A DNA stretch of 64,000 bases, taken from Bacillus nitratireducens. GTDB lineage: Bacteria > Bacillota > Bacilli > Bacillales > Bacillaceae_G. Positions 1-64,000 of the stretch are shown here, piece after piece. The position numbers and the translations under genes were made by a program. The stretch is taken from the NCBI RefSeq assembly GCF_001884135.1, contig NZ_MAOC01000091.1, positions 248,001-312,000 on the forward strand, given 5' to 3'. How positions within the stretch are numbered: position 1 is the first letter of the stretch; each line of letters opens with the position of its first letter. The notes below the pieces were generated by a model. The model was not told the DNA's origin and ran no database searches. It was given only the letters and a program-made list of their open reading frames with translations.

Positions 1-1277
1 ATAAATAGAAACGGTAACATGAACAACAATATTTTACTTACACTAATAAACGTTGCGGACCAGTTTCTCTCTTGTGATTCGAAATAACCGGAGATAAGCA
101 AGCTGACTGCACTAAGCGTAAACAAACAATTGAATACAACTGTCGTCCAAATGCCCAGTTTTTGCAATTCAGGATTACCACCGGAAAAAAATGACACAAT
201 TGGATCTGCAAAAATGATTAGTATAGTTGTCACAATCACAAAGAAGGAAACTGTAAAAATGAGTCCCATCTTAATTGCTTGTTTCACACGATCAAGGTTG
301 CCTGCACCGTAATTATAACTAATAATCGGTTGAAGTCCTGTCATCCCACCGAGCGCTGCTAAGGCGAGGAGATTTGTAATATAACCATTTTGAATCGTGA
401 AAGCTGCAACGTGCAGACCACCACCGTAGCTTTGCAGTAAGTTATTGGTGAAAATAATCGCAATAAACATCATGAACTGACTCGAGAAAGATGCAAACCC
501 CGTCCAAACTACTTCACCAATTTTCTTAAAATTAATCATCATGTCTTTCATTTTTGGTTTAAGTTTTGTTTTACCAAACCAGAAATAAAAGATTAAGAGA
601 ACAGGAATCGATTGCGAAATCGTATTAGCCCATGAAGAACCCATCATCCCCATGTCATACTTCACTACCATAATCCATTCCATAATCCCAGCAACAACCG
701 CTGCAACTAACCAACTGTTCATTGATAATATAGGTTTTTCATCGATATTAGTTAAAATACTTAATACAACGGCCAATATCGTTAATGGTAACGAAATCCA
801 TAGCAGTCGGCTATATTGCACCGCATACGGAAGTGCTTCATCACTTGCTCCAAATAAAATCATAATATCATTTTCAAAGGCCAACCCAAGTATAGCTAAC
901 AAAGAAGACAGGAAAAGAGTAAACCATAAAGTTTGTCCCATAATACTTCTAGCTTCTTCGATTTTCCCTTTCCCCAGTCGAAGTGAAATGACCGCTCCGG
1001 CCCCCACCCCCAAAAGAACACCAATCATTCGGGTAATAACCATGACCGTAAATCCAATTCCGATCCCTTCGATTTCCAGCTCCTGAAAGCCACTGACGAA
1101 ATAGCCATCGATAACCGATACAACCCCTAGAATTACGTTAGCCATAATTCCTGCCAAAGCAAACCGTAAATATAGTAACGGAATACTTTTGGTTCCCAGC
1201 ACTGAATCATCTATCGGTTTATTCATTACTTCTCGTTTCTCTATTTTCGATGACGGACGGTTGTCCACTATTTTCAT
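1..1277 (-). CDS. MATE family multidrug/Na+ antiporter (partial, C-terminus cut by window edge)
   Basis: The reverse strand is open from an ATG at 1277 (AAGGGG eight bases upstream) to the window edge, about 425 codons. The translation is strongly hydrophobic with repeated MATE-type segments, including GIGIGFTVMVITRMIGVLLG near residue 75 and a second-half repeat around GGMTGLQPIISYNYGAGN. MATE proteins are 12-helix exporters of cationic drugs or metabolites driven by Na+ or H+. The protein still lacks its last few dozen residues. It starts 46 bp after the aldehyde dehydrogenase stop and probably belongs to the same operon, so it may export a substrate or product of that amine pathway (inference). 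Confidence 0.85.
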   Translation of the reverse strand, partial: MKIVDNRPSSKIEKREVMNKPIDDSVLGTKSIPLLYLRFALAGIMANVILGVVSVIDGYFVSGFQELEIEGIGIGFTVMVITRMIGVLLGVGAGAVISLRLGKGKIEEARSIMGQTLWFTLFLSSLLAILGLAFENDIMILFGASDEALPYAVQYSRLLWISLPLTILAVVLSILTNIDEKPILSMNSWLVAAVVAGIMEWIMVVKYDMGMMGSSWANTISQSIPVLLIFYFWFGKTKLKPKMKDMMINFKKIGEVVWTGFASFSSQFMMFIAIIFTNNLLQSYGGGLHVAAFTIQNGYITNLLALAALGGMTGLQPIISYNYGAGNLDRVKQAIKMGLIFTVSFFVIVTTILIIFADPIVSFFSGGNPELQKLGIWTTVVFNCLFTLSAVSLLISGYFESQERNWSATFISVSKILLFMLPFLF

Positions 1278-1322
1278 GAGCATATCCCCTTACAAATAAT
1301 TTATATAGCAAGTTAAGCTCAA

Positions 1323-2795
1323 TTAATTCGCATACCACCCTACCGGATTTGCATGCTGGTGGATATTGATTTGCTTCGTTTCCATAAAGTGCTCCAGTCC
1401 GACAACACCTAACGCTCTGCCGATACCACTTTGCTTATACCCTCCCCAAGGGCCTTCAACATAAGCGAGATGATAACTATTAATCCAAGTAATTCCCGCA
1501 CGTAATTTACTAATGACACGTTTTGCTCGGTCCATATCTTCAGTAAATACAGCACCGGCTAATCCATAAATGGAATCATTCGCTTTTTGGATGGCATCTT
1601 CCTCATCTTTAAATTTCTGTACAACAAGAACTGGACCAAAAATCTCTTCCTTAACAATACACATATTCTCATTTACATCAGCGAAGATGGTTGGTGCAAT
1701 GAAAAAACCTCGATCAAGCCTATTTTCTGTTAGGCGCTTACCACCGCAAACTAATTTTGCACCTTCTTCGATTCCTCTCTGGATATAATGTAAAACTTCA
1801 TTCATATGAGACTCAGTTGTGAGAGCTCCCATTTCAATGTTCTCACTTTCCCCGTTGCCAACTACAATTTTGTTCGCACGCTCGGCCAATCTTTCAACAA
1901 ACTTATCGTAAATAGTCTCTTGTACAAGCAAACGAGATGCAGCTGAACAAACTTGCCCAGCATTGTGGAAAATGCCAAACATCGCATTATCGACTGCGGT
2001 TTCAAAATCCACATCGTCGAACACAATAAGTGGAGATTTCCCACCTAGTTCAAGTGTGATTTTTTTCATATTGCCCGCAGCTGCGCGCATAATACTTTGA
2101 CCTGTTTTTGTTCCACCGGTAAAGGCAACTTTGTCAACATCATGGCTCTCTGCAAGCTCATTCCCAACCTTTGATCCAGGTCCCAATACTAAGTTTGCCA
2201 CTCCGTCTGGCAGTCCAATCTCTTCAATAATTTCAAATAATTTGTATACGCTTACAGGAGTGACGTCAGCAGGCTTAATTACAATTGTATTTCCTGCGGC
2301 AAGTGCAGGAGCAATTTGCCAAACTGCTAACATAAGCGGGAAATTCCAAGGTACAATAAGTCCACAAACACCAATCGGTTCATGAATAATAATCGTTTCC
2401 GAATCATCCTCGCGAGTGTAAGATTCTTTTTTCATGCCTTTAATCAGGTCAGCATAATAGCGGAAACATTGAATTGATACAGGAATATCTACATAGTTTG
2501 TTGCACGAATAACCTTACCGTTATTTTCAGTTTCCAAACGGGCAATTTCAGCTGTCTTCTCTTCAAGACGGTCTGCAATCTTATATAGATAGTTAGCTCT
2601 TTCATCAGCCGATAAGTTTGACCAGATTCCGCTGTCAAACGCTTTACGCGCTGCCTTGATTGCTATCTTCGCATCATCCGCCGATCCATGAGCAGACGTT
2701 GCGATAACCTCTCCGGTTGCAGGATTGATAATGTTTCGTCTAGCACCCGATAATGCTTCTACCCATTTCCCGTCAATGAACATGTTAATTTTCAT
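1323..2795 (-). CDS. NAD(P)+-dependent aldehyde dehydrogenase
   Basis: A full-length class I/II ALDH of 490 aa. Visible are the oxyanion-hole PWNFP motif (about residue 150), the FTGGTKTGQ cofactor loop, the general-base glutamate in ELGGKSP (about 249) and the catalytic cysteine in GQVCSA (about 283). The start is ATG 2795, preceded by AAGGAGAGGTG; an in-frame GTG lies two codons upstream. It follows the FAD amine oxidase by 13 bp, so the pair should oxidise an amine to an aldehyde and then to an acid, as PuuB/PuuC do in putrescine use. The substrate cannot be read from the sequence. Betaine-aldehyde or gamma-aminobutyraldehyde activity is possible but unproven. Confidence 0.9.
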   Translation of the reverse strand: MKINMFIDGKWVEALSGARRNIINPATGEVIATSAHGSADDAKIAIKAARKAFDSGIWSNLSADERANYLYKIADRLEEKTAEIARLETENNGKVIRATNYVDIPVSIQCFRYYADLIKGMKKESYTREDDSETIIIHEPIGVCGLIVPWNFPLMLAVWQIAPALAAGNTIVIKPADVTPVSVYKLFEIIEEIGLPDGVANLVLGPGSKVGNELAESHDVDKVAFTGGTKTGQSIMRAAAGNMKKITLELGGKSPLIVFDDVDFETAVDNAMFGIFHNAGQVCSAASRLLVQETIYDKFVERLAERANKIVVGNGESENIEMGALTTESHMNEVLHYIQRGIEEGAKLVCGGKRLTENRLDRGFFIAPTIFADVNENMCIVKEEIFGPVLVVQKFKDEEDAIQKANDSIYGLAGAVFTEDMDRAKRVISKLRAGITWINSYHLAYVEGPWGGYKQSGIGRALGVVGLEHFMETKQINIHQHANPVGWYAN

Positions 2796-2808
2796 AAACA
2801 CCTCTCCT

Positions 2809-4095
2809 TTACGCGATAATATCTACGAGTTTGAAACCAATATGTGCTATATTGACCAGCATCGTTTTCTGATTATAGAATGGGAATGATTTAAGGCGTT
2901 CTTTTTCAAATCGATATCCACCTGCACTCCCCGTAACGATCCATTGTGCCAATAACTTACCAAACAATGTCGAGAGAGACGCGCCATGCCCCGTATAACC
3001 CGTTGCAAAATATGCGCCTTCTTTGGATCTACCGATAACCGGAAACGTATCAATTGTTACCCCAATAAATCCACCCCAACGGTAATCAATCTTGCTTCCT
3101 TCTAGTTTTGGCATTATTTTAACCATGGCATCGTAAACATTTTGATAAACAGCATCACCTAAGTTTGGACGAATATCGCCACCGCCAAATATGATCCGAT
3201 TATCTGGTGTACGCCTGAAATAGTAAAGGAAACTGCTTGTATCAAAAACCATGCGATCTTTAGGAATGACGGCATTCACTAGTGATTCTGGAAGCTGTTC
3301 AGTACCAATAATACGTGCCGAAATTGGCAGTACACCTTTATTCAATTCAGCCATAATTTTTCCGGAGTAACCATCTGTAGCGACAATAATGTCTTTCGCT
3401 GTAACAGTACCTTTTTCTGTAATAACTTTCACACTATTTCGGCCGTACTCAATAGATAGTGCTTTCGAATGCTCAAAGATTTTTGCACCGATCGATTTAG
3501 CTGCTTCTCCCAAACCAATTGCATAGTTCAGTGGTTGGAACGAGTAACTCGAGTCGTCGACTAAGCAACCATAATATTGCGGGGAATCAATTTCTTGATG
3601 CAACTGACTTCGATTAAGCACGCTACATTCATATCCAAAATTTTTGTTTAAGTATTCACTTTCAAGTTTCAACCCTTCAAAATGCTTGGCTTTGTAAGCC
3701 GCCACAATGTGACCTGTCTTTCTGAAGTTACAGTTGATTTGATGCTCGTCGATAATGTTTTTAACTAGTTCAACACTAAGCAGAGAAAGATCGTTAAGCT
3801 GCCTCGCCTCTTCGGCACCATACTTCTTGGCAAGCTCCTGCATCGTTGACTTATAGCCTGGCAATACCATCCCGCCGTTGCGACCGCTTGCGCCATATCC
3901 GATTGTTTCCTGCTCAAGGACAATGACACTCTTCCCTAACTTTTGCAAATGATATGCAGAAGAAAGACCTGTGAAACCTGCGCCAATAATGACAACATCC
4001 GCTTCTTCATTTCCTTCAAGAGGTTTTCCTTTTTCATAGCTGTTTGCAGTCGCTTTCCAAAGTGAGAGAGTATCCATTCGATCCATTTTACCCAT
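2809..4095 (-). CDS. FAD-dependent amine/amino-acid oxidase, DAO (PuuB/OrdL) family
   Basis: The N-terminus carries the Rossmann FAD motif DVVIIGAGFTGLSSAYHL (about residues 33-50) and the family signature GYGASGRNGG further in. The C-terminus has GYTGHGASLSTLFGKLLA, typical of the DAO fold. Gamma-glutamylputrescine oxidase and related secondary-amine oxidases have this layout and length. ATG 4095 (AAAGGAGAAGG upstream) is preferred over the in-frame start at 4137. It is the first gene of the oxidase-ALDH-MATE run and is read from the MerR-type promoter at 4174-4204. No glutamylputrescine synthetase or hydrolase is nearby, so a Puu pathway is not complete here. Confidence 0.88.
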   Translation of the reverse strand: MGKMDRMDTLSLWKATANSYEKGKPLEGNEEADVVIIGAGFTGLSSAYHLQKLGKSVIVLEQETIGYGASGRNGGMVLPGYKSTMQELAKKYGAEEARQLNDLSLLSVELVKNIIDEHQINCNFRKTGHIVAAYKAKHFEGLKLESEYLNKNFGYECSVLNRSQLHQEIDSPQYYGCLVDDSSYSFQPLNYAIGLGEAAKSIGAKIFEHSKALSIEYGRNSVKVITEKGTVTAKDIIVATDGYSGKIMAELNKGVLPISARIIGTEQLPESLVNAVIPKDRMVFDTSSFLYYFRRTPDNRIIFGGGDIRPNLGDAVYQNVYDAMVKIMPKLEGSKIDYRWGGFIGVTIDTFPVIGRSKEGAYFATGYTGHGASLSTLFGKLLAQWIVTGSAGGYRFEKERLKSFPFYNQKTMLVNIAHIGFKLVDIIA

Positions 4096-4173
4096 AGCTA
4101 ATCCTTCTCCTTTCGTGACATGTATGTTACAATACACTCAAAAATATTCAAAATATTCACATTTATTGAATTA

Positions 4174-4204
4174 ATAATATGACTTGGAGTTTCCTCCAAG
4201 TCAA
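4174..4204 (-). promoter_or_regulatory. MerR-type promoter/operator with 19-bp spacer, oxidase operon
   Basis: On the reverse strand a -35 TTGACT (4204-4199) and a -10 TATTAT (4179-4174) are 19 bp apart. A perfect dyad, GACTTGGAG-TTTC-CTCCAAGTC (4181-4202), fills the spacer. An overlong spacer containing a dyad is the hallmark of MerR-activated promoters. The divergent gene encodes a MerR protein, so it very likely controls the oxidase-ALDH-MATE operon from here. Confidence 0.75.
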
Positions 4205-4237
4205 TAGCCATTTAAGGGTTTTTTGAATTCATTTTGC

Positions 4238-4267
4238 GAAAAAAATGGAGTAACTCCATTTTTTTCA
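4238..4267 (+). other. Hairpin with U-tract in the leader of the MerR gene
   Basis: AAAAATGGAG-TAA-CTCCATTTTT forms a 10-bp stem with a T run, ending about 15 bases before the MerR start codon. It looks like an intrinsic terminator placed in the leader. It also repeats the TGGAG/CTCCA core of the operator at 4181-4202, so it could be a second binding site instead. Either role would give autoregulation. Confidence 0.45.
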
Positions 4268-4281
4268 TTGGGGGGACATCT

Positions 4282-5514
4282 ATGAAAATTGGTACATTTG
4301 CGAAGCTTTTTCATGTTACAACTGATACCGTACGTTATTACATTGAACTAGGATTATTAATACCAGACAAAAAAAACACCCAGTATCATATGAACCAATC
4401 GTGTTTAGACGACATGGCTTTTATTACTGAGCTGAAAAAATTTCATTTTTCATTGATAGAAATCCAACGAATTTTATCGTATCGTCGTGTCACAAACTTC
4501 TCGGACCATGAGGATATCGACTACTACAACAACTTACTCATTGATAAAAAGAACGAGCTGAACATTAAAAAAGAAGACATATCAAAAGCGATTCAATTGA
4601 TTGAAAAAGCGGTTCAAACTAGCTCACCTTCACAAAAAGAAGAGAATATTACAGGAATCCCGCTTGACTTTGTAAATCTACTCTATTGTCCGAAGTGCCG
4701 CATTCCACTTGAAATGAAAGATGTAACAATTAAAAAAGTCTACATTAACACGGGGAGTTTAACTTGTAGCTGTGGATATGAAGCAGCTATCGAGGAGGGT
4801 ATTATCATTACCGCGAACTTGTACGAGACGTCACCTTATCCATCTTATTTTTACGATAAAGAAACGATTAAAGAGATTAATCCCAAAATGATTAACTTAT
4901 TTGAAAAAAGTAATTTTCAATTTCAAAAAGTTCTACAAAATATAGATTTAAAAAATAAATTAGTCGTGGAAACGAACGTTGACGCTTTTGTGTCACTACC
5001 GAAATATATCGATATTCTTGAACCGAGCGCATCCTATGTATTCAGTGGCTATTCGCTTGCAATGCTTAAGAAGGTGAGAAATAGAATTGAGCGTATGAAT
5101 CCGAAGCCACGCGTCCTTTATATTTTGAATTCCGATTTAAATCTGCCATTGAAACCGCTTAGCATCGATGTTTTTGTGGATAGTTTTACAATAACTGATT
5201 TTTCACTGCTCAACCCAGAGTTCCCAAGTCACGTTCTAAAAAACTATTTACATAACAGTTCAACAATTGTCGGTGGATACTCGTATTATGATAACTCGGC
5301 CAAATCCTTGAAAAATATTTCAGCCTTATATCCAAATTCCCATGAGCATATTTTACATCCAAAATACTTAGAAGAAAATTTATCAGTTAACGGATTTCAA
5401 ATCATGCAAAATGAAAATATTGGTTACTGTACAGATCCAGGACCTTATTTCGATTATCATGTAAGAGACGAAAAATTCCACATGCTCATGTATTTGGCTA
5501 GTACGAAACAATAG
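4282..5514 (+). CDS. MerR family regulator with zinc-ribbon and methyltransferase-like C-terminal half
   Basis: Residues 1-70 are a MerR helix-turn-helix (KIGTFAKLFHVTTDTVRYY), followed by a helical dimerisation stretch to about 120. After this comes a CPKC...CSCG zinc-ribbon-like motif near residues 140-165, like the Trm112/YcaR class. A roughly 230-residue alpha/beta region follows that resembles a degenerate class I methyltransferase (VVETNVDAF, VFVDSFTITDFSLLNP). I see no clean glycine-rich SAM loop. At 410 aa it is far longer than a normal MerR protein of 130-300 aa. The start is ATG 4282 with a G-rich site upstream; a longer in-frame start at 4234 lacks one. It lies divergent from the oxidase operon and probably regulates it. 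Confidence 0.8.
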   Translation: MKIGTFAKLFHVTTDTVRYYIELGLLIPDKKNTQYHMNQSCLDDMAFITELKKFHFSLIEIQRILSYRRVTNFSDHEDIDYYNNLLIDKKNELNIKKEDISKAIQLIEKAVQTSSPSQKEENITGIPLDFVNLLYCPKCRIPLEMKDVTIKKVYINTGSLTCSCGYEAAIEEGIIITANLYETSPYPSYFYDKETIKEINPKMINLFEKSNFQFQKVLQNIDLKNKLVVETNVDAFVSLPKYIDILEPSASYVFSGYSLAMLKKVRNRIERMNPKPRVLYILNSDLNLPLKPLSIDVFVDSFTITDFSLLNPEFPSHVLKNYLHNSSTIVGGYSYYDNSAKSLKNISALYPNSHEHILHPKYLEENLSVNGFQIMQNENIGYCTDPGPYFDYHVRDEKFHMLMYLASTKQ

Positions 5515-5520
5515 CACAAA

Positions 5521-5551
5521 AAAGCGCCATCACAAGTGACGGCGCTTTTTC
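5521..5551 (+). terminator. Intrinsic terminator, possibly bidirectional
   Basis: The stem AGCGCCATCAC / GTGACGGCGCT, with one G-T pair, is flanked by A and T runs. It sits between the convergent merR and bshB2 genes and can serve both. Confidence 0.8.
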
Positions 5552-5584
5552 TATGTAAGAGCTACTAGAAGGTACCCTTCTAGC

Positions 5585-6247
5585 CTACTCCCATTTATAA
5601 GTCCAAAACTGTTCAAGTTGCAGCCATTTTAATGTTGCTGCGTCTTTGTTTTTTATTTTTGCATGTGTTTCTTCTAGCATCGCTTCTGTTTGTGAACGAT
5701 GCGCGCCTAGTGCAGCTAATTTATGTTCAAATACTTCACTAATATTATTTACAACATCCGGTTCACCGAGTACTGCTTCTCGATTTCTCGTAATCGCAAC
5801 CGCATGAATGGCTGGACGTTCTTCTTTTGGCATACGTGATACAGCGCGAACTACAGCGCGGCCAAATGCATCATGATCTGGATGTACCCCGTGTTCTGGA
5901 TAAAATGTAATAATTCGAGATGGATTTACTTCTTGAATAATCGCTTCGATTTTATCTGCAACAAAATCAACATCTTCAAATTCTAACGTTTTATCATGGA
6001 AACCGAGCATTCTTAAATCTTGAATCCCCATCGCTTCACATGCATCTTTTAATTCTTTTTCACGGATATTTGGAATCGTTTCACGGTTAGCGAATACGTT
6101 TTTCCCCATGTTACGTCCCATTTGTCCAAGAGTACCACATGCGTACGTTACAGGTACTCCTTGATCTGTTAATAAGCGAATTGTTCCTCCCGCAGCAAAT
6201 GCTTCATCATCTGGATGCGGAAATACAACAAGTACATGTCTCTCCAT
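5585..6247 (-). CDS. bshB2: Bacillithiol biosynthesis deacetylase BshB2 (PIG-L/LmbE family)
   Basis: A 220-aa PIG-L-type zinc deacetylase. The metal and catalytic motif HPDDE is at residues 11-15 and the second metal motif HPDHD at 122-126. The family removes the acetyl group from GlcNAc-malate to give GlcN-malate in bacillithiol synthesis, and B. cereus-group strains carry two such enzymes. Pairing with the YojF-like gene 15 bp upstream matches the yojF-yojG arrangement of B. subtilis and supports BshB2 rather than BshB1. The protein should be cytosolic and hexameric, as known for the family. Confidence 0.93.
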   Translation of the reverse strand: MERHVLVVFPHPDDEAFAAGGTIRLLTDQGVPVTYACGTLGQMGRNMGKNVFANRETIPNIREKELKDACEAMGIQDLRMLGFHDKTLEFEDVDFVADKIEAIIQEVNPSRIITFYPEHGVHPDHDAFGRAVVRAVSRMPKEERPAIHAVAITRNREAVLGEPDVVNNISEVFEHKLAALGAHRSQTEAMLEETHAKIKNKDAATLKWLQLEQFWTYKWE

Positions 6248-6262
6248 AAGTTTCCCTCCTTC

Positions 6263-6613
6263 TTACTTAAATGGCGTTAAGCTTAGCTCAAGCGCTACCG
6301 CTAAGCGGCCTTGGTTATCATGCCCTGCTAGTAATAAACGCTCTTTATCGTCTACTTCCCAGTGCGTAATGCCTTCTGCATATACCCAGCCATGATCCAT
6401 TTTTAAACCAACTCGGTATGGATTTGTTCCAGTTATTTTCCCACGCTCAAAGCGAATAATCGCATTTCGAATGAATGCTCCAACTGTCATCATCTTTTCA
6501 TTAAAGTGTGACGCATACGCTCCGTTCGTCGTTTCTAAATGAATATATACATCTTTATTTACAAAACGTTCAATTTCATTTTGAATAAGAGAACTATCTT
6601 TTACTATTTCCAT
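6263..6613 (-). CDS. yojF: YojF family protein (DUF1806)
   Basis: A 116-aa cytosolic protein beginning MEIVKDSSLIQNEIERF. It is recognised as the YojF/DUF1806 family from its length, its beta-rich sequence and its place directly upstream of bshB2. Its biochemical role is not known to me. Conserved linkage suggests a part in bacillithiol metabolism. The ATG is preceded by GAGGTG. The gene is read divergently from the transporter at 6865, so both promoters lie in the 250-bp AT-rich gap 6614-6864. Confidence 0.85.
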   Translation of the reverse strand: MEIVKDSSLIQNEIERFVNKDVYIHLETTNGAYASHFNEKMMTVGAFIRNAIIRFERGKITGTNPYRVGLKMDHGWVYAEGITHWEVDDKERLLLAGHDNQGRLAVALELSLTPFK

Positions 6614-6864
6614 CGGAATTCACCTCTTTAAACCATTTTACGCAAAAATAATGTAAATTGCTATCTCTATATTAGAGGACAACGCCCACTTTTCCTAATA
6701 ATTTGCACTGTGTTTTTTATATTTTTTATATGATATGTAAAAATCATATTTTTTCCTTCACTTTGTTAAATAGTTTTCTTTCTTTTTTGAATTTGCTACA
6801 ATATAAATTACGCAGAGGGATGCATTTTTACAATTGAATACATACTTTAAAGAAGGTGACATGT

Positions 6865-8190
6865 TTGGAACATTCAGCACATGAAGTAGCAAATTGGCAA
6901 TATTATTTTGCAATTGCCGTATTTTTAGTCACGTACGGATTTATTATTTCTGAGAAATTGAATCGTGCTGTAATCGCACTATTCGGTGCTGCTATTATGA
7001 TTATTTTTGGAATTGTAGATTTACATACTGCTTTCACATCACATATTCAATGGGAAACAATCACCCTTTTAATTGGGATGATGATTCTCGTACATATTAC
7101 GAGTCAATCAGGCGTGTTTGAATTCGTGGCCATTAAAGCGGCTAAAGCAGCTGGCGGAAAACCAATCCGCATTTTATTATTGCTATCCCTATTAACCGCT
7201 GTCGGTTCTGCATTTTTGGACAACGTAACAACCGTATTATTAATCGTACCTGTTACACTGTCTATTACACGTATTTTAAAAGTAAATCCTGTTCCTTATT
7301 TAATTTCAGAAGTGCTATTTTCAAACATAGGCGGAACAGCAACATTAATTGGTGACCCGCCGAACATTATGATTGGATCAGCTAATAAGCATTTAGACTT
7401 TAATGCCTTCTTACTAAACTTAGCTCCCATCGTAATTATTATTTCTATCGTTACACTTGGCATTATTTACTTCATGTATCGTAACAAACTAAAAACAACA
7501 CCTGAGCAAATCGAAAAATTAATGGCATTAAATGAAAAAGATTATATTAAAGATCAAAGCCTCCTATTAAAATCCATTTCGATTTTAGGACTAACTATTT
7601 TAGGCTTTGTACTTCATTCTATTATTCATGTAGACGCTGCCGTAATTGCGATGACAGGTGCTACACTTCTTATGCTAATCGGCGTGAAAGAGCATGATAT
7701 TGAAGATGTATTTGCCCACGTTGAATGGGTAACTATTTTCTTCTTCGCTGGACTATTCGTTCTAGTTGGCGGGTTAATTGATATCGGACTTATTTCTTCA
7801 CTCGCAAAAGAAGTAATCGACGTAACAAATGGTGATATCGGTTTCGCTGCTATACTTATCTTATGGGTATCTGGTATCGCATCTGCGACAATTGACAATA
7901 TCCCATTTGTCGCAACGATGATCCCTCTTATTCAAGATTTAGCTACTGGACTCGGGCTATCTGTCGATTCCCCGCAAATCGAAGTACTATGGTGGGCTTT
8001 ATCACTTGGAGCTTGCTTAGGAGGAAACGGAACCTTAATCGGCGCATCAGCAAACGTAGTCGTTGCTGGTATTGCAAAACGTGAAGGACATGGGTTCTCT
8101 TATATGGACTTCTTAAAAATCGGTTTCCCCTTAACGATCATTGCGCTATTGTTATCACATGCTTATATATATTTACGTTATTTAATGTAA
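6865..8190 (+). CDS. ArsB/NhaD-type ion transporter (IT superfamily)
   Basis: An integral membrane protein of about 441 aa with 10-12 hydrophobic segments. The family repeat appears twice: DNVTTVLLIVPVTL with GGTATLIGDPPNIMIGS in the first half, and DNIPFVATMIPLI with GGNGTLIGASANVV in the second half. Two inverted halves with GxxTLIG and DN motifs are typical of ArsB/NhaD/CitM-like carriers. Start choice: TTG 6865 lies six bases after AAGGTG; the alternative GTG 6856 overlaps the binding site. The cargo (Na+/H+ exchange, arsenite or a carboxylate) cannot be decided from the sequence, and no ars genes are nearby. Confidence 0.85.
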   Translation: MEHSAHEVANWQYYFAIAVFLVTYGFIISEKLNRAVIALFGAAIMIIFGIVDLHTAFTSHIQWETITLLIGMMILVHITSQSGVFEFVAIKAAKAAGGKPIRILLLLSLLTAVGSAFLDNVTTVLLIVPVTLSITRILKVNPVPYLISEVLFSNIGGTATLIGDPPNIMIGSANKHLDFNAFLLNLAPIVIIISIVTLGIIYFMYRNKLKTTPEQIEKLMALNEKDYIKDQSLLLKSISILGLTILGFVLHSIIHVDAAVIAMTGATLLMLIGVKEHDIEDVFAHVEWVTIFFFAGLFVLVGGLIDIGLISSLAKEVIDVTNGDIGFAAILILWVSGIASATIDNIPFVATMIPLIQDLATGLGLSVDSPQIEVLWWALSLGACLGGNGTLIGASANVVVAGIAKREGHGFSYMDFLKIGFPLTIIALLLSHAYIYLRYLM

Positions 8191-8222
8191 AAGTTGTATT
8201 ATATGAAATTATATCTTCAAAC

Positions 8223-8258
8223 AAAAAAGGTATGCAGCACTACGCCGCATACCTTTTT
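8223..8258. terminator. Bidirectional intrinsic terminator
   Basis: The stem AAAAAGGTATGC / GCATACCTTTTT has an 11-base loop between the convergent transporter and small-protein genes. Confidence 0.85.
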
Positions 8259-8261
8259 CCA

Positions 8262-8489
8262 TCACCAAAATATACCTATAATTGCTAATCCACCTAAAAT
8301 CATACCACCAATTTGCCCGACGATTGTTGGTGATAATTGAACACCTTTTCTCACTTCAACAACTGGTCTTTCGTGCCTTAATTGCTGCACTTCACTTTGA
8401 AGTTGGTGTACACTTCCATGTAATTCTTTAATTAGTTCCTTTAATTCAGCGACCTCTTCATTTACTGGTTTACTTTTTTCTAAATTCAT
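8262..8489 (-). CDS. Small coiled-coil, tail-anchored membrane protein (75 aa)
   Basis: Residues 10-45 form a charged heptad-like helix (VAELKELIKELHGSVHQLQS and onward). The last 20 residues are hydrophobic and glycine-rich (GQIGGMILGGLAIIGIFW), which fits a C-terminal membrane anchor. GGAGTT lies upstream of the ATG. The architecture resembles small haemolysin-XhlA-like or tail-anchored scaffold proteins, but no family is certain. It is monocistronic, between a terminator and a structured repeat. Confidence 0.7.
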   Translation of the reverse strand: MNLEKSKPVNEEVAELKELIKELHGSVHQLQSEVQQLRHERPVVEVRKGVQLSPTIVGQIGGMILGGLAIIGIFW

Positions 8490-8518
8490 TTTGCATAACT
8501 CCTTATAAAGTGAAACTT

Positions 8519-8665
8519 TAATCAGTGGGGGTTTTGTTCATCCCCCACTGATTATTAGTTGAACCAATCGGGCGTTTACGGGCGGCCCGACTCCCACCTA
8601 ACTTCTTTGCTCCACCTGAATTTTGAGGTGGGAATTTTACTGCCCGTTCATGCGGGATACATTCA
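8519..8665. repeat. Structured intergenic repeat, bcr-like
   Basis: A non-coding stretch with three strong stem-loops. They are ATCAGTGGGGG / CCCCCACTGAT (11 bp), a GGGC-rich stem around 8570-8592, and CCCACCT / AGGTGGG (about 8594-8632). The pattern and base composition look like the interspersed bcr repeats of the B. cereus group. I identify it from memory of such repeats, not from a comparison. Short open frames across it carry no family signal. Confidence 0.45.
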
Positions 8666-8739
8666 ATCAGTTCACTGTAAAATTTCGCCAATTACCGGTA
8701 TATCTCCTGCATACTACATATATAATATGGAATGTACTT

Positions 8740-9291
8740 TTAATCTTGCAACTTTATCCATTCATCCCTCAATATCCCCATAATCATACGATCAAAACAC
8801 TTCCCATCTCTTTGCACCGCTTCTCTCATACAACCTTCCATCTGAAAACCCATCTTTTTATACAGTGTAATGGCAGGTTTATTATACGAAATAACATCGA
8901 GACCGATGCGGTGTAAATTCAATTCATAGAAAGCATACTGTAGAATAAGGTGTATTGTTTCCCTTCCATATCCCTTCCCTCTATCATTCGCATCTCCTAT
9001 ACCAATTGCTAATAAACCTGTTCTGTTATTCCACTCTATGCCATGAATCGCCACAAAACCAATTAAGCGATCATCTTGAACTGTCCTTACCATGAAAGAA
9101 ACACTATTCGATCTCCGTCCCTTTAATAGCCCATCATTTTCTATTTCATGTAAAGATTGCGGGAATGCTAAGTCTGTATCGACATTTCTTAAATACTCAC
9201 TATCCTCTTGCCACATAGCCATTACTTTAGCATCTGTTTCTCTAATAGCTGATAATTTAATAGTTTTATTTTGAAAAAGATTCATTGTCAT
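8740..9291 (-). CDS. GNAT family N-acetyltransferase (RimJ/RimL-like)
   Basis: A 183-aa protein with the GNAT acetyl-CoA loop in DANDRGKGYGRETIHLILQY (about residues 100-118) and the beta5-alpha4 segment NKPAITLYKKMGFQMEG. The form (IRLSAIRETDA-type start, YGLEVISYN-like strand) is that of the RimJ/L or SpeG subgroup, which acetylates ribosomal proteins, polyamines or small molecules. AAGGGGAG precedes ATG 9291. Its substrate is unknown. A 20-codon frame lies just upstream on the same strand. Confidence 0.85.
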   Translation of the reverse strand: MTMNLFQNKTIKLSAIRETDAKVMAMWQEDSEYLRNVDTDLAFPQSLHEIENDGLLKGRRSNSVSFMVRTVQDDRLIGFVAIHGIEWNNRTGLLAIGIGDANDRGKGYGRETIHLILQYAFYELNLHRIGLDVISYNKPAITLYKKMGFQMEGCMREAVQRDGKCFDRMIMGILRDEWIKLQD

Positions 9292-9330
9292 TTCAAACTC
9301 CCCTTTTATTAAATAGCGGGGACAAGTAGC

Positions 9331-9393
9331 CTATTTATCCCCTAGTTCCATACACTGCCTTATAAACGGGATACTTACAATAAGCGCTGACAT
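9331..9393 (-). CDS. Possible 20-codon small ORF or leader upstream of the GNAT gene
   Basis: The ATG at 9393 has a very good ribosome binding site (AGAGGAG, eight bases away). It encodes MSALIVSIPFIRQCMELGDK, then TAG, and ends 39 bp before the GNAT start. It may be a leader peptide, or the surviving start of a lost gene. Only the binding site supports translation. Confidence 0.3.
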   Translation of the reverse strand: MSALIVSIPFIRQCMELGDK

Positions 9394-9465
9394 TGGCACA
9401 ACTCCTCTACATTGAATTAACTTCATTGTATAATTTTTTATTTATTCGAACAATAATAATTACAA

Positions 9466-9493
9466 AAAGACCCTCCAAATTTAGAGGGTCTTT
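9466..9493 (-). terminator. Intrinsic terminator of the iron-importer operon
   Basis: AAAGACCCTC / GAGGGTCTTT stem with an eight-base loop, 18 bp past the binding-protein stop codon. Confidence 0.85.
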
Positions 9494-9511
9494 CCTAATA
9501 GAAAAACTGTA

Positions 9512-10420
9512 TTATTTTGTAAACATTTTCTCTGCTTCATCCATTGCCATTTTGTTTCCTAAAGCAGAATAGTCAAGCCATGGTTGGTCATTGATAATGT
9601 ATACGTGCTTGCCTTTAACAGCTTTTAAGTCTTTCCAAATTGGTGTTTCTTGAAGTTGTTTAAATGCTGCTTTCGCTTTATCATCTCTATTTACAACAAC
9701 GAAAATAGCATCTGCGTCAAAGTCAGGTAATACTTCTTGTGAAATGACTTCGAAAGGACGGTTTCCGTCAATTTTTTCTACACCATTTGCAGGTTGTAAC
9801 CCTAAGTCTTGGAATAAAATTGGTCCCATCGGTCTTTTCGTGCTAAATACACGTAATTCTTTTGCAGTAACACGAATTGCCATTACTTTTTCGTTATTAC
9901 CTAATTCTTTATCTATTAAACTTTTCACTCGTTTTGATTGCTCTTCGTAATCTTGAATATATTTATCCGCTTCTTTCTCACGGTTTACAAGTTTACCAAC
10001 TTGTTTTAACTGATCTCTCCACGTACCTTCATCTAAATTGAAAGAATGTGTTTTTGCAATTTTTTCGTATTTCGCTAAATCTTTGCCCGCGTATTTTTCA
10101 TCCACATAAATGTCAGTTGGCTTCAATTGAAGTAATGCTTCCATATTCGGATCCGTTACAACACCAAGTTTCTTCGTATCTTTCAACTGCTCTTTTGCAT
10201 GCGGTAAGAAATCTTTTAAATCTCCACCAATAACAGAGCCTACAGGTGTAATTCCTAATGCCAGTAAATTATTCGTTAAGTGAATAGACATAGAGGCGAT
10301 TTTCGGATCATTACTTTTTTCAGTTTTTTTCGTTGCCTCTTCATTAGATTTCGATTGACCACATGCTGCTAATACTAAAATACACATAATGCTAAATAAA
10401 ATGGAAAGTTTCTTTTTCAT
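9512..10420 (-). CDS. fctC: Iron(III)-chelate ABC transporter substrate-binding lipoprotein (FctC-like)
   Basis: A 302-aa lipoprotein with signal MKKKLSILFSIMCILVLAAC and lipobox cysteine C20. It is followed by a class III cluster-A9 binding-protein fold (ITPVGSVIGGDLKDFLP, LLQLKPTDIYV, PDFDADAIFVVVNRDD). Such proteins bind ferric siderophores on the outer membrane face and pass them to FecCD-type permeases, which lie directly upstream here. Its position near bshB2-yojF matches my recollection of the B. cereus ferric-citrate receptor FctC locus. That ligand is recalled, not shown by the sequence. Control by Fur is likely through the box at 12555. Confidence 0.82.
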   Translation of the reverse strand: MKKKLSILFSIMCILVLAACGQSKSNEEATKKTEKSNDPKIASMSIHLTNNLLALGITPVGSVIGGDLKDFLPHAKEQLKDTKKLGVVTDPNMEALLQLKPTDIYVDEKYAGKDLAKYEKIAKTHSFNLDEGTWRDQLKQVGKLVNREKEADKYIQDYEEQSKRVKSLIDKELGNNEKVMAIRVTAKELRVFSTKRPMGPILFQDLGLQPANGVEKIDGNRPFEVISQEVLPDFDADAIFVVVNRDDKAKAAFKQLQETPIWKDLKAVKGKHVYIINDQPWLDYSALGNKMAMDEAEKMFTK

Positions 10421-10441
10421 ATGTTCTCCTCTTTGAAGTAT

Positions 10442-11458
10442 TTATTTTGTTTTTGTAAGTAAATAAAGAAAATACGGCGCTCCTAAAGCCGCTACTACTA
10501 CACCAGCTGGAATAGAGTTTGGCTCGAATATAGAACGACCTATCGTATCTGCGAGTACTAAAATAATCATTCCAATAATGCCAGCTAACGGGAGGAAGTG
10601 CTGATATGTACTACCTACTAACTTCCTTGCAATATGCGGAGAAACTAAGCCGATAAAGCCAATTCCCCCTGCCATTGATACGCTTGCACAAGACAATCCT
10701 ACCGCTGTAGCTAAAAGCAGTAACCGTTCTTTTTGAACAGATACACCAAGTCCTGCTGCTACACTATCACCTAGTGACAGTGCATTTAACGTTTTAGATT
10801 TTAGCCATGCGTATGGAGTTAGTATCAAAATCCAAGGTAATAATGCTAGGACATGAATCCAATCTCTTCCCCACACGTTACCAACTAACCACCTAGAAGC
10901 GAACGTATACGTCTCATCATTTAACTTGAGCGAGAAAAATAACGAAAGTGCACTAAAACCAGCTGAAACTGCAATCCCAACAAGAATAAGTCTAATGGGA
11001 AGTAAACCTTTTGACCGATCACTCGCAAGCAAAACAATAAGAAATGCAGCTAACACTCCTCCGCCAAATGTAAATAACGGTATTAAAATCGATGCACTCT
11101 CGTTAATAGAATGAAAGAAAGTAACAAATACAATAAGCCCGAAAGATGCACCCGAATGTAACCCGAGAATACCAGGATCTGCGAGTGCATTACGAGATAG
11201 CCCTTGCAAAATCGCACCGGAAACCCCAAGGCCAATACCTGCTAACATTGTGATTATAATTCTTGGCATACGATAATCGTATAGCACGGTTGCACTCTCA
11301 AAATCACCATAGCCAAAAAGCGTTTGAATTACTTTGAGCGGTGCGATGCTCAGCGTCCCCGTATTTAAGCTAATCAAAATTACAGCGATACTTATACATC
11401 CGAAAATTGTAGTTACAGTAATAGCCCTCTTTTTATCCGTGTTAAAAAGATCCTTCAC
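10442..11458 (-). CDS. FecCD-family iron-chelate ABC transporter permease
   Basis: A 338-aa, roughly 10-helix permease of the BtuC/FhuB/FecD fold. It has RMPRIIITMLAGIGLGVSGAI near residue 50 and the cytoplasmic-loop region GGIGFIGLVSPHIARKLVG near 255, which contacts the ATPase. GTG 11458 directly follows the TAA of the upstream permease gene, so translation is probably coupled. The C-terminus ends 21 bp before the binding-protein gene. No ATP-binding subunit is encoded in this operon. Confidence 0.92.
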   Translation of the reverse strand: MKDLFNTDKKRAITVTTIFGCISIAVILISLNTGTLSIAPLKVIQTLFGYGDFESATVLYDYRMPRIIITMLAGIGLGVSGAILQGLSRNALADPGILGLHSGASFGLIVFVTFFHSINESASILIPLFTFGGGVLAAFLIVLLASDRSKGLLPIRLILVGIAVSAGFSALSLFFSLKLNDETYTFASRWLVGNVWGRDWIHVLALLPWILILTPYAWLKSKTLNALSLGDSVAAGLGVSVQKERLLLLATAVGLSCASVSMAGGIGFIGLVSPHIARKLVGSTYQHFLPLAGIIGMIILVLADTIGRSIFEPNSIPAGVVVAALGAPYFLYLLTKTK

Positions 11459-12493
11459 TTATAACTCCCTCCCAACTTTACGTGCTATATAAAGGAAGAA
11501 CGGAACTCCAACAAGAGCTACCATAATTCCTATCGCAAGTTCTTTAGGAGGATTTACTGTTCTTGCCCCTAAATCAGCTAATACCAATAACATAGCTCCT
11601 AATAATGCTGACATAGGAATAATAAGCCGATAATTAACACCAACTAATTTTCTAGCAATATGCGGAATGACCAGTCCTACAAATCCAATAGAACCAACAG
11701 CTGAAACAGAAACACCTGCAAGAATGACTACTATAATCATCCCAAATATTCTTGTACGGTTCGTTTTCACGCCTAAATTCGTAGCAACATCATCCCCCAT
11801 TGATATGAGTGAAATAGATCGCCCTATCACTGTCGCAAAAACAATTGTTATGAGAATAATAGGCACTAAAAATTTCAAGTGTTCCCACTTAACGCCTGCA
11901 ACACCACCAGCGTACCAAAACGCTAAATCTTGACTTAAGTCATAATAAATCGCGACGCCTGAACTTAACGAATGTAAAAGCGCGGCCATAACTGCCCCTG
12001 CAATCGTTAACCTCATCGGTGTTAATCCGCCTGATGTTGCTGATCCGATAATAAAAATGAGTACTGTACTTAAAACTGCTCCAATAAAGGAAACAATCAT
12101 TAAGTAGGAATACGGCATATGCGGGAAAAAAGCAAAACTAAGTGCTACTACAAACATTGCGCCTGCATTTATCCCAAGCACTCCTGCATCCGCTAACGGA
12201 TTTCGTGTTACCCCTTGCATAACAGCCCCAGCGACTGCAAAAGCTGCTCCTACAACTGCCGCACCAATTACCCTCGGAAGCCTTAATTCATAAATAATTT
12301 GATGCTGCGTTAATTTCGGATTATAATCAAAAACCGCTGCCCACACCGTTTGCAAATGAATATCCTTTGCCCCGAATGCAATAGCTAAAAATATAGATCC
12401 GATTAAACATAAAATTGTTAAGCTCATGAAACATACGAACTTAATATGTATCCAGCGATTATTGCCAGCATGTACAGTAGACTTATGTAACAT
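11459..12493 (-). CDS. FecCD-family iron-chelate ABC transporter permease (first gene of operon)
   Basis: A 344-aa permease, a distant paralogue of the next gene. It has LRLPRVIGAAVVGAAFAVAGAVMQG near residue 70 and SIGFVGLVIPHIARKLVG near 265. Two different FecCD permeases normally form a heterodimer. AAGGATG precedes ATG 12493, and a perfect Fur box lies 62-76 bp upstream, so the operon should be induced by iron starvation. Confidence 0.92.
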   Translation of the reverse strand: MLHKSTVHAGNNRWIHIKFVCFMSLTILCLIGSIFLAIAFGAKDIHLQTVWAAVFDYNPKLTQHQIIYELRLPRVIGAAVVGAAFAVAGAVMQGVTRNPLADAGVLGINAGAMFVVALSFAFFPHMPYSYLMIVSFIGAVLSTVLIFIIGSATSGGLTPMRLTIAGAVMAALLHSLSSGVAIYYDLSQDLAFWYAGGVAGVKWEHLKFLVPIILITIVFATVIGRSISLISMGDDVATNLGVKTNRTRIFGMIIVVILAGVSVSAVGSIGFVGLVIPHIARKLVGVNYRLIIPMSALLGAMLLVLADLGARTVNPPKELAIGIMVALVGVPFFLYIARKVGREL

Positions 12494-12554
12494 GTTTCAT
12501 TTCATCCTTTATATTCAGTTGTTTTTATAATTACTTTTTATTTATAATCATTAT

Positions 12555-12569
12555 TGATAATAATTATCA
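12555..12569. promoter_or_regulatory. Fur box
   Basis: TGATAATAATTATCA is an exact 7-1-7 inverted repeat matching the Bacillus Fur consensus TGATAATNATTATCA. It lies in the promoter region of the permease-permease-binding protein operon. Confidence 0.92.
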
Positions 12570-12768
12570 TTTTCATTTAGATATTATATCCCCACTTTTT
12601 TTAAATAGCAAACTATTTTTTTACTTTGCTAAAATATTAAAATACTTATTACAATTCCCTTCTAAAACTTACAAATACATGCAAAATGACGTACTGTTTT
12701 ATTTCCATATTTGTAGTATACTAAGTTATTATTTTAATTTTCTAAATATATTCATTGAAGGTGAAACA

Positions 12769-13533
12769 ATGTTTTATGTAAAACAACTACTACACTTTAC
12801 TTACGAACAAGCATTATCCTGCTTGTTCCCTGTTGTTATTTTCTTAACACTAGCCCTTTCAAAAATCATTTCTATTCCGGGATTATATCGCTATGATTTC
12901 ATACTTATCGTATGTGTTCTTATGCAGTGGGTGATGTATAAGACTGGTCTTGAAACGAAAGACGAACTAAAAGTAATTACTGTCTTCCACCTCATCGGCC
13001 TTTTGCTAGAAATATATAAAGTACATTTCGGTTCATGGAGTTACCCCGAAGAGGCGTATTCGAAGATTTTGGGGGTTCCGCTTTACAGTGGTTTTATGTA
13101 TGCAAGTGTTGCAAGTTACATATGCCAAGCGTGGAGAAGATTGCATTTACAAATGCATCATTGGCCGAAAGCTATTTTTGCAATACCTCTAGGAGCAATG
13201 ATTTACTTTAATTTTTTTACACATCATTTTCTATACGACTTTAGATGGGTATTAACTTTAATTTTATTCATTGTTTTCTTTCGCACATTTGTGGAATTTT
13301 CATTACGAGGCATTACATATAAAATGCCACTCGTTCTCTCCTTTTTCCTTATCGGTTTCTTTATTTGGATTGCAGAGAACATCGCAACATTTTTTGGAGC
13401 GTGGCAATATCCAAATCAACGGGAAACGTGGAATCTCGTTCACTTAAGCAAAATTAGCTCATGGTTTTTACTCGTTGTTATTAGCATTATGATTGTTACA
13501 CAACTCAAACATTTGAAGGAGTCGAAAAGATAA
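12769..13533 (+). CDS. DUF817 family integral membrane protein
   Basis: A 254-aa protein with seven or eight hydrophobic segments and conserved polar spots between them (HFGSWSYPE, FTHHFLYDFRW, ENIATFFGAWQYPNQ). Length and these motifs match DUF817, a family of unknown function. Histidines and tryptophans at membrane edges could bind a cofactor or metal, but this is only suggestive. The start is ATG 12769 with GAAGGTGA upstream; a start 30 codons earlier has no binding site. Confidence 0.8.
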   Translation: MFYVKQLLHFTYEQALSCLFPVVIFLTLALSKIISIPGLYRYDFILIVCVLMQWVMYKTGLETKDELKVITVFHLIGLLLEIYKVHFGSWSYPEEAYSKILGVPLYSGFMYASVASYICQAWRRLHLQMHHWPKAIFAIPLGAMIYFNFFTHHFLYDFRWVLTLILFIVFFRTFVEFSLRGITYKMPLVLSFFLIGFFIWIAENIATFFGAWQYPNQRETWNLVHLSKISSWFLLVVISIMIVTQLKHLKESKR

Positions 13534-13556
13534 TGCTGCTTATCTAAAAGCAGTTA

Positions 13557-13590
13557 GCCCACCACTCATTAGAGAGTGATGGGCCTTTTT
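13557..13590. terminator. Intrinsic terminator
   Basis: GCCCACCACTC / GAGTGATGGGC stem with one wobble pair, followed by a T run, between the convergent DUF817 and DUF4003 genes. Confidence 0.8.
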
Positions 13591-13647
13591 TATTAATATT
13601 TTTCAAACTGTTCGTTATAAATTCATCATAATTTACAAGAGCATAAA

Positions 13648-14634
13648 TTATGAACTACTACTAGCAGAAGATGTCGCTGCAGATGAAGCGGCAATCGTTG
13701 CCATCATAGCTGCCTGTTGTGCTTGTATGAGGACTTCTATCATAGTTTGTAAACCTGTGTTGGTAGCTTTACTTTCCTCACCTTTCTGACTTACGAACAG
13801 TTGAATAGCAATAAGAATATTCGTATCTGTATGCCAACGGAAGAATTTCTCCCCCTGCAATTTTTCAATCAACGCTTTAATAGAATGAATCTCTTTTTCT
13901 CCATCCTCAAGTAACGCTAATAGCCCGATAGCTGGGTAATGCATCTGTTTCACTTTTATCTTTTCCTGCTTTAACAAATTCCATATGTTTGTGCATGTTG
14001 CAACTAACATTTCTTCACGGACATCCTTCTTTAATGAAAGTATATGACTTAAAAATTGAAGATCATTCCCTTTACGCAAACCAGCTTTCGCTAGTTTTTG
14101 ATAAAGACGTTCTACTCGATCCATAAGTGTTTCCACATTCTCTGATTGTCCTGCTAGTAAAACCGCGAGCGGATAATCATTTGTACCTGTAAGAAAAAGG
14201 TGATCCTCTTTCATACGTTTATATACTTGCATCGAACGCTGAATGTGCGTGCCATGCTGTTCATTTTCTTCTGTTAAAAGCACAGCTGCTGCGAGATAAG
14301 TAAATATACTTCGACTAAAACCACCAGCGACCAATTGTTCATATAAATCTAAAAACTCCCGAAAAGCTTTCTTATAATCTGTAAAGTGAATATCTAATGT
14401 TGCGGCCACCACAAAGCGATGATAAGACTTTAAGTATGAAAACATCCCTACCTGATTCTTTATATAACTACTAATTTCTAAAAAACGGCCGATATCAAAC
14501 AATTTATCACTACCTGCATACATAGCAGCAATCATCATACCGGTTCGAGAATCACTCGTTTTCCATTTTAGTTCTCCCTTTAACTGTGCATATGTATGTG
14601 TGTATTGCCCCAACTTTTTTTCCGATGTAATCAT
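13648..14634 (-). CDS. DUF4003 family protein
   Basis: A 328-aa, largely alpha-helical cytosolic protein (FDIGRFLEISSYIKNQVGMF, DLYEQLVAGGFSRSIFTYLA). It ends in a low-complexity tail of alanine and serine (ASSAATSSASSSS). This layout fits DUF4003, whose function is unknown. It is monocistronic with its own upstream region. The Ser/Ala tail could be flexible or extruded, but there is no signal peptide. The start ATG 14634 follows a weak GGGGGAA site. Confidence 0.75.
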   Translation of the reverse strand: MITSEKKLGQYTHTYAQLKGELKWKTSDSRTGMMIAAMYAGSDKLFDIGRFLEISSYIKNQVGMFSYLKSYHRFVVAATLDIHFTDYKKAFREFLDLYEQLVAGGFSRSIFTYLAAAVLLTEENEQHGTHIQRSMQVYKRMKEDHLFLTGTNDYPLAVLLAGQSENVETLMDRVERLYQKLAKAGLRKGNDLQFLSHILSLKKDVREEMLVATCTNIWNLLKQEKIKVKQMHYPAIGLLALLEDGEKEIHSIKALIEKLQGEKFFRWHTDTNILIAIQLFVSQKGEESKATNTGLQTMIEVLIQAQQAAMMATIAASSAATSSASSSS

Positions 14635-14837
14635 AGTATTCCCCCATTTTCTAGTTCCTCTCTTTTATTATACGTATATTCCATATTTAGGAATACCCTA
14701 TTTCATACAGATTTTGCAACCTTATTTCTGTATTATCTTCAATATTTTACTATTATGTAAATAAAAACTAATAACTATTCCTACTTCATCAGTATCACGA
14801 TGGTAAGCGTTCATAATCCTTCAAGAAGTTCAACAAC

Positions 14838-14872
14838 AAAAAAGATAGATAATAAATTATCTATCTTTTTTG
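14838..14872 (-). terminator. Intrinsic terminator in the 348-bp gap 14635-14982
   Basis: AAAAAAGATAGATAA / TTATCTATCTTTTTT stem with a four-base loop. The rest of the gap holds the DUF4003 promoter region and a TTGTGAAAA / TTTTCACAA dyad near 14900-14946. No gene is visible. Confidence 0.7.
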
Positions 14873-14982
14873 TCTTTATATTATTTAACATTACACCTGT
14901 ATTGTGAAAAATAAGATTGTAACTACTTACACCTCAATTTTCACAAAACATCTGTGATTTCGTTTTTCATATGCAATTAAAA

Positions 14983-15438
14983 CTAAAGAGCCTTAATAAT
15001 ACGTTCCATCGCCTTCATTTGCCCAATATGATCAGCTTCATGATAAAGCATCATACCGTATAGCTCTCCTACTGTTTCCAATCCTAGGAATGGCTCTGGC
15101 AGTTTATTTTCAAATGCTTCTGCTGGAATTTCGTTAATACGTTTTGCTTGTTCTTTTAATTGAGCCGTTAACACTTCTAATGATGGTCCTTCTGTTTTCC
15201 ATTTAGACGGTTTTGATCCATACCCAAACATACCTGGATATTCAGTTGGTAATTGTTTGAATTCTTTTCCAAACATGAAAACTTCTGCTGCCGTTAACAC
15301 ATGACCGATATGCCAGCGAATTGTATTGTTAAAACCCTCTGGCTGCGTATCCACAGTTTTATCATCTAGCGTCTCCATAAATTTAAGTAATGCCCCGCGC
15401 GTTATTTCAAATTGTTTTAAACCAATTATTCTATTCAT
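14983..15438 (-). CDS. DinB/YfiT-like putative metal-dependent protein
   Basis: A 151-aa four-helix-bundle protein of the DinB superfamily. The three metal-binding histidine positions are visible in WHIGHV (about 44) and YHEADHIGQM (about 131-135). The family includes bacillithiol- and mycothiol-dependent transferases (BstA, MDMPI), so thiol transfer is possible. ATG 15438 is chosen because AAGGGG precedes it; an earlier in-frame ATG at 15465 does not have this. It is divergent from a second DinB-like gene 200 bp away. Confidence 0.8.
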   Translation of the reverse strand: MNRIIGLKQFEITRGALLKFMETLDDKTVDTQPEGFNNTIRWHIGHVLTAAEVFMFGKEFKQLPTEYPGMFGYGSKPSKWKTEGPSLEVLTAQLKEQAKRINEIPAEAFENKLPEPFLGLETVGELYGMMLYHEADHIGQMKAMERIIKAL

Positions 15439-15643
15439 TTTATCGTTCCCCTTCTTCATGTACAATTTATTATGAACTAAGAATGTTCAACCTATTAAAG
15501 TTTCACCTTGTTTAATCTATCAGAAACAATGAAGAAATACATCTAATATGCTTAGCAAAAATAATAAAAAGGTTCACCTCTCGTACATATAGAATTACTT
15601 ACTACACAAATAGTTTAGTAAATAAAAGAGGAGTGTTAATTTC

Positions 15644-16135
15644 ATGTTACATGTTTTAAAACAGCAATATAATCTTATTAGCGCTACAAGAGAAACTCTA
15701 TTTTCATTTTTGGAAGAAATCCCACTAGAAAAATTACATAGCACTGTTCCGAATTTCGGGAGCGGTAGCATTATAAAGACACATATTCATGTAGCCGATT
15801 GCTACCGATACTGGCTTGGATCATTCGCATTTAAGCAAAAACGAGCAGATTTTTCATTTGCTAGTGATTATGAAATTGAGCATGCAGATGTCGAGAAAGT
15901 TCGTGCTAGATTTAAGTTAGTCGATGAGGTTGTAATGCGTTTTTTAGATGAATACAATGACCGTTGGCTCGAAAATATAGCAAATGAAGTGAAATGGCAA
16001 AAAGAACCTTGGAGCACAACTCCGCTATGGCTTTTAACTCATACGGAAACACATGAATTTCATCATAAAGGACAAATCGTATCTATGGCTCGTCACCTTG
16101 GATATACTCCTCCTGATACAGACCTTATTAGTTGA
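15644..16135 (+). CDS. DinB family protein
   Basis: A 163-aa DinB-like four-helix protein with HIHVADCYRYWLG (about residue 48), where H50 and D53 are likely ligands, and HTETHEFHHKGQIVSMARHLG near 132-152, the metal-binding C-terminal helix. GAGGAGTG precedes the ATG. It is unrelated at first sight to the neighbouring DinB protein except for the fold. Members act on thiol conjugates or have no known role. It appears monocistronic. Confidence 0.82.
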   Translation: MLHVLKQQYNLISATRETLFSFLEEIPLEKLHSTVPNFGSGSIIKTHIHVADCYRYWLGSFAFKQKRADFSFASDYEIEHADVEKVRARFKLVDEVVMRFLDEYNDRWLENIANEVKWQKEPWSTTPLWLLTHTETHEFHHKGQIVSMARHLGYTPPDTDLIS

Positions 16136-16247
16136 TTCAAAGGCCCTGATTACCGAAAAGATTAAAATGAATACAGATCGAGCATGTTTTGAAAACCAAT
16201 CAAAACATGCTCTTGAAATATGCTATCTTAAAATTTCTATAATTCCA

Positions 16248-16724
16248 TCAATACCAAATTGTCTCAGCATAATTATACGCGTCACTATTCGGAATGGCGT
16301 GTTTCCCCTGCGCTTGTGCCTTTCTTGGATCTAAATCATATACCATTGGCGTATAACATGATGTTTGCCCTTTATTCACAACACCATTTCCTCCAGCACT
16401 TCCGCAAGTGTATGCCTTTCCATCTGTTTTTCTAACAATCCTTGCATCAGCTTCATTATTATAAACTGCTGGACGAGTTACAGTAACTTTTGCCCATGCA
16501 GTCTTACACGTCGTACTAAACTTTAATTCCACATAAGAATTTGAATCAATCCATTTCTTTTCTTTCGTTACTGCTGATTGATCACAACTATTGTAATACG
16601 GACTTTTCCCATCATACGAATGGTCTTCTGCATATGCTTTATCATTATTGGTCGTACTAAACATACTAGTTAAAACGAGCAACGATAGACAGAAACATGC
16701 GCTCAGCTTTTTTAAAAGTTTCAA
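16248..16724 (-). CDS. Secreted DUF2690 (YjfA-like) protein
   Basis: A 158-aa precursor with a Sec signal (KLLKKLSACFCLSLLVLTSM...KAYA) and a mature part holding spaced cysteines (SCDQSA, TTCKTAWAKV, YTCGSAG, SCYTPMVYDL). The AWAK and PMVYDL blocks match the DUF2690/YjfA family, small extracellular proteins of unknown role. TTG 16724, with AAAGGAG upstream, is the best start; the longer reading from 16793 has none. It follows a paralogue by 16 bp in one operon. Confidence 0.8.
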   Translation of the reverse strand: MKLLKKLSACFCLSLLVLTSMFSTTNNDKAYAEDHSYDGKSPYYNSCDQSAVTKEKKWIDSNSYVELKFSTTCKTAWAKVTVTRPAVYNNEADARIVRKTDGKAYTCGSAGGNGVVNKGQTSCYTPMVYDLDPRKAQAQGKHAIPNSDAYNYAETIWY

Positions 16725-16740
16725 AGTATTCCACTCCTTT

Positions 16741-17253
16741 TTAATAGCGCCCTGTTTTTCCGTAACCGTTATTAAACGTAACTGCTTCAGCATCTGCTGT
16801 GTATCCGAAATCAGCAGTTAAATCAAATACCATTCCTGTATAAGTACTCGTTTGACCTGTTTTTATTGTGCCGTTCCCCTGATTAGAAGTGACTGATTTT
16901 TGGAATACACCGTTTTTGTATTTATTCACAACAGCGTACGCATACACTCCTCCCGAAACAGCTGGTGCTGGTTGATCTAAAACAAACTTAGCCCAAGCTG
17001 CATGACATTTATTACTGTAACGTAAATACACTGTCCCTACTTTTTTACTACCTTCATACACCGCTGTAGACTTTGCATTAAATCCATCTGCATCACAGGT
17101 TGTACTGCCTCCGTATACTTTCGTTGTTGCTGGATTTTTCCCGTCATAGTAACTACTTAAATCAGTAGCTGCAAATGTACTTCCTTGGAAACTAAATAAT
17201 ACACCTACACTCGCTACACTTAACACACATACTTTCATTAGCTTTTTAAACAT
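16741..17253 (-). CDS. Secreted DUF2690 (YjfA-like) protein, paralogue
   Basis: A 170-aa precursor with signal peptide MFKKLMKVCVLSVASVGVLF...TFA and a mature domain with TTCDADGF, YLRYSNKCHAAWAKFVLDQ and STYTGMVFDL. These are the same blocks as in the next gene, but with two cysteines instead of five. GGAGGAGA precedes the ATG. The tandem pair is probably exported together. Function is unknown; lectin-like or inhibitor-like roles are guesses only. Confidence 0.8.
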   Translation of the reverse strand: MFKKLMKVCVLSVASVGVLFSFQGSTFAATDLSSYYDGKNPATTKVYGGSTTCDADGFNAKSTAVYEGSKKVGTVYLRYSNKCHAAWAKFVLDQPAPAVSGGVYAYAVVNKYKNGVFQKSVTSNQGNGTIKTGQTSTYTGMVFDLTADFGYTADAEAVTFNNGYGKTGRY

Positions 17254-17467
17254 TTAAATCTCCTCCCTCAAAATAAGAACGTATAATAAAGACAATCTAT
17301 CTCCTATGTACGCCCTCCTTTCTTACTTCCTAGAGGCATCTTACAGAAACGAATAAACGTTGTAAATTCCCTTATGGTTATTGGAATATACGAAGAAATT
17401 TACTTATCCTTGTAAGAAAAAAAGTTGAGAAATACACATTTTATAGCATTCTTTATTTAAAACATAA

Positions 17468-17505
17468 AAGAACCGATACTTGTTTCATTCAAGCATCGGT
17501 TCTTT
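17468..17505 (-). terminator. Intrinsic terminator downstream of the LysR gene
   Basis: AAGAACCGATACTTG / CAAGCATCGGTTCTT stem. The remaining gap 17254-17467 holds the promoter region of the DUF2690 pair and no visible gene. Confidence 0.8.
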
Positions 17506-17553
17506 ATACAAAAGTGCCATTTTTTCTTTTATATAAAATAAATATTTCTCCAC

Positions 17554-18447
17554 TTAATCCGTTGTAAAAGACTCCCTCGTTACCTCAATAAATTGCTGTA
17601 GCGGAGCTGTCATCCATTTATCTTTATGCCAAGCGATTTGTGTATAAATCGGTGAGATTGCATTTTCTAAATGTAACTCTTTTATCGTCCCCTCTCGTAT
17701 ATCTTTTTCTACTACTATTGCTGGCAAAACTGCTATACCTAAATCTGCAATAACACATTGTTTAATTGCCTCGACACTAACAAACTCAATCTTATTTGCT
17801 GGATACACATCTTCTGTACGAAATAGCTCTTCAAATAAAGTCCGATACGAGCAACCGAGTTCTGTTAGTAAAAGTGTCTCGCTCTCCAAATCTTTTGTAG
17901 AAACGGAAGTTTGCCCGAGTAAATGATGCGCTGGAGCAGCGACTACTTTTAATTCTTCTTTCATAAGTGGCTCCACATGTAAAACATCCTCTGTTTTACA
18001 TTCGTCCAAAATAAATGCAAGATCTACTTTCCCTTCCATCAATTGTTCCTTCGCATCTTTATTTGAATGTGCAGGTTTAAATATAAGCTTTATTTGGGGA
18101 AATTGTGCTTTAAACCTTTTTAATATGGAAGGAAGCCTATATGTACATTGACTTTCTTGTGCACCAATTATTAACGTACCTGCCATTTCCTCATCATCTT
18201 TCACAGCCATTTTCGCTTCGTTACTAAGCGCAATCATCTTATCGGCATATAGTTGAAACTTCTTTCCTGCCTCAGTTAAGAAAAGACGTTTTCCTAATCT
18301 CTCAAATAATGGTGTACCGAGCTCAGCCTCTAACGTTTTAATTTGCGCTGTCACGCTCGACTGAGCGAAGTTTAATTTCTTCGCAGTTTGTGTAAAATTC
18401 AAACTTTCTGCTGCTACTTTAAATGTAATTAATTGTTTTATCTCCAT
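17554..18447 (-). CDS. LysR family transcriptional regulator
   Basis: A 297-aa LTTR. The N-terminal winged HTH (FTQTAKKLNFAQSSVTAQIK, about 18-37) is followed by a two-lobed substrate-binding domain (GTLIIGAQESQCTYRLPSIL and onward). It lies head-to-head with the quinone oxidoreductase gene at 18572 across a 124-bp promoter region, the usual sign that an LTTR controls its divergent neighbour. The ligand is unknown. A cysteine in TELGCSYRTLFEEL (effector domain) recalls redox-sensing family members, but that is speculative. Confidence 0.88.
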   Translation of the reverse strand: MEIKQLITFKVAAESLNFTQTAKKLNFAQSSVTAQIKTLEAELGTPLFERLGKRLFLTEAGKKFQLYADKMIALSNEAKMAVKDDEEMAGTLIIGAQESQCTYRLPSILKRFKAQFPQIKLIFKPAHSNKDAKEQLMEGKVDLAFILDECKTEDVLHVEPLMKEELKVVAAPAHHLLGQTSVSTKDLESETLLLTELGCSYRTLFEELFRTEDVYPANKIEFVSVEAIKQCVIADLGIAVLPAIVVEKDIREGTIKELHLENAISPIYTQIAWHKDKWMTAPLQQFIEVTRESFTTD

Positions 18448-18571
18448 TTATCATCCCTCTTTTTCAATCGGTATTTCCGATTGATTTTATCGAAATAATC
18501 CTCTTTGCCTATTGATATTTGTATTGTATGATAAAGAACATCGACAAACAATATAAATGGAGGTATTCCAT

Positions 18572-19537
18572 ATGAAAGCACTTTGCTTCGAAACATTCGG
18601 AGACGCTAATGTACTACAATATAAAGAAATACCTGATCCAATCATAAATCCAAATGAAATCCTTGTTCGCATGCAAGCAATCGGTTTAAATTTCGCTGAT
18701 ATTTATAGACGCCGCGGCGATTATCATCTCGCTGGTAACCCGCCTTATATATTAGGTTATGAAGGCGCTGGTATTGTTGAAAAAGTAGGAGCTAACGTTA
18801 CTACTATCAATCCCGGAGACCGCATTGCATTTGCTGACGTTCCATTTGCAAATGCAGAGCTAGTTGCTGTTCCATCTGAGAAGGCAATTAAGCTTCCGGA
18901 TGCTATCTCTTTTGAAACAGCCGCTTCTGTCTTATTGCAAGGTCTAACAGCACATTATTTAACGAACGATAGCTATCAAATAAAACAAGGTGATATAGCT
19001 TTAGTACATGCCGCAGCTGGTGGCGTTGGTCAACTTCTCATCCAAATGATTAAACTACAAAGCGGAAAAGTAATCGGTCTTACGTCATCAAAAGAAAAAG
19101 CACAGATAGCCACGTTAGCTGGTGTTGATCACGTATTTTTATATACTGAAGCATGGCATACGAATGTACTTGAAATGACTAATGGCGCTGGCGTAAATGT
19201 TGTGTATGAATCCGTAGGTTCTACATTAGAAGAAAGTTTTAAAGCGACTAAAGTTGGTGGTACTGTCGTATTTTACGGAATGGCTGGCGGTAATCCAACG
19301 CCTGTAGATCCACGTATGCTTATGGATACTTCAAAAACTTTAACTGGCGGAGACCTTTGGAACGTACTTACTACGTATGAAGAACGTAAAAAGCGATCTA
19401 CTCAATTATTTGATTGGATCACTGCAGGAGAATTAAATATCGCGAGTCCAACTACATTCGCTTTACAAGATGGTGCTTTTGCACATGAATTATTAGAGAG
19501 CCGTAAAAGTACTGGGAAAATTTTATTAATTCCGTAA
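18572..19537 (+). CDS. NADPH:quinone oxidoreductase (zeta-crystallin type MDR)
   Basis: A 321-aa medium-chain reductase without zinc ligands. It has the GYEGAGIVEKVG segment (about 62) and the nucleotide-binding HAAAGGVGQLLIQM motif (about 147), which marks the QOR subgroup. The product probably reduces quinones or electrophilic enals with NADPH in the cytosol. GGAGG lies eight bases before ATG 18572; the five-codon-longer frame would place the start on this site. The divergent LysR regulator suggests induction by its substrate. Confidence 0.9.
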   Translation: MKALCFETFGDANVLQYKEIPDPIINPNEILVRMQAIGLNFADIYRRRGDYHLAGNPPYILGYEGAGIVEKVGANVTTINPGDRIAFADVPFANAELVAVPSEKAIKLPDAISFETAASVLLQGLTAHYLTNDSYQIKQGDIALVHAAAGGVGQLLIQMIKLQSGKVIGLTSSKEKAQIATLAGVDHVFLYTEAWHTNVLEMTNGAGVNVVYESVGSTLEESFKATKVGGTVVFYGMAGGNPTPVDPRMLMDTSKTLTGGDLWNVLTTYEERKKRSTQLFDWITAGELNIASPTTFALQDGAFAHELLESRKSTGKILLIP

Positions 19538-19566
19538 TCTTTCCACTTTAAAAAGGAAAGATAAGC

Positions 19567-19604
19567 ATACTAAAAGAGCATCGATTCCGATGCTCTTTTA
19601 GTAT
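19567..19604. terminator. Bidirectional intrinsic terminator
   Basis: ATACTAAAAGAGCATCG / CGATGCTCTTTTAGTAT, a 17-bp perfect stem with a four-base loop between convergent genes. Confidence 0.9.
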
Positions 19605-19613
19605 GGAATTTTA

Positions 19614-20066
19614 TTAGTTTCTTTTCATTCCAGTAATTTTCGGCTCATCATATGAAATAATGTCGATGATATGGTTCAAACAAGGAATTTGATAATGAAC
19701 GAACTGCTCTTCAGGAAATATAAATTCAGCAATTGTTCCTGCTTTAACAAAATCCGAATATCTTGATTTTGAGTAAACTCTAAAAATTCTACCTTCTGAA
19801 ATTTCGTAGTCATCCATTACAGTAAACGATTCATTAATAACGGAGTAAGCAACATACGATTCAAAATCCAATTGCACAATTGGCAGATTGTCATCAACAT
19901 CAATGGATGATGCTTCTATTTTAACCTCATCTGTAATTTTCGCGAGTCCCTTAGTTTTGTTAACTTTACACCTATCAATAAGTACCCTCAGTGAATTTTC
20001 TTCAGGTTCAAACAATTTGTTTAAATATATATACCCTTTAAATTCCATCAAATCTTGAAAATCCAT
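19614..20066 (-). CDS. Conserved hypothetical protein (150 aa)
   Basis: I do not recognise this family. The protein is acidic and soluble, with alternating beta strands (GYIYLNKLFEPEENSLRVLI, FIFPEEQFVHYQIPCLNHII) and no signal peptide or membrane segment. ATG 20066 is taken because a GGGGG run lies just upstream; the longer frame to 20129 has no such site. It sits alone between terminators. A small nucleic-acid- or toxin-immunity-type protein is possible, but nothing in the sequence proves it. Confidence 0.6.
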   Translation of the reverse strand: MDFQDLMEFKGYIYLNKLFEPEENSLRVLIDRCKVNKTKGLAKITDEVKIEASSIDVDDNLPIVQLDFESYVAYSVINESFTVMDDYEISEGRIFRVYSKSRYSDFVKAGTIAEFIFPEEQFVHYQIPCLNHIIDIISYDEPKITGMKRN

Positions 20067-20317
20067 TATTTCCCCCCATTTTGAAAATCTATCTGAAACA
20101 GTTGCGAGTCTCTTTACATAACTGCTCAACCAAGATTTTATACACCTATTCTAATCAACTGTAACATAAATCATTGTACACTCTTACTTTATGTTGAAAG
20201 TGGTACTGTTTTTGGTACAAACTCAACGAAAAATGATTTAAATCAATAAAAAAAGACCCTTCCGCTTATGCGAAAAGGCATACGATCTTATTTGTTATTT
20301 TGAGTAAAACTCACCCT

Positions 20318-20341
20318 AAAAAGATCTCGTTAAGATCTTTC
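20318..20341 (-). terminator. Probable intrinsic terminator of the phosphatase gene
   Basis: AAGATCT / AGATCTT stem ending in a T run on the reverse strand. The rest of 20130-20375 shows no gene. Confidence 0.5.
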
Positions 20342-20375
20342 TAGCTTCTTTTTCTTATTTCTATTTGAGATATAA

Positions 20376-21086
20376 TTATATTTCCACACTTTCTTTCCCT
20401 TTTGCAACATAGCTCATATCTCCAACCGACTCGACTGTGTACTTCCCATCTTGATATACAATCTTCGTCACACTAGCATTTTCCACTCCAAGCTTTGTTT
20501 TGCTACTATCTAACAGTTCTATTAAGGTAGTAATTAAAAGCCCATGAACGACAACTAATACGTTACCGCCACCATTTCCAACAGCTTCTTCACTAATTTT
20601 ATCAATCTCTGCTTTTATACGAGTAGAAAATAATTCCCAATCTTCCGCCTGTTTCGTAGGGTCTGCTGCTCTAATCAGGTTAATCACTTCTTGAATAGAA
20701 AACTTCATGAGTTCTTCTGGTGATGCAACGCCCGCAGCTTTTCCAACCACATCCCACATATTTTCAAGTTTTTCACCTTCAAAAATACCAAAATTTAATT
20801 CTCGTAAATTTTTCCTTTGCTCAAGTTTCAATTTTGATTGTTCACTATACTTTAATACTAAATTAGCAGTTTCAATCGCTCGACCGCTATCACTACTATA
20901 CGCTTGCATAAAATGAACATCTTTTAATCCCGTTCCTAAATTAGAGGCAACTTCCACACCTTTTTCTACTAATGGAGAATCTGCCCAACCTTGCGCACGA
21001 TGATTCGTATTTAATATTGTTTTACCGTGTCTTGTAACATATAACGTAACTACATTCTCATTGCTATCTGTTTCTCGCTTCTTCAT
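20376..21086 (-). CDS. Histidine phosphatase (phosphoglycerate mutase-like) family protein
   Basis: A 236-aa protein with the phospho-accepting motif VTRHGKT (His about 20), the second catalytic histidine in LVVVHGLLI (about 180) and the acid segment LRELNFGIFEGE. This is a branch-1 histidine phosphatase, cytosolic. The substrate could be a sugar phosphate or a nucleotide intermediate. AAAGGGAGAG precedes the ATG. The gene is flanked by terminators and monocistronic. Confidence 0.88.
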   Translation of the reverse strand: MKKRETDSNENVVTLYVTRHGKTILNTNHRAQGWADSPLVEKGVEVASNLGTGLKDVHFMQAYSSDSGRAIETANLVLKYSEQSKLKLEQRKNLRELNFGIFEGEKLENMWDVVGKAAGVASPEELMKFSIQEVINLIRAADPTKQAEDWELFSTRIKAEIDKISEEAVGNGGGNVLVVVHGLLITTLIELLDSSKTKLGVENASVTKIVYQDGKYTVESVGDMSYVAKGKESVEI

Positions 21087-21177
21087 TCTATTCTCTCCCT
21101 TTACATTTCTATATCAATTTTACCATCTCAATTATTCATTGAGCAAAATATACGTAAGTGAATTTCCTTAATAAAAA

Positions 21178-21215
21178 AAGCTATCTTTCTGTATATCCCT
21201 ACAAAAAGATAGCTT
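21178..21215 (-). terminator. Intrinsic terminator
   Basis: AAGCTATCTTT / AAAGATAGCTT stem, downstream of the GNAT and mutS2-like pair. Confidence 0.75.
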
Positions 21216-21246
21216 CTTTTATGATTACATTTCTTAATCGATACTC

Positions 21247-21771
21247 CTACTCAGCAAAAGCACTCGAATACTGAACAACTCCTTCTACACCTTCAAGAGC
21301 ATTCTCTCTTAGCTCCATCACCATAAACACCTCATCAGGCACTTCAAATGGCGCTTTTATATTCCACTCACTTGCTTTCTTAAAACCAAATTTCGGATAA
21401 TACTCTGGATGTCCTAACACTACAACTGATCCATATCCAAGTTCTTTCGCTTTTTCTAAAGCAGCTACAATAAGCTTCCCACCAATTCCTTTTTTCTGGT
21501 GGCCCCTATCAACTGAAATCGGTGCAAGTGCTAACGATTCTACAGAAGTTCCATCCTGTTCTATTGTAATGTTTGACAACAAAATGTGCCCCACTATTCC
21601 CTCATCAACCGCAACTAATGATAATTCAGGAATAAACGCGTCACATTCTCTAATACGTTTTACAAGTTCATGTTCCTTTTTATCACTAAATTCTTCATTT
21701 AAAAATGCTTGTTGTACAACTTCTTCTGTTTTTCTATAATCGTTTTTTTGCTCTTGTCTAATCGTTACCAT
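21247..21771 (-). CDS. GNAT family N-acetyltransferase (YhbS-like)
   Basis: A 174-aa protein with the acetyl-CoA loop HQKKGIGGKLIVAALEKAKE (about 89-108) and the YhbS-type block VVVLGHPEYYPKFGFKKAS (about 117-135). YhbS-like enzymes acetylate small molecules or protein N-termini; the substrate here is unknown. It starts six bases after the stop of the MutS2-like gene, so the two are one transcript. The link may be casual. Confidence 0.85.
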   Translation of the reverse strand: MVTIRQEQKNDYRKTEEVVQQAFLNEEFSDKKEHELVKRIRECDAFIPELSLVAVDEGIVGHILLSNITIEQDGTSVESLALAPISVDRGHQKKGIGGKLIVAALEKAKELGYGSVVVLGHPEYYPKFGFKKASEWNIKAPFEVPDEVFMVMELRENALEGVEGVVQYSSAFAE

Positions 21772-21777
21772 CTTAAC

Positions 21778-23679
21778 TTATCCTCTATTCTTTCTTATTT
21801 CTTTTTCAATTTTACGAAGCGCTTTTTTCGATCCGCGCTCAATATCGTGTTGCATTTTTCTTTCTTTATAATCGACAAATAGTGTATTTAAATCATATCC
21901 TTCTGGGTATAATTCTTTTGCTGCTACCTCTAACGTAATACGTTTTACATTCACTTCAACAAATTCACCGTTATAATATACAACGACGTTATAGAAATTA
22001 TCTATTTCCTTATAGATGATACCAAAATCATCATAATCTAATAAATTTACACGATCGCCGATTTTGTACTCATAATGGTTTTCTCTTTTTTCTTGCACCA
22101 TTTTCGGTTTTCTAATCTTACTTTCATTCACTTTTTCTATAGCGTATTCTTTATTTCCCATATACTCTTTCGCTCTTTGCAGTACATGTTCTCTCACATT
22201 CATTTTATTCGCAATCCAAAGTGCATTACTTTCACCTGATTTACCGATCACTAATTTATAAAGTGGCTCTAGTGTTTCACTATTAAATTGCATTGCTGCG
22301 TTCATAAAATCATCGTGCATTTCTGAAAAGCGTTTGATTTCACCGTAATGCGTACTCGCAATTGTAATACATCCCGCAAGGTAAAATTCTTCTAAAATAG
22401 ATATCGCAAGCGCCGCACCTTCATTCGGTTCTGTACCGCTTCCTATTTCGTCAAATAACAGTAACGTATTATTATTTGACATCCTCATGATTTCAGAAAG
22501 ATTTTTCATATGAGATGAAAATGTACTTAGTGCATTTTCGATACTTTGATTATCACCAATGTCTACAAATACATTTTCGAAAATAGCAATTTCCGTTTCT
22601 TTATCTCCAGCGATATGAAGGCCTGACATTGTCGCTAATGTTAACAATCCGATTGTTTTTAGCACAATTGTTTTCCCGCCCGCATTTGGTCCTGTAATAA
22701 TTAAACTTCGGTAGTTTTGACCGATTTCAAAGTTTAATGGTACTACTTTCCCATTTAAAAGCGGATGCTTACAATTCACTAAATGAATATAGCCATGATC
22801 ATTTAATTTCGGCTCTATTCCATCGATTGATTTACTAAACTTCGCTTTCGCAAATACCATATCATATTGACTAATCAATTCCATATTAATTTTTATATGA
22901 TAAATGTTTTCTACTACCATTCCTGATAAAGTTGCTAAAATTTGATACTCTTCCATCGCTTCTTCTGCTTTCAAACTTGCGAGTTCCGCATTTAACTTTG
23001 TAACCGTATGCGGTTCTATAAATACAGTAGAACCTTTAGCGGATGCTTCAACTATACTTCCCGCAACTTGATTTTTATAAGAAGATTTAATTGGAATCGT
23101 ATAGCGATCATCCTTTTTACTAATAAAGAATTCCTGAATATATTTCTTATTTGTACTACTATTTAAAAACTTCGTTAAGCGCTCTTTTATTTTTCCGTCT
23201 ACCGAATCAATGTTATTGCGAATTCGTTTTAATTCTTTACTCGCAGCTGCATCAATACTATTACCTTTAATAGAAAAGTTGATTTCCTCTTCAATACTTT
23301 TATATTCAGTCATTGAATTCGCATAAGAAGCTAATACTGGCGCAAAAAATTCTTTATCTAACATAAACTTTTTAATCTTTCTACAGCCACGTAAAAAGTC
23401 TGAAACACTTACTAACTCTTCAGGATCTAAAATCATCCCTTTTTCTAATTTTTGAATTGTACTAGCAATATTTGAAATGCCGAAGAAAGGAACATGCCCT
23501 TCTGCATCTACTATAGCTCGTGCTTCTGTCGTTTCATTCAAGCGATTCCTCACTACTTTTATACTCGTACTCGGCTCTAATTTATTTAATAATTCCTTAC
23601 CTAATCCACTTACACAATATGATTTCACTATTTCCTTTAATTCGTTATATTGTAACTTTTCAAAAGTCATCGTATTCAT
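21778..23679 (-). CDS. MutS2-like ATPase lacking the Smr nuclease domain
   Basis: A 633-aa protein with the MutS2 order: helical core (1-300), coiled clamp, and an ABC-type ATPase with Walker A GPNAGGKT (about 330), the DNQSIENALSTFSSHM signature and Walker B LLLFDEIGSGTEP (about 406-418). Canonical MutS2 of about 785 aa ends in a KOW segment and an Smr domain. Here a short KOW-like stretch (KIGDRVNLLDYDDFGIIYKE, about 550) is followed by a basic tail and no Smr motif. MutS2 acts in ribosome-collision rescue in Bacillus, and this paralogue may compete or act as an accessory (inference). ATG 23679 follows GAGGAG. Confidence 0.88.
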   Translation of the reverse strand: MNTMTFEKLQYNELKEIVKSYCVSGLGKELLNKLEPSTSIKVVRNRLNETTEARAIVDAEGHVPFFGISNIASTIQKLEKGMILDPEELVSVSDFLRGCRKIKKFMLDKEFFAPVLASYANSMTEYKSIEEEINFSIKGNSIDAAASKELKRIRNNIDSVDGKIKERLTKFLNSSTNKKYIQEFFISKKDDRYTIPIKSSYKNQVAGSIVEASAKGSTVFIEPHTVTKLNAELASLKAEEAMEEYQILATLSGMVVENIYHIKINMELISQYDMVFAKAKFSKSIDGIEPKLNDHGYIHLVNCKHPLLNGKVVPLNFEIGQNYRSLIITGPNAGGKTIVLKTIGLLTLATMSGLHIAGDKETEIAIFENVFVDIGDNQSIENALSTFSSHMKNLSEIMRMSNNNTLLLFDEIGSGTEPNEGAALAISILEEFYLAGCITIASTHYGEIKRFSEMHDDFMNAAMQFNSETLEPLYKLVIGKSGESNALWIANKMNVREHVLQRAKEYMGNKEYAIEKVNESKIRKPKMVQEKRENHYEYKIGDRVNLLDYDDFGIIYKEIDNFYNVVVYYNGEFVEVNVKRITLEVAAKELYPEGYDLNTLFVDYKERKMQHDIERGSKKALRKIEKEIRKNRG

Positions 23680-23794
23680 TTTGTTTCTCCTCACTATGAT
23701 TGATTTTTATCATAAATGAAGATACCTACTCATTAGATTCCAATGAGTTCTACATTATTCATTTACCATTTTTATACATTAAAAAAATATACAA

Positions 23795-23821
23795 AAAAGC
23801 TGCGGGGATACCGCAGCTTTT
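23795..23821 (-). terminator. Intrinsic terminator ending the 23.8-24.1 kb small transcript
   Basis: AAAAGCTGCGG / CCGCAGCTTTT stem with its T run on the reverse-strand side. It follows no known gene on that strand, so it implies a short transcript from about 24.1 kb. Confidence 0.8.
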
Positions 23822-23825
23822 ACAT

Positions 23826-23924
23826 TTACAAGGCATGTGTAATAACATATGAGGAAATAAGCCATAAAAAACAGATGGCAATCCCCTTATTACACGCTTT
23901 ATAAAGTATTGTAGGTATCTTCAT
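23826..23924 (-). CDS. Possible 32-aa hydrophobic small protein
   Basis: ATG 23924 opens a frame starting MKIPTILYKACNKG, followed by a hydrophobic stretch (IAICFLWLISSYVITHAL) that could span the membrane or act as an export signal. The stop is five bases before a strong terminator that belongs to this strand, which argues for a real short transcript. No good ribosome binding site is seen. It overlaps the 23-codon frame upstream, so translational coupling is possible. Confidence 0.4.
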   Translation of the reverse strand: MKIPTILYKACNKGIAICFLWLISSYVITHAL

Positions 23925-23970
23925 AGGTTTCGAAATAAATCCATGACAAAATTAGGGGTATGATGTACAT
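23899..23970 (-). CDS. Possible 23-codon small ORF
   Basis: ATG 23970 has AGGGGA five bases upstream and encodes MYIIPLILSWIYFETYEDTY plus three residues. Its 3' end overlaps the next frame by 26 bp. It could be a leader that delivers ribosomes to the 32-aa frame. Farther upstream a seven-codon frame, MSAVGTK (24037-24014), also has a GAGAGGTG site. Confidence 0.35.
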   Translation of the reverse strand: MYIIPLILSWIYFETYEDTYNTL

Positions 23971-24167
23971 AAAAATCCCCTGGTCTTATCCGATTTATTT
24001 CATTAAATTTTTCCTATTTAGTACCTACCGCACTCACAAAAAGCACCTCTCATTAATTTATATTATAGTCATTGAAATCTAATTTACTGAAATCATCATA
24101 CTATATGTTTTGCAAGAAGTAAAGGTGTCAGACTATTGCCTTTCACACCTGAGGAAGGTCCCTTTTT

Positions 24168-24884
24168 TCACTTCGTAGACTGTAAAACTTTCATATAGTC
24201 AGCCTTTTTCTCAAGGGTCTTTTTCGCATCTTCAGCCGTTAATATATAATCTACTGCAATATTTTTTAATACATCCTTATTAACGTCTGGCAGCTGAATC
24301 GTTATATCTTCCACACTACTCTTACTATTTTCAATCATTTTATTAAATTCCTTCATACTTCTTGCGGCCTCCGCTAATGTTTCCATATGTACAGGATTGT
24401 TTACATCTAAAACAGTATTACTTCTAAAAACTGCCGTATAATACTGCTTCAAATTTTTCTTCGCTATTTCTTTCTCGGCATTTTTATCGAAAACAGTATC
24501 CCCCGCCTGTATTTGAGCGAAAATAAGGATAGTATTATTCTCTTTTTTTTCATAATATGTATTGAATCTTTCTTGTAAATCATTCGCTTCTTTTTTTATT
24601 TTATAGTTATCATTATTTACTTTTGGAGAGATTTGTCCCTCGAAAGAAAATTGAAATTGCAAATACGGTTCATCGACTTGCTGTACAGAAACTATCCGCC
24701 ACTTTGGACCAAGGAAATCCTTTCCGTTATCCAGTGTTTCAACTTGGTTTAGTTTAACAGAAATACCATACTCCGATTTTGTATAACTTTGTGCTTTTTG
24801 TTCAAGTTCTTCATCCGTTATATCACATGATGTTAATAGTAATAAACTAAACATTATACTATATTTCATTATTGTTCTTTTCAT
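24168..24884 (-). CDS. Lipoprotein of unknown function
   Basis: A 238-aa precursor with a short signal and lipobox LLLLTSC (Cys about 20), so it should be anchored on the outer face of the cytoplasmic membrane. The mature part is charged and mixed alpha/beta (SYTKSEYGISVKLNQVETL, YYTAVFRSNTVLDVNNPV), with helical repeats at the C-terminus. I do not recognise the family with certainty. It resembles DUF1672-type Bacillus lipoproteins only in size. The promoter lies in the gap to 25333. Confidence 0.65.
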   Translation of the reverse strand: MKRTIMKYSIMFSLLLLTSCDITDEELEQKAQSYTKSEYGISVKLNQVETLDNGKDFLGPKWRIVSVQQVDEPYLQFQFSFEGQISPKVNNDNYKIKKEANDLQERFNTYYEKKENNTILIFAQIQAGDTVFDKNAEKEIAKKNLKQYYTAVFRSNTVLDVNNPVHMETLAEAARSMKEFNKMIENSKSSVEDITIQLPDVNKDVLKNIAVDYILTAEDAKKTLEKKADYMKVLQSTK

Positions 24885-25048
24885 AATGCCTCTCCTTTCG
24901 CTACTACTGCCTATACAGAAATGTCCTTATAGATTTGAAATTACAATGTATATAAAAAACTTCTTCTAATAATTGCTACACCACTTTGCCTTCTCTGACA
25001 TTAATAATAAAAACTCATCATTTTGCTTTAGAAGGCCCTAATAACCAC

Positions 25049-25104
25049 AAGTGTAAAAACACCCATTTGTTTTCACTTTACACTTAAAGTGTAATTTTAC
25101 ACTA
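25049..25104. promoter_or_regulatory. Cluster of GTGTAAA half-sites and a TTACACTT-A-AAGTGTAA dyad
   Basis: The 449-bp gap 24885-25333 has no visible gene but holds four copies of the half-site. They are GTGTAAA at 25051, the perfect palindrome at 25078-25094 (two copies) and TTTTACACT at 25096-25104. It lies between the divergent lipoprotein and exosporium genes and looks like a multi-site operator. The regulator is unknown. Confidence 0.5.
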
Positions 25105-25333
25105 TAAACATTTTATCGTAAAGCAAATATAACATCTATTAAAATCACGTTAAAAACATACTAATATTTAGTTCTATAACAATCACAGTATGGCTTTTAT
25201 CGTCTCCAACTTTAAAGTAATAACTTTAATTTCGCTGCGAAAAAATTAAATAAGCGCCTCCGCTATTGCGAATGTCATTTACTTTCCCTAATACATTTAA
25301 TAATTATGACAAGCAATCATAGGGGGTTACTAT

Positions 25334-26023
25334 ATGAACGAACAATATATTATTTTACATGGGCCTGCTCTTGAACCAAATTTAATTGGCCCCACACTAC
25401 CACCAATTCCACCATTTACATTCCCAACCGGACCTACTGGAATCACAGGACCTACCGGTGCGACAGGTTTTACTGGAATTGGAATAACTGGACCCACTGG
25501 GTTTACAGGGCCTACCGGAATTGGAATAACTGGGCCCATTGGGATTACAGGACCTACTGGAATTGGAATAACTGGGCCCACTGGAGTTACAGGACCTACT
25601 GGTACAACCGGTTTAGGGATCCTCCCCGTATTTGGAGCAATAACTTCTGAAATAGGTATCGGTTTTTCAGTAGTAGTTAATACAAATATTAATTTTACCG
25701 TTCCAGGACCTGTTAGTGGAACTACTCTAAACCTAGTAGACAACTCCATTACAATTAATACCACTGGTGTATACTCTGTATCCTTTTCAATCGTATTTGC
25801 GATACAAGCTATTTCGTCTAGTATATTAAACCTTACAATAAACGATTCGATTCAATTCGCAATTGAATCACGAGTTGGTGGTGGGTCTGGGGTAAGAGCT
25901 ACATCCGCCAGAACTGATCTATTACCTTTAAACCAAGGAGATGTTCTTCGAGTACGAATAAGAGAAGCCACGGGTGACATTATTTATTCCAACGCATCTC
26001 TTGTTGTTTCAAAAGTCGACTAG
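25334..26023 (+). CDS. Exosporium collagen-like protein, BclA/BetA (BAS3290) type
   Basis: A 229-aa protein in three parts. Residues 12-28 ([16 protein letters not shown]) match the exosporium-targeting and anchoring motif of BclA. Residues 33-95 are collagen-like Gly-X-Y triplets rich in GPT/GIT. Residues 100-229 form a C-terminal beta-rich jelly-roll trimer domain ([34 protein letters not shown]). By memory it is closest to BetA (BAS3290) of B. anthracis. It should be incorporated into the outermost spore layer and glycosylated on the threonines. The collagen run is short. The ATG follows AGGGGG. Confidence 0.92.
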
Positions 26024-26063
26024 TGCATTTATTAAAATAAAGATTTAGGTATGATAACAATAT

Positions 26064-26107
26064 AAAAAGAAGAGGAAGACTTATATTTCAGTCTTCCTCT
26101 TCTTTTC
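26064..26107. terminator. Bidirectional intrinsic terminator
   Basis: AAAAGAAGAGGAAGACT / AGTCTTCCTCTTCTTTT stem between the convergent exosporium and amylase genes. Confidence 0.9.
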
Positions 26108-26117
26108 TATCACCAAC

Positions 26118-27761
<1,644 letters not shown>

Positions 27762-27875
27762 TTATTTTTTAGTCTAACTTCAAATATTCATCAAATACTT
27801 CAACGTAGTTTTCATTTCACATCTTATTCAAGATTGTTTACAATTTATCTATAAAAGCATAACGGAGGGATTTCT

Positions 27876-28667
27876 ATGACCGACTTTCAAAAACAATTTT
27901 TCACGCGATTACATATAGAAAAAAAAGACAAAGTTTCATTTGAAAATTTATCTGACATTATGTACGCAATGGCACAAACTGTCCCTTTTGAAAACTTAAA
28001 TATTCTCGAAAACAACTTTATAAAAATATCAAAAGAAAATCTAAAAGAAAAAATTTTAGTAAACAACCGTGGTGGTCTTTGTTATGAACTTAATCCTACT
28101 ATGTACTACTTCCTTAAAGACGCTGGATTTGATGTTCATCTCGTTTCAGGAACAGTGTACAATACTGCAAATTCTATATGGGCTGTTGATTCTGGTCATA
28201 TCGCAACTGTTTTAACACACCATAATGAACTTTATTTAATTGAAGTAGGATTCGGATCATACTTACCTCTTGCACCTGTCCCTTTCTCAGGTGAAGTCAT
28301 TCACTCCATCACAGGAGATTATCGTATTCGTAAAGAAATGACCGAAAAGGGAAACTATATTTTAGAGATGCGTAAAAACAATGAGTTTTTGGATCAATCT
28401 TCTACTGATGATTGGACGTTAGGCTATGCATTTTATATAGAGGAAGTGAATGAAGAAAAAGCAAATGCAGCACAAAAAATTATCGTTGAACATGAGGGCT
28501 CACCATTTAATAAAGTACCTCTTATTGTAAAACTAACTGAAGATGGGCATGCATCTTTAACAAAGGATAGTCTAACAATAGCGAAAAACGGTAAAAAAAC
28601 GAAAGAAAACGTTACAGATGTGCAATATAAAAATCTTTTACATTCAAAATTCGGAATTACATTATAA
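27876..28667 (+). CDS. nat: Arylamine N-acetyltransferase with Cys-His-Glu triad
   Basis: A 263-aa NAT family protein. The catalytic Cys69 lies in RGGLCYELN and His108 in VDSGHIATVL. The third triad residue is Glu123 in LIEVGFGSY, where most NATs have Asp. An active B. cereus NAT with such a Cys-His-Glu triad is known. The enzyme moves acetyl groups from acetyl-CoA to arylamines or hydrazines in the cytosol. GGAGGG precedes the ATG. It is a single gene with its own terminator. Confidence 0.93.
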   Translation: MTDFQKQFFTRLHIEKKDKVSFENLSDIMYAMAQTVPFENLNILENNFIKISKENLKEKILVNNRGGLCYELNPTMYYFLKDAGFDVHLVSGTVYNTANSIWAVDSGHIATVLTHHNELYLIEVGFGSYLPLAPVPFSGEVIHSITGDYRIRKEMTEKGNYILEMRKNNEFLDQSSTDDWTLGYAFYIEEVNEEKANAAQKIIVEHEGSPFNKVPLIVKLTEDGHASLTKDSLTIAKNGKKTKENVTDVQYKNLLHSKFGITL

Positions 28668-28673
28668 TTTTTT

Positions 28674-28700
28674 AAGCCTTGCCATTTTAGCAAGGCTTTT
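28674..28700 (+). terminator. Intrinsic terminator after nat
   Basis: AAGCCTTGC / GCAAGGCTT stem followed by TT. Confidence 0.8.
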
Positions 28701-28784
28701 CATTTTCCAGCAGGGATTTTTTGCAATTTGTTGTATTTCATAGTTATATAGGAATATAACTACATATTTAGAAAGGAAATGATT

Positions 28785-30572
28785 ATGACAGAACTTAAAG
28801 ATCGACTACAAGTAGATGATAAAGAGAAATGGGATTTAACGGACATTTATCATACAATTGAAGATTGGGAAAGCGATTTTCATAAAATTGAAGTATTAAC
28901 GAAAGAATTACATGAGTTTAATGGAAATATTTATGATGGTAATAGCTTATTAGCTTATTTAACAAAGAGTGAAGAAATTTCTAGCATAATATCTTTAATG
29001 TTCGCTTATGCACGATTACAATCTGATCTTGATACGCGCGATACTGCCGCTCAATCTCTTGTCGATAAAGTATCACAATTACATGTGAAAGTAAGTGCGG
29101 CTAAATCTTTCTTTTCCCCATTCTTACTTAGCGTAGATGAAAACACATTACATTCTTACATAGAAGAAGCAGAAGGCTTACAATATTATAAAGAAGACTT
29201 ATTTGAATTATACCGTTATAAAAAACACGTATTGAATAAGGACCAAGAAGAGATTTTATCCCAAATGGGCGAAGCACTCTCCTCCCCCCAGCATACATTT
29301 GGCATGTTAAATAATGCAGATATACTATTTGGTGACGTGACTACTGATGATGGAAAAAAAGTAAATTTAACGCGCGGCATGTATGCAAAGTTAATAGAAG
29401 ATGAGAATCGTGAGAAACGTAAAGAAGCCTATAAAGCTTATTACAAACCATACGTTCAGTTAAAAAACTCTATCGCTTCTACTTTATCTGCTGCTATTAA
29501 AAATAATGTTACTGTTTCAAAGCTAAGAAAATATCCATCAGCTTTAGAAAAATCATTATTTGGCGATATGGTTCCGAAAGAAGTATATGAAAATTTAATC
29601 GATACGACGAAAAAAAACATTCAATCATTACATACATATAATGAACTTAGAAAAGAAAAATTAAATGTAGATGAACTAAGACAATACGACTTGAGTGTTG
29701 ATTTAGTAAAAGGTGTAAAACAAGACATTCCATACGACGAAGCGTTTGACATAATGATCGCGTCACTCGCTCCTTTAGGTGAAGAATATATTGAAACATT
29801 AAAAAGCTTTAAAGATAAACGCTATATAGACGTGAGAGAAACACCTGGAAAACGTTCTGGCGCTTATAACTTTGGTGTATACGGTGTTCATCCTTTCATT
29901 CTTTTAAATCATCATGATGATTTAAATAGCCTTTTCACTCTTACTCATGAATGCGGTCACGGTATGCATACGCATTACTCACACGGATACCAACCAAGGA
30001 TTTCTGCACACTATACTATCTTTGTTGCAGAAGTTGCTTCTACAGTAAATGAAGTGTTATTAATTCACTATTTATTAAAAGAAGCAAAAGAAACGAACGT
30101 GCGTAATCATTTAATTAACCACTTTATTGAGAGCTTTAAAGGTACTTTCTTTACACAAATCATGTTTGCTGAGTTTGAAAAAATCACACATGAAATGGCC
30201 GAGCAAGGTAAACCATTAAATGCCCAAGTCTACAGCGAAGTTTACGAAAACTTATTTAGAGAATATAATGGCGACTCTCTCGTATTTGACGAAGAAGTAA
30301 AATACGGCTGGTCTAGAATTCCACACTTCTATCGTCCATTTTACGTATACAAATACGCAACTGGATTTGCCTCTGCAATCCAAATCGCTGATAAATTATT
30401 AAGCGGCGACCCAAATGCTCAGAAAAATTATATCGAATTCCTTAAAGGTGGAAGCTCTGATTATCCATTAAACCTACTGAAAAAAGCTGGTGTTGATTTA
30501 ACTACACCAGAACCGATTGAAAGTGCATTAAATCGTTTTAGCTCACTTGTTGAAGAGTTTTCAGCATTATAA
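28785..30572 (+). CDS. pepF: Oligoendopeptidase F (peptidase family M3)
   Basis: A 595-aa cytosolic zinc metallopeptidase. The N-terminal helical domain (to about 190) precedes the M3 catalytic domain with the zinc motif HECGH (His388-Glu389-x-x-His392) and the downstream glutamate region VAEVASTVNEVL. Length and the PHFYRPFYVYKYATG block fit PepF, which cleaves peptides of about 7-17 residues. ATG 28785 is eight bases after AAAGGAA; an ATG two codons earlier is too close. In Bacillus, PepF overexpression affects signalling peptides, and a Rap-Phr pair is present in this window at 58.2 kb. Confidence 0.93.
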   Translation: MTELKDRLQVDDKEKWDLTDIYHTIEDWESDFHKIEVLTKELHEFNGNIYDGNSLLAYLTKSEEISSIISLMFAYARLQSDLDTRDTAAQSLVDKVSQLHVKVSAAKSFFSPFLLSVDENTLHSYIEEAEGLQYYKEDLFELYRYKKHVLNKDQEEILSQMGEALSSPQHTFGMLNNADILFGDVTTDDGKKVNLTRGMYAKLIEDENREKRKEAYKAYYKPYVQLKNSIASTLSAAIKNNVTVSKLRKYPSALEKSLFGDMVPKEVYENLIDTTKKNIQSLHTYNELRKEKLNVDELRQYDLSVDLVKGVKQDIPYDEAFDIMIASLAPLGEEYIETLKSFKDKRYIDVRETPGKRSGAYNFGVYGVHPFILLNHHDDLNSLFTLTHECGHGMHTHYSHGYQPRISAHYTIFVAEVASTVNEVLLIHYLLKEAKETNVRNHLINHFIESFKGTFFTQIMFAEFEKITHEMAEQGKPLNAQVYSEVYENLFREYNGDSLVFDEEVKYGWSRIPHFYRPFYVYKYATGFASAIQIADKLLSGDPNAQKNYIEFLKGGSSDYPLNLLKKAGVDLTTPEPIESALNRFSSLVEEFSAL

Positions 30573-30607
30573 AAAGCATGCAGAGTATATACTCTGCACG
30601 CTTTTTT
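30571..30607. terminator. Bidirectional intrinsic terminator
   Basis: Hairpin with a TGCAGAGTATATACTCTGCA core and A/T flanks between the convergent pepF and deiminase genes. Confidence 0.9.
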
Positions 30608-30620
30608 CATTTCGGATACT

Positions 30621-31658
30621 TTATGCTAAATGTTGCTGCGTCACACAGTGAATCATGCCACCATACGCAAACAGTTCATTTACATAAATACCGACAATTC
30701 TTCTTCCTGGAAACTGCCCTTCAATGATTTGAAGCCCTAACTTGTCATGTTCATCGCCATATATAGGAACTAATACAACTTCATTTCCAATATAAAAGTT
30801 CAAATATGAGCCCTTACAGTCTGCTTCTTTTACCACTTTTCTTGTCACCGGTACTGGTATGAGCTGAAATGGCTTTCCATCTATATTTCTTGCTTGTCTC
30901 AATTCTTGATAATGCTTTTCGTACGCCTCCAAAAGGTATGATTCGCTTTCCCCGAAAGGATCATATTCATAAAGAATTGTATTTTCATTTACAAAACGCG
31001 CTGCCCCATCAATATGGTAATCTGTATCTTCATCATAATTATCCTCTCCGCGAATACCAGTTATCCATATAAAATTCGTTACTCCCAAATACTTCGTTAA
31101 CTCTATTTCAATCTCTTCCTGACTTAGTGTAGGATTTCGATTTTCATTTATAATAGAAGTTTTTGCCGCCATTAAGGTGCCATTTCCATTTATCTCTATT
31201 CCTCCACCTTCTATACAAACACTAGATTTAACTTTTGGAATGCTATACATTCCACTTATTTTTTCCGGAATAACAGCATCATTTTCATATGGATATTTCT
31301 CCCCCCAGCCATTAAAAATCCAGTGTGTTAAGCAGAGATTGCCTTCCTTATCTTTTACAAAGATCGGTCCATTATCTCTTATCCAAACATCATCCGTTTC
31401 TTCAACTAAAAAACTAATTTTGTCCATATTTACGTTTGCTTCCATTAACTTCGATTGGACATGCACTTTTTCTTCCTCATCAAATACAACAATATGCACA
31501 TTCTCTCCGTAATGAAGCTCCTTTGCCATCGTTACCCAAATATCATCTAACTTAGCTCTATAACCTTCACCTCTATGAGCCTTATCATGAGGCCATTGGA
31601 GCCATGTTCCCTCATGTTTTTTCCACTCAGCAGGCATATAAAATAAACTATTTCTCAT
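30621..31658 (-). CDS. Agmatine deiminase family protein (cytosolic)
   Basis: A 345-aa guanidine-modifying (PAD-type) enzyme. The motifs are DDVWIRDNGPIFV (about 88), EGGGIEINGNG (about 150), the His-Asp pair in DYHIDGAARF (about 212-221) and the nucleophile Cys338 in GGMIHCVTQQ. Agmatine deiminase turns agmatine into N-carbamoylputrescine and ammonia. No putrescine carbamoyltransferase or carbamate kinase is nearby. No signal peptide is present. It is read from a MerR-type promoter at 31690-31720 shared in design with two neighbouring genes. Substrate choice (agmatine or another guanidine) is unproven. Confidence 0.88.
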   Translation of the reverse strand: MRNSLFYMPAEWKKHEGTWLQWPHDKAHRGEGYRAKLDDIWVTMAKELHYGENVHIVVFDEEEKVHVQSKLMEANVNMDKISFLVEETDDVWIRDNGPIFVKDKEGNLCLTHWIFNGWGEKYPYENDAVIPEKISGMYSIPKVKSSVCIEGGGIEINGNGTLMAAKTSIINENRNPTLSQEEIEIELTKYLGVTNFIWITGIRGEDNYDEDTDYHIDGAARFVNENTILYEYDPFGESESYLLEAYEKHYQELRQARNIDGKPFQLIPVPVTRKVVKEADCKGSYLNFYIGNEVVLVPIYGDEHDKLGLQIIEGQFPGRRIVGIYVNELFAYGGMIHCVTQQHLA

Positions 31659-31689
31659 ACGTTTTCACCCCTTCTACGAATGTAAGTTC

Positions 31690-31720
31690 AGTCTAAACTT
31701 TGACATCGTGTTAAGGTCAA
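31690..31720 (-). promoter_or_regulatory. MerR-type promoter, copy 1 (deiminase)
   Basis: On the reverse strand, -35 TTGACC (31720-31715), a 19-bp spacer and -10 TAGACT (31695-31690). The spacer carries the dyad TTGACAT-N7-AGGTCAA (31700-31720 in plus orientation). It matches copies 2 and 3 at 33539 and 38527. Confidence 0.72.
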
Positions 31721-31754
31721 CAGAAATATATTAACTACTTCATAAACTGATTCT

Positions 31755-33497
31755 TTATTCTCCCTTGTGATACACTACTTCTCCTTGTAAAACCGTCACT
31801 AAAACTTTCGCATTCGGAATCTTATCGGTACTCATTTTAGTAATATCTTCATTTAGTAATATCATATCGGCTGATTTACCTACTTCAATTGAACCAGTAA
31901 CACTATCAAGACCTAATGCTTTAGCTGGCTTAATTGTATAAGCATCGATAGCTGCGTATACATCAGACAAGCCCTTTTCATCAATGCTTAGTGCATTTGA
32001 AATCGTCACAAGTGGATTTACTTCATTTACATCCCAATCACTACTAAGTGATACGTTTGCTCCTGTTTTCCAAATTCGTTCTAACGGCATAATTCGTTTC
32101 ATCTGTTGATTTGTAAAATACGTACTCGCCCAGCTTTGTTTAGGATCTTCCGCAAAATCATGACCTACTTGAAAATCAGCGCTAATACCTAATTTAACAA
32201 AACGATTTATATCACTATCTTCTACCATTTCCACGTGCGTAAGCGTATAAGGTTGATTCGCACCTTCTTTTTTCGCTGCTTCAATTGCATTTAAACTCTC
32301 TCTTACCCCGCCATCTCCAATTGTGTGAATGAGTGCACCGTAACCAAGTTTATTAAGTTCAGTTAACCACCATTTCATTTTTTCTTCTGGAATATAGTTC
32401 AAACCATACGGGGTTCCTTTAAACCACTCAAATTTATATTTTTCAAGCGTTTTAGCTGTACTATTAATACTAATTCCATCACTATACATTTTCACTTGAT
32501 TAATAAGCATGCGGGATGACAAATCATCACGTTTAATTTTTTTGAAATACTCCATTTGTTCTGCTTCATTTACATTTGGATATACCCATGGGCGAAGTAC
32601 TACTCGCGTTGTTAATTTTTTTTCATCATGTACTTTATTCCAAACGTCTAACCAGCCTCGCTTCCAATAAAGACGTCCATCACCGACTGTTGTAATACCA
32701 TTCTTCGCAACCTCATCTAATCCGTCCAGCAAACCTTCATAATTTTTTTCAAACAGATTGGGCTGAGAATTCCATGCTTTTTCCATCACGATATCTCCTG
32801 CTGTATCATAAAGAATCCCAAAAGCTTCTCCTGTCTCTGGATCCCGAATAATTCTTCCGCCTTGCGGATCTTTCGTATCTTTATTTATTCCAGCTAACTC
32901 CAGTGCTTTTGAGTTAACCCATACAGAATGAGAGGTTCTTTCCATAATTAATACGGGGTTATTAGGAAATAACTCATCAAGAACTTGTAATGGCGTTTGT
33001 TGTTCTGATTTTTCGTCCATATCTTTTAACAGCTCTTCCAAACTAAACCCTGTTCCACTTATCCATTCGCCATCTTTCACATTTTTTTTACAAGCCTTTA
33101 AATACGAGCGTTGTTCTTGCAGCGAAGCATCTGATGAGACACTACAATTCCCTGCTGCTGGTGATTTCGCCTCAAATATATGATTATGATTGTCCACAAA
33201 ACCAGGGAGAATAAAACGTCCTTGTAAATCCACCACTTTCGTATCTTCATTTATAAATTCTTCTACATCTTTGTTTGAACCAACAAATGTAATTTTCCCT
33301 TCTTTAACGGCTACAGCCTCTACAATGTCTTGCTTGCCATTTGAAGTATAGATTGTACCATTTTTAAACACTACATTTTTGGGCAACTGATTTGGTAGAA
33401 CGAAGCTACCATTCTCACCTTCTCCTACTCCAGGAGTACACGCTGAAACCCATGTCATACTTAGAATCAGACAAATAATCATGATTGTTCTTTTCAT
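31755..33497 (-). CDS. Amidohydrolase family lipoprotein (YtcJ-like)
   Basis: A 580-aa protein with a signal peptide and lipobox WVSAC (Cys20), hence surface-anchored. The metal-dependent amidohydrolase domain shows the beta-strand metal motif DNHNH (about 102-106) after GRFILPGFV, a later EMVEDSD region, and the C-terminal ALGLDSVTGSIEVGKSADMI block typical of YtcJ-type enzymes. Such proteins cleave amide bonds of diverse compounds; the substrate is unknown. Co-regulation with two deiminases suggests a nitrogen-rich extracellular substrate (inference). AAAGGAGAAAG precedes the ATG. Confidence 0.85.
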   Translation of the reverse strand: MKRTIMIICLILSMTWVSACTPGVGEGENGSFVLPNQLPKNVVFKNGTIYTSNGKQDIVEAVAVKEGKITFVGSNKDVEEFINEDTKVVDLQGRFILPGFVDNHNHIFEAKSPAAGNCSVSSDASLQEQRSYLKACKKNVKDGEWISGTGFSLEELLKDMDEKSEQQTPLQVLDELFPNNPVLIMERTSHSVWVNSKALELAGINKDTKDPQGGRIIRDPETGEAFGILYDTAGDIVMEKAWNSQPNLFEKNYEGLLDGLDEVAKNGITTVGDGRLYWKRGWLDVWNKVHDEKKLTTRVVLRPWVYPNVNEAEQMEYFKKIKRDDLSSRMLINQVKMYSDGISINSTAKTLEKYKFEWFKGTPYGLNYIPEEKMKWWLTELNKLGYGALIHTIGDGGVRESLNAIEAAKKEGANQPYTLTHVEMVEDSDINRFVKLGISADFQVGHDFAEDPKQSWASTYFTNQQMKRIMPLERIWKTGANVSLSSDWDVNEVNPLVTISNALSIDEKGLSDVYAAIDAYTIKPAKALGLDSVTGSIEVGKSADMILLNEDITKMSTDKIPNAKVLVTVLQGEVVYHKGE

Positions 33498-33538
33498 ATT
33501 CTTTCTCCTTTTTATTATGATGAATTACTTACATAAAT

Positions 33539-33569
33539 AGAATAAGGATTGACATAATGTTAATGTCAA
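33539..33569 (-). promoter_or_regulatory. MerR-type promoter, copy 2 (amidohydrolase)
   Basis: Reverse strand: -35 TTGACA (33569-33564), 19-bp spacer, -10 TATTCT (33544-33539). The dyad is TTGACAT-N7-ATGTCAA. The larger palindrome, with AATAAGGATTGACAT arms, may also act as a terminator for the MerR gene that ends at 33579. Confidence 0.72.
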
Positions 33570-33578
33570 TCCTTATTC

Positions 33579-34400
33579 TCATTCTATTTTCATAACTAAA
33601 AAACAAATTTGTGTGACATACTCTTCTACTAAACAATCACATTCAGATCCCTTTATGTAGACCTCATATGGTGAACCATCTATTACATAACCATTTCTTT
33701 CAATCCATTTTTCTAACGCAATATAAGCGTAGCCTATATAGTCATAACTTCCATAATGCATAGTAGTAACGATTTGATGTGGATTTAATTTTTTTATTTC
33801 ATATTCTTGTACTACATCTTTATTGTTCCCATGCATGACCGGAATCCTTAATTCAACTTCACTTTCATTTGGAATATACTCTTCATCATAAAAGACCGTA
33901 GAGGGCGAACCGACCATTTGTAAGTTATGCTTTTGTACTTTTTCATATAAGTCATAAAAATAATCATCCATATCATCTATATTTATTTGCAGTCTTTGAG
34001 CAATTACTGTTATTTCATTTCTCATTCCAATAAATATATCGTAATTTCTATGACAAGCAGTATTTAAAGCATGATTCATATTTACCATTTCATTCATTTC
34101 TGAAATAACCTGTAAATTTTGTTTTACCTCATGAGACAACTCTATAATTTGCGATTGCATATGTTTAATAAATGAATCTTGATCTGATGACTGAAGAATG
34201 ATTTTAATTTTCGGTAAAGGGAACTTGTACTCCCTTAGCTTTTTAATTTTCAACGCTATTTCAAGCTGCCCTTGCTCATAATATCTATATCCATTTACTG
34301 GATTCACATATGCTGGTTTCAATATTTCCTCTTTATCATAATGCCTTAACATTCGTGTACTCATTTTACAAATCCGTGAAAATTCAGTAATTGTATACAT
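33579..34400 (-). CDS. MerR family regulator with GyrI-like effector domain (BmrR type)
   Basis: A 273-aa regulator. The MerR winged helix (MYTITEFSRICKMSTRMLRH) is followed by a coiled dimer helix (about 75-120) and a GyrI/Rob-like ligand domain (MVGSPSTVFYDEEY, ELRIPVM, GSYDYIGYAYIALEKWIE). BmrR-like proteins bind organic cations and activate overlong promoters. ATG 34400 follows AGGGGT; the in-frame ATG at 34454 would overlap the upstream gene. Three 19-bp-spaced dyad promoters in this locus (31690, 33539, 38527) are its probable targets. Agmatine or another guanidinium cation is a natural ligand guess. Confidence 0.85.
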   Translation of the reverse strand: MYTITEFSRICKMSTRMLRHYDKEEILKPAYVNPVNGYRYYEQGQLEIALKIKKLREYKFPLPKIKIILQSSDQDSFIKHMQSQIIELSHEVKQNLQVISEMNEMVNMNHALNTACHRNYDIFIGMRNEITVIAQRLQINIDDMDDYFYDLYEKVQKHNLQMVGSPSTVFYDEEYIPNESEVELRIPVMHGNNKDVVQEYEIKKLNPHQIVTTMHYGSYDYIGYAYIALEKWIERNGYVIDGSPYEVYIKGSECDCLVEEYVTQICFLVMKIE

Positions 34401-34444
34401 ATAAATACCCCTTGAATACATTTTCTTATATATAAGCTTATTTA

Positions 34445-35422
34445 TTAAAACCAATCAAATATTTTTCTGATTGAAGAACCTTCATTCTGATCGTTCAGCC
34501 TTTTCATTTTTGAAGGTAACAAATGACTAGGACAATACCACGTTAAACAATTCATGGCGCCTCCCATTGTCGATATTTCTCCTACATGACTTTGAATAAC
34601 TTGTTTCTCAGTATGCTGTTGAATATATCGTAAAACTTCCTCATCTTTAGCTAATCCAAACTTAGGAACGTAAAGCGTATCACATGTTTCTAACATATTT
34701 ATATATAAACCTTTTGCTGACGCTATCTCTTCATCGTATTGACCCTTCTCTGTATATGACGAAGGAACAACTATAAATTCAGCCTCTGGCATTTGCTCTT
34801 GAATAATCTCTTGAACCTTATATCTAAATTCATGATCCCCTAAAAAATCACTAATAAACATTGTATGTTCATCAATAAATTTAACCATCCCGTCTGCGTG
34901 TGCAAATACATCTCCCTCTTCAGCAGGAATAATAATAACCCGACTCACATCCAAATCCCATTCCAGTTGCTCTATAATTTCTTCTTCCGTCCAATCATAA
35001 TTATCATCAAATATGCGTTCCGTTAATATAACAGTATCTTTTTTATTCCAAATAAGATTTCCACCGTCTAATATCAATGGAGACTTCACATATTCAAAAT
35101 CGTTCTTTTTCAACCATTTATTAAATTGTTGATCTAAATATCTCCATTGATCTTTCGGTAAGTAATTTGGTTGATATTTAAATTTAACTAAATGATTTGT
35201 GACAACTGGTGCAACATCTCTTAGCCAAATATCATCATACTCAAAAAAGCTTGTATGAAAGTCTTGCTCTTCAACGGATAAAGAAACAAGTTGATCAGTA
35301 AATGATTTATTTTCATTTAAGTATTCATTAAAATAAATCAGGTCTTCATAAAATGGACGATAATATGCATTTGATTTATCTGGTATTGCAGTAAAAATAA
35401 TTCCATTATGTTTTTGTTCCAT
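34445..35422 (-). CDS. Agmatine deiminase/peptidyl-arginine deiminase family protein, divergent paralogue
   Basis: A 325-aa member of the PAD_porph family. It has DDIWLRDVAPVV (about 72), ILDGGNLIW (about 120), FAHADGMVKF (about 179) and the nucleophile Cys292 in GGAMNCLTWY. The C-terminal block differs from the HCVTQQ form of its two neighbours, so it forms a separate subgroup and perhaps acts on another guanidine compound. No signal peptide is seen. GCGAGGT precedes ATG 35422; the 30-codon-longer frame lacks a site. It ends 44 bp before the MerR/GyrI gene and probably shares its transcript. Confidence 0.82.
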   Translation of the reverse strand: MEQKHNGIIFTAIPDKSNAYYRPFYEDLIYFNEYLNENKSFTDQLVSLSVEEQDFHTSFFEYDDIWLRDVAPVVTNHLVKFKYQPNYLPKDQWRYLDQQFNKWLKKNDFEYVKSPLILDGGNLIWNKKDTVILTERIFDDNYDWTEEEIIEQLEWDLDVSRVIIIPAEEGDVFAHADGMVKFIDEHTMFISDFLGDHEFRYKVQEIIQEQMPEAEFIVVPSSYTEKGQYDEEIASAKGLYINMLETCDTLYVPKFGLAKDEEVLRYIQQHTEKQVIQSHVGEISTMGGAMNCLTWYCPSHLLPSKMKRLNDQNEGSSIRKIFDWF

Positions 35423-35639
35423 ATTATTTACCTCGCTTTTTAATAATGGTTGAATAACTAATTTCACTATGCCAACTATTTCTCTTTTCATAACAATGTT
35501 CGAAACGTGCACATTTCATGAATGGATTATAGCACGGAGAAATATTATATATTTATATAAAAAATATAAAGCTGTCGTTAAGCCGTAAACTGACTCTTGA
35601 CAAGGTTTTTTAATTTTAATCGTCGTACACAATGAGGGA

Positions 35640-36572
35640 TTAGATGATTTTTTTATCAAGATTCAAATCCATTACTTCTAATAGGGCGTTTTGGTTATAT
35701 AAATTCACTAAATGCGTTTCTACCCCAATGCAAATTCCTTCTAACGGAAGATCGTTTGGATCCTGACCAAATGGATCCTCAATTTCAACTCCTATTGCTT
35801 CAATACCTATAAATGCAAAACTTATAAACGTAGTTGCAAGTACTGTAAACCATCCAAGACTATCAACAAGGCCAATCGGTAAAGTCCCACAAAATATGAG
35901 CAGTAAAATTTTAATATGAGCAAAATATGCAAAAGGAATAGGCGTTGTTTTGATCCGATCACATCCACCCACAGCCGTGAGCAGAGTATTCAAATCAGCT
36001 TCCATATTAATTATCGCATTTGGATGAATTTGACCCGTTTTTAAACCTTTTGATAGTATAGTTTTTAACATAAAAACTATACTAATCGGTAAATGAATAG
36101 ACTCAGCCAACATCTCTTTTTCCTTCTCAGAACAAATATCAAACAATGCTTTTATTTCGGATAAATCTTTTTCGTCTCTCAAATGTCCTTTCGCTATCTT
36201 TGGAAAAGCAATTAACAAATGTAAAAATTTTAATTTTTCCTGATCCGTCTTTTTCCCTTCAGACTCCCAGTAACATAAAAAACTAACTGCCAAATTTCTA
36301 GTACAAGCACCAACCGTGCCAAATAACTTTCTACCTTCCCAATACCTATCATAGGCAGTGTTAGTACGAAAAACTAACAGTAGACCTAAAGCTCCTCCAA
36401 CAATTACCCAAGGAGTTTGATTCATTTTTATTTCTACATAATAATAATGAATCACAGTTACTATCGCTGAAACACATATATATAATAAAATTTGCGGGAA
36501 AATATCTCTTATAACCGTTCCCTTTAATGTAAATATTTGATGTGAACTATTCTGATTATTGTAATGTACCAT
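35640..36572 (-). CDS. Bestrophin-like membrane protein (YneE/UPF0187 family)
   Basis: A 310-aa membrane protein with about four strong hydrophobic segments. The bestrophin signatures are FRTNTAYDRYWEGRKLFG (about 67-84), IPFAYFAHIKILL (about 213) and the acidic IEDPFGQDPNDLPLEG (about 269). Eukaryotic bestrophins are Ca2+-gated chloride channels, while bacterial homologues form pentamers that conduct cations. It is last in the psiE-small peptide-bestrophin run. Regulation is not visible. Confidence 0.88.
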   Translation of the reverse strand: MVHYNNQNSSHQIFTLKGTVIRDIFPQILLYICVSAIVTVIHYYYVEIKMNQTPWVIVGGALGLLLVFRTNTAYDRYWEGRKLFGTVGACTRNLAVSFLCYWESEGKKTDQEKLKFLHLLIAFPKIAKGHLRDEKDLSEIKALFDICSEKEKEMLAESIHLPISIVFMLKTILSKGLKTGQIHPNAIINMEADLNTLLTAVGGCDRIKTTPIPFAYFAHIKILLLIFCGTLPIGLVDSLGWFTVLATTFISFAFIGIEAIGVEIEDPFGQDPNDLPLEGICIGVETHLVNLYNQNALLEVMDLNLDKKII

Positions 36573-36610
36573 ATTTACAAAAACCTCTTTCTTTATTAAC
36601 TTTCTTTAAA

Positions 36611-36685
36611 TTATGAAAGTATACAATTAAATAGTAGAATCATAAATCCTATTATTATGAAACTAGTTAAGATTATTTCTTTCAA
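36611..36685 (-). CDS. 24-aa single-helix membrane microprotein
   Basis: TTG 36685 lies eight bases from a perfect AGGAG. It encodes MKEIILTSFIIIGFMILL plus FNCILS, almost all hydrophobic, so one transmembrane helix. It sits 59 bp after psiE and 38 bp before the bestrophin gene on the same strand, which suggests a regulatory subunit for one of them. The length and binding site support expression; homologues were not searched. Confidence 0.55.
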   Translation of the reverse strand: MKEIILTSFIIIGFMILLFNCILS

Positions 36686-36744
36686 TACCATTACTCCTTT
36701 TTATCAAAAGATAAAACATCTTTTTTGATTTAAACAACAAATGT

Positions 36745-37164
36745 TCACTCTTCTAAATCACGACGCATTATTTTAGAATTTGCAATAAATAAAGCACTAA
36801 TTAACACAAGAATCGCGCAAGCATATAACAATGAATCCATTGGACTATCATGGTCTATAATAATTAGACGAACAATGGCCGTAATACCTATATATATAAA
36901 ATAACGTAATGGAAAATGAAAGTTCATTTGAAAATACTTTATAATCATTACAATGAATTCAAAATATAAAAAGAATACGACAATGCTATCAATTAAATGA
37001 TAACCAGATTCCTCACCACTCAATTTCAGTTCTTGTATAAATTGAATGACTTCTTTCATAAGAAACACACTTAAAACAATTCCCAAACAGATCAAAGCTA
37101 CATTTATAATGTACTGTAGAACGATAGGGAACAACGAAAATACTCTCTTTAAATTCTTTAACAC
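36745..37164 (-). CDS. psiE: PsiE family membrane protein
   Basis: A 139-aa protein with four hydrophobic helices and the family core FLYFEFIVMIIKYF followed by HFPLRYFIYIGITAIVRLII and DH. PsiE is known as phosphate-starvation-inducible in E. coli but has no settled function. GTG 37164 is the start, with AAGGAG ten bases away. First gene of a three-gene operon with the microprotein and the bestrophin-like channel. The coupling to a channel hints at a role in ion homeostasis. Confidence 0.85.
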   Translation of the reverse strand: MLKNLKRVFSLFPIVLQYIINVALICLGIVLSVFLMKEVIQFIQELKLSGEESGYHLIDSIVVFFLYFEFIVMIIKYFQMNFHFPLRYFIYIGITAIVRLIIIDHDSPMDSLLYACAILVLISALFIANSKIMRRDLEE

Positions 37165-37272
37165 AAAAATTTTTCTCCTTTTCCATATAAAACAATAATG
37201 ACAATATATTTTTATTTAATTATCATTACATTAAAATTATACATTTCATTCTTATTACAGTTGTTAAAACAA

Positions 37273-37312
37273 GACAAAATAGGTAAAGATAGCATTTCAC
37301 CTATTTTGTCTA
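37273..37312 (-). terminator. Intrinsic terminator downstream of the lipoprotein deiminase
   Basis: GACAAAATAGGT / ACCTATTTTGTC stem with a 14-base loop. Confidence 0.65.
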
Positions 37313-37340
37313 TAAAGCAACATAACGAAACTATAATCGA

Positions 37341-38498
37341 TTACTTCAATTGAATCGGTTGTTGCTGTGTCACACAATGGATCATTCCACCATTTTTATA
37401 AAGTTCTCTCACATCAATTCCCACTACTTTACGATCCGGATATAACTTCTGAATCGTATCGTTTGCGATTTTGTCATTTGGATCGTTATAGTTAGGCACC
37501 AATACAACTTTATTTCCAATATAATAATTGATATACGACCCTTTATAATCAAGAGTTTTTCCATCTTCTAAAGTAACTTTATCTTTACTAAGTGGTAAGT
37601 ATTCATACTTATATTTCTGTCCTGAAGCATTTTTTGCATCTAACAATTTATCCATATCTTTGTTTGACAAGCCCCATTCAGCCAAGTCATCTTCTGCCAT
37701 CGTTACGATTGTAGATTTATCATGAAATTTAGCAAATCCATCAATATGAAAATCAGTAATATCTAAATTAGGCACCCCATCTAACCAAATAAAGTTTGTC
37801 ACCCCAAGGTCACTTATATATTTTTCAATTTCCTCTTCTGATAAATCAGGATTTCTATTTTTATTCGTTACTGCGCTTCGAGTTAATAAAGCAGTCCCAT
37901 TGCTGTCTAATTCAATTGCGCCACCTTCAAGGACAAATTTCCCCCAATCAATTCTTTCAATCCCTAATTGTTTACTAACATTCTCACGTATACGGGCATC
38001 ATTTTTATAAGGAGTTTTCTTTCCCCAACCATTAAATGCTGGATCTAATATTTTTAGGTTTTTATTATTATCATAAACAAAAATCGGTCCACTATCTCTT
38101 GCCCACACATCATCTGTAGGAGCGATAAAGAAATCAACTTTAGCCATATTCAGCCCTTTATCTATTAAAAGCTTATTGATTCGCTCTTTCTCCTCCTCAT
38201 CATATGCAACAATGTGGACTTTTTCACCCTCAGTTAAAGCACTTGCCATCTTAATCCAAATAGGTTCGACTTCTTGTTTATACTCTTGACCATATGTGTA
38301 TTCATGAGGCCATTGTAGCCATGTACCTTCATGTTTATCTTTTTCATCCGGCATCGTATATTTTCCAGCGTTTTTCTGTACCTCTACTTTTTTATCCTCT
38401 TTCCCTTTGACATTTTCATTATTCCCTTCAAAAGAACATCCACTAATAATCGTTATAGATAATGTAGCGATTAAACAAAACTTTACTACTTTTTTCAT
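37341..38498 (-). CDS. Agmatine deiminase family lipoprotein (surface-exposed)
   Basis: A 385-aa precursor. The signal peptide and lipobox IISGC (Cys21) are followed by a charged linker and then a complete agmatine-deiminase domain. This holds DDVWARDSGPIFV, LEGGAIELDSNG, DFHIDGFAKF and the nucleophile Cys375 in GGMIHCVTQQ. All core catalytic motifs are kept, so it should be active outside the membrane. Agmatine deiminases are normally cytosolic, which makes this form unusual. It is a close paralogue of the protein at 30621. A MerR-type promoter lies upstream at 38527-38557. Confidence 0.88.
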   Translation of the reverse strand: MKKVVKFCLIATLSITIISGCSFEGNNENVKGKEDKKVEVQKNAGKYTMPDEKDKHEGTWLQWPHEYTYGQEYKQEVEPIWIKMASALTEGEKVHIVAYDEEEKERINKLLIDKGLNMAKVDFFIAPTDDVWARDSGPIFVYDNNKNLKILDPAFNGWGKKTPYKNDARIRENVSKQLGIERIDWGKFVLEGGAIELDSNGTALLTRSAVTNKNRNPDLSEEEIEKYISDLGVTNFIWLDGVPNLDITDFHIDGFAKFHDKSTIVTMAEDDLAEWGLSNKDMDKLLDAKNASGQKYKYEYLPLSKDKVTLEDGKTLDYKGSYINYYIGNKVVLVPNYNDPNDKIANDTIQKLYPDRKVVGIDVRELYKNGGMIHCVTQQQPIQLK

Positions 38499-38526
38499 TT
38501 TTCAACCTCCTGTTCATGTCTACAAT

Positions 38527-38557
38527 AATGTAAGGCTTAACATAGTGTGAAGCTCAA
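38527..38557 (-). promoter_or_regulatory. MerR-type promoter, copy 3 (lipoprotein deiminase)
   Basis: Reverse strand: -35 TTGAGC (38557-38552), 19-bp spacer, -10 TACATT (38532-38527). The dyad TTAACAT-N7-AGCTCAA is a weaker version of copies 1 and 2. Nothing else is seen in the remaining gap to 38750. Confidence 0.65.
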
Positions 38558-38751
38558 GCTTTTTCATCAATGTAAAAATTACCAATTATTCTCCCGCATG
38601 ATAATCACATAATTTCAATACAAATAGATGACATTCACAAAAAAATTCCCTATATTTAACATTAATATCATTTAACTTCCTTCATAAATTTATTCTAATA
38701 TTAATTCCCTCTCATACACGCTTGTTCACTAAATAAAACTTTACTAAATAA

Positions 38752-38791
38752 AAAAATCGGTATTGATAATTTTATATCAATACCGATTTTT
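38752..38791 (-). terminator. Intrinsic terminator of the serine hydrolase gene
   Basis: AAAAATCGGTATTGATA / TATCAATACCGATTTTT stem. Confidence 0.85.
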
Positions 38792-38797
38792 AAATAA

Positions 38798-39904
38798 TTA
38801 TTTTCCTTCTATTAAATCTTTCGCCATCTTTCTAAACTCTTGATTAAATGTATCGTTCATCCCATTCTGTACGTTAGAGAAAAGAATCACATAAATCCGT
38901 TTATCTCCATTAAAATTATTAAATGTGTTCCATCCAGCTAATACTCCATGATTATGATTATAATCTGCATTAATGTAGAAACTAAATCCATACTTCCTAG
39001 CGGGTGATACAGTAAACATATCTGATAAATTTTGTTTAGAAAGTAGCTTACCATCCATAATTGCCTCATCTAACCTTTTCATATCATCAACAGTGGTGTA
39101 CATTTCACCACAACCATATAGCCAATTCATTCTTAAACGAGACGTAGTTACTAACTCATTATCTTTTTTCGTATACCCTGTTGCTAAAAACATATCTCCA
39201 GGAAAAGTTGCCCCCATCCCAGATTCATACATCCCAACAGGAGTAAAAATATTTTCTTTCACATATTCAGAAAGCGGTTTATTCGATAACTTTTCTACAA
39301 TATATGCAAGCACCATATAATTATAATCTGTATATCTCCATCCCGTTCCTGCAGGAAATTCAAGCTTTTGTGATCCAATCCATGTTACTAACTTTAAGCG
39401 TGATGCTGCATCAACACCACCTTGTCCCTGCTCTGGCAATCCAGAAGTGTGTGTTAACAAATTTCTTAACGTAATATTTTTATCTGCCGGAAACGACGGA
39501 ATATATTTATTCACATTATCCTCTATATTTAATTTCCCTTTTTCTCTTAGCTGTAATATAGATATTGCAACTACCGTTTTCGTAATGGAACCGATGCGAT
39601 ATTTTGTTCTTGGCGTTGTTAAAACTTTATCTTTTATATTCGCATACCCGTAGCCTTTTCGTAAAACCACATTATTTTTATCCGTTACGAGAACCGTTCC
39701 GTTAAATCCTTTATCTTTTAAATATTGATCGAGTTTCGTTGCTGCAATATCATAACGTTTTTGCTGATTCGCATCAACTTTATCCTCAAAATTTGAAAAT
39801 GCCTTCAAACTGTATTTCTTTTCTTTATTTGCATGTATGAGTGCAGCGACACTTCCACAAAAAATAGCAAAAACAAAGAAAGCGATTAACCATTTCTTAA
39901 ACAT
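38798..39904 (-). CDS. Beta-lactamase class C-like serine hydrolase (PBP4*/esterase type), membrane-anchored
   Basis: A 368-aa protein with an uncleaved-looking N-terminal membrane segment (WLIAFFVFAIFCGSVAALI). The serine beta-lactamase/DD-peptidase fold follows, with nucleophile motif S106-I-T-K, a YTD in place of the usual Y-S-N (about 189), and HGVLAGWNTF near the end as the third motif. LLTHTSGLPEQG is typical of the PBP4*/AmpH-like group. Function could be peptidoglycan or D-amino acid editing or an esterase; resistance is not implied. The YTD replacement is common in non-lactamase members. Confidence 0.85.
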   Translation of the reverse strand: MFKKWLIAFFVFAIFCGSVAALIHANKEKKYSLKAFSNFEDKVDANQQKRYDIAATKLDQYLKDKGFNGTVLVTDKNNVVLRKGYGYANIKDKVLTTPRTKYRIGSITKTVVAISILQLREKGKLNIEDNVNKYIPSFPADKNITLRNLLTHTSGLPEQGQGGVDAASRLKLVTWIGSQKLEFPAGTGWRYTDYNYMVLAYIVEKLSNKPLSEYVKENIFTPVGMYESGMGATFPGDMFLATGYTKKDNELVTTSRLRMNWLYGCGEMYTTVDDMKRLDEAIMDGKLLSKQNLSDMFTVSPARKYGFSFYINADYNHNHGVLAGWNTFNNFNGDKRIYVILFSNVQNGMNDTFNQEFRKMAKDLIEGK

Positions 39905-40124
39905 ATGGGAACCCTCTTTTATCTAGTTTCACTTTATACTTTTCCATTCTATTCTATATCTTTTAGTTTTTAAATATCTTATAATCTATCTACTCTATTA
40001 TTCCTCATATTAAACTAGATTCCTTTTTCTAACGTTCAAATTTTAACTACTCTCTATTGTAGTTCTTTTTTACAAAATTTCCACCTTACAATCGGATACA
40101 TCCAACTTTAATTTAAATTTTTTA

Positions 40125-40140
40125 TGTAACATTCGTTACA
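40125..40140. promoter_or_regulatory. Dyad TGTAAC-ATTC-GTTACA, possible operator
   Basis: A perfect 6-4-6 inverted repeat 25 bp before the small-protein start, in the divergent region 39905-40165. The regulator is not known. Confidence 0.4.
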
Positions 40141-40165
40141 CATTAACAAGAATGGGGGCGTTAAT

Positions 40166-40393
40166 TTGAAAAAGACCGATAAACGCAATCGTTTAGATGA
40201 TATGATGTTTCATTATCGAGTAACAAAAAACAATATAGTTTCAATTGAATATTACGGAAAACAGATTATAATTTTAAAAGGAAATGATGCTGAAAAATTT
40301 TTAAACAAAATAAATCGGGCAAATAACGAAAAAGAAAAACAACTTATTATGGCTAAAATTACAGGTAATTTCAAAAGAGGAAATGAGCGTTAA
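40166..40393 (+). CDS. Small hypothetical protein (75 aa)
   Basis: A basic, soluble protein with two beta-strand-like segments (NIVSIEYYGKQIIILKGN) followed by a helix (AEKFLNKINRANNEKEKQLI). No signal peptide. TTG 40166 is preceded by GGGGGCG. I do not recognise the family. It ends 42 bp before a terminator, so it is monocistronic. Confidence 0.6.
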   Translation: MKKTDKRNRLDDMMFHYRVTKNNIVSIEYYGKQIIILKGNDAEKFLNKINRANNEKEKQLIMAKITGNFKRGNER

Positions 40394-40434
40394 TGAAAAC
40401 GAATCTCATTTACAAATTGATTATACAGCATATT

Positions 40435-40468
40435 AAAAAAGAAATGTCACTCCCATGACATTTCTTTA
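40435..40468. terminator. Intrinsic terminator
   Basis: AAGAAATGTCA / TGACATTTCTT stem between the convergent small-protein and MFS genes. Confidence 0.85.
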
Positions 40469-40502
40469 GATTTTCTTCATAAAAGATTTACATTTTTAAT
40501 AT

Positions 40503-41714
40503 TCATTTACTTTTACATAAACTTACTGCTGAAACGCTTAGTAATGCAGCTATCCCCATCCATGCATATGTGTAGCCTTCTCGATCTACTATATAACCAA
40601 ACAAAGCAGGTGCAAAGATAATAGCAATTTGATTAAGCGTAAGTGCAAAACTCATTGTTAAACCTACCGATTCCTCACTTGCAGACTCAGCAACTTCGAC
40701 CATAAAAAGACTAAACCAACCAATTGCAAAAAATCCTAATAGTCCGCTTACCACAAATAATGCCCCAAGTCTCATTGTATGTATACTCATCACAACAACT
40801 AGAATTAAGCAAGAAGAAATACATACACAAATAAACAACGGTGTCCGACGATTCCCTTTGTAATATGTATCACTTATTGTAGCTAATATAATTCGGCCTA
40901 TCATTCCCGCAAATAGCATAACCGAAAATACTTTCCCTGCTAAAATAGGTGTTATCGATTTTTCAACAGCTAAAAATTTCATAAAATGTCCGACTAATAC
41001 CATCTGTAAAGAAATCATACAAATACCTGTAATAAAAATTGGATACAGCTCTTTTTTACATATTACCTTTTTTAACTGCATCCAAAAAGAAATACTTACA
41101 TTTTCTTGGCTCGTGTGTTCTCGTACGTACGATTCCCTATAAAATATGAAAAACAATAACCCACCTACTATACATATAGTTACAATAACATTTATCGTAT
41201 AAGATAAACTAAATTTAAGTGTAAGCAAAGGGATCGTTACTCCTGCTAACGCCCCGCCAATAGGTATACCGGCTTGCCGTATTCCCATAGCTAATCCGCG
41301 CATTTCTTTCGGAAACCATTTCAAGATTACTTTACTTCCCCCTGGCTGGGATACGCTATAAAAAGTTCCTATTAAAAGAAGGACATATAATAGCCCAATA
41401 AATCCCCTTGCCATATGAGCAAGTAAAAGCCCCCCGCCAAGTAATACAGCGCTCGCTCCAATTAATATTCTTTCGTTATATCGATCAAGTAACCTTCCGG
41501 CAAAAAGCATACAAAACAGCGGACCAATATTTACAGCACTTATTAACAACCCAACCTGCATATTCGAAAGTGCATATTTCTGTTTCCAAAATAAAGCGAG
41601 TACCCCTACTCCATATGTTATAAGTGTTGCACTTGCCTGTGCTACCGTTGCCAAAGTTAACATGATCCATTTATTAGAACTACTGTACTTTTCAATTTTT
41701 TCTTCACTTATCAA
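40503..41714 (-). CDS. MFS transporter
   Basis: A 403-aa, 12-helix permease. The MFS signature between helices 2 and 3 is seen in AGRLLDRYNERILIGASA (about 75), and helix 4-5 has GGSKVILKWFPKEMRGLAMGI. This is the oxalate/formate or CynX-like organic-anion pattern. TTG 41714 is chosen because GGGGGAG lies seven bases upstream; an earlier ATG at 41762 has no site. Divergent LysR regulator at 41827 probably controls it. The substrate is unknown. Confidence 0.85.
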   Translation of the reverse strand: MISEEKIEKYSSSNKWIMLTLATVAQASATLITYGVGVLALFWKQKYALSNMQVGLLISAVNIGPLFCMLFAGRLLDRYNERILIGASAVLLGGGLLLAHMARGFIGLLYVLLLIGTFYSVSQPGGSKVILKWFPKEMRGLAMGIRQAGIPIGGALAGVTIPLLTLKFSLSYTINVIVTICIVGGLLFFIFYRESYVREHTSQENVSISFWMQLKKVICKKELYPIFITGICMISLQMVLVGHFMKFLAVEKSITPILAGKVFSVMLFAGMIGRIILATISDTYYKGNRRTPLFICVCISSCLILVVVMSIHTMRLGALFVVSGLLGFFAIGWFSLFMVEVAESASEESVGLTMSFALTLNQIAIIFAPALFGYIVDREGYTYAWMGIAALLSVSAVSLCKSK

Positions 41715-41826
41715 CGTTATCTCCCCCATATCCCTTTCATTGTATGAAGGTTCTGATATCATGTAAAATAAGTGTTAATAATAGAATCCATCAAAAAAAT
41801 TGATACCTTTTTCGGGGTGATAATAA

Positions 41827-42678
41827 ATGGACATAAAAGATTTAACGGTTTTTTACGAAGTTGCGACAGTAGGAAATATATCTCATGTCGCAAAAAATTT
41901 AAACTATGTACAATCAGGTGTAACGATGCGTATAAAACAACTAGAAATCGAGTTAGGTGTGCCTTTATTTTATCGAAATGGAAAAGGCGTTACTTTAACT
42001 TCTAACGGAAAAATTTTATTAACATATGCAAAACAAATCATCCACTTAATCGATCAATCCATTCAAGCTGTCCAAAGTAACGGAACCGAGCCAAAAGGCA
42101 CGTTAAAAATCGGGTGTACAGAATCGACAACAGCCGTTCGTCTCCCGCCCATATTAACGACCTATTATGAAAAGTATCCAGAAGTTGAATTGATTCTAGA
42201 AACAAATACGACAGACCAATTAACTCAGCTCGTTTTAGAGCGAAAACTTGACGGGGCTCTTATCGCTGGAAATATTCAGCATACTGAACTTCATACACTT
42301 TCATTTCGAGAAGAAGAACTCGTTCTCATTAGCAAGACTCCTCTATCTTCCTTTAAAACAATAGGAGAACTGAATTTACTCGCTTTTAGTCAAGGTTGTT
42401 ATTACAGAAAACTATTAGAAAACTGGCTTCAAGAAGAAGGGATTTCACCTAAAAGAATACTAGAATTCGGAACAATTGAAGCAATACTTGCATGTGTAAA
42501 ATCAGGTATGGGTACGGCTATTATGCTGAAATCTATTATTCCAGATTACGAACATGGGTTATCTTTAAATACATTACCAAATCACTTTAAAAAGGTTCCT
42601 ACTACCTTTATTACTCGAAAAGATATTTTCCACTCAGCTGCCCTGCAAAAATTTATGGAGATGATCAACAATGCGTGA
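41827..42678 (+). CDS. LysR family transcriptional regulator
   Basis: A 283-aa LTTR with N-terminal HTH (NISHVAKNLNYVQSGVTMRI, about 17-36) and an effector domain beginning GTLKIGCTESTTAVRLPPIL. It is similar in style to the LTTR at 17554. It faces the MFS gene across 112 bp and overlaps the next gene by eight bases, so they are co-transcribed. GGGGTGA lies before the ATG. Likely role: ligand-dependent control of the MFS transporter. Confidence 0.88.
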   Translation: MDIKDLTVFYEVATVGNISHVAKNLNYVQSGVTMRIKQLEIELGVPLFYRNGKGVTLTSNGKILLTYAKQIIHLIDQSIQAVQSNGTEPKGTLKIGCTESTTAVRLPPILTTYYEKYPEVELILETNTTDQLTQLVLERKLDGALIAGNIQHTELHTLSFREEELVLISKTPLSSFKTIGELNLLAFSQGCYYRKLLENWLQEEGISPKRILEFGTIEAILACVKSGMGTAIMLKSIIPDYEHGLSLNTLPNHFKKVPTTFITRKDIFHSAALQKFMEMINNA

Positions 42679-43183
42679 AAAAAAAATACGCGGAATGAAA
42701 CGAAAAACAAAAACTCTTATAAAAAGAATTGAAGACTCTACTAAAGCATTTCCGTCTACTTTCTATAACGATGAATACTGGCATATGTCTTTACCAGGCT
42801 CTCAAGCTTTTATCGATTCTAGTACAACACCTAGGAAAGTAAAGCGATTGTGCATTCAAACCCTGTTAAATCAAGCGAATCAATTAATGACAATGAAACC
42901 GAACGATACAAATACATATCGAGTCGTTGTTATGATCAAAATAGCAAGCTTATGGAACTCACAAATCATCATATTTAAAAACGACGACTACTTTCAAAAA
43001 TTTTTCAATAGAGATAATGAATTTCAAAAATGGATTCCCCTCCCCAATGATTCCGACTTCGGGCATGAATGGAAAATATCAATTTCTAACAGTGTCCAAA
43101 CATTGCATTTCCAAGAGATAATCAAGGATGAAGATGAATTTTATGATGAAGTAGAACTTTTGTTTATAGGAGAGTTATCATAA
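42671..43183 (+). CDS. DUF3916 family protein
   Basis: A 170-aa basic, soluble protein beginning MREKKIRGMKRKTKTLIKRI. It has the DEYWHMSLPGSQAFIDSS block and an acidic end. I match it to DUF3916 from memory; its function is unknown. Start overlaps the LysR stop by eight bases, giving translational coupling. No signal or membrane segment. Some such proteins act as immunity factors, but nothing here tests this. Confidence 0.65.
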   Translation: MREKKIRGMKRKTKTLIKRIEDSTKAFPSTFYNDEYWHMSLPGSQAFIDSSTTPRKVKRLCIQTLLNQANQLMTMKPNDTNTYRVVVMIKIASLWNSQIIIFKNDDYFQKFFNRDNEFQKWIPLPNDSDFGHEWKISISNSVQTLHFQEIIKDEDEFYDEVELLFIGELS

Positions 43184-43276
43184 AAGGGGAACTGTCAAAT
43201 GAAAAACTTCCCTTTTTCCACTAAACAACATCGCTATATAATGAATTTAACATTTCACTATATAGGAGGTTTTCAT

Positions 43277-43954
43277 ATGGTAATCCCTAAATACCCTGAA
43301 GTCCCACATCTTACGAAAAAACAAATTGAAGAAATAACCGAAATCGCTTTCCTAAAAGAATCAACACCACAACAGTGTGATGCAATTTTCGTTTTCGGTG
43401 GTTCCCATCCTGGGAATTGGCAAGCTCCTTTACATGCTTATCAACAAGGTTTAGGTGCACAAATTATCGTCACAGGTGGTACTAGTTTACATGGAATGAA
43501 ACATCCAAACTGGAATTATGGAGAGTTATCAGAATCAGAAGTAATTGTTAACAAGTTAATTGAACACGGTGTACCAGAAGACGCTATCATTTTCGAGAAA
43601 AACTCTCTCCATTCTATCGCAAATGTAATTGAAGCTAAGAAGATTTTTGATTTTACAACAATTAATAGTTTACTGTTTGTATGTAAAAGTTTAGGAGCAG
43701 GTCGGCAATATAGAGTATTAAAAAAACATTTACCAAAACATATAACTTGTATTCCATATACATTTGATACAAGTTTTGATGGTGATTTTATAATTAATAG
43801 ATATAATTGGATGGAAAATGAGAAAAATCGCTCTATAATTTTCGGCGAATACTTGAGAAATGTTTGCTACGGCCGAAAAGGTGGAATTGAACCTCCTGAG
43901 AAAGAGATTGAAGGATTAGAAAAATACGTAGTATATTACCAACATCTTGCATAA
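43277..43954 (+). CDS. YdcF/ElyC-like DUF218 family protein
   Basis: A 225-aa protein with the DUF218 core CDAIFVFGGSHPGNWQAPLH (about 33), IIVTGGTSLHG (about 66) and a GAGRQYRVLKKHLP stretch. DUF218 members are nucleotide-binding-like alpha/beta proteins linked to envelope or vancomycin-related processes (SanA, ElyC). This one has no membrane segment, so it is the soluble YdcF type. ATG 43277 follows AGGAGG; a 26-codon-longer frame lacks a site. Confidence 0.85.
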   Translation: MVIPKYPEVPHLTKKQIEEITEIAFLKESTPQQCDAIFVFGGSHPGNWQAPLHAYQQGLGAQIIVTGGTSLHGMKHPNWNYGELSESEVIVNKLIEHGVPEDAIIFEKNSLHSIANVIEAKKIFDFTTINSLLFVCKSLGAGRQYRVLKKHLPKHITCIPYTFDTSFDGDFIINRYNWMENEKNRSIIFGEYLRNVCYGRKGGIEPPEKEIEGLEKYVVYYQHLA

Positions 43955-43977
43955 TATTTTTTCAGCATAAAAAATAT

Positions 43978-44003
43978 CGGGAAGCCAATATAAAGGCTTC
44001 CCG
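43978..44003. terminator. Bidirectional intrinsic terminator
   Basis: CGGGAAGCC / GGCTTCCCG stem with an eight-base loop between convergent genes. Confidence 0.85.
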
Positions 44004-44009
44004 AATATT

Positions 44010-44369
44010 CTAATGATGCATAAATAACACTAAAATTACTTTTCCTCTTTCATTTTCCCACATTTCAACAAAGAAGAGATATTCATCTGGAAAATCTTCT
44101 AAAGATACTGGTTCATCAGTAAGACAAATATTATTGTGATATTTTGTATCCCATTCGGCTCTCACATCATCTATTGATTCACGCTCTAAATTACTTTTTC
44201 GATCGTCAAAATAATCGGATATAAACACTTCTTCTATTCCACCGTTATAAATCATTTGTTTCAGTTCTGCCAACGTAGGATTATTAGAATATATTTTATT
44301 TGAGACTACGATGTCATTGTTGTATAACCGCTTACTCTCATTGTCTATAAAATAACCTTTTCTTCTCAT
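44010..44369 (-). CDS. Hypothetical protein (119 aa)
   Basis: A small acidic soluble protein starting MRRKGYFIDNESKRLYNNDI. Its C-terminal end is hydrophobic (FFVEMWENERGKVILVLFMH). No family is recognised. It may form an alpha/beta fold, with the acidic helix at 56-75. It has no obvious partner: the next upstream gene on this strand ends 84 bp away. No good binding site stands out near ATG 44369. Confidence 0.5.
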   Translation of the reverse strand: MRRKGYFIDNESKRLYNNDIVVSNKIYSNNPTLAELKQMIYNGGIEEVFISDYFDDRKSNLERESIDDVRAEWDTKYHNNICLTDEPVSLEDFPDEYLFFVEMWENERGKVILVLFMHH

Positions 44370-44453
44370 ATTTCTCAGTCCTTTATGTGCAGTTTATTAT
44401 ATAGATAAAATATTACTAACGGTATATTATCATAGAGACCTACCTATTACATA

Positions 44454-45050
44454 TTAAGCTAAAGCAGCTGGCGACAATAATTGTGGTCCTTTCCCCATTC
44501 GTGCCAATACCCAGTCATCATAATACCACATTTCTGTTTGACGGCGGCTCATCATATAATCCCAGCGTACTTCACGCTCAAATTCGATGATTTGTCCATC
44601 GCCACCAATTGTCACCCAGTTAAAACTTCCGTTATTATGCATCATCTTTACCCATAAAACAGGAAATTCCACAGTTTGTCCCCCATCAACATAATGTCTC
44701 GTTTGTTTTTCTATGCGAAGCAAAGTTAGGTCATTTGCATATTGTCGATCAACCTTTTTCATTACATCCATTGCTATTTCCTCTGCCTCATCCTTATGAG
44801 GTAGTTTATTAGAGTATACTGGCATCATATTCGTATAACTTAAAAGATGCTTATCTTTTTGAGAAGTAATAGTTGTTATATGAGAGCCACCATAATTTAG
44901 TCGTTCTTCTGCTTGATAACGATGTATTTCAACATTTACACCATCACGCAATTCTTCATGCTCATGCACTAATTTTACATACTTCGGAATGGATAATAAC
45001 ATTGAAACTTCCTTATTACAGTTTTGAAAAGCATTTAATTGATTAGCCAT
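44454..45050 (-). CDS. Conserved hypothetical protein translationally coupled to helD
   Basis: A 198-aa soluble protein, starting MANQLNAFQNCNKEVSMLLS, with beta-rich middle strands (LRIEKQTRHYVDGGQTVEFP, LWVKMMHNNGSFNWVTIGGD). I do not recognise a family. The start codon overlaps the helD stop (TAATG), so the two proteins are made together. This suggests an accessory role to the RNA polymerase recycling motor or simply a shared transcript. Confidence 0.6.
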   Translation of the reverse strand: MANQLNAFQNCNKEVSMLLSIPKYVKLVHEHEELRDGVNVEIHRYQAEERLNYGGSHITTITSQKDKHLLSYTNMMPVYSNKLPHKDEAEEIAMDVMKKVDRQYANDLTLLRIEKQTRHYVDGGQTVEFPVLWVKMMHNNGSFNWVTIGGDGQIIEFEREVRWDYMMSRRQTEMWYYDDWVLARMGKGPQLLSPAALA

Positions 45051-47371
45051 TAAGCATCTCTCCCTTTACTAGTTTCGTTTTGAAATAATGCTTTCGGTAC
45101 TTTCGAAAGCATTGTCGTAATCTCTCCTGCATAATATACATATAATTCATGCATCGCTCGTGTACATGCTACATAAAATAAATTCCGTTCAGATTCTTTG
45201 CTATACATGTCATTTGAAGCATCAAATATAATAACAGCGTCAAACTCTATCCCTTTTGCCAAATAAGTAGGAATAATCACAACGCCTTTTTCATAAGTCG
45301 TATTTTCTTTTTTTACAAGATGAAAATCTAATTTATTCCCTATTGACTCCATAGCCCTTATACATTCTTCATCTGTTTTACAAATGATTGCAATCGATTT
45401 ATGACTTTGCTTTTGTAAATCTCTTACTTTATCTATGATACTTTCTGCGCGCTCTCGTTCATCATTCACTTTTATACATAACGGTTTCTTCCCGTTACGG
45501 TTAAAAGCTTCAATTTCTTTTCCATTTGGAATGATATGTTTTGTAAATTCAATTATCGGTTTTGCCGAGCGATAACTACGGTTAAGCTGAATTTTTTCTA
45601 CTTTTCTATTTGCAAACAACGTTGAAATCATATCCATCCCTCTATCGCTAGCGTGTGATAAAATGTTTTGATTTACATCCCCAAGCATTGTCCATTTCGC
45701 CTTAGGAAACAGCCGCTTCATAAACGCTAACTGAAATGGTGTATAATCTTGTACTTCATCAATAAATACAAATTTCACAAGGTGATTCGTTTTAAATCCT
45801 TCAATTAATTCTTTTAAAAACAAATACGGCGCTGCATCTTCATACGCTAATTGTTTTCTCACCAACCGATTTACTGTTTGTTTACATATCTCTTCCCAAC
45901 CATCTGGCACAAAAACATCTTTCTGGATGGTTTCAAAGAACTGCTGAAATATTGCAGAATGATTTACAAAAGCTAAAGATTTCACCTTTCTTCGCAATGA
46001 ACGAAAATGTTTTCTCACTACATATTTCGTTAATAATTCATGTTCCTGCTCATAATAATCAAATTGATTATCCTTCTCTAATTTTTCATAAAAACGATTG
46101 TAATCTTCTTTATTTAAATACTGAATTTCTTGTTCTACCCAGTCTTTTTTCGCTTCTTTCTTTTCAAATTCATTTATCTTCTTACGAATCCATTCCGCTG
46201 TAAGCTGCATTCGATTCGGTATGGAAATAGACGTTTCTAGCGCATAAAAATAATCATATATCGTTCTTTCCTCAATCAGCACTTCACCTTTAAATGTGAC
46301 ATCATGAAAACCTAGTCCTTTTTCACTTAGACTTCTCGCATATTTCTCAATCAGTCCCATAAATTCAATCGATGATTTATATTGAATTCCTTTTAGCCTC
46401 GTTTCATACATGTTTTCCTGTTCTTTCGTTAACATGTATTCTAGCTGTGAAAAAGAATCTTCTACAATAAAACTTTTGCTGATCATATGCTCCACATACG
46501 CCTGAAAAGTCGTTTGCTGCATATTTTCCTCACCAAGCTCTGGTAAGACGTTAGCGATATAGCTATTGAACAACTCATTCGGAGAAAACAGCAAAATTTG
46601 ATCCGCGTTTACTGTCCCGCGGTAACGATATAATAAATACGCAACCCGTTGCAGAGCTGCTGAAGTTTTTCCACTTCCAGCCGTCCCTTGCACAAGTAAT
46701 ACATCACTTTTATCGTTTCGAATAATTTTGTTTTGTTCCTTTTGAATTGTCGCTACAATACTTTTCATTTGTTCACTTGCATTTCTTCCTAGCGCTTCTT
46801 GAAGGAGTTCATCCCCTATCGTTACACCTGTATCGAACATACTTTGAATGTTACCATTCCGGATAATATATTGACGTTTCAAAAGTAAATCACCTGATAT
46901 TGTCCCCATTGGTGCTATATACTTTGCACTTCCTAAAGAATAATCGTAATAAAGACTAGAAATAGGTGCGCGCCAATCATATACTAAAAATCCATCTGTC
47001 TCTTTATCATAAAAAGAGCCGATACCAATATAGATCTCATCAGTATCCGCCTCTTGTTCTTCTTTAAAATCAATTCTTCCAAAGTACGGTGTATCTTTTA
47101 TTTTCGTTAAAAGATTATATTCATTTTTCGCATGGTGATGGGTATGCTCCCTTTCTGAAAGAATCTCGGCCTCTTGCCTAATACTAGCCGCCGTTTCAAC
47201 CGCCTCTTTAATATTATCTATATTTACTTTTACATCTTCCCAAAAGTTTTTTCTTATATTTACAATTTCAGACTTCACCGAACCAATTCGGCTGTCCAGC
47301 TCTTTCAGTTCCTCGTCTACTTTTTCAATGACTACATTTACACGTTGTTGTTCTTCTTTATAATGACTCAT
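45050..47371 (-). CDS. helD: HelD-like RNA polymerase-recycling ATPase (UvrD/Rep superfamily)
   Basis: A 773-aa SF1-type motor. It begins with a long coiled coil (about 1-85), as HelD arms do. Then come Walker A GTAGSGKTSAAL (about 232), motif II DEVQDYTP (about 556), motif IV-like LNRSYRSAKPI and the C-terminal CTRAMHELYVYY. Such proteins enter RNA polymerase channels and eject stalled complexes. Low similarity to ordinary helicases and the coiled-coil arm favour HelD over UvrD. ATG 47371 follows AGGGGAG. It lies 58 bp after tetR on the same strand and is likely controlled by it. Confidence 0.88.
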   Translation of the reverse strand: MSHYKEEQQRVNVVIEKVDEELKELDSRIGSVKSEIVNIRKNFWEDVKVNIDNIKEAVETAASIRQEAEILSEREHTHHHAKNEYNLLTKIKDTPYFGRIDFKEEQEADTDEIYIGIGSFYDKETDGFLVYDWRAPISSLYYDYSLGSAKYIAPMGTISGDLLLKRQYIIRNGNIQSMFDTGVTIGDELLQEALGRNASEQMKSIVATIQKEQNKIIRNDKSDVLLVQGTAGSGKTSAALQRVAYLLYRYRGTVNADQILLFSPNELFNSYIANVLPELGEENMQQTTFQAYVEHMISKSFIVEDSFSQLEYMLTKEQENMYETRLKGIQYKSSIEFMGLIEKYARSLSEKGLGFHDVTFKGEVLIEERTIYDYFYALETSISIPNRMQLTAEWIRKKINEFEKKEAKKDWVEQEIQYLNKEDYNRFYEKLEKDNQFDYYEQEHELLTKYVVRKHFRSLRRKVKSLAFVNHSAIFQQFFETIQKDVFVPDGWEEICKQTVNRLVRKQLAYEDAAPYLFLKELIEGFKTNHLVKFVFIDEVQDYTPFQLAFMKRLFPKAKWTMLGDVNQNILSHASDRGMDMISTLFANRKVEKIQLNRSYRSAKPIIEFTKHIIPNGKEIEAFNRNGKKPLCIKVNDERERAESIIDKVRDLQKQSHKSIAIICKTDEECIRAMESIGNKLDFHLVKKENTTYEKGVVIIPTYLAKGIEFDAVIIFDASNDMYSKESERNLFYVACTRAMHELYVYYAGEITTMLSKVPKALFQNETSKGRDA

Positions 47372-47429
47372 ATAATCTCCCCTTCTCATTACGTTTCCTG
47401 ATTGAAAGCCTTATATGATACGAAGTTCT

Positions 47430-48014
47430 TTACTTTTGAAAAATACCACGCGCAACAATTTCCCATGACTTTTGAAATTCTTCGTTTATCTTCTCTTCTT
47501 TCCATCGCTCAGAAAAAGCAGGATGATAAAACGATGATAGGAGTCCAAAAATCGTATGCGCTAAAAATAAACTGTCTTGTTTTTCAATCTCGTTACGCTC
47601 TATCCCTTGATTTATAACCTTTTCCAGTTGCCTAACTAATCTTTCTTCGTGTTTTTGGATAACAGCATTCTTTTGCTGCACTAACGAACTATTCAATGTA
47701 AATAGCTCTTCATTTTCCAGTAATTCTTTCTTTTTAAGTTGGAACAAACATAAGAACCACTCTTGTAAAATCACTGCTGTTTCTCCGTCTTTTCCACTAA
47801 TTTTCTCAAGTTGATCTGAATACTTTAATAACCATCTTTCCAAAATAGCGTCGCGAAGTGCTGCCTTACTACGAAAATAGGAGTATAAAGCTGCATGACT
47901 AACATCAAGGGATTTCGCAATACTAACAAGCGTCGTCCTACTCCATCCATATTTAATCAATTCCTTTTCCGCTGCATCCAAAACAACATTTCTCGTTAAT
48001 GCTTTTTCTGTCAT
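47430..48014 (-). CDS. TetR family transcriptional regulator
   Basis: A 194-aa regulator with an N-terminal HTH (TLVSIAKSLDVSHAALYSYF, about 28-47) and an all-helical ligand domain. ATG 48014 follows GGTGAG; a GTG three codons earlier is possible. Dyads at 48069-48096 and 48147-48185, directly upstream, look like its operators. It precedes helD and the 198-aa gene, so ligand release would raise their expression. The ligand is unknown. Confidence 0.88.
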   Translation of the reverse strand: MTEKALTRNVVLDAAEKELIKYGWSRTTLVSIAKSLDVSHAALYSYFRSKAALRDAILERWLLKYSDQLEKISGKDGETAVILQEWFLCLFQLKKKELLENEELFTLNSSLVQQKNAVIQKHEERLVRQLEKVINQGIERNEIEKQDSLFLAHTIFGLLSSFYHPAFSERWKEEKINEEFQKSWEIVARGIFQK

Positions 48015-48068
48015 TTTTCTCACCGTCCACTTTATTTACATAATAAAATTAGCTTCTGTTATTTCAAC

Positions 48069-48096
48069 AACTTACATTTTTTATTATTTGTAAGTT
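48069..48096. promoter_or_regulatory. Inverted repeat upstream of tetR, probable operator
   Basis: AACTTACA-N12-TGTAAGTT, arms identical to the inner part of the longer dyad at 48147-48185. Site for autoregulation by TetR is likely. Confidence 0.6.
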
Positions 48097-48146
48097 ACAA
48101 TCAAAAAAATTCATCTTTCAAGTAGGTTATAAGATTAGCACATCCG

Positions 48147-48185
48147 CTTACAACTTACAATATTTTTTTTTGTAAGTTGTAAGCA
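48147..48185. promoter_or_regulatory. Long inverted repeat with 14-bp arms upstream of tetR
   Basis: GCTTACAACTTACA-N11-TGTAAGTTGTAAGC, a perfect dyad with direct TTACAACTTACA-type repeats inside each arm. It may bind two TetR dimers. A terminator for the aromatic hydroxylase gene lies 5 bp away at 48190-48224. Confidence 0.65.
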
Positions 48186-48189
48186 ATAA

Positions 48190-48224
48190 AACCACCGCTT
48201 TTGAAATACAAGCGGTGGTTTTAT
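48190..48224 (-). terminator. Intrinsic terminator of the FAD monooxygenase gene
   Basis: AAAACCACCGCTT / AAGCGGTGGTTTT stem immediately after the stop codon. Confidence 0.9.
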
Positions 48225-48226
48225 AT

Positions 48227-49843
48227 TTAATTACATAATAAACGATTCATTATCTCTTCAAGTAATATACCCGGCTTTACTACCTCATTTTCCGTACGCC
48301 ATCCAATAAATCCATCTGGTCTTATTACTACCGCTCCTCCATTTTCTATCCCGTATAATTTTCTAAAATAGTTACTTTGATCGATGAAATCACCAGTTAA
48401 ACCCACCTGATACACTTTTATCTTTACTCCTAATCCGGATGAAACAACATTTGCAGCTTCAGTCCAAGTACTAGGCTCTGCTCCAGTAAGTAACACAAAG
48501 TTGCTACCAAATAGATCAAGTACAGAAACTTCTTTTCCTTCATAAGTTCCCCAAAAATGTGGCGCACGCGTTCCCGGGCGTCCGTTCAAATCAACTATAT
48601 TCATTCTATGCGGTGTGTTACACTCGTCTATAATTGCTTCTGAGCAATACTGATAACCAGCAGTGACAGCTAAACTATCCATATTACTCAAATTACCTTC
48701 TTCTCTGCCCGCAGCACGAAATAATATACTACTCGCATGGTCCGTCGTTAATTTTGCAACAGGATATCTCTCGTCATGATACGTTTCTAACAATTTTGGA
48801 TTTGCTTTCCCTTTTATAACAGCCGCTAATTTCCAAGCTAAATTATGCGCATCTTGTATTCCTGTATTTGAACCAAATCCTCCTGTTGGCGGCATAATAT
48901 GTGCTGAGTCACCAACTAAAAAGATGCGATTGTCCTGAAATTTTACCGCTGTACTTTCACTCGCTTCCCATGGTAAAACACTTAATATTTCTGGCTTAAT
49001 ATCCATACTTCCAATTGCAGTTTGAATAATTTGCTTACAGCGTTCTATAGAGAAATCCTCTGGTTGCTCCCCTTTTAGTGGATCATAAGCTACATGATAA
49101 ATCCATTTACTTTCGTTATCGACTGGAATAAGCGCGCCAATTACTTTTGGATGTCGTATCATAGTAAAACCGAATGCGTCTCCTTTAATACATTCACTTA
49201 AATCTGCTTCAAAATATATGTTCATATAATAACCACCGATTGTACCACGGCCCTCGGTTGAAATACCTAACTGTTCACGTATTTTACTTTTCGCTCCATC
49301 TGCTGCGATTACATAATCACAATAAATAGTACTCTCTTCCTTCGTTTCACAATCTCGAATAACCGCTATTACTCCGTTCTCATTTTGCTCATAAGAAACC
49401 AGCTCATGATAAAAAGATAGCTCTCCGCCTAACTTTTGCGCGTATTGTAACATCATCTCTTCTAAAGTAATTTGATAACAAGCAGTTTGTTTTGATGGGC
49501 TAATCTCTTCCACTTTACGAACTAAATTTTCGTTATTTTCATACTGAGCCGCCCTTATTTGTTCCAGCTCTTCATTATTTACCTCAGCTATTGTTTGAAC
49601 CGCAATTCTCCCGTGACAATTCTCTAACGCTTTACCAGCTAATCTAATCCTTTTTTCTAGACCTAATTCTCGAAATAATTCCATCGTACGAAAAGTGATT
49701 CCACCTGCTTTCGGATGAATCGCAGTAGACGGATGCCTTTCTATAAGCACATAATCAATGTTATGTTTTGCAAGAAATAATGCAGACGATAATCCTGATA
49801 ATCCCCCTCCAACAATTAAAACTGGTACATGTTTCGATTTCAT
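48227..49843 (-). CDS. FAD-dependent aromatic-ring hydroxylase (TetX/RdmE/Rox-like group A monooxygenase)
   Basis: A 538-aa class A flavoprotein. It shows GxGxxG in LIVGGGLSGLSSALFLA (about 8-24), the DG motif region VIAADGAKSKIRE (about 180) and the GD motif RIFLVGDSAHIMPPTGGFG (about 306-325). A C-terminal thioredoxin-like extension (WTEAANVVSSGLGVKIKVY...IRPDGFIGWR) matches polyketide hydroxylases and antibiotic-modifying monooxygenases. ATG 49843 follows GGAGGG. It uses NAD(P)H and O2; substrate unknown. It lies upstream of tetR-helD but is separated from it by a terminator. Confidence 0.88.
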   Translation of the reverse strand: MKSKHVPVLIVGGGLSGLSSALFLAKHNIDYVLIERHPSTAIHPKAGGITFRTMELFRELGLEKRIRLAGKALENCHGRIAVQTIAEVNNEELEQIRAAQYENNENLVRKVEEISPSKQTACYQITLEEMMLQYAQKLGGELSFYHELVSYEQNENGVIAVIRDCETKEESTIYCDYVIAADGAKSKIREQLGISTEGRGTIGGYYMNIYFEADLSECIKGDAFGFTMIRHPKVIGALIPVDNESKWIYHVAYDPLKGEQPEDFSIERCKQIIQTAIGSMDIKPEILSVLPWEASESTAVKFQDNRIFLVGDSAHIMPPTGGFGSNTGIQDAHNLAWKLAAVIKGKANPKLLETYHDERYPVAKLTTDHASSILFRAAGREEGNLSNMDSLAVTAGYQYCSEAIIDECNTPHRMNIVDLNGRPGTRAPHFWGTYEGKEVSVLDLFGSNFVLLTGAEPSTWTEAANVVSSGLGVKIKVYQVGLTGDFIDQSNYFRKLYGIENGGAVVIRPDGFIGWRTENEVVKPGILLEEIMNRLLCN

Positions 49844-50019
49844 ACATTTTCCCTCCACATATATTCTTCTGAGCTCAGTGACATAAATATAATCAAAAAA
49901 ACAACAAAAATATAGACTTATATTTCATTTTGAATTATCATATAGATAGATTACGCCCCAAATTTCTTTTTTCCTTTTATACATCTACAACTATGAGGAC
50001 TGTGTATGAATAAAAGGAA

Positions 50020-50044
50020 AAAAACAAAAAGAGCCTTCGTTATA
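50020..50044. repeat. Left half of an interrupted terminator hairpin
   Basis: AAAACAAAAAGAGCCTTCGT followed by TATA, ending in the ATA target duplication (50042-50044). The inverted other half is at 55193-55218. The region 49844-50019 shows no gene. Confidence 0.85.
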
Positions 50045-50054
50045 TGAACTGTAT

Positions 50055-50099
50055 CCCGAATCATGGACACTTAAAAAAGCCCCATGATTCGGGTTTTTT
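50055..50099. terminator. Hairpin just inside the left element end
   Basis: CCCGAATCATGG / CCATGATTCGGG, 12-bp perfect arms followed by a T run. IS elements often carry such a hairpin inside an end to block incoming transcription. Confidence 0.75.
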
Positions 50100-50159
50100 G
50101 TGTATTTTTATCAAAAAACCTCGTTATAATGGAACCAACGATAGAAATGAGGTACGGAG

Positions 50160-50230
50160 AATGAATGATGCATTGACTTTAAGTTAATTAGATTGATAAG
50201 AAAAAACCTATGCCCATGCATAGGTTTTTT
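50160..50230 (+). other. Remnant of an IS reading frame start followed by a terminator
   Basis: After a TATAAT and GGAGA, ATG 50161 encodes only MNDALTLS before a stop, which looks like the beginning of a lost orfA. The AAAAAACCTATGC / GCATAGGTTTTTT hairpin (50201-50230) follows and terminates the AcpS gene from the opposite side as well. Confidence 0.45.
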
Positions 50231-50262
50231 CTTCATTTCCTTCTATTATAATAGTAGATTAA

Positions 50263-50622
50263 TTACGCAAAATGAGTATCAGTCCAAATTACTTGTGATA
50301 TCACATTCGTACTGTTTCTTGTCACATCAATATGAAATTGATCTTCTGCCGTAATGTGACAGGTTTGTCTTGCTGCTGCGCTAAAATGTATTTCGTATTT
50401 TCCATCAATGTTTATTATCTCTATATCTTTCCACATCGTGTTCTTTTGAAAGCCAGTACCGATTGCCTTTACTGTCGCTTCTTTGATACACCACATAATA
50501 GAATAATTGATGTAATTTTCTTTTGCCCACAGTACTTCTTGCTTTGTAAATAGCTTTTGAAGTGCTTTTTTATTCTTCCATCTTTCAATCTCTGTAATAT
50601 CGATGCCTATTCCTTTAATCAT
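50263..50622 (-). CDS. AcpS-type 4'-phosphopantetheinyl transferase, cassette-specific
   Basis: A 119-aa holo-ACP synthase. The metal-binding GIGIDITEIERW (Asp8) and the WCIKEATVKAIGTG motif (Glu48, Lys residues) are both present. It activates apo-ACPs with the phosphopantetheine arm of CoA. A chromosomal acpS for fatty-acid synthesis must exist elsewhere, so this copy is likely dedicated to the ACP at 53366. The start overlaps the EamA stop by eight bases, so translation is coupled. It is last in the cassette operon. Confidence 0.88.
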   Translation of the reverse strand: MIKGIGIDITEIERWKNKKALQKLFTKQEVLWAKENYINYSIMWCIKEATVKAIGTGFQKNTMWKDIEIINIDGKYEIHFSAAARQTCHITAEDQFHIDVTRNSTNVISQVIWTDTHFA

Positions 50623-51541
50623 TTAAAGCGACTTTCTTGCTTTGATTTGCCGATTTTGCAGTCGCGATATATACACCGATTAATACAAATAACATACCGA
50701 TTACTTCTTTCCAACTCATGACAGAACCATAGAATACGACAGAAATTAAAGTCGTAACGATTGGTGTAAGGTTCAGATACATGCTCGCTTTGCTCGCCCC
50801 GATTTGCTCTACACCTTTATTGAAAATAATATATCCAACGAGCGTACCACATACAACCATATAAAACATTTCTAACCAGCTTTGTGCAGACATACTAGGT
50901 ACTTTGTCCCAACCCCCTTCATATAAGGAAGAGATTGCTAGGAAAACAGAGCCCATAACAGTCATTATTGTCGTAGCAAATAATGGTGAAACGTCTTTCA
51001 TGACAGCTTTCCCTACTAAACCATATATAACGCCGCATGCTAGAGCTGCTAAAAACAATAAATCCCCAACATTAAATGCTAAGGAAAGTAACATATCAAG
51101 AGATCCTTTTGTAATCACGATAATAACACCGACTAAAGATAGTACTAAACTGATTCCAACTTTACTGTTCCATTTTTCATTTAAAAAAAGAATCGAACCT
51201 AGTGTAACGAAGATTGGCATGGTTGCAATAATTAATGAACCATTGATAGCGGACGTATAGTGTACACCTAAAAAGAATAGAGCGTTATAGCCGAAAATAC
51301 CAGTTAACGCAACGAGTAATAGTCCTTTCCATCCTTTCTTGATAGAAGCCATATCCCATTCCGATTTAATTGTTAAATACACCATAAGGATGACACCTGC
51401 GATACCGAAACGAAGAGTAGCTGCGACTAATGGCGGGATTTCAGTTACAACATGTTCAGCTGTCGAGAAGGAACCGCCCCAAAACAAAGGAACTAGTAGA
51501 AGTAAGAAATAAATCTTGTTTGATTGGTTTTGATTTTGCAT
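50615..51541 (-). CDS. EamA/DMT family exporter
   Basis: A 308-aa membrane protein with ten helices in two EamA repeats (VPLFWGGSFSTAEHVVTEIP at the start, TLVGYIIFNKGVEQIGASKA in the second). Family members export amino acids, purine-like compounds or other small metabolites. AGGAGGT precedes the ATG. A 24-bp dyad at 51584-51607 is just upstream, so ArsR probably controls it. In this cassette it is the natural candidate to export the aminoketone product. Confidence 0.88.
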   Translation of the reverse strand: MQNQNQSNKIYFLLLLVPLFWGGSFSTAEHVVTEIPPLVAATLRFGIAGVILMVYLTIKSEWDMASIKKGWKGLLLVALTGIFGYNALFFLGVHYTSAINGSLIIATMPIFVTLGSILFLNEKWNSKVGISLVLSLVGVIIVITKGSLDMLLSLAFNVGDLLFLAALACGVIYGLVGKAVMKDVSPLFATTIMTVMGSVFLAISSLYEGGWDKVPSMSAQSWLEMFYMVVCGTLVGYIIFNKGVEQIGASKASMYLNLTPIVTTLISVVFYGSVMSWKEVIGMLFVLIGVYIATAKSANQSKKVALND

Positions 51542-51583
51542 CTTTGTACCTCCTAATTAGTTAAATTTGTAAGTTTCGTGTTT

Positions 51584-51607
51584 ACAGGTTCAAACTTATA
51601 AACTTGT
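51584..51607. promoter_or_regulatory. Probable ArsR operator, copy 1 (exporter)
   Basis: ACAGGTTCA-AACTTA-TAAACTTGT. It matches 21 of 24 positions of the dyad at 53352-53375. Both lie in front of cassette genes and only 12 bp from the arsR stop here. Confidence 0.65.
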
Positions 51608-51619
51608 TATACAAAAAAA

Positions 51620-51940
51620 TTAATATCCTGCTTCAATCGCAGATACTAATTCTTTCATATAAATAACGAAATTACTGGTTGTCAAAGAATAGTATACTTC
51701 TTTTCCGTGTTTCTTTGGTCTAACCAATTCTGCTTGCTTTAATATTTTTAAATGATGTGATACTGCAGGTCTAGAAATTGACATTTGTTCTGTTATTTGA
51801 GTTACATTTAAACCATCGGTTTTAAGTAAAATCATGATAATTTGTTGCCGATTTACATCGCCCAATGCTTGGAAAATGGGAGTCGTCAAATTGAATTGTT
51901 CAAGAATGTTTTCTCTGTTTTTGCATTCGTAATTTTCCAT
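51620..51940 (-). CDS. ArsR family winged-helix repressor
   Basis: A 106-aa ArsR/SmtB-type regulator with HTH block VTQITEQMSISRPAVSHHLK (about 47-66) and wing PKKHGKEVYYSL. It has no CVC-type metal pair in the recognition helix; the cysteine in YECKNRE is alone. It therefore probably senses an organic ligand or redox rather than metals. ATG 51940 follows AAGG. Dyads in front of the exporter and synthase are its likely targets. Confidence 0.85.
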   Translation of the reverse strand: MENYECKNRENILEQFNLTTPIFQALGDVNRQQIIMILLKTDGLNVTQITEQMSISRPAVSHHLKILKQAELVRPKKHGKEVYYSLTTSNFVIYMKELVSAIEAGY

Positions 51941-51974
51941 GATTCGCATCCTTTTTAATAAATATATTTATAAT

Positions 51975-52020
51975 GATACCATCAGCGCGGGGTTAATGCG
52001 GTAATGTTGCTGATGGTATC
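51975..52020 (-). other. Hairpin between synthase and arsR
   Basis: GATACCATCAGC-N22-GCTGATGGTATC, 12-bp perfect arms with a GC-rich loop and no clear T run. It could limit read-through from the synthase into arsR or be a regulatory RNA element. Another dyad, AACTATTGT-N19-ACAATAGTT, lies beside it at 52023-52059. Confidence 0.5.
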
Positions 52021-52073
52021 CCAACTATTGTAAGTATATCATCTTTTCTAACAATAGTTAGTAAATATAGGAA

Positions 52074-53267
52074 TTAAAATTTGAAAACTTCTTTTGCTTC
52101 TATTAATAGGTCCACAACTTTTTGGCATTCTTCAAGGGAGTGGCTACTTGTAACACCAATACGTAAGCGCCCTTTATTTACTGGTACACCTGGTGAAATG
52201 AATGCTGCTGTAAATAGTCCTCTTTCCATTAACCATGATGTAACACTCGCTGTTTTTTTGTCGTCGCCGACTAAAACAGGAACAATTTGACTAACCGTAT
52301 CTAGTAAATTAAAACCATTCTCTTGTAGTTTTTCGATTAGGTAAGAAGAATTTCTCCATAGGTCTTCTCTTAATTGTATGCCGTGTTCTTCCATATATGT
52401 TAAAGATGCAAGTGATGCGGCAGCAACTGCTGGTGTTGAACCTCTTGAACTCGTATATGATGGTGCATAATATCTAATGGCACTTTCGATTTCTTTATTT
52501 GTAACAATAAATCCACCAACACTACCTACAGCTTTACTCATTGTTCCTACGACAATATCTACTTGGTCTAAAACACCAAAATGTTCCGCTACACCTAAAC
52601 CATTGGGCCCTACAACACCAAATGAATGTGCTTCGTCAACCATGACAATTGCGTTATATTCTTTTGCAAGCACACAGATTTTATCTAACGGAGCATAATC
52701 TCCATCTGCGCTGAAGAGGCCATCGACTACGATGATTCTTTTTCCTTTATCCATGCTTTGTTTTAAGATTGATTCAAGCTTCTTTACGTTATTATGAGGG
52801 AAAGATCGGATTTGTGCACCTGATAACTGGCTCCCCATAAAGATGGAGATATGATTTAATCTGTCATTGATAATAACATCATCTGGACCAGCCATTACCG
52901 TTAACACACCGATATTTGCAGTCATTCCTGAAGGGAAGATAATACCAGCTGGCTTATTATATAATTTCGCAAGTTTGTTTTCTAATTCATTATGGATCGT
53001 TGTATGACCACAAAAGATTTGTGCACCATATGTATTTGTACCGAAATTTCGAATGGCTTCAATAGATTTTTGTTTTAAGTAATCATTTTGTGACAAACCA
53101 AGATAATCGCATGAACCAAACATTAACATTTTACCGTTTTCTTTTGTCGTAATGTAGTTGTCAGTTGTGGATTCAACTGTTGGGAAGAACGGATAAACGC
53201 CTTCTTTCTTCCATTCTTCGAATTTCTCTACATCAAATCGTGTACGCGTATCAACTGTAGTCGTCAT
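52074..53267 (-). CDS. Alpha-oxoamine synthase (KBL/BioF/SPT-like PLP enzyme)
   Basis: A 397-aa fold-type I PLP enzyme. Visible are FGSCDYLGLSQN (about 50-61), the PLP-stacking histidine in RLNHISIFMG (His139), the cofactor Asp-Glu-Ala-His in DEAHSFGVVGPNG (Asp211, His214) and the Schiff-base lysine in GTMSKAVGSVGG (Lys245). The family joins an amino acid to an acyl thioester with loss of CO2 to give an aminoketone (2-amino-3-ketobutyrate ligase, BioF, serine palmitoyltransferase, CqsA). The adjacent ACP and PPTase suggest the acyl donor is acyl-ACP. AAGGAG precedes the ATG, and a dyad operator lies about 85 bp upstream. Confidence 0.92.
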   Translation of the reverse strand: MTTTVDTRTRFDVEKFEEWKKEGVYPFFPTVESTTDNYITTKENGKMLMFGSCDYLGLSQNDYLKQKSIEAIRNFGTNTYGAQIFCGHTTIHNELENKLAKLYNKPAGIIFPSGMTANIGVLTVMAGPDDVIINDRLNHISIFMGSQLSGAQIRSFPHNNVKKLESILKQSMDKGKRIIVVDGLFSADGDYAPLDKICVLAKEYNAIVMVDEAHSFGVVGPNGLGVAEHFGVLDQVDIVVGTMSKAVGSVGGFIVTNKEIESAIRYYAPSYTSSRGSTPAVAAASLASLTYMEEHGIQLREDLWRNSSYLIEKLQENGFNLLDTVSQIVPVLVGDDKKTASVTSWLMERGLFTAAFISPGVPVNKGRLRIGVTSSHSLEECQKVVDLLIEAKEVFKF

Positions 53268-53351
53268 CTTATTAACTCCTTCTACGAATCATAATTTTCT
53301 TGCATATTGACTTTTATTTTAAAATCTGACTATTAACTTAAAAGAATTATA

Positions 53352-53375
53352 ACAAGTTTAAACTTCTAAACTTGT
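53352..53375. promoter_or_regulatory. Probable ArsR operator, copy 2 (synthase)
   Basis: ACAAGTTTA-AACTTC-TAAACTTGT, a perfect 9-bp dyad that overlaps the last codons of the ACP gene and lies in front of the synthase. Near-identical to copy 1 at 51584. Confidence 0.7.
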
Positions 53376-53638
53376 AAACATGTATAAACTGCTTTAACTA
53401 ATTCGTTAACAGTGGGCTTTGATTCTTTAGGGTTTAAGTGGTCTTCTACTTCCAGCTCTTGATCAAATTCATCTTGTAGTACAATCATAATTTCTGCAAA
53501 CAATAATGAATCCACATCTAGATCTTGTAAAGTTGCATCTAATGATACTTCATCTACTGAAGCTTCTTCCTTGATTACATTCGTGATTACTTCCTGCACT
53601 TGTTCATAAGTAAATTTTGTTCCTGTTACGTTTGTCAT
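53366..53638 (-). CDS. Acyl carrier protein
   Basis: A 90-aa acidic four-helix protein. The phosphopantetheine serine is Ser44 in DLDVDSLLFAEIMIVL. ATG 53638 has AAAGG upstream; a start six codons earlier is possible. Its length and the second helix fit stand-alone discrete ACPs of secondary metabolism rather than AcpP, which has DSLD. It should carry the acyl group used by the adjacent oxoamine synthase. Confidence 0.88.
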   Translation of the reverse strand: MTNVTGTKFTYEQVQEVITNVIKEEASVDEVSLDATLQDLDVDSLLFAEIMIVLQDEFDQELEVEDHLNPKESKPTVNELVKAVYTCLQV

Positions 53639-53766
53639 AACGCACAACCTTTCCATATTTTGTATTTTTTCTACAATTAGAAGTTTATTCCAAAAATCAA
53701 GAAATGTAAATAAGTTTTTCCGAAAAAATATTTTTTATTTTTAGAATTCTTAATGTATTCATTCTT

Positions 53767-54048
53767 CTAAACACGGACGAAATCGTTGGTGCATTCGAAT
53801 TGAATATACTCTTGTTTTTGCAGCAATTTCTCATGTATTTGCTTTAATTCTGACGCATACGAACTGTCTATTAACATAAAAAGTTCTGTTAAATGAATCA
53901 TAATCTCGATATCTGATAAGATCGTTTGCAGCTCTTTCTCAACCTGCTCCTTTTCTCCACAGTCTTCTAGTTTAATAAACTCGTATGTACAAAATTGCAA
54001 TTTCTCGTTTAGGTTCTGTATAAAACACTTGGTTTTTGCATCCATCAT
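53767..54048 (-). CDS. Small helical protein of the cassette (about 94 aa)
   Basis: Unknown family. All-helical with four cysteines (KCFIQ, QFCTYEF, EDCGEK, FECTND) and no signal peptide. It is the first gene of the operon, 129 bp before the ACP. Start ATG 54048 or 54045 follows AGGTGGGG. Possible roles are regulator or helper of acyl loading. Nothing in the sequence decides. Confidence 0.55.
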   Translation of the reverse strand: MMDAKTKCFIQNLNEKLQFCTYEFIKLEDCGEKEQVEKELQTILSDIEIMIHLTELFMLIDSSYASELKQIHEKLLQKQEYIQFECTNDFVRV

Positions 54049-54308
54049 TCTCACCCCACCTTCTAATACGCATGAGGATTCATAAGAGTATATTCAGATA
54101 TTGGGAATTATGTGTATAATTCTAACACAAAAAACTAAAACACGTTACATATAATAACAATATTATCCATAAATTTACAACATTTTTCCTTTACTTTGTA
54201 ATATTTTTGTATGTTTCTTGTAAGCAGAAGCGCAGTATAGACTTTCTTACGTAAGGTAACAGGTCATGGTTTCTGTTATGGATAGATCGCCACAAAATTT
54301 TTTCGAAA

Positions 54309-55143
54309 ATGAGAGGTAAACGAAAATCCACAAGGAAAAGGTCCTAGCCAAATCTTTTTAGAGAATGGGTTTGACTTAGCTGTGATTGGTGAGAAGAAAC
54401 CAAAACAATGCTTGAAACGTTGGCGAAGAACCTTTGAACAATTTGGAGAGGAAGGCTTTTATACAGAACACTGTGGGAAAGGAAGTACGGGACGCCCTTC
54501 GGAAAAACCCCTCTCTCCTGATAAAAAATTAAAGAAAGCGGAAGTACGTATTTCGTTTTTAGAAGCAGAATTGACATTCCTAAAAAAGTTAGACGAACTC
54601 GCAAGGCAGGCGTTACAGAAGAAGCGTTAACAGCACGAGAAACATACACACGATTCCAATTCCCACGTATGGTGCGTTACCTTTGCATACTGACTGGGAT
54701 AAGTCGGAGTGGATACTATGCGTGGCTCCATCAGACAGATAAACAGCTGCAAAAAGAACGCAACGATGAAACAGATTATGAATGGATATCGTCTATCAAA
54801 CATTAGATAACTTGGAAGAGAGATTAGGAGAAGTCATTCATACTGAAGCGCTTCTACATTCAGACCAAGGTATTCATTATACACACCCTGAATTTCAAAA
54901 ACGTGTAAGAAAAATCGGGATCAGACAGTCTATGTCCTGTAGGGGCAATTGTTTAGACAATGCACCATTGGAACCTTCCTTGGTCATATGAAAGATGAAT
55001 TAGATTATAAAGATTGTCAAACCTTTGAATCCCTTGAGCTCAACATAAAGAATTATATGGAGGAGTATAATTCTAATCGTTATCAGTGGACATTAAAAAA
55101 GATGGCTCCGATCCAATATCGGAACCACCTTTTAAGTGCTTGA
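54309..55143 (+). pseudogene. Degenerate IS3-family transposase (orfA and orfB remnants)
   Basis: The orfA part reads after an early break: HTH segment (CLKRWRRTFEQFGEEGF), GSTGRP and the leucine-zipper end KKAEVRISFLEAELTFLKKL. The orfB N-terminus (LCILTGISRSGYYAWL) follows in a shifted frame. It then jumps to the C-terminal integrase part (HSDQGIHYTHPEFQKRVRK, SMSCRGNCLDNAPLE), with a frameshift before KDELDYKDCQTFESL. The first catalytic Asp region is deleted. It cannot make active transposase. The upstream gap 54055-54308 holds the cassette promoter and nothing else visible. Confidence 0.88.
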
Positions 55144-55192
55144 TTTTTCAGGGCTTTTTTATTAAAATATCCATTTTATAGGGTACAGTTCA

Positions 55193-55218
55193 ATATAACG
55201 AAGGCTCTTTTTGTTTTT
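55193..55218. repeat. Right half of the interrupted terminator hairpin
   Basis: ATATAACGAAGGCTCTTTTT followed by GTTTTT; it begins with the ATA target duplication (55193-55195). Joined to the left half without one ATA it makes a hairpin with 12-bp arms (GAGCCTTCGTTA / TAACGAAGGCTC) and T-run tails. The remaining gap to 55396 holds the selO promoter. Confidence 0.85.
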
Positions 55219-55396
55219 ATGACAGTTAAATGGACACAATGCAGTGAAGTCCTTACAATAGATTTCAAGGGGATAATTCACAATAAACGTATAATATTTT
55301 TAGTTAACCTCACACAGAATACATATAAGTACAAGAAAATAATTAAAAACCAATTACAATTCAAATTTCAAAAATACACAAAAAGGAGGAGATACG

Positions 55397-56863
55397 ATGA
55401 CTAATAAAAACGAAACTGGTTGGAATTTAGAGAGTAGTTATACTGACCTGCCCAAATCATTTTTCACCGAAATCCCCCCAACTCCTGTACACTCACCGGA
55501 GTTAATTAAACTAAATAATTCTTTAGCAATATCTCTTGGTTTTAATCCTGAGGAACTAAAAAAGGAAGCTGAAATTGCTATTCTCGCTGGTAATGCAATT
55601 CCAGAAGGAACTCACCCGCTAGCTCAGGCGTATGCTGGGCACCAATTTGGTCATTTCAACATGTTAGGAGATGGTCGTGCCCTTTTAATTGGGGAACAAA
55701 TTACTCCTTCAGGCGAACGGTTTGATATTCAATTGAAAGGTTCCGGTCCAACTCCATATTCGCGCCGTGGTGATGGCCGCGCTGCACTCGGTCCGATGCT
55801 ACGTGAGTATATTATTAGTGAAGCGATGTACGCGCTTGATATTCCAACTACTCGCAGTTTAGCAGTAGTCTCAACTGGCGAACCAATCTATCGCGAAACG
55901 AAATTACCTGGAGCAATTTTAACTAGAGTAGCAAGCAGCCATATTCGCGTCGGTACTTTTCAATATGCCGCAGCTCGTGGATCAATCGAGGATTTAAAAG
56001 CTTTAGCCCACTATACGATACAAAGACATTATCCAGAAATTGAGTCTCATGAAAACCCGTATGTCGCATTACTACAAGAAGTTATTAAAAGACAAGCAAG
56101 CCTTATCGCCAAATGGCAACTCGTCGGCTTCATTCACGGCGTAATGAACACTGACAATATAACGATTAGCGGTGAAACGATTGATTACGGTCCGTGTGCC
56201 TTTATGGATAGTTATAACCAAGGAACAGTATTTAGCTCTATTGACACACAAGGCCGTTATGCATACGGAAATCAACCATACATGGCTGCATGGGATCTCG
56301 CACGTTTAGCTGAATCTTTAATACCAATACTACATGAAGATGAAGAAGAAGCACTAAAAATTGCACAAGATGAAATTTCAAAGTTCAGTGTGCAGTACGA
56401 AAATAATTGGTTCCTCGGAATGAAGAAGAAATTAGGACTATTCAGCAATGAAGAACAAGATCAATCATTTATTGAGAAACTTTTAAAAGCAATGGAAAAA
56501 TATAAAGCAGATTATACAAATACATTCCGTGCATTAACTGACAATATATTAGAAAATGCACCTTTATTTGAAAGTCCTGAATTTAAAGAATGGTACGAGC
56601 TATGGCAATCCCGGTTAGAAAGACAAAAAGAATCACAAGATGATGCCTACAAGTTGATGAAAAATAACAATCCAGTAATCATTCCTCGAAACCACAGAGT
56701 AGAAGAAGCACTAGAAGCAGCTGTTAAAAATGGAGACTATAGCGTAATGGAGAAACTTCTTCAAGCTTTAGCAAATCCTTATGAATATTCTCAAGAACAA
56801 GCGGATTACTGCACGCCTCCAGCGCCGTCGAATCGTCCTTATCGTACTTTTTGTGGGACGTGA
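55397..56863 (+). CDS. selO: SelO family protein adenylyltransferase (pseudokinase, UPF0061)
   Basis: A 488-aa SelO-like protein. Motifs are [20 protein letters not shown] (about 82-101), [20 protein letters not shown] (about 113-132), the Mg2+ and nucleotide-binding [20 protein letters not shown] (about 249-268), and a C-terminal Cys near the end (TFCGT). SelO transfers AMP to Ser/Thr/Tyr of proteins and takes part in redox-stress response. AAGGAGGAG precedes the ATG. It is monocistronic and intact beside the mobile element. Confidence 0.95.
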
Positions 56864-56876
56864 TTGTTTAATATGT

Positions 56877-56918
56877 AAAAAGGTGTGTTCATACAAATTG
56901 TGTGAACGCACCTTTTTT
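56877..56918 (+). terminator. Intrinsic terminator after selO
   Basis: AAAAAGGTGTGTTCATACA / TGTGTGAACGCACCTTTTT stem with minor mismatches. Confidence 0.85.
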
Positions 56919-57041
56919 ATACATTTTCCATGAAAGTACTTTTCAATCAAATATTCTTGTTTAATTTTAGAGGCTAATTTAATGAAAGTCACTTTAAACC
57001 TAGGATCGCTTCCACAAAGGCTTTTAAGTCATTATAAAAAC

Positions 57042-58040
57042 CTATAATTGCAAATATAAATTATAAATAGGCCATTTATGTACTTCCGATTGTTGTCCAT
57101 CATCCATCCTATTAAAAATTCTACTCGCTTGCTGTTTCAATCCTAAAATCACATTTGCAACAAACTTTAACTGTGGATTATCTGTAGTTTCTAATAAATC
57201 ATATAAATAGTTTTCTTCTTCGCTTTCTAACTTTTGATTAATTCTCTTTTGAATTTGCTTATCATGTTGACTTTCAATCAAATCTTCCAAAAGCCTCTTT
57301 GCTAATTCAAGATACGCTATATTTCCACATTCATCATACGTAGAAATTAAATCCAATGCAATTTGATTATTTTCCATTAATCCTTTATCATGTCGTTTAT
57401 TATCAAAAGATTTTTTATATGTTTCAAAGTTAAAATTAGTTAAGGACAATAAATCTTCTCTAATTTTATATACAGCATATATGCTAACATTATTATAAGT
57501 ATCTTTATTAGGGTTAAACTCTCCTGGGTTTTTAGGAATAAATGCCGCCAATCTCTGAAAGATTTTTTCATCAAACATATTATAAAACATATTATCTTTT
57601 TCATCTTTGAATAATAGTAAGGTAATATATTCTGATAATTTTAACCTTAGGATTATTTGGCCATCTATTTTTGATTCGCCACTAATTAATTCATATTTTT
57701 GTTCTCGAAAAATATTGCAAATACCGGTAAATAAATCATCCAAATTTTCTTTTTCATCAAATACATAATCGCCTGAAATACCAATTCTCTCACAAGTCTC
57801 GAGTAAATCTTCATACTGTTTAATTTCCTCACAAATGGTATTAAATTTTTCTACCTTATTTATCGAAGCTCCTATCTCATATATTTCTGAAGGGAATTTT
57901 TTATTCTCTAAAATATATTTTAAAATTTTACATGCTTTTATATATGAATTTATACTTGTTAACCTTTTCATATTAAATTTTCCCGTTTTCATCTTCTTAG
58001 AAATCTCAAAGATTAGTGTATTTTCAAATTCAATATTCAA
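57042..58040 (-). CDS. Hypothetical protein (332 aa), helical
   Basis: I do not recognise this family. Long, highly charged, AT-rich and mostly helical (YIKACKILKYILENKKFPSE, LDLISTYDECGNIAYLELAK), with no signal peptide. TTG 58040 gives the longest frame but has no good binding site; ATGs 16 or 23 codons in are alternatives. It is transcribed towards selO, divergent from the Rap gene across a region containing a 10-bp dyad. It could be an accessory or defence gene, but this is not supported by motifs. Confidence 0.55.
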   Translation of the reverse strand: MNIEFENTLIFEISKKMKTGKFNMKRLTSINSYIKACKILKYILENKKFPSEIYEIGASINKVEKFNTICEEIKQYEDLLETCERIGISGDYVFDEKENLDDLFTGICNIFREQKYELISGESKIDGQIILRLKLSEYITLLLFKDEKDNMFYNMFDEKIFQRLAAFIPKNPGEFNPNKDTYNNVSIYAVYKIREDLLSLTNFNFETYKKSFDNKRHDKGLMENNQIALDLISTYDECGNIAYLELAKRLLEDLIESQHDKQIQKRINQKLESEEENYLYDLLETTDNPQLKFVANVILGLKQQASRIFNRMDDGQQSEVHKWPIYNLYLQL

Positions 58041-58099
58041 ATCATTTTTTGATTCTGTAATATGGTATCTAACCTCTCTTAAACTAAAGGACAGAATTC

Positions 58100-58142
58100 C
58101 TCAACATTTATTTAATAGTAAATCCATTAAACAAATGTTGAG
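58100..58142. promoter_or_regulatory. Dyad CTCAACATTT-N23-AAATGTTGAG between divergent genes
   Basis: Perfect 10-bp arms in the region between the 332-aa gene and rap. It could be a regulator site or an RNA hairpin in one of the leaders. Confidence 0.45.
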
Positions 58143-58221
58143 AAATATAAAACATCATTTCTAAATATTGTTATTTTTGATACTATATTTTATAAGAATA
58201 TTCAAAAAGTGAGGGGATTTC

Positions 58222-59316
58222 ATGAACGTTCAACTACAAGGTAATGAACAAATTACGAAATTATTTAATGATTGGTATTTAGCTATGCTTAAACAAGATG
58301 TGTCTCAGGCGACAAACTTAAAACATGAAATTGAGGAAAAGGAACTAAACTTTGAGGAAGATGAAAACTTAGCATTATATCATTCCTTACTAGATTTTCG
58401 ATATAAAGTTTTAGTAGATAGTTTAAGCATTTCAAAAGATAGTTTTGATAAAATAGATTCTTACGTAATCTCATCTAATCACCCACTGTCTTACTACTAT
58501 CATTTCTTTAAAGGCATTTATGCAACTTTAACCACAGACTATAACTTAGCTAGCGAACATTATGAACAGGCTAAATTATTATTAGTAAATAACACTGATA
58601 ATCTAGAGCAGGCTGAATTTTATTATCGGATGGCTATTTTCCATTATCACTTTTACCAACCAATTGAATCTATTGAATATGCGACAAAGGCTAAAGAGAT
58701 TTTCAATAAACAAGCTGGCTACGAAGTTAAAGTTGGATTATGTAAAAATACATTAGGTGCCTCATTTGTATATTTAAAACAATATGAACAAGCAGAAGAG
58801 CAATATAATTCAGCAATACACCTTTTACAAAAATCCGATGAAAAAGAATTAATTTTAAGTGTACGTAATAATTTGGGTTGGTTATATGCCAGTCAAAACC
58901 TCTCCACACTCGCAATACGTCACCTATCAGAAGTAACTGAAAAGAGGCCTACACATTTCAAAGCTCTCTTCTTACAAGCAAGAGAACACTCTAAACTAGA
59001 TGAAACAAGTATTGCTGAGGGGTTAATCCAAAAAGGATTAAAAATTTGTATGGAATTAAATAATGAAGAATATATATATCATTTTAAAATTCTAAACGAA
59101 ATAAATAATAATGTTCCTTCTGAAGAATTAGAAACAATTATTCTTAAAGGAATTACGTATTTCGACAAAGAATTATTATATAACTACACTCAAGAATACT
59201 CAGAAAAATTAGCTGTTAAATTTTATGGTGAAAATAACCACATTAAGGCAAGCGAATATTTTCATAAGGCGTTACAGGCAAAAGAAAAAACATTTGAGAA
59301 AGGGGCATTGAAATGA
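58222..59316 (+). CDS. rap: Rap family TPR regulator
   Basis: A 364-aa, all-helical protein with an N-terminal three-helix bundle (about 1-70) and then TPR repeats (YYYHFFKGIYATLTTDYNLA, FYYRMAIFHYHFYQPIESIE, KNTLGASFVYLKQYEQAEEQ, NNLGWLYASQNLSTLAIRHL). This order and length are those of Rap phosphatases and anti-activators, which act on Spo0F or ComA-type targets. GAGGGG precedes the ATG. It overlaps a downstream phr-like gene by 4 bp (ATGA), the classic Rap-Phr layout. Confidence 0.9.
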   Translation: MNVQLQGNEQITKLFNDWYLAMLKQDVSQATNLKHEIEEKELNFEEDENLALYHSLLDFRYKVLVDSLSISKDSFDKIDSYVISSNHPLSYYYHFFKGIYATLTTDYNLASEHYEQAKLLLVNNTDNLEQAEFYYRMAIFHYHFYQPIESIEYATKAKEIFNKQAGYEVKVGLCKNTLGASFVYLKQYEQAEEQYNSAIHLLQKSDEKELILSVRNNLGWLYASQNLSTLAIRHLSEVTEKRPTHFKALFLQAREHSKLDETSIAEGLIQKGLKICMELNNEEYIYHFKILNEINNNVPSEELETIILKGITYFDKELLYNYTQEYSEKLAVKFYGENNHIKASEYFHKALQAKEKTFEKGALK

Positions 59317-59501
59317 TTAAAAAAATTGGCTCTGTTTTTTTAGGACTATCTGTTTTCGGTATTTTAGCTACTGGTATTCATAGTTCAATTACATACCAAG
59401 CGGGTCATGCTGATCTTCCTGCACCACAAAGACCTGACTTTGTTCAATCTGTTGACGTAAGTAAAGACTACAACTCAACAACAGCTGTAAAAGCGCTTTA
59501 A
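59313..59501 (+). CDS. phr: Phr-type signalling peptide precursor (62 aa)
   Basis: ATG 59313 overlaps the rap stop (ATGA). The N-terminus is a Sec-type signal (MIKKIGSVFLGLSVFGILAT), followed by a polar C-terminal part with PAPQRPDFVQ and the end NSTTAVKAL. Phr precursors are exported, trimmed to five to seven residues and re-imported through Opp to block the partner Rap. The precursor is longer than usual (about 40-45 aa). The mature peptide probably comes from the last 20 residues but cannot be fixed here. AAGGGG lies before the start. Confidence 0.8.
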   Translation: MIKKIGSVFLGLSVFGILATGIHSSITYQAGHADLPAPQRPDFVQSVDVSKDYNSTTAVKAL

Positions 59502-59507
59502 AAACGA

Positions 59508-59536
59508 AAGACCTTCCATTAAGAAGGTCTTTTTTA
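59508..59536. terminator. Intrinsic terminator for phr and for the opposite-strand RNA
   Basis: AAGACCTTC / GAAGGTCTT stem with a T run on each side. Confidence 0.85.
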
Positions 59537-59591
59537 AATGCACTTATTTAGTTAATGTAATCGAATATTTCTTCATACAGGGCTTTCCATA

Positions 59592-59785
59592 TGCCTCCGA
59601 CGGGATTCGAACCCGCACTCCTTTCGTAAGCATAGGCTAAGGGGAACACGCTTCCCTACGGAATTTCACCGACAGGAGTTTCACCTGTCTCAGCTTATTT
59701 GCTTTTCGGTGCTTCTGAAACCTTCGCCTTGCGACCCGGTTCTACACTGTTTTCCGGCGCTCTTCCCTTCTAGAGCTACGGAGGC
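59592..59785 (-). ncRNA. About 194-nt RNA with tRNA-like ends and a large inserted core
   Basis: On the reverse strand the 5' end GCCTCCG pairs with CGGAGGC at the 3' end (7-bp acceptor-like stem). A D-arm-like GCTC-TAGAAGGGAA-GAGC follows the 5' strand. A T-arm with GCGGG-TTCGAAT-CCCGT precedes the 3' strand. In place of the anticodon arm are about 130 nt with several small hairpins (GACAGG/CCTGTC, GGGAA/TTCCC, CCGG/CCGG). No CCA is encoded and there is no anticodon loop of normal size. It is too short for a group I intron-containing tRNA. Terminator at 59508-59536 lies downstream. It may be a tRNA mimic or a processed structured RNA. Confidence 0.65.
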
Positions 59786-59800
59786 AGTTTTTCTTTCAAG

Positions 59801-59831
59801 TAAAAGATATTTCTACAAAAATAGAAATATC
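59801..59831 (-). terminator. Intrinsic terminator of the PaiB-like gene
   Basis: GATATTTCTA / TAGAAATATC perfect stem with a T run on the reverse strand, 16 bp before the tRNA-like RNA begins. Confidence 0.8.
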
Positions 59832-59849
59832 CCTTTGCTTCATATGAAA

Positions 59850-60455
59850 TCACTCTATTTCTTTCATCAAATCAGCAATCCCCCTACTCCCCTCACTACC
59901 AACTTTCTCAAGTTCCTCCACAACTAATTTCCGTCTTTGCCCAGAATGATTTTGACTTAACTTCGCTTTTCCTTCTATTTTATTTATCTTTATTTTAAAC
60001 CCAACTATTCCCTTACTTAATCCTCCCATATAATTCGGGTCTACATCATTAAGTGAGTACGTGCTCTGTGGATCTTCATATTTATGTACTAAATCTTGAA
60101 GAGAATCTATTAATTCCTGTTCATCTTCAACAATTTCCAACTCTCCATATACATGGACCGCAACATAATTCCATGTTGGTACTGCATTGTTTGTTTCATA
60201 CCATGACGGCGAGATGTAACTATGTGGCCCTTGGAATATAGCGAGTACTTGTTGATTTCCACTATCTTTCCACTGTTCATTCGGACGTGCGAAATGGCCA
60301 TGTAAAGTTAGAGTCTCCCTATTTAATAACAACGGTAAATGCGTTGCATATGGTTCCCCGTTATGTTGAGAAAATAATGTCGCAAAGCTATTTTGTTCAA
60401 TTATTTCGTAATTCATCTCTTCATCTTGTATTGCGAAATATTTTGGTATGTACAT
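59850..60455 (-). CDS. PaiB-like FMN-binding regulatory protein
   Basis: A 201-aa protein of the PaiB split-barrel family: [10 protein letters not shown] (about 36), [16 protein letters not shown] (about 49) and [18 protein letters not shown] (about 95). PaiB was first described in B. subtilis as a negative regulator of protease and sporulation genes, and resembles FMN-binding flavin reductases. No paiA gene is nearby. Cytosolic. It ends at a terminator just before the tRNA-like RNA. GGGAGC lies before the ATG. Confidence 0.88.
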
Positions 60456-60563
60456 AAGCTCCCTCTTTTCCAGTCTTTTCTATTTTATTTCCTATTATAT
60501 TTAGTAATCGCATCAATCAACAGGGCCAGATTGTATTTGTTTTACAATGGCAGCCTTCTATTT

Positions 60564-60598
60564 CAAAAAAATAGGCAGCATGTACTCCATGCCGCCTT
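60564..60598 (-). terminator. Intrinsic terminator of the GrpB-like gene
   Basis: AGGCGGCATG / CATGCTGCCT stem followed by a T run on the reverse strand. Confidence 0.85.
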
Positions 60599-61124
60599 AG
60601 TTCATTTGCCCCAATATATTTGTAATAAATGCTGTCTTACCTTCATTATAGCTAGCTCGATTTTTTGACGCTCTTGCTAACTCTTCTTTTAAGCTTCCAT
60701 ATTTAATAGCAACTTCGGTATGTTCACGAAGGTAATTACGAAAAGCTACATGTCTCCTCAACTCTTCACTATTCTTATCACACACATATAGATGATGTTC
60801 CATCCAAACTGTACTTTCCCCGTCCCACGGAACGAAAGCGTCCTTTCTGCCAAACGCCTCTCTCCCATTAAAGCTCCATTCCGCTTGATGATAGTACCCT
60901 ATCGTTTCAAGCTTTTTTACTACTTCAGGAAAAACTTCATAATCTTCTATTACAATATCAATATCTAATATTGGTTTTGCTGCAAGTTCTTTAACAGATG
61001 TACTCCCAACATGCTCAATGGACAAAACAAGTTCTTTTATTACATTGTTAATGAGCGATTGTAGTTTATAAAATTCATTTTCCCATTTGATGTTATATTC
61101 TTCGATAGTAATTCTCTGTTTCAA
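60597..61124 (-). CDS. GrpB family (UPF0157) nucleotidyltransferase-like protein
   Basis: A 175-aa protein with the nucleotidyltransferase-type signature IEHVGSTSVKELAAKPILDI (about 36-55), containing GST and paired DxD (DIDIV). A later block reads HHLYVCDKNSEELRRHVAFR. GrpB-like proteins have the NTase fold and occur alone or fused to CoaE; their substrate is not settled. GAGGGAT lies before the ATG. It is followed by a terminator. Confidence 0.9.
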   Translation of the reverse strand: MKQRITIEEYNIKWENEFYKLQSLINNVIKELVLSIEHVGSTSVKELAAKPILDIDIVIEDYEVFPEVVKKLETIGYYHQAEWSFNGREAFGRKDAFVPWDGESTVWMEHHLYVCDKNSEELRRHVAFRNYLREHTEVAIKYGSLKEELARASKNRASYNEGKTAFITNILGQMN

Positions 61125-61147
61125 TGTATCCCTCTCCTCAAAAGCAA

Positions 61148-61495
61148 TTATAACCTTTGAATATGAGTATCCTTAAAATCTGTCTCATATTTCAATCCAT
61201 ATCCAAACATTCGATCCATTCCAATGTGCGCTGTCCATATTAAACCAATCATTATAACGGAATCTACCTTAAAATAGACACCTATGATAGCAATTAATAT
61301 GGATATAATATATGTGTGACATATATTATAAATTTTAGCACCAACATAATTATTTACACCATACGCTAACATTGATAAATCCGGCGCTAAAAGGAACACA
61401 AAAAATATAATCCAACTAAATTCATATACTGAATACGCATAAATCGTGGCTACCAAAACAACTAGCCCTTCAAAATGTACAATACGTTTTTGCAT
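61148..61495 (-). CDS. DUF4260 family membrane protein
   Basis: A 115-aa protein with three or four hydrophobic segments and the DUF4260 pattern FLLAPDLSMLAYGVN (about 33), YNICHTYI and GLIWTAHIGMDRMFGYGLKY (about 83-102). The histidine and aspartate in HIGMDR are conserved in the family as I recall. The role is unknown. It ends 23 bp before grpB and may share its transcript. Confidence 0.85.
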   Translation of the reverse strand: MQKRIVHFEGLVVLVATIYAYSVYEFSWIIFFVFLLAPDLSMLAYGVNNYVGAKIYNICHTYIISILIAIIGVYFKVDSVIMIGLIWTAHIGMDRMFGYGLKYETDFKDTHIQRL

Positions 61496-61534
61496 TTTTT
61501 ATCATTCCTCTATTTCAACTAAAAGGTTGCTCTC

Positions 61535-62503
61535 CTATTTTTCTATATTTACCGATAAATTTTCATCACTGAAAGATTTCTTTGCATTTTTTGACCAGAT
61601 TGTTGCTAAAATTGGCCCTGCAATGTTATGCCACACTGCCGCTAATACACTTGGAAGTGCCGCCGCTGGTCCAAAATGTGCTGTTGCCAGCGCAACACCT
61701 AATCCTGAATTTTGCATTCCTACTTCTATTGAAATAGCTCTTCTTGTACCTTCGTCTAGTCCAAGTACGAACGCTGTTATATATCCGAGCAAAAAGCCAA
61801 ATGCATTATGGAGCATAACTGCAATAAAGATAAGAAGTCCCGAAGAAGTAATACTACTTACATTGGCTGAAACCACCGCTGAAACTATAATGATAATTGC
61901 TAAGACCGATATTAAAGGGATAACAGTCATTCCTTTAGTAACAGTTTTAGGGAAAAACTTCTTCACTAATAATCCTAAAATAATAGGTATGATAATGACT
62001 TGTACGATAGAAAGAAACATAGACATAGGATTCACTGGCATCCATTGTCCTGCAAGTAATAATAAAATGAGAGGTGTAGCAATTGGCGCTAATAAAGTTG
62101 ATAGTGACGTCATTGCAATAGACAACGCTAAGTTTCCTTTTGCTAAATAAACCATAACATTTGATGCAGTTCCACCCGGTACAGAACCGAGTAACACTAA
62201 TCCAGCCGCTAATTCGGCTGGTAACTTCATAACGTAGGCTAGTACGTATGCGACAAGTGGCATAATAATAAACTGAGCACATACACCGATAATAACTGGC
62301 AATGGTTTTGTAGCAATGATTTTAAAATCAACAGCCTTTAATGTTAATCCCATCCCAAACATGACAACTCCAAGTAAAATCGTTATGTAACTAGTTAAAC
62401 CTAGAAATGGTCCAGGAATGAAATATGCAATAGCTGCAATACAAATAACCCAAAATGCAAAATACTTTCCAGCTATATTACTTATCGCTTCTAGTACTTT
62501 CAC
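61535..62503 (-). CDS. Bile acid:sodium symporter family (BASS/YocS) transporter
   Basis: A 322-aa, 9-10 helix carrier. Family blocks are PLPVIIGVCAQFIIMPLVAY (about 68-87), the helix-break motif LVLLGSVPGGTASNVMVYLAKG (about 102-123) and the second crossing EVGMQNSGLGVALA (about 250-263). BASS transporters move organic anions such as pantoate or pyruvate with Na+. It starts four bases after the GlcD-like gene, so the pair is one operon and it probably imports the oxidase's substrate (inference). Confidence 0.92.
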   Translation of the reverse strand: MKVLEAISNIAGKYFAFWVICIAAIAYFIPGPFLGLTSYITILLGVVMFGMGLTLKAVDFKIIATKPLPVIIGVCAQFIIMPLVAYVLAYVMKLPAELAAGLVLLGSVPGGTASNVMVYLAKGNLALSIAMTSLSTLLAPIATPLILLLLAGQWMPVNPMSMFLSIVQVIIIPIILGLLVKKFFPKTVTKGMTVIPLISVLAIIIIVSAVVSANVSSITSSGLLIFIAVMLHNAFGFLLGYITAFVLGLDEGTRRAISIEVGMQNSGLGVALATAHFGPAAALPSVLAAVWHNIAGPILATIWSKNAKKSFSDENLSVNIEK

Positions 62504-62507
62504 CCAA

Positions 62508-63899
62508 TCATCCCCTATCCTTCAATTGAAAAACTTTATTCGGATTCAAAATGTTTTGCGGGTCAAGAGCTTTCTTTATTTTCTCCATTACTAAAAGCGC
62601 AGCCCCATGTTCTTCTTCTTGATACTTCTGTTTCCCTATCCCAACGCCATGCTCTCCTGTGCACGTTCCACCACGTTTAAGAGCATACAGTACGATACTT
62701 TCGTTTATTTCGTCCCCTTTTCTCACTTCATCTTTATCATTTGGATCAATCATTAATAGCACATGGAAATTCCCATCTCCTACATGGCCAAGAATACCAC
62801 CAACAAGACCTACTTTATCTAATGTCTCTTTCGCATGTTGGATTGCACCCGCTAATTCTGAAATTGGTACACATACGTCTGTACTCATAAGCTTTTTACC
62901 AGGATAGCTATGAACGTAAGAGTACGCTAGATTATGCCGTGCATCCCATAATTTATTTCTCGCCGCAGTTTCCGTTTCAAAAACAACTTCTTTACATTTA
63001 TGATCAAAAACAATTTCCTTCGTAAATTCAATGTCTTGCTTTAGCCCAGCTTCATTACCGTGAAACTCTAAAAACAATGTAGGCTCTTCTCTGTAACTTG
63101 TTTCATTATAATGATTTACTTGTTTCATAGATAATTCATCTACAAGTTCAATTCTCGCAATTGGAATACCCGCTTGCAGTATATTAATAACAGCTTCTAC
63201 CGCATCATTTATAGTTGGAAACGATGCTCTCGCAGCCATAACATGTTCTGGTATGCCGTATACTTTTAATGTTAACTCTGTAAAGCATCCAAGCGTACCT
63301 TCTGATCCTACGAAAATTCCATTTAAATGATAACCTGATGATGACTTCGCTGCTAAATTTCCAGTATGTATTACTTCCCCCTCAGCAAGTACCACCTCTA
63401 AATCACGAACTTGATCACGCATAACTCCATATCTCACCGCTGTCGTTCCGCTTGCATTCGTAGCAGCCATTCCACCTAACGTTGCATCTGCACCTGGGTC
63501 TACACTAAAGAACAGACCGTACTTTTTCAATTCTTTATTGAGCTGAGAGCGTGTCACTCCCGGTTGTACCTTCACTAGAAAATCTTTCTCTCTTATTTCA
63601 AGTATTTTGTTCATTAATGAAAAATCAACTGTAATCCCCTTTTCATAAGGAATTATATGACCTTCTAAACTAGAACCTACCCCAAAAGGAACGACAGGTT
63701 TTTCATGCTCACTCGCTACTTTCATTATCCTACTGACCTCTTCGGTCGTCTTCGGAAAAACAACTACATCAGGTAAACTACTAGTATGATAAGATTCATC
63801 TTTACTATGTAACTCTCTTACTGTCTTATTCACAACTACTCGATCTTCGGGAAGTACACCCCTTAATTCATTTACTAAACGCTCTACCGTTATTTCCAT
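62508..63899 (-). CDS. FAD-linked 2-hydroxy-acid oxidase/dehydrogenase (GlcD/D-LDH family)
   Basis: A 463-aa flavoprotein. N-terminal FAD_binding_4 domain with VVPFGVGSSLEGHIIPYEKG (about 70) and GADATLGGMAATNASGTTAVRYG (about 135-157), then the FAD-oxidase C-terminal domain with GHVGDGNFH (about 372) and the end block GGTCTGEHGVGIGKQKY (about 411). The family oxidises D-lactate, glycolate or D-2-hydroxyglutarate. The first gene of an operon with the BASS transporter. The region 63900-64000 holds its promoter and no other feature. Confidence 0.92.
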   Translation of the reverse strand: MEITVERLVNELRGVLPEDRVVVNKTVRELHSKDESYHTSSLPDVVVFPKTTEEVSRIMKVASEHEKPVVPFGVGSSLEGHIIPYEKGITVDFSLMNKILEIREKDFLVKVQPGVTRSQLNKELKKYGLFFSVDPGADATLGGMAATNASGTTAVRYGVMRDQVRDLEVVLAEGEVIHTGNLAAKSSSGYHLNGIFVGSEGTLGCFTELTLKVYGIPEHVMAARASFPTINDAVEAVINILQAGIPIARIELVDELSMKQVNHYNETSYREEPTLFLEFHGNEAGLKQDIEFTKEIVFDHKCKEVVFETETAARNKLWDARHNLAYSYVHSYPGKKLMSTDVCVPISELAGAIQHAKETLDKVGLVGGILGHVGDGNFHVLLMIDPNDKDEVRKGDEINESIVLYALKRGGTCTGEHGVGIGKQKYQEEEHGAALLVMEKIKKALDPQNILNPNKVFQLKDRG

Positions 63900-64000
63900 C
63901 GTACACTCTCCTACTTTCTACAAATTAGAATTACAAAATATGTTAACTATTTTATACATAATAATCCGAAAAATTAAATAATTCAAGTTTTACATATATA

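What the first reader, a model, noticed from the sequence alone, without database searches (positions are those of the whole stretch)
50045..55192. Mobile cassette: alpha-oxoamine synthase, ACP, dedicated PPTase, exporter and ArsR inside IS3-type ends
Six reverse-strand genes form what looks like a complete minimal pathway: acyl carrier protein, its own phosphopantetheinyl transferase, a PLP alpha-oxoamine synthase, an EamA exporter, an ArsR regulator and a small helical protein. There is no ketosynthase, so the acyl chain probably comes from the fatty-acid pool. The expected product is an aminoketone from an amino acid and an acyl-ACP, similar in logic to CqsA or serine palmitoyltransferase, possibly a signal or toxin. 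The whole set is enclosed by IS150-like ends with a target duplication. I know of no described system with this exact gene set.
Basis: partly seen in the sequence, partly recalled or inferred. Interest (0 to 1): 0.9.

Follow-up and report, generated by a model that had tools for sequence, protein, structure and literature searches.

The report
Small-molecule gene cassette inside dead transposon
Six bacterial genes that look like a tiny self-regulated pathway for making and exporting an amino-ketone sit inside one worn-out jumping element; the central enzyme belongs to an uncharacterised branch of a known enzyme family, so the product is unknown.

Summary
On the minus strand at 50263-54054 lie an AcpS-type phosphopantetheinyl transferase, an EamA exporter, an ArsR-type repressor, a PLP alpha-oxoamine synthase (AOS), an acyl carrier protein and a 95-aa orphan, between the ends of an IS3/IS150-type element (50045-55192) with an ATA target duplication. 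The element is one split copy: a relative has the two pieces 171 bp apart, the window 4212 bp. Its transposase is broken; it sits in the loop of a perfect terminator-like hairpin. The AOS is not the threonine-pathway KBL. It misses all AOS cut-offs listed and pairs at 100/100 only with a Streptomyces clavuligerus enzyme (55-56% identity) that lies beside prolyl-dehydrogenase-like, carrier and adenylation genes. That suggests a carrier-bound, perhaps non-fatty acyl donor. Two matching palindromes (0.15 expected) precede the synthase and exporter genes, probable ArsR operators. Most likely a carrier-dependent aminoketone pathway, product unknown. No loading enzyme was found among the proteins scanned, no strain comparison was possible, and whether the cassette moved with the IS is open. 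New variant of a known kind.

The parts
50045..50180 (+). left piece of one IS3/IS150-type element: left inverted repeat plus the region up to about the start of orfA; right limit approximate
   Evidence: window 50027-50130 matches L007 724-829; 50045-50180 scores 93 against a maximum of 46 in 200 shuffles
50198..50233 (.). 16-bp perfect hairpin, probable terminator at the left end of the cassette
   Evidence: (I9)
50263..50622 (-). AcpS-type 4'-phosphopantetheinyl transferase, 119 aa
   Evidence: Pfam ACPS 48.2 bits, TIGR00556 47.5 (cut-off 45.35)
50615..51541 (-). EamA-family exporter, 308 aa; its end overlaps the start of the PPTase gene
   Evidence: Pfam EamA 160.7 bits; overlap
51584..51607 (.). 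probable operator, 2 mismatches from ACAAGTTTA-N6-TAAACTTGT, before the exporter gene
   Evidence: 2 sites in 64 kb, 0.15 expected; I1
51620..51949 (-). ArsR-type repressor, 109 aa
   Evidence: NF033788 78.8 bits (cut-off 55)
52074..53267 (-). PLP-dependent alpha-oxoamine synthase, 397 aa, distinct subfamily
53352..53375 (.). probable operator, exact ACAAGTTTA-N6-TAAACTTGT, before the synthase gene and overlapping the end of the ACP gene
53366..53656 (-). acyl carrier protein, 96 aa, with DSL motif
   Evidence: Pfam PP-binding 35.6 bits; DSL read by eye
53767..54054 (-). 95-aa protein of no known family, predicted three helices
54290..55192 (+). right piece of the same IS: decayed orfA/orfB and right inverted repeat; left limit uncertain (between 54055 and 54343)
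50020..50045 (.). left arm of the interrupted hairpin (with the ATA target duplication 50042-50044)
   Evidence: (I2)
55193..55218 (.). right arm of the interrupted hairpin (with the ATA target duplication 55193-55195)
   Evidence: (I2)

Best explanation
A small specialised-metabolite cassette. The AcpS-type enzyme puts a phosphopantetheine arm on the dedicated carrier protein (inferred). The carrier receives an acyl or aminoacyl group by a loading step that is not encoded in the cassette. The alpha-oxoamine synthase condenses that carrier-bound thioester with an amino acid, losing CO2, and gives an alpha-aminoketone (reaction class from family and catalytic residues; substrates inferred). The EamA protein exports the product or a derivative (inferred). 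The ArsR-type repressor binds two palindromes, before the exporter-PPTase genes and before the synthase, and is released by a small molecule of the pathway (inferred). The block sits inside one decayed IS3/IS150-type copy, between its left end and orfA, and the IS sits in the loop of a terminator-like hairpin (shown).
For: Family assignments. Catalytic positions H139, S186, D211, H214, K245 and R369 are identical in 22 of 22 aligned AOS (their roles are recalled from AOS structures). The AOS pairs at 100/100 with the S. clavuligerus enzyme, identical to it in all 34 active-region columns printed, and that gene is followed by a dehydrogenase whose best solved match is a prolyl-ACP dehydrogenase, a PP-binding protein and an adenylation domain, so a carrier-bound donor is plausible for the subfamily. 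Five of the 19 plasmid AOS loci I fetched have an annotated ACP just before the AOS (L013, L015, L016, L023, L026). Carrier use is demonstrated for rhodobacterial SPT (PMC9386255, abstract). Two operator-like palindromes against 0.15 expected.
Against: No adenylation, ketosynthase or acyl-ACP synthetase gene in the cassette or among 29 other window proteins scanned. One operator lies between the carrier gene and the synthase gene, so they may be transcribed apart. The 95-aa protein is unexplained. The S. clavuligerus carrier is only marginally similar to the window ACP (E 0.002 in a single comparison). 13 of the other 18 annotated or unannotated plasmid AOS loci besides the five above show no ACP directly before the AOS, as expected for a family that mostly uses CoA. 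No second copy of the cassette was found, so the linkage rests on one locus.
Confidence: 0.55

Rival explanations
1. The carrier is filled from the fatty-acid pool and the product is a lipid-like long-chain aminoketone, as in bacterial sphingolipid synthesis.
For: Best NCBIfam score is serine palmitoyltransferase of the CFB group (336.4 bits); best solved structures are serine palmitoyltransferases (256.3 bits); after S. clavuligerus the nearest row by path in the tree is a Parabacteroides SPT-type row (2.7, against 2.76 for a KBL); SPT-ACP pairs are known (PMC9386255, abstract).
Against: 336.4 is far under that model's cut-off of 640. In the tree the window AOS groups with S. clavuligerus and, less surely, a Phocaeicola plasmid AOS, not with the SPT rows, though the fork that parts them from the SPT rows is marked open. 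Position 83 is Q where 19 of 22 rows have R, and S273, A187 and M144 differ from every SPT-type row. No acyl-ACP synthetase was seen among the window proteins scanned.
Confidence: 0.15
2. The cassette is one part of a split pathway: adenylation and tailoring enzymes lie elsewhere in the genome, and the carrier is loaded with an amino acid such as proline, as the S. clavuligerus locus suggests.
For: 55-56% identity and shared unusual residues with an AOS that sits next to prolyl-dehydrogenase-like, carrier and adenylation genes.
Against: Nothing of the kind among the 29 window proteins scanned; the whole genome was not available. A dedicated exporter and repressor suggest a self-contained unit.
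Confidence: 0.2
3. An ordinary metabolic AOS (threonine-pathway KBL, BioF or aminolevulinate synthase) that happens to lie near an ACP.
For: Same fold family.
Against: Cut-offs missed: bioF 330.9 of 426.45, KBL 328 of 460, ALAS 260 of 338.55; separate pair with 100/100 support; no tdh, biotin or haem gene among the neighbours scanned.
Confidence: 0.05
4. The cassette is decaying or silent: it landed in a dead IS and the genes no longer make a product.
For: The IS is broken; the loading step is missing; sigma-70-like sites are not in excess in the region (18 found, 22.8 expected).
Against: All six cassette ORFs are open with catalytic residues kept; three of six starts (EamA, AOS, 95-aa) have a ribosome-binding-like sequence by eye; the operator-like sites are kept.
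Confidence: 0.05

Closest known systems
AOS of a Streptomyces clavuligerus megaplasmid locus (L003:14953-16155, pCLA1)
   Same: 55-56% identity over nearly full length, identical in the 34 active-region columns printed, a carrier-protein gene two genes downstream
   Different: sits in an NRPS-type cluster with SbnA- and SbnB-type genes, a prolyl-dehydrogenase-like gene and an adenylation domain, none of which is in the window cassette; no paper in the library holds both the species name and 'oxoamine synthase'
Rhodobacterial serine palmitoyltransferase with dedicated AcpR and acyl-ACP synthetase AasR (PMC9386255, abstract)
   Same: AOS that uses a dedicated carrier protein
   Different: has a loading enzyme; the abstract names no dedicated PPTase, exporter or repressor; a Sphingomonas SPT-type AOS is 33% identical to the window's (L023)
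Prodigiosin PigH-type AOS (L013, L015, L016; the name is recalled, L016 has a neighbour annotated PigD)
   Same: AOS beside an ACP, and a PPTase in two of the three stretches shown (none listed)
   Different: extra N-terminal sequence, ketosynthase or polyketide synthase and AMP-binding genes alongside; 37-38% identity
Alaremycin-type operons (AOS, GNAT, oxidoreductase, with an exporter in one)
   Same: very small AOS cassettes on plasmids (L019, L021)
   Different: annotated as 5-aminolevulinate synthase, no carrier protein; the alaremycin label is recalled, not from a call
Mobile insertion cassettes of the Bacillus cereus group (MIC231)
   Same: passenger genes between IS ends
   Different: MIC231 is named in PMC6542083 (passages); its IS231/IS4 nature and lack of transposase are recalled; here the ends are IS3-type and a transposase remnant remains

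Membership tests
Glycine C-acetyltransferase (KBL), threonine pathway | NCBIfam equivalog score over cut-off | tested here: not met
   PRK06939 328 of 460, TIGR01822 269.7 of 493
Glycine C-acetyltransferase (KBL), threonine pathway | tdh partner next to it | tested here: not met
   neighbours are ArsR and ACP; KBL loci L018 and L020 do have tdh
Serine palmitoyltransferase | NCBIfam equivalog score over cut-off | tested here: not met
   NF047600 336.4 of 640, NF047599 308.3 of 500, NF047603 237.7 of 670
Serine palmitoyltransferase | condenses serine with a palmitoyl thioester | not testable with these tools
   no assay
Alpha-oxoamine synthase superfamily | PLP lysine, stacking histidine, Asp-X-X-His, carboxylate-binding arginine | tested here: met
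   K245, H139, D211, H214, R369 in 22 of 22 rows; roles recalled
AcpS-type phosphopantetheinyl transferase | Pfam ACPS and TIGR00556 over cut-off | tested here: met
   48.2 of 25 and 47.5 of 45.35
Housekeeping holo-ACP synthase (acpS equivalog) | TIGR00516 over cut-off | tested here: not met
   37.4 of 59.8
IS3 family, IS150-like | terminal inverted repeats and short target duplication | tested here: met
   34-nt repeat at 71%, ATA duplication; the 3-4 bp rule for IS150 is recalled
IS3 family, IS150-like | working transposase | tested here: not met
   orfB matches in three frames, residues 70-186 of 306 without a match
Mobile insertion cassette | passenger genes transposed between the same IS ends at more than one site | tested here: inconclusive
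   only one copy seen; whole genome not held
ArsR/SmtB repressors | family score over cut-off | tested here: met
   NF033788 78.8 of 55; the SdpR subfamily model is not met, 74.1 of 100

The most novel reading that the evidence does not exclude
The cassette defines the smallest stand-alone carrier-dependent AOS pathway: a new AOS subfamily (shared with S. clavuligerus, marked by H88, M144, A187, S273 and R275, with Q83 also in one Phocaeicola row) that acts on a carrier-bound, non-fatty acyl group, with the dedicated AcpS-type enzyme itself charging the carrier by moving an acyl-phosphopantetheine straight from an acyl-CoA, so that no separate loading enzyme is needed.
Probability: 0.12. Interest if true: 0.75.

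Novelty: new variant of a known kind. Interest (0 to 1): 0.5.

Why it matters
If right, a carrier protein, its activating enzyme, one PLP synthase, an exporter and a repressor suffice for a transferable small-molecule pathway, which cluster-finding tools that look for ketosynthases or NRPS modules could miss (inference). It also points to an uncharacterised AOS subfamily, seen so far in S. clavuligerus and in the window's host, which looks Bacillus-like but is not named.

Tried and rejected
Searches without result: relatives of the AOS in viral contigs with the single protein and with the two-sequence alignment; of the 95-aa protein, PPTase and ACP in viral contigs; of the 95-aa protein in plasmids; of the joined empty-site palindrome in viral contigs. 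The ACP matched 2 plasmid records and the PPTase 18, weakly; the only record in both lists (Acetoanaerobium) has the two matches more than a million bases apart. In the phages collection 19 records had AOS matches at 25-36% identity. The genome-contig scan used six exact peptides of the window AOS and gave 2 relatives at 32-33%; it would not have found the S. clavuligerus type, so it excludes only close relatives in the genomes held. PADLOC gave matches for the ArsR protein only (21 families), so a defence system is not favoured. The fold of the 95-aa protein matched nothing at E 0.001 or better. No direct repeat of 8-11 bases and no inverted repeat of 9-11 bases was found between the two cassette-IS junction stretches, so how the cassette entered the IS is unknown. 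Base composition does not mark the cassette as foreign: 34.1% G+C against 35.0% for the window. A threonine-pathway KBL was rejected.

Papers: PMC9386255 and PMC1525189, abstract and outline; PMC6211511, PMC6542083 and PMC6053186, passages; all others search listings only. The statement that no such gene set was found in print rests, open-access papers only.
Full report
What is there. The window has six minus-strand genes between 50263 and 54054: PPTase (119 aa), EamA exporter (308 aa), ArsR-type repressor (109 aa), AOS (397 aa), ACP (96 aa) and a 95-aa protein. Five are supported by Pfam above the curated cut-offs. The 95-aa protein has no significant match in Pfam (one at E 0.15, under cut-off), NCBIfam, PADLOC or PHROGs and no plasmid match. 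AlphaFold without an alignment gives three helices at mean pLDDT 80.5 for the best of five models, the other four ranging from 75.0 down to 46.5; Foldseek finds no PDB match at E 0.001 or better.

The element around it. The inverted repeats end at 50045 and 55192 (I3) and are bordered by ATA on both sides. BLAST against an IS3-family element of a Peribacillus simplex plasmid (L007) places its left end on window 50027-50130 (this match includes 18 bases of flank) and its orfA on window 54343 onwards. The two matches are 171 bp apart in L007 and 4212 bp apart in the window. So one IS copy was split between its left end and orfA. The left piece scores 93 against a maximum of 46 in 200 shuffles; 54201-54343 scores 33 against a maximum of 52, so the right junction cannot be placed exactly. 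The right piece is decayed: parts of a related orfB (306 aa, from L008) match in three frames and residues 70-186 have no match.

Target. Outside the IS the flanks form a 26-nt perfect inverted repeat (I2). Joined with one ATA, they fold into a hairpin of -31.0 kcal/mol. The L007 copy also lies between partly complementary flanks, 12 of 18 positions at the best of 16 offsets, without a shuffle control. Of six sequences examined (window and L007-L011) only these two had both ends recognised by the patterns used, so 2 were scored and 4 were not. Insertion of IS elements into palindromes is known for REP sequences (PMC1525189, abstract).

The synthase. It misses the cut-off of every AOS model listed in NCBIfam (25 of 27 matching families were shown): SPT 336.4 of 640, bioF 330.9 of 426.45, KBL 328 of 460, ALAS 260 of 338.55, CqsA-like 215.8 of 428. 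Among 701 plasmid records with a match all are under 60% identity; the three best ranked are S. clavuligerus records at 56.0%, the next in rank is at 37.8%, and the highest other identity among the 30 rows listed is 38.1%. I aligned the window AOS with 21 others: 19 chosen from the plasmid hits to cover known types, and the two loci, which are partial. It pairs with S. clavuligerus at 100/100; the next fork, with a Phocaeicola plasmid AOS, is weaker (90/85), and of 19 inner branches 7 are starred and 7 open. By path the next nearest row is a Parabacteroides SPT-type row (2.7), then a KBL (2.76). Row labels such as PigH, SPT, KBL or AlmA are mine, from gene context or annotation. Six catalytic positions are conserved in 22 of 22. 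Two residues shared only by this pair replace near-invariant ones: S273 (F in 19 of 20 others) and A187 (M in 18 of 20); M144 replaces D in 12 of 20. Position 83 is Q in the pair and in the Phocaeicola row, R in the other 19.

The relative's context. In S. clavuligerus the AOS is followed by an acyl-CoA-dehydrogenase-type protein whose best solved match is a prolyl-ACP dehydrogenase (4irn, 408.9 bits; next a butyryl-CoA dehydrogenase, 309.2), a PP-binding protein and an adenylation domain; SbnA- and SbnB-type genes, over those models' cut-offs, lie before it. The adenylation domain's best solved matches are linear gramicidin synthetase (two stretches, 472.5 bits), then an L-proline carrier ligase (358.9 bits). 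The prodigiosin PigA and the RedW models are not met by the dehydrogenase (426.5 of 500, 428.8 of 650). In the anatoxin pathway such a trio makes 1-pyrroline-5-carboxyl-ACP (PMC6053186, passages). So the AOS subfamily plausibly takes a carrier-bound, non-fatty donor. This is inference from neighbours, not shown. The record carries no annotation in this stretch; the genes are my reading of ORFs, and the ORF used for the adenylation protein starts inside the carrier gene in another frame, so its true start is later.

Regulation. The palindrome ACAAGTTTA-N6-TAAACTTGT occurs twice in 64 kb at up to 3 mismatches, exactly at 53352-53375 and with 2 mismatches at 51584-51607; 0.15 are expected and none of 100 shuffles reached two. 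The pattern was derived from these sites, so the count tests rarity elsewhere, not an independent prediction. A shorter 12-base version was not enriched (9 found, 7.56 expected). Promoter-like sites in the region are not in excess (18 found, 22.8 expected); terminator-like ones are (8 found, 2.6 expected). The two palindromes lie before the synthase and before the exporter-PPTase pair, which fits autoregulation by the ArsR protein. Binding was not tested.

Missing parts. No loading enzyme lies in the cassette. Outside the element I scanned 29 window proteins with Pfam: 1, 8, 20 (these at E 1e-10, where 2 of 20 had no family). The window has 65 ORFs of 100 aa or more, some surely spurious. None of the 29 is a ketosynthase, adenylation or acyl-ACP ligase protein; the rest were not scanned. 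The host genome is not held, so loading in trans is possible. The source organism is not told; a Bacillus-like host is a guess.

Verdict. A real, compact, carrier-linked AOS cassette with an uncharacterised synthase subfamily inside a dead IS. The general logic is known (SPT with AcpR, PMC9386255 abstract; prodigiosin-type AOS beside carriers). What is new is the combination and the subfamily. I rate it a new variant of a known kind, interest 0.5.

Noticed in passing
59592-59786, minus strand: An unannotated stretch of 195 nt ends like a tRNA (T-arm, matching acceptor stem, D-arm-like hairpin, read from the sequence and the fold) but carries a long insert. It is 92-97.5% identical in 15 plasmid records of Listeria, Cytobacillus, Priestia, Peribacillus and Bacillus arachidis (18 records match in all). 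Rfam's tRNA model scores 19.3, under its gathering score of 29; ARAGORN finds no tRNA; no phage record matches; the fold is only slightly better than shuffles (z -1.30). Possibly an odd tRNA-like RNA.
   Followed up: partly
30621-31658, 34445-35512, 37341-38498, minus strand: Three proteins of the peptidyl-arginine deiminase (PAD_porph) family within 8 kb.
   Followed up: no
48227-49858 and 47430-48023, minus strand: FAD monooxygenase scoring best, but under cut-off, with aklavinone hydroxylase and methanobactin MbnF models, beside a TetR regulator, just outside the IS.
   Followed up: no
58222-59316 and about 59313-59501, plus strand: A Rap-type phosphatase (RapH_N) followed by a short ORF that looks by eye like a Phr peptide precursor.
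   Followed up: no
L019 and L021: Plasmid operons with a hemA-annotated AOS, a GNAT and an oxidoreductase (with an MFS transporter in Rahnella), which look like alaremycin clusters; that name is recalled.
   Followed up: no
L012 (and similar Bacteroidales plasmid hits): A plasmid-borne AOS next to a TetR regulator, weakly grouped with the window AOS and sharing Q at position 83.
   Followed up: no
L007:743-2237: The full-length IS3-type relative also lies between partly complementary terminator-like flanks, so this IS group may aim at terminator hairpins.
   Followed up: partly
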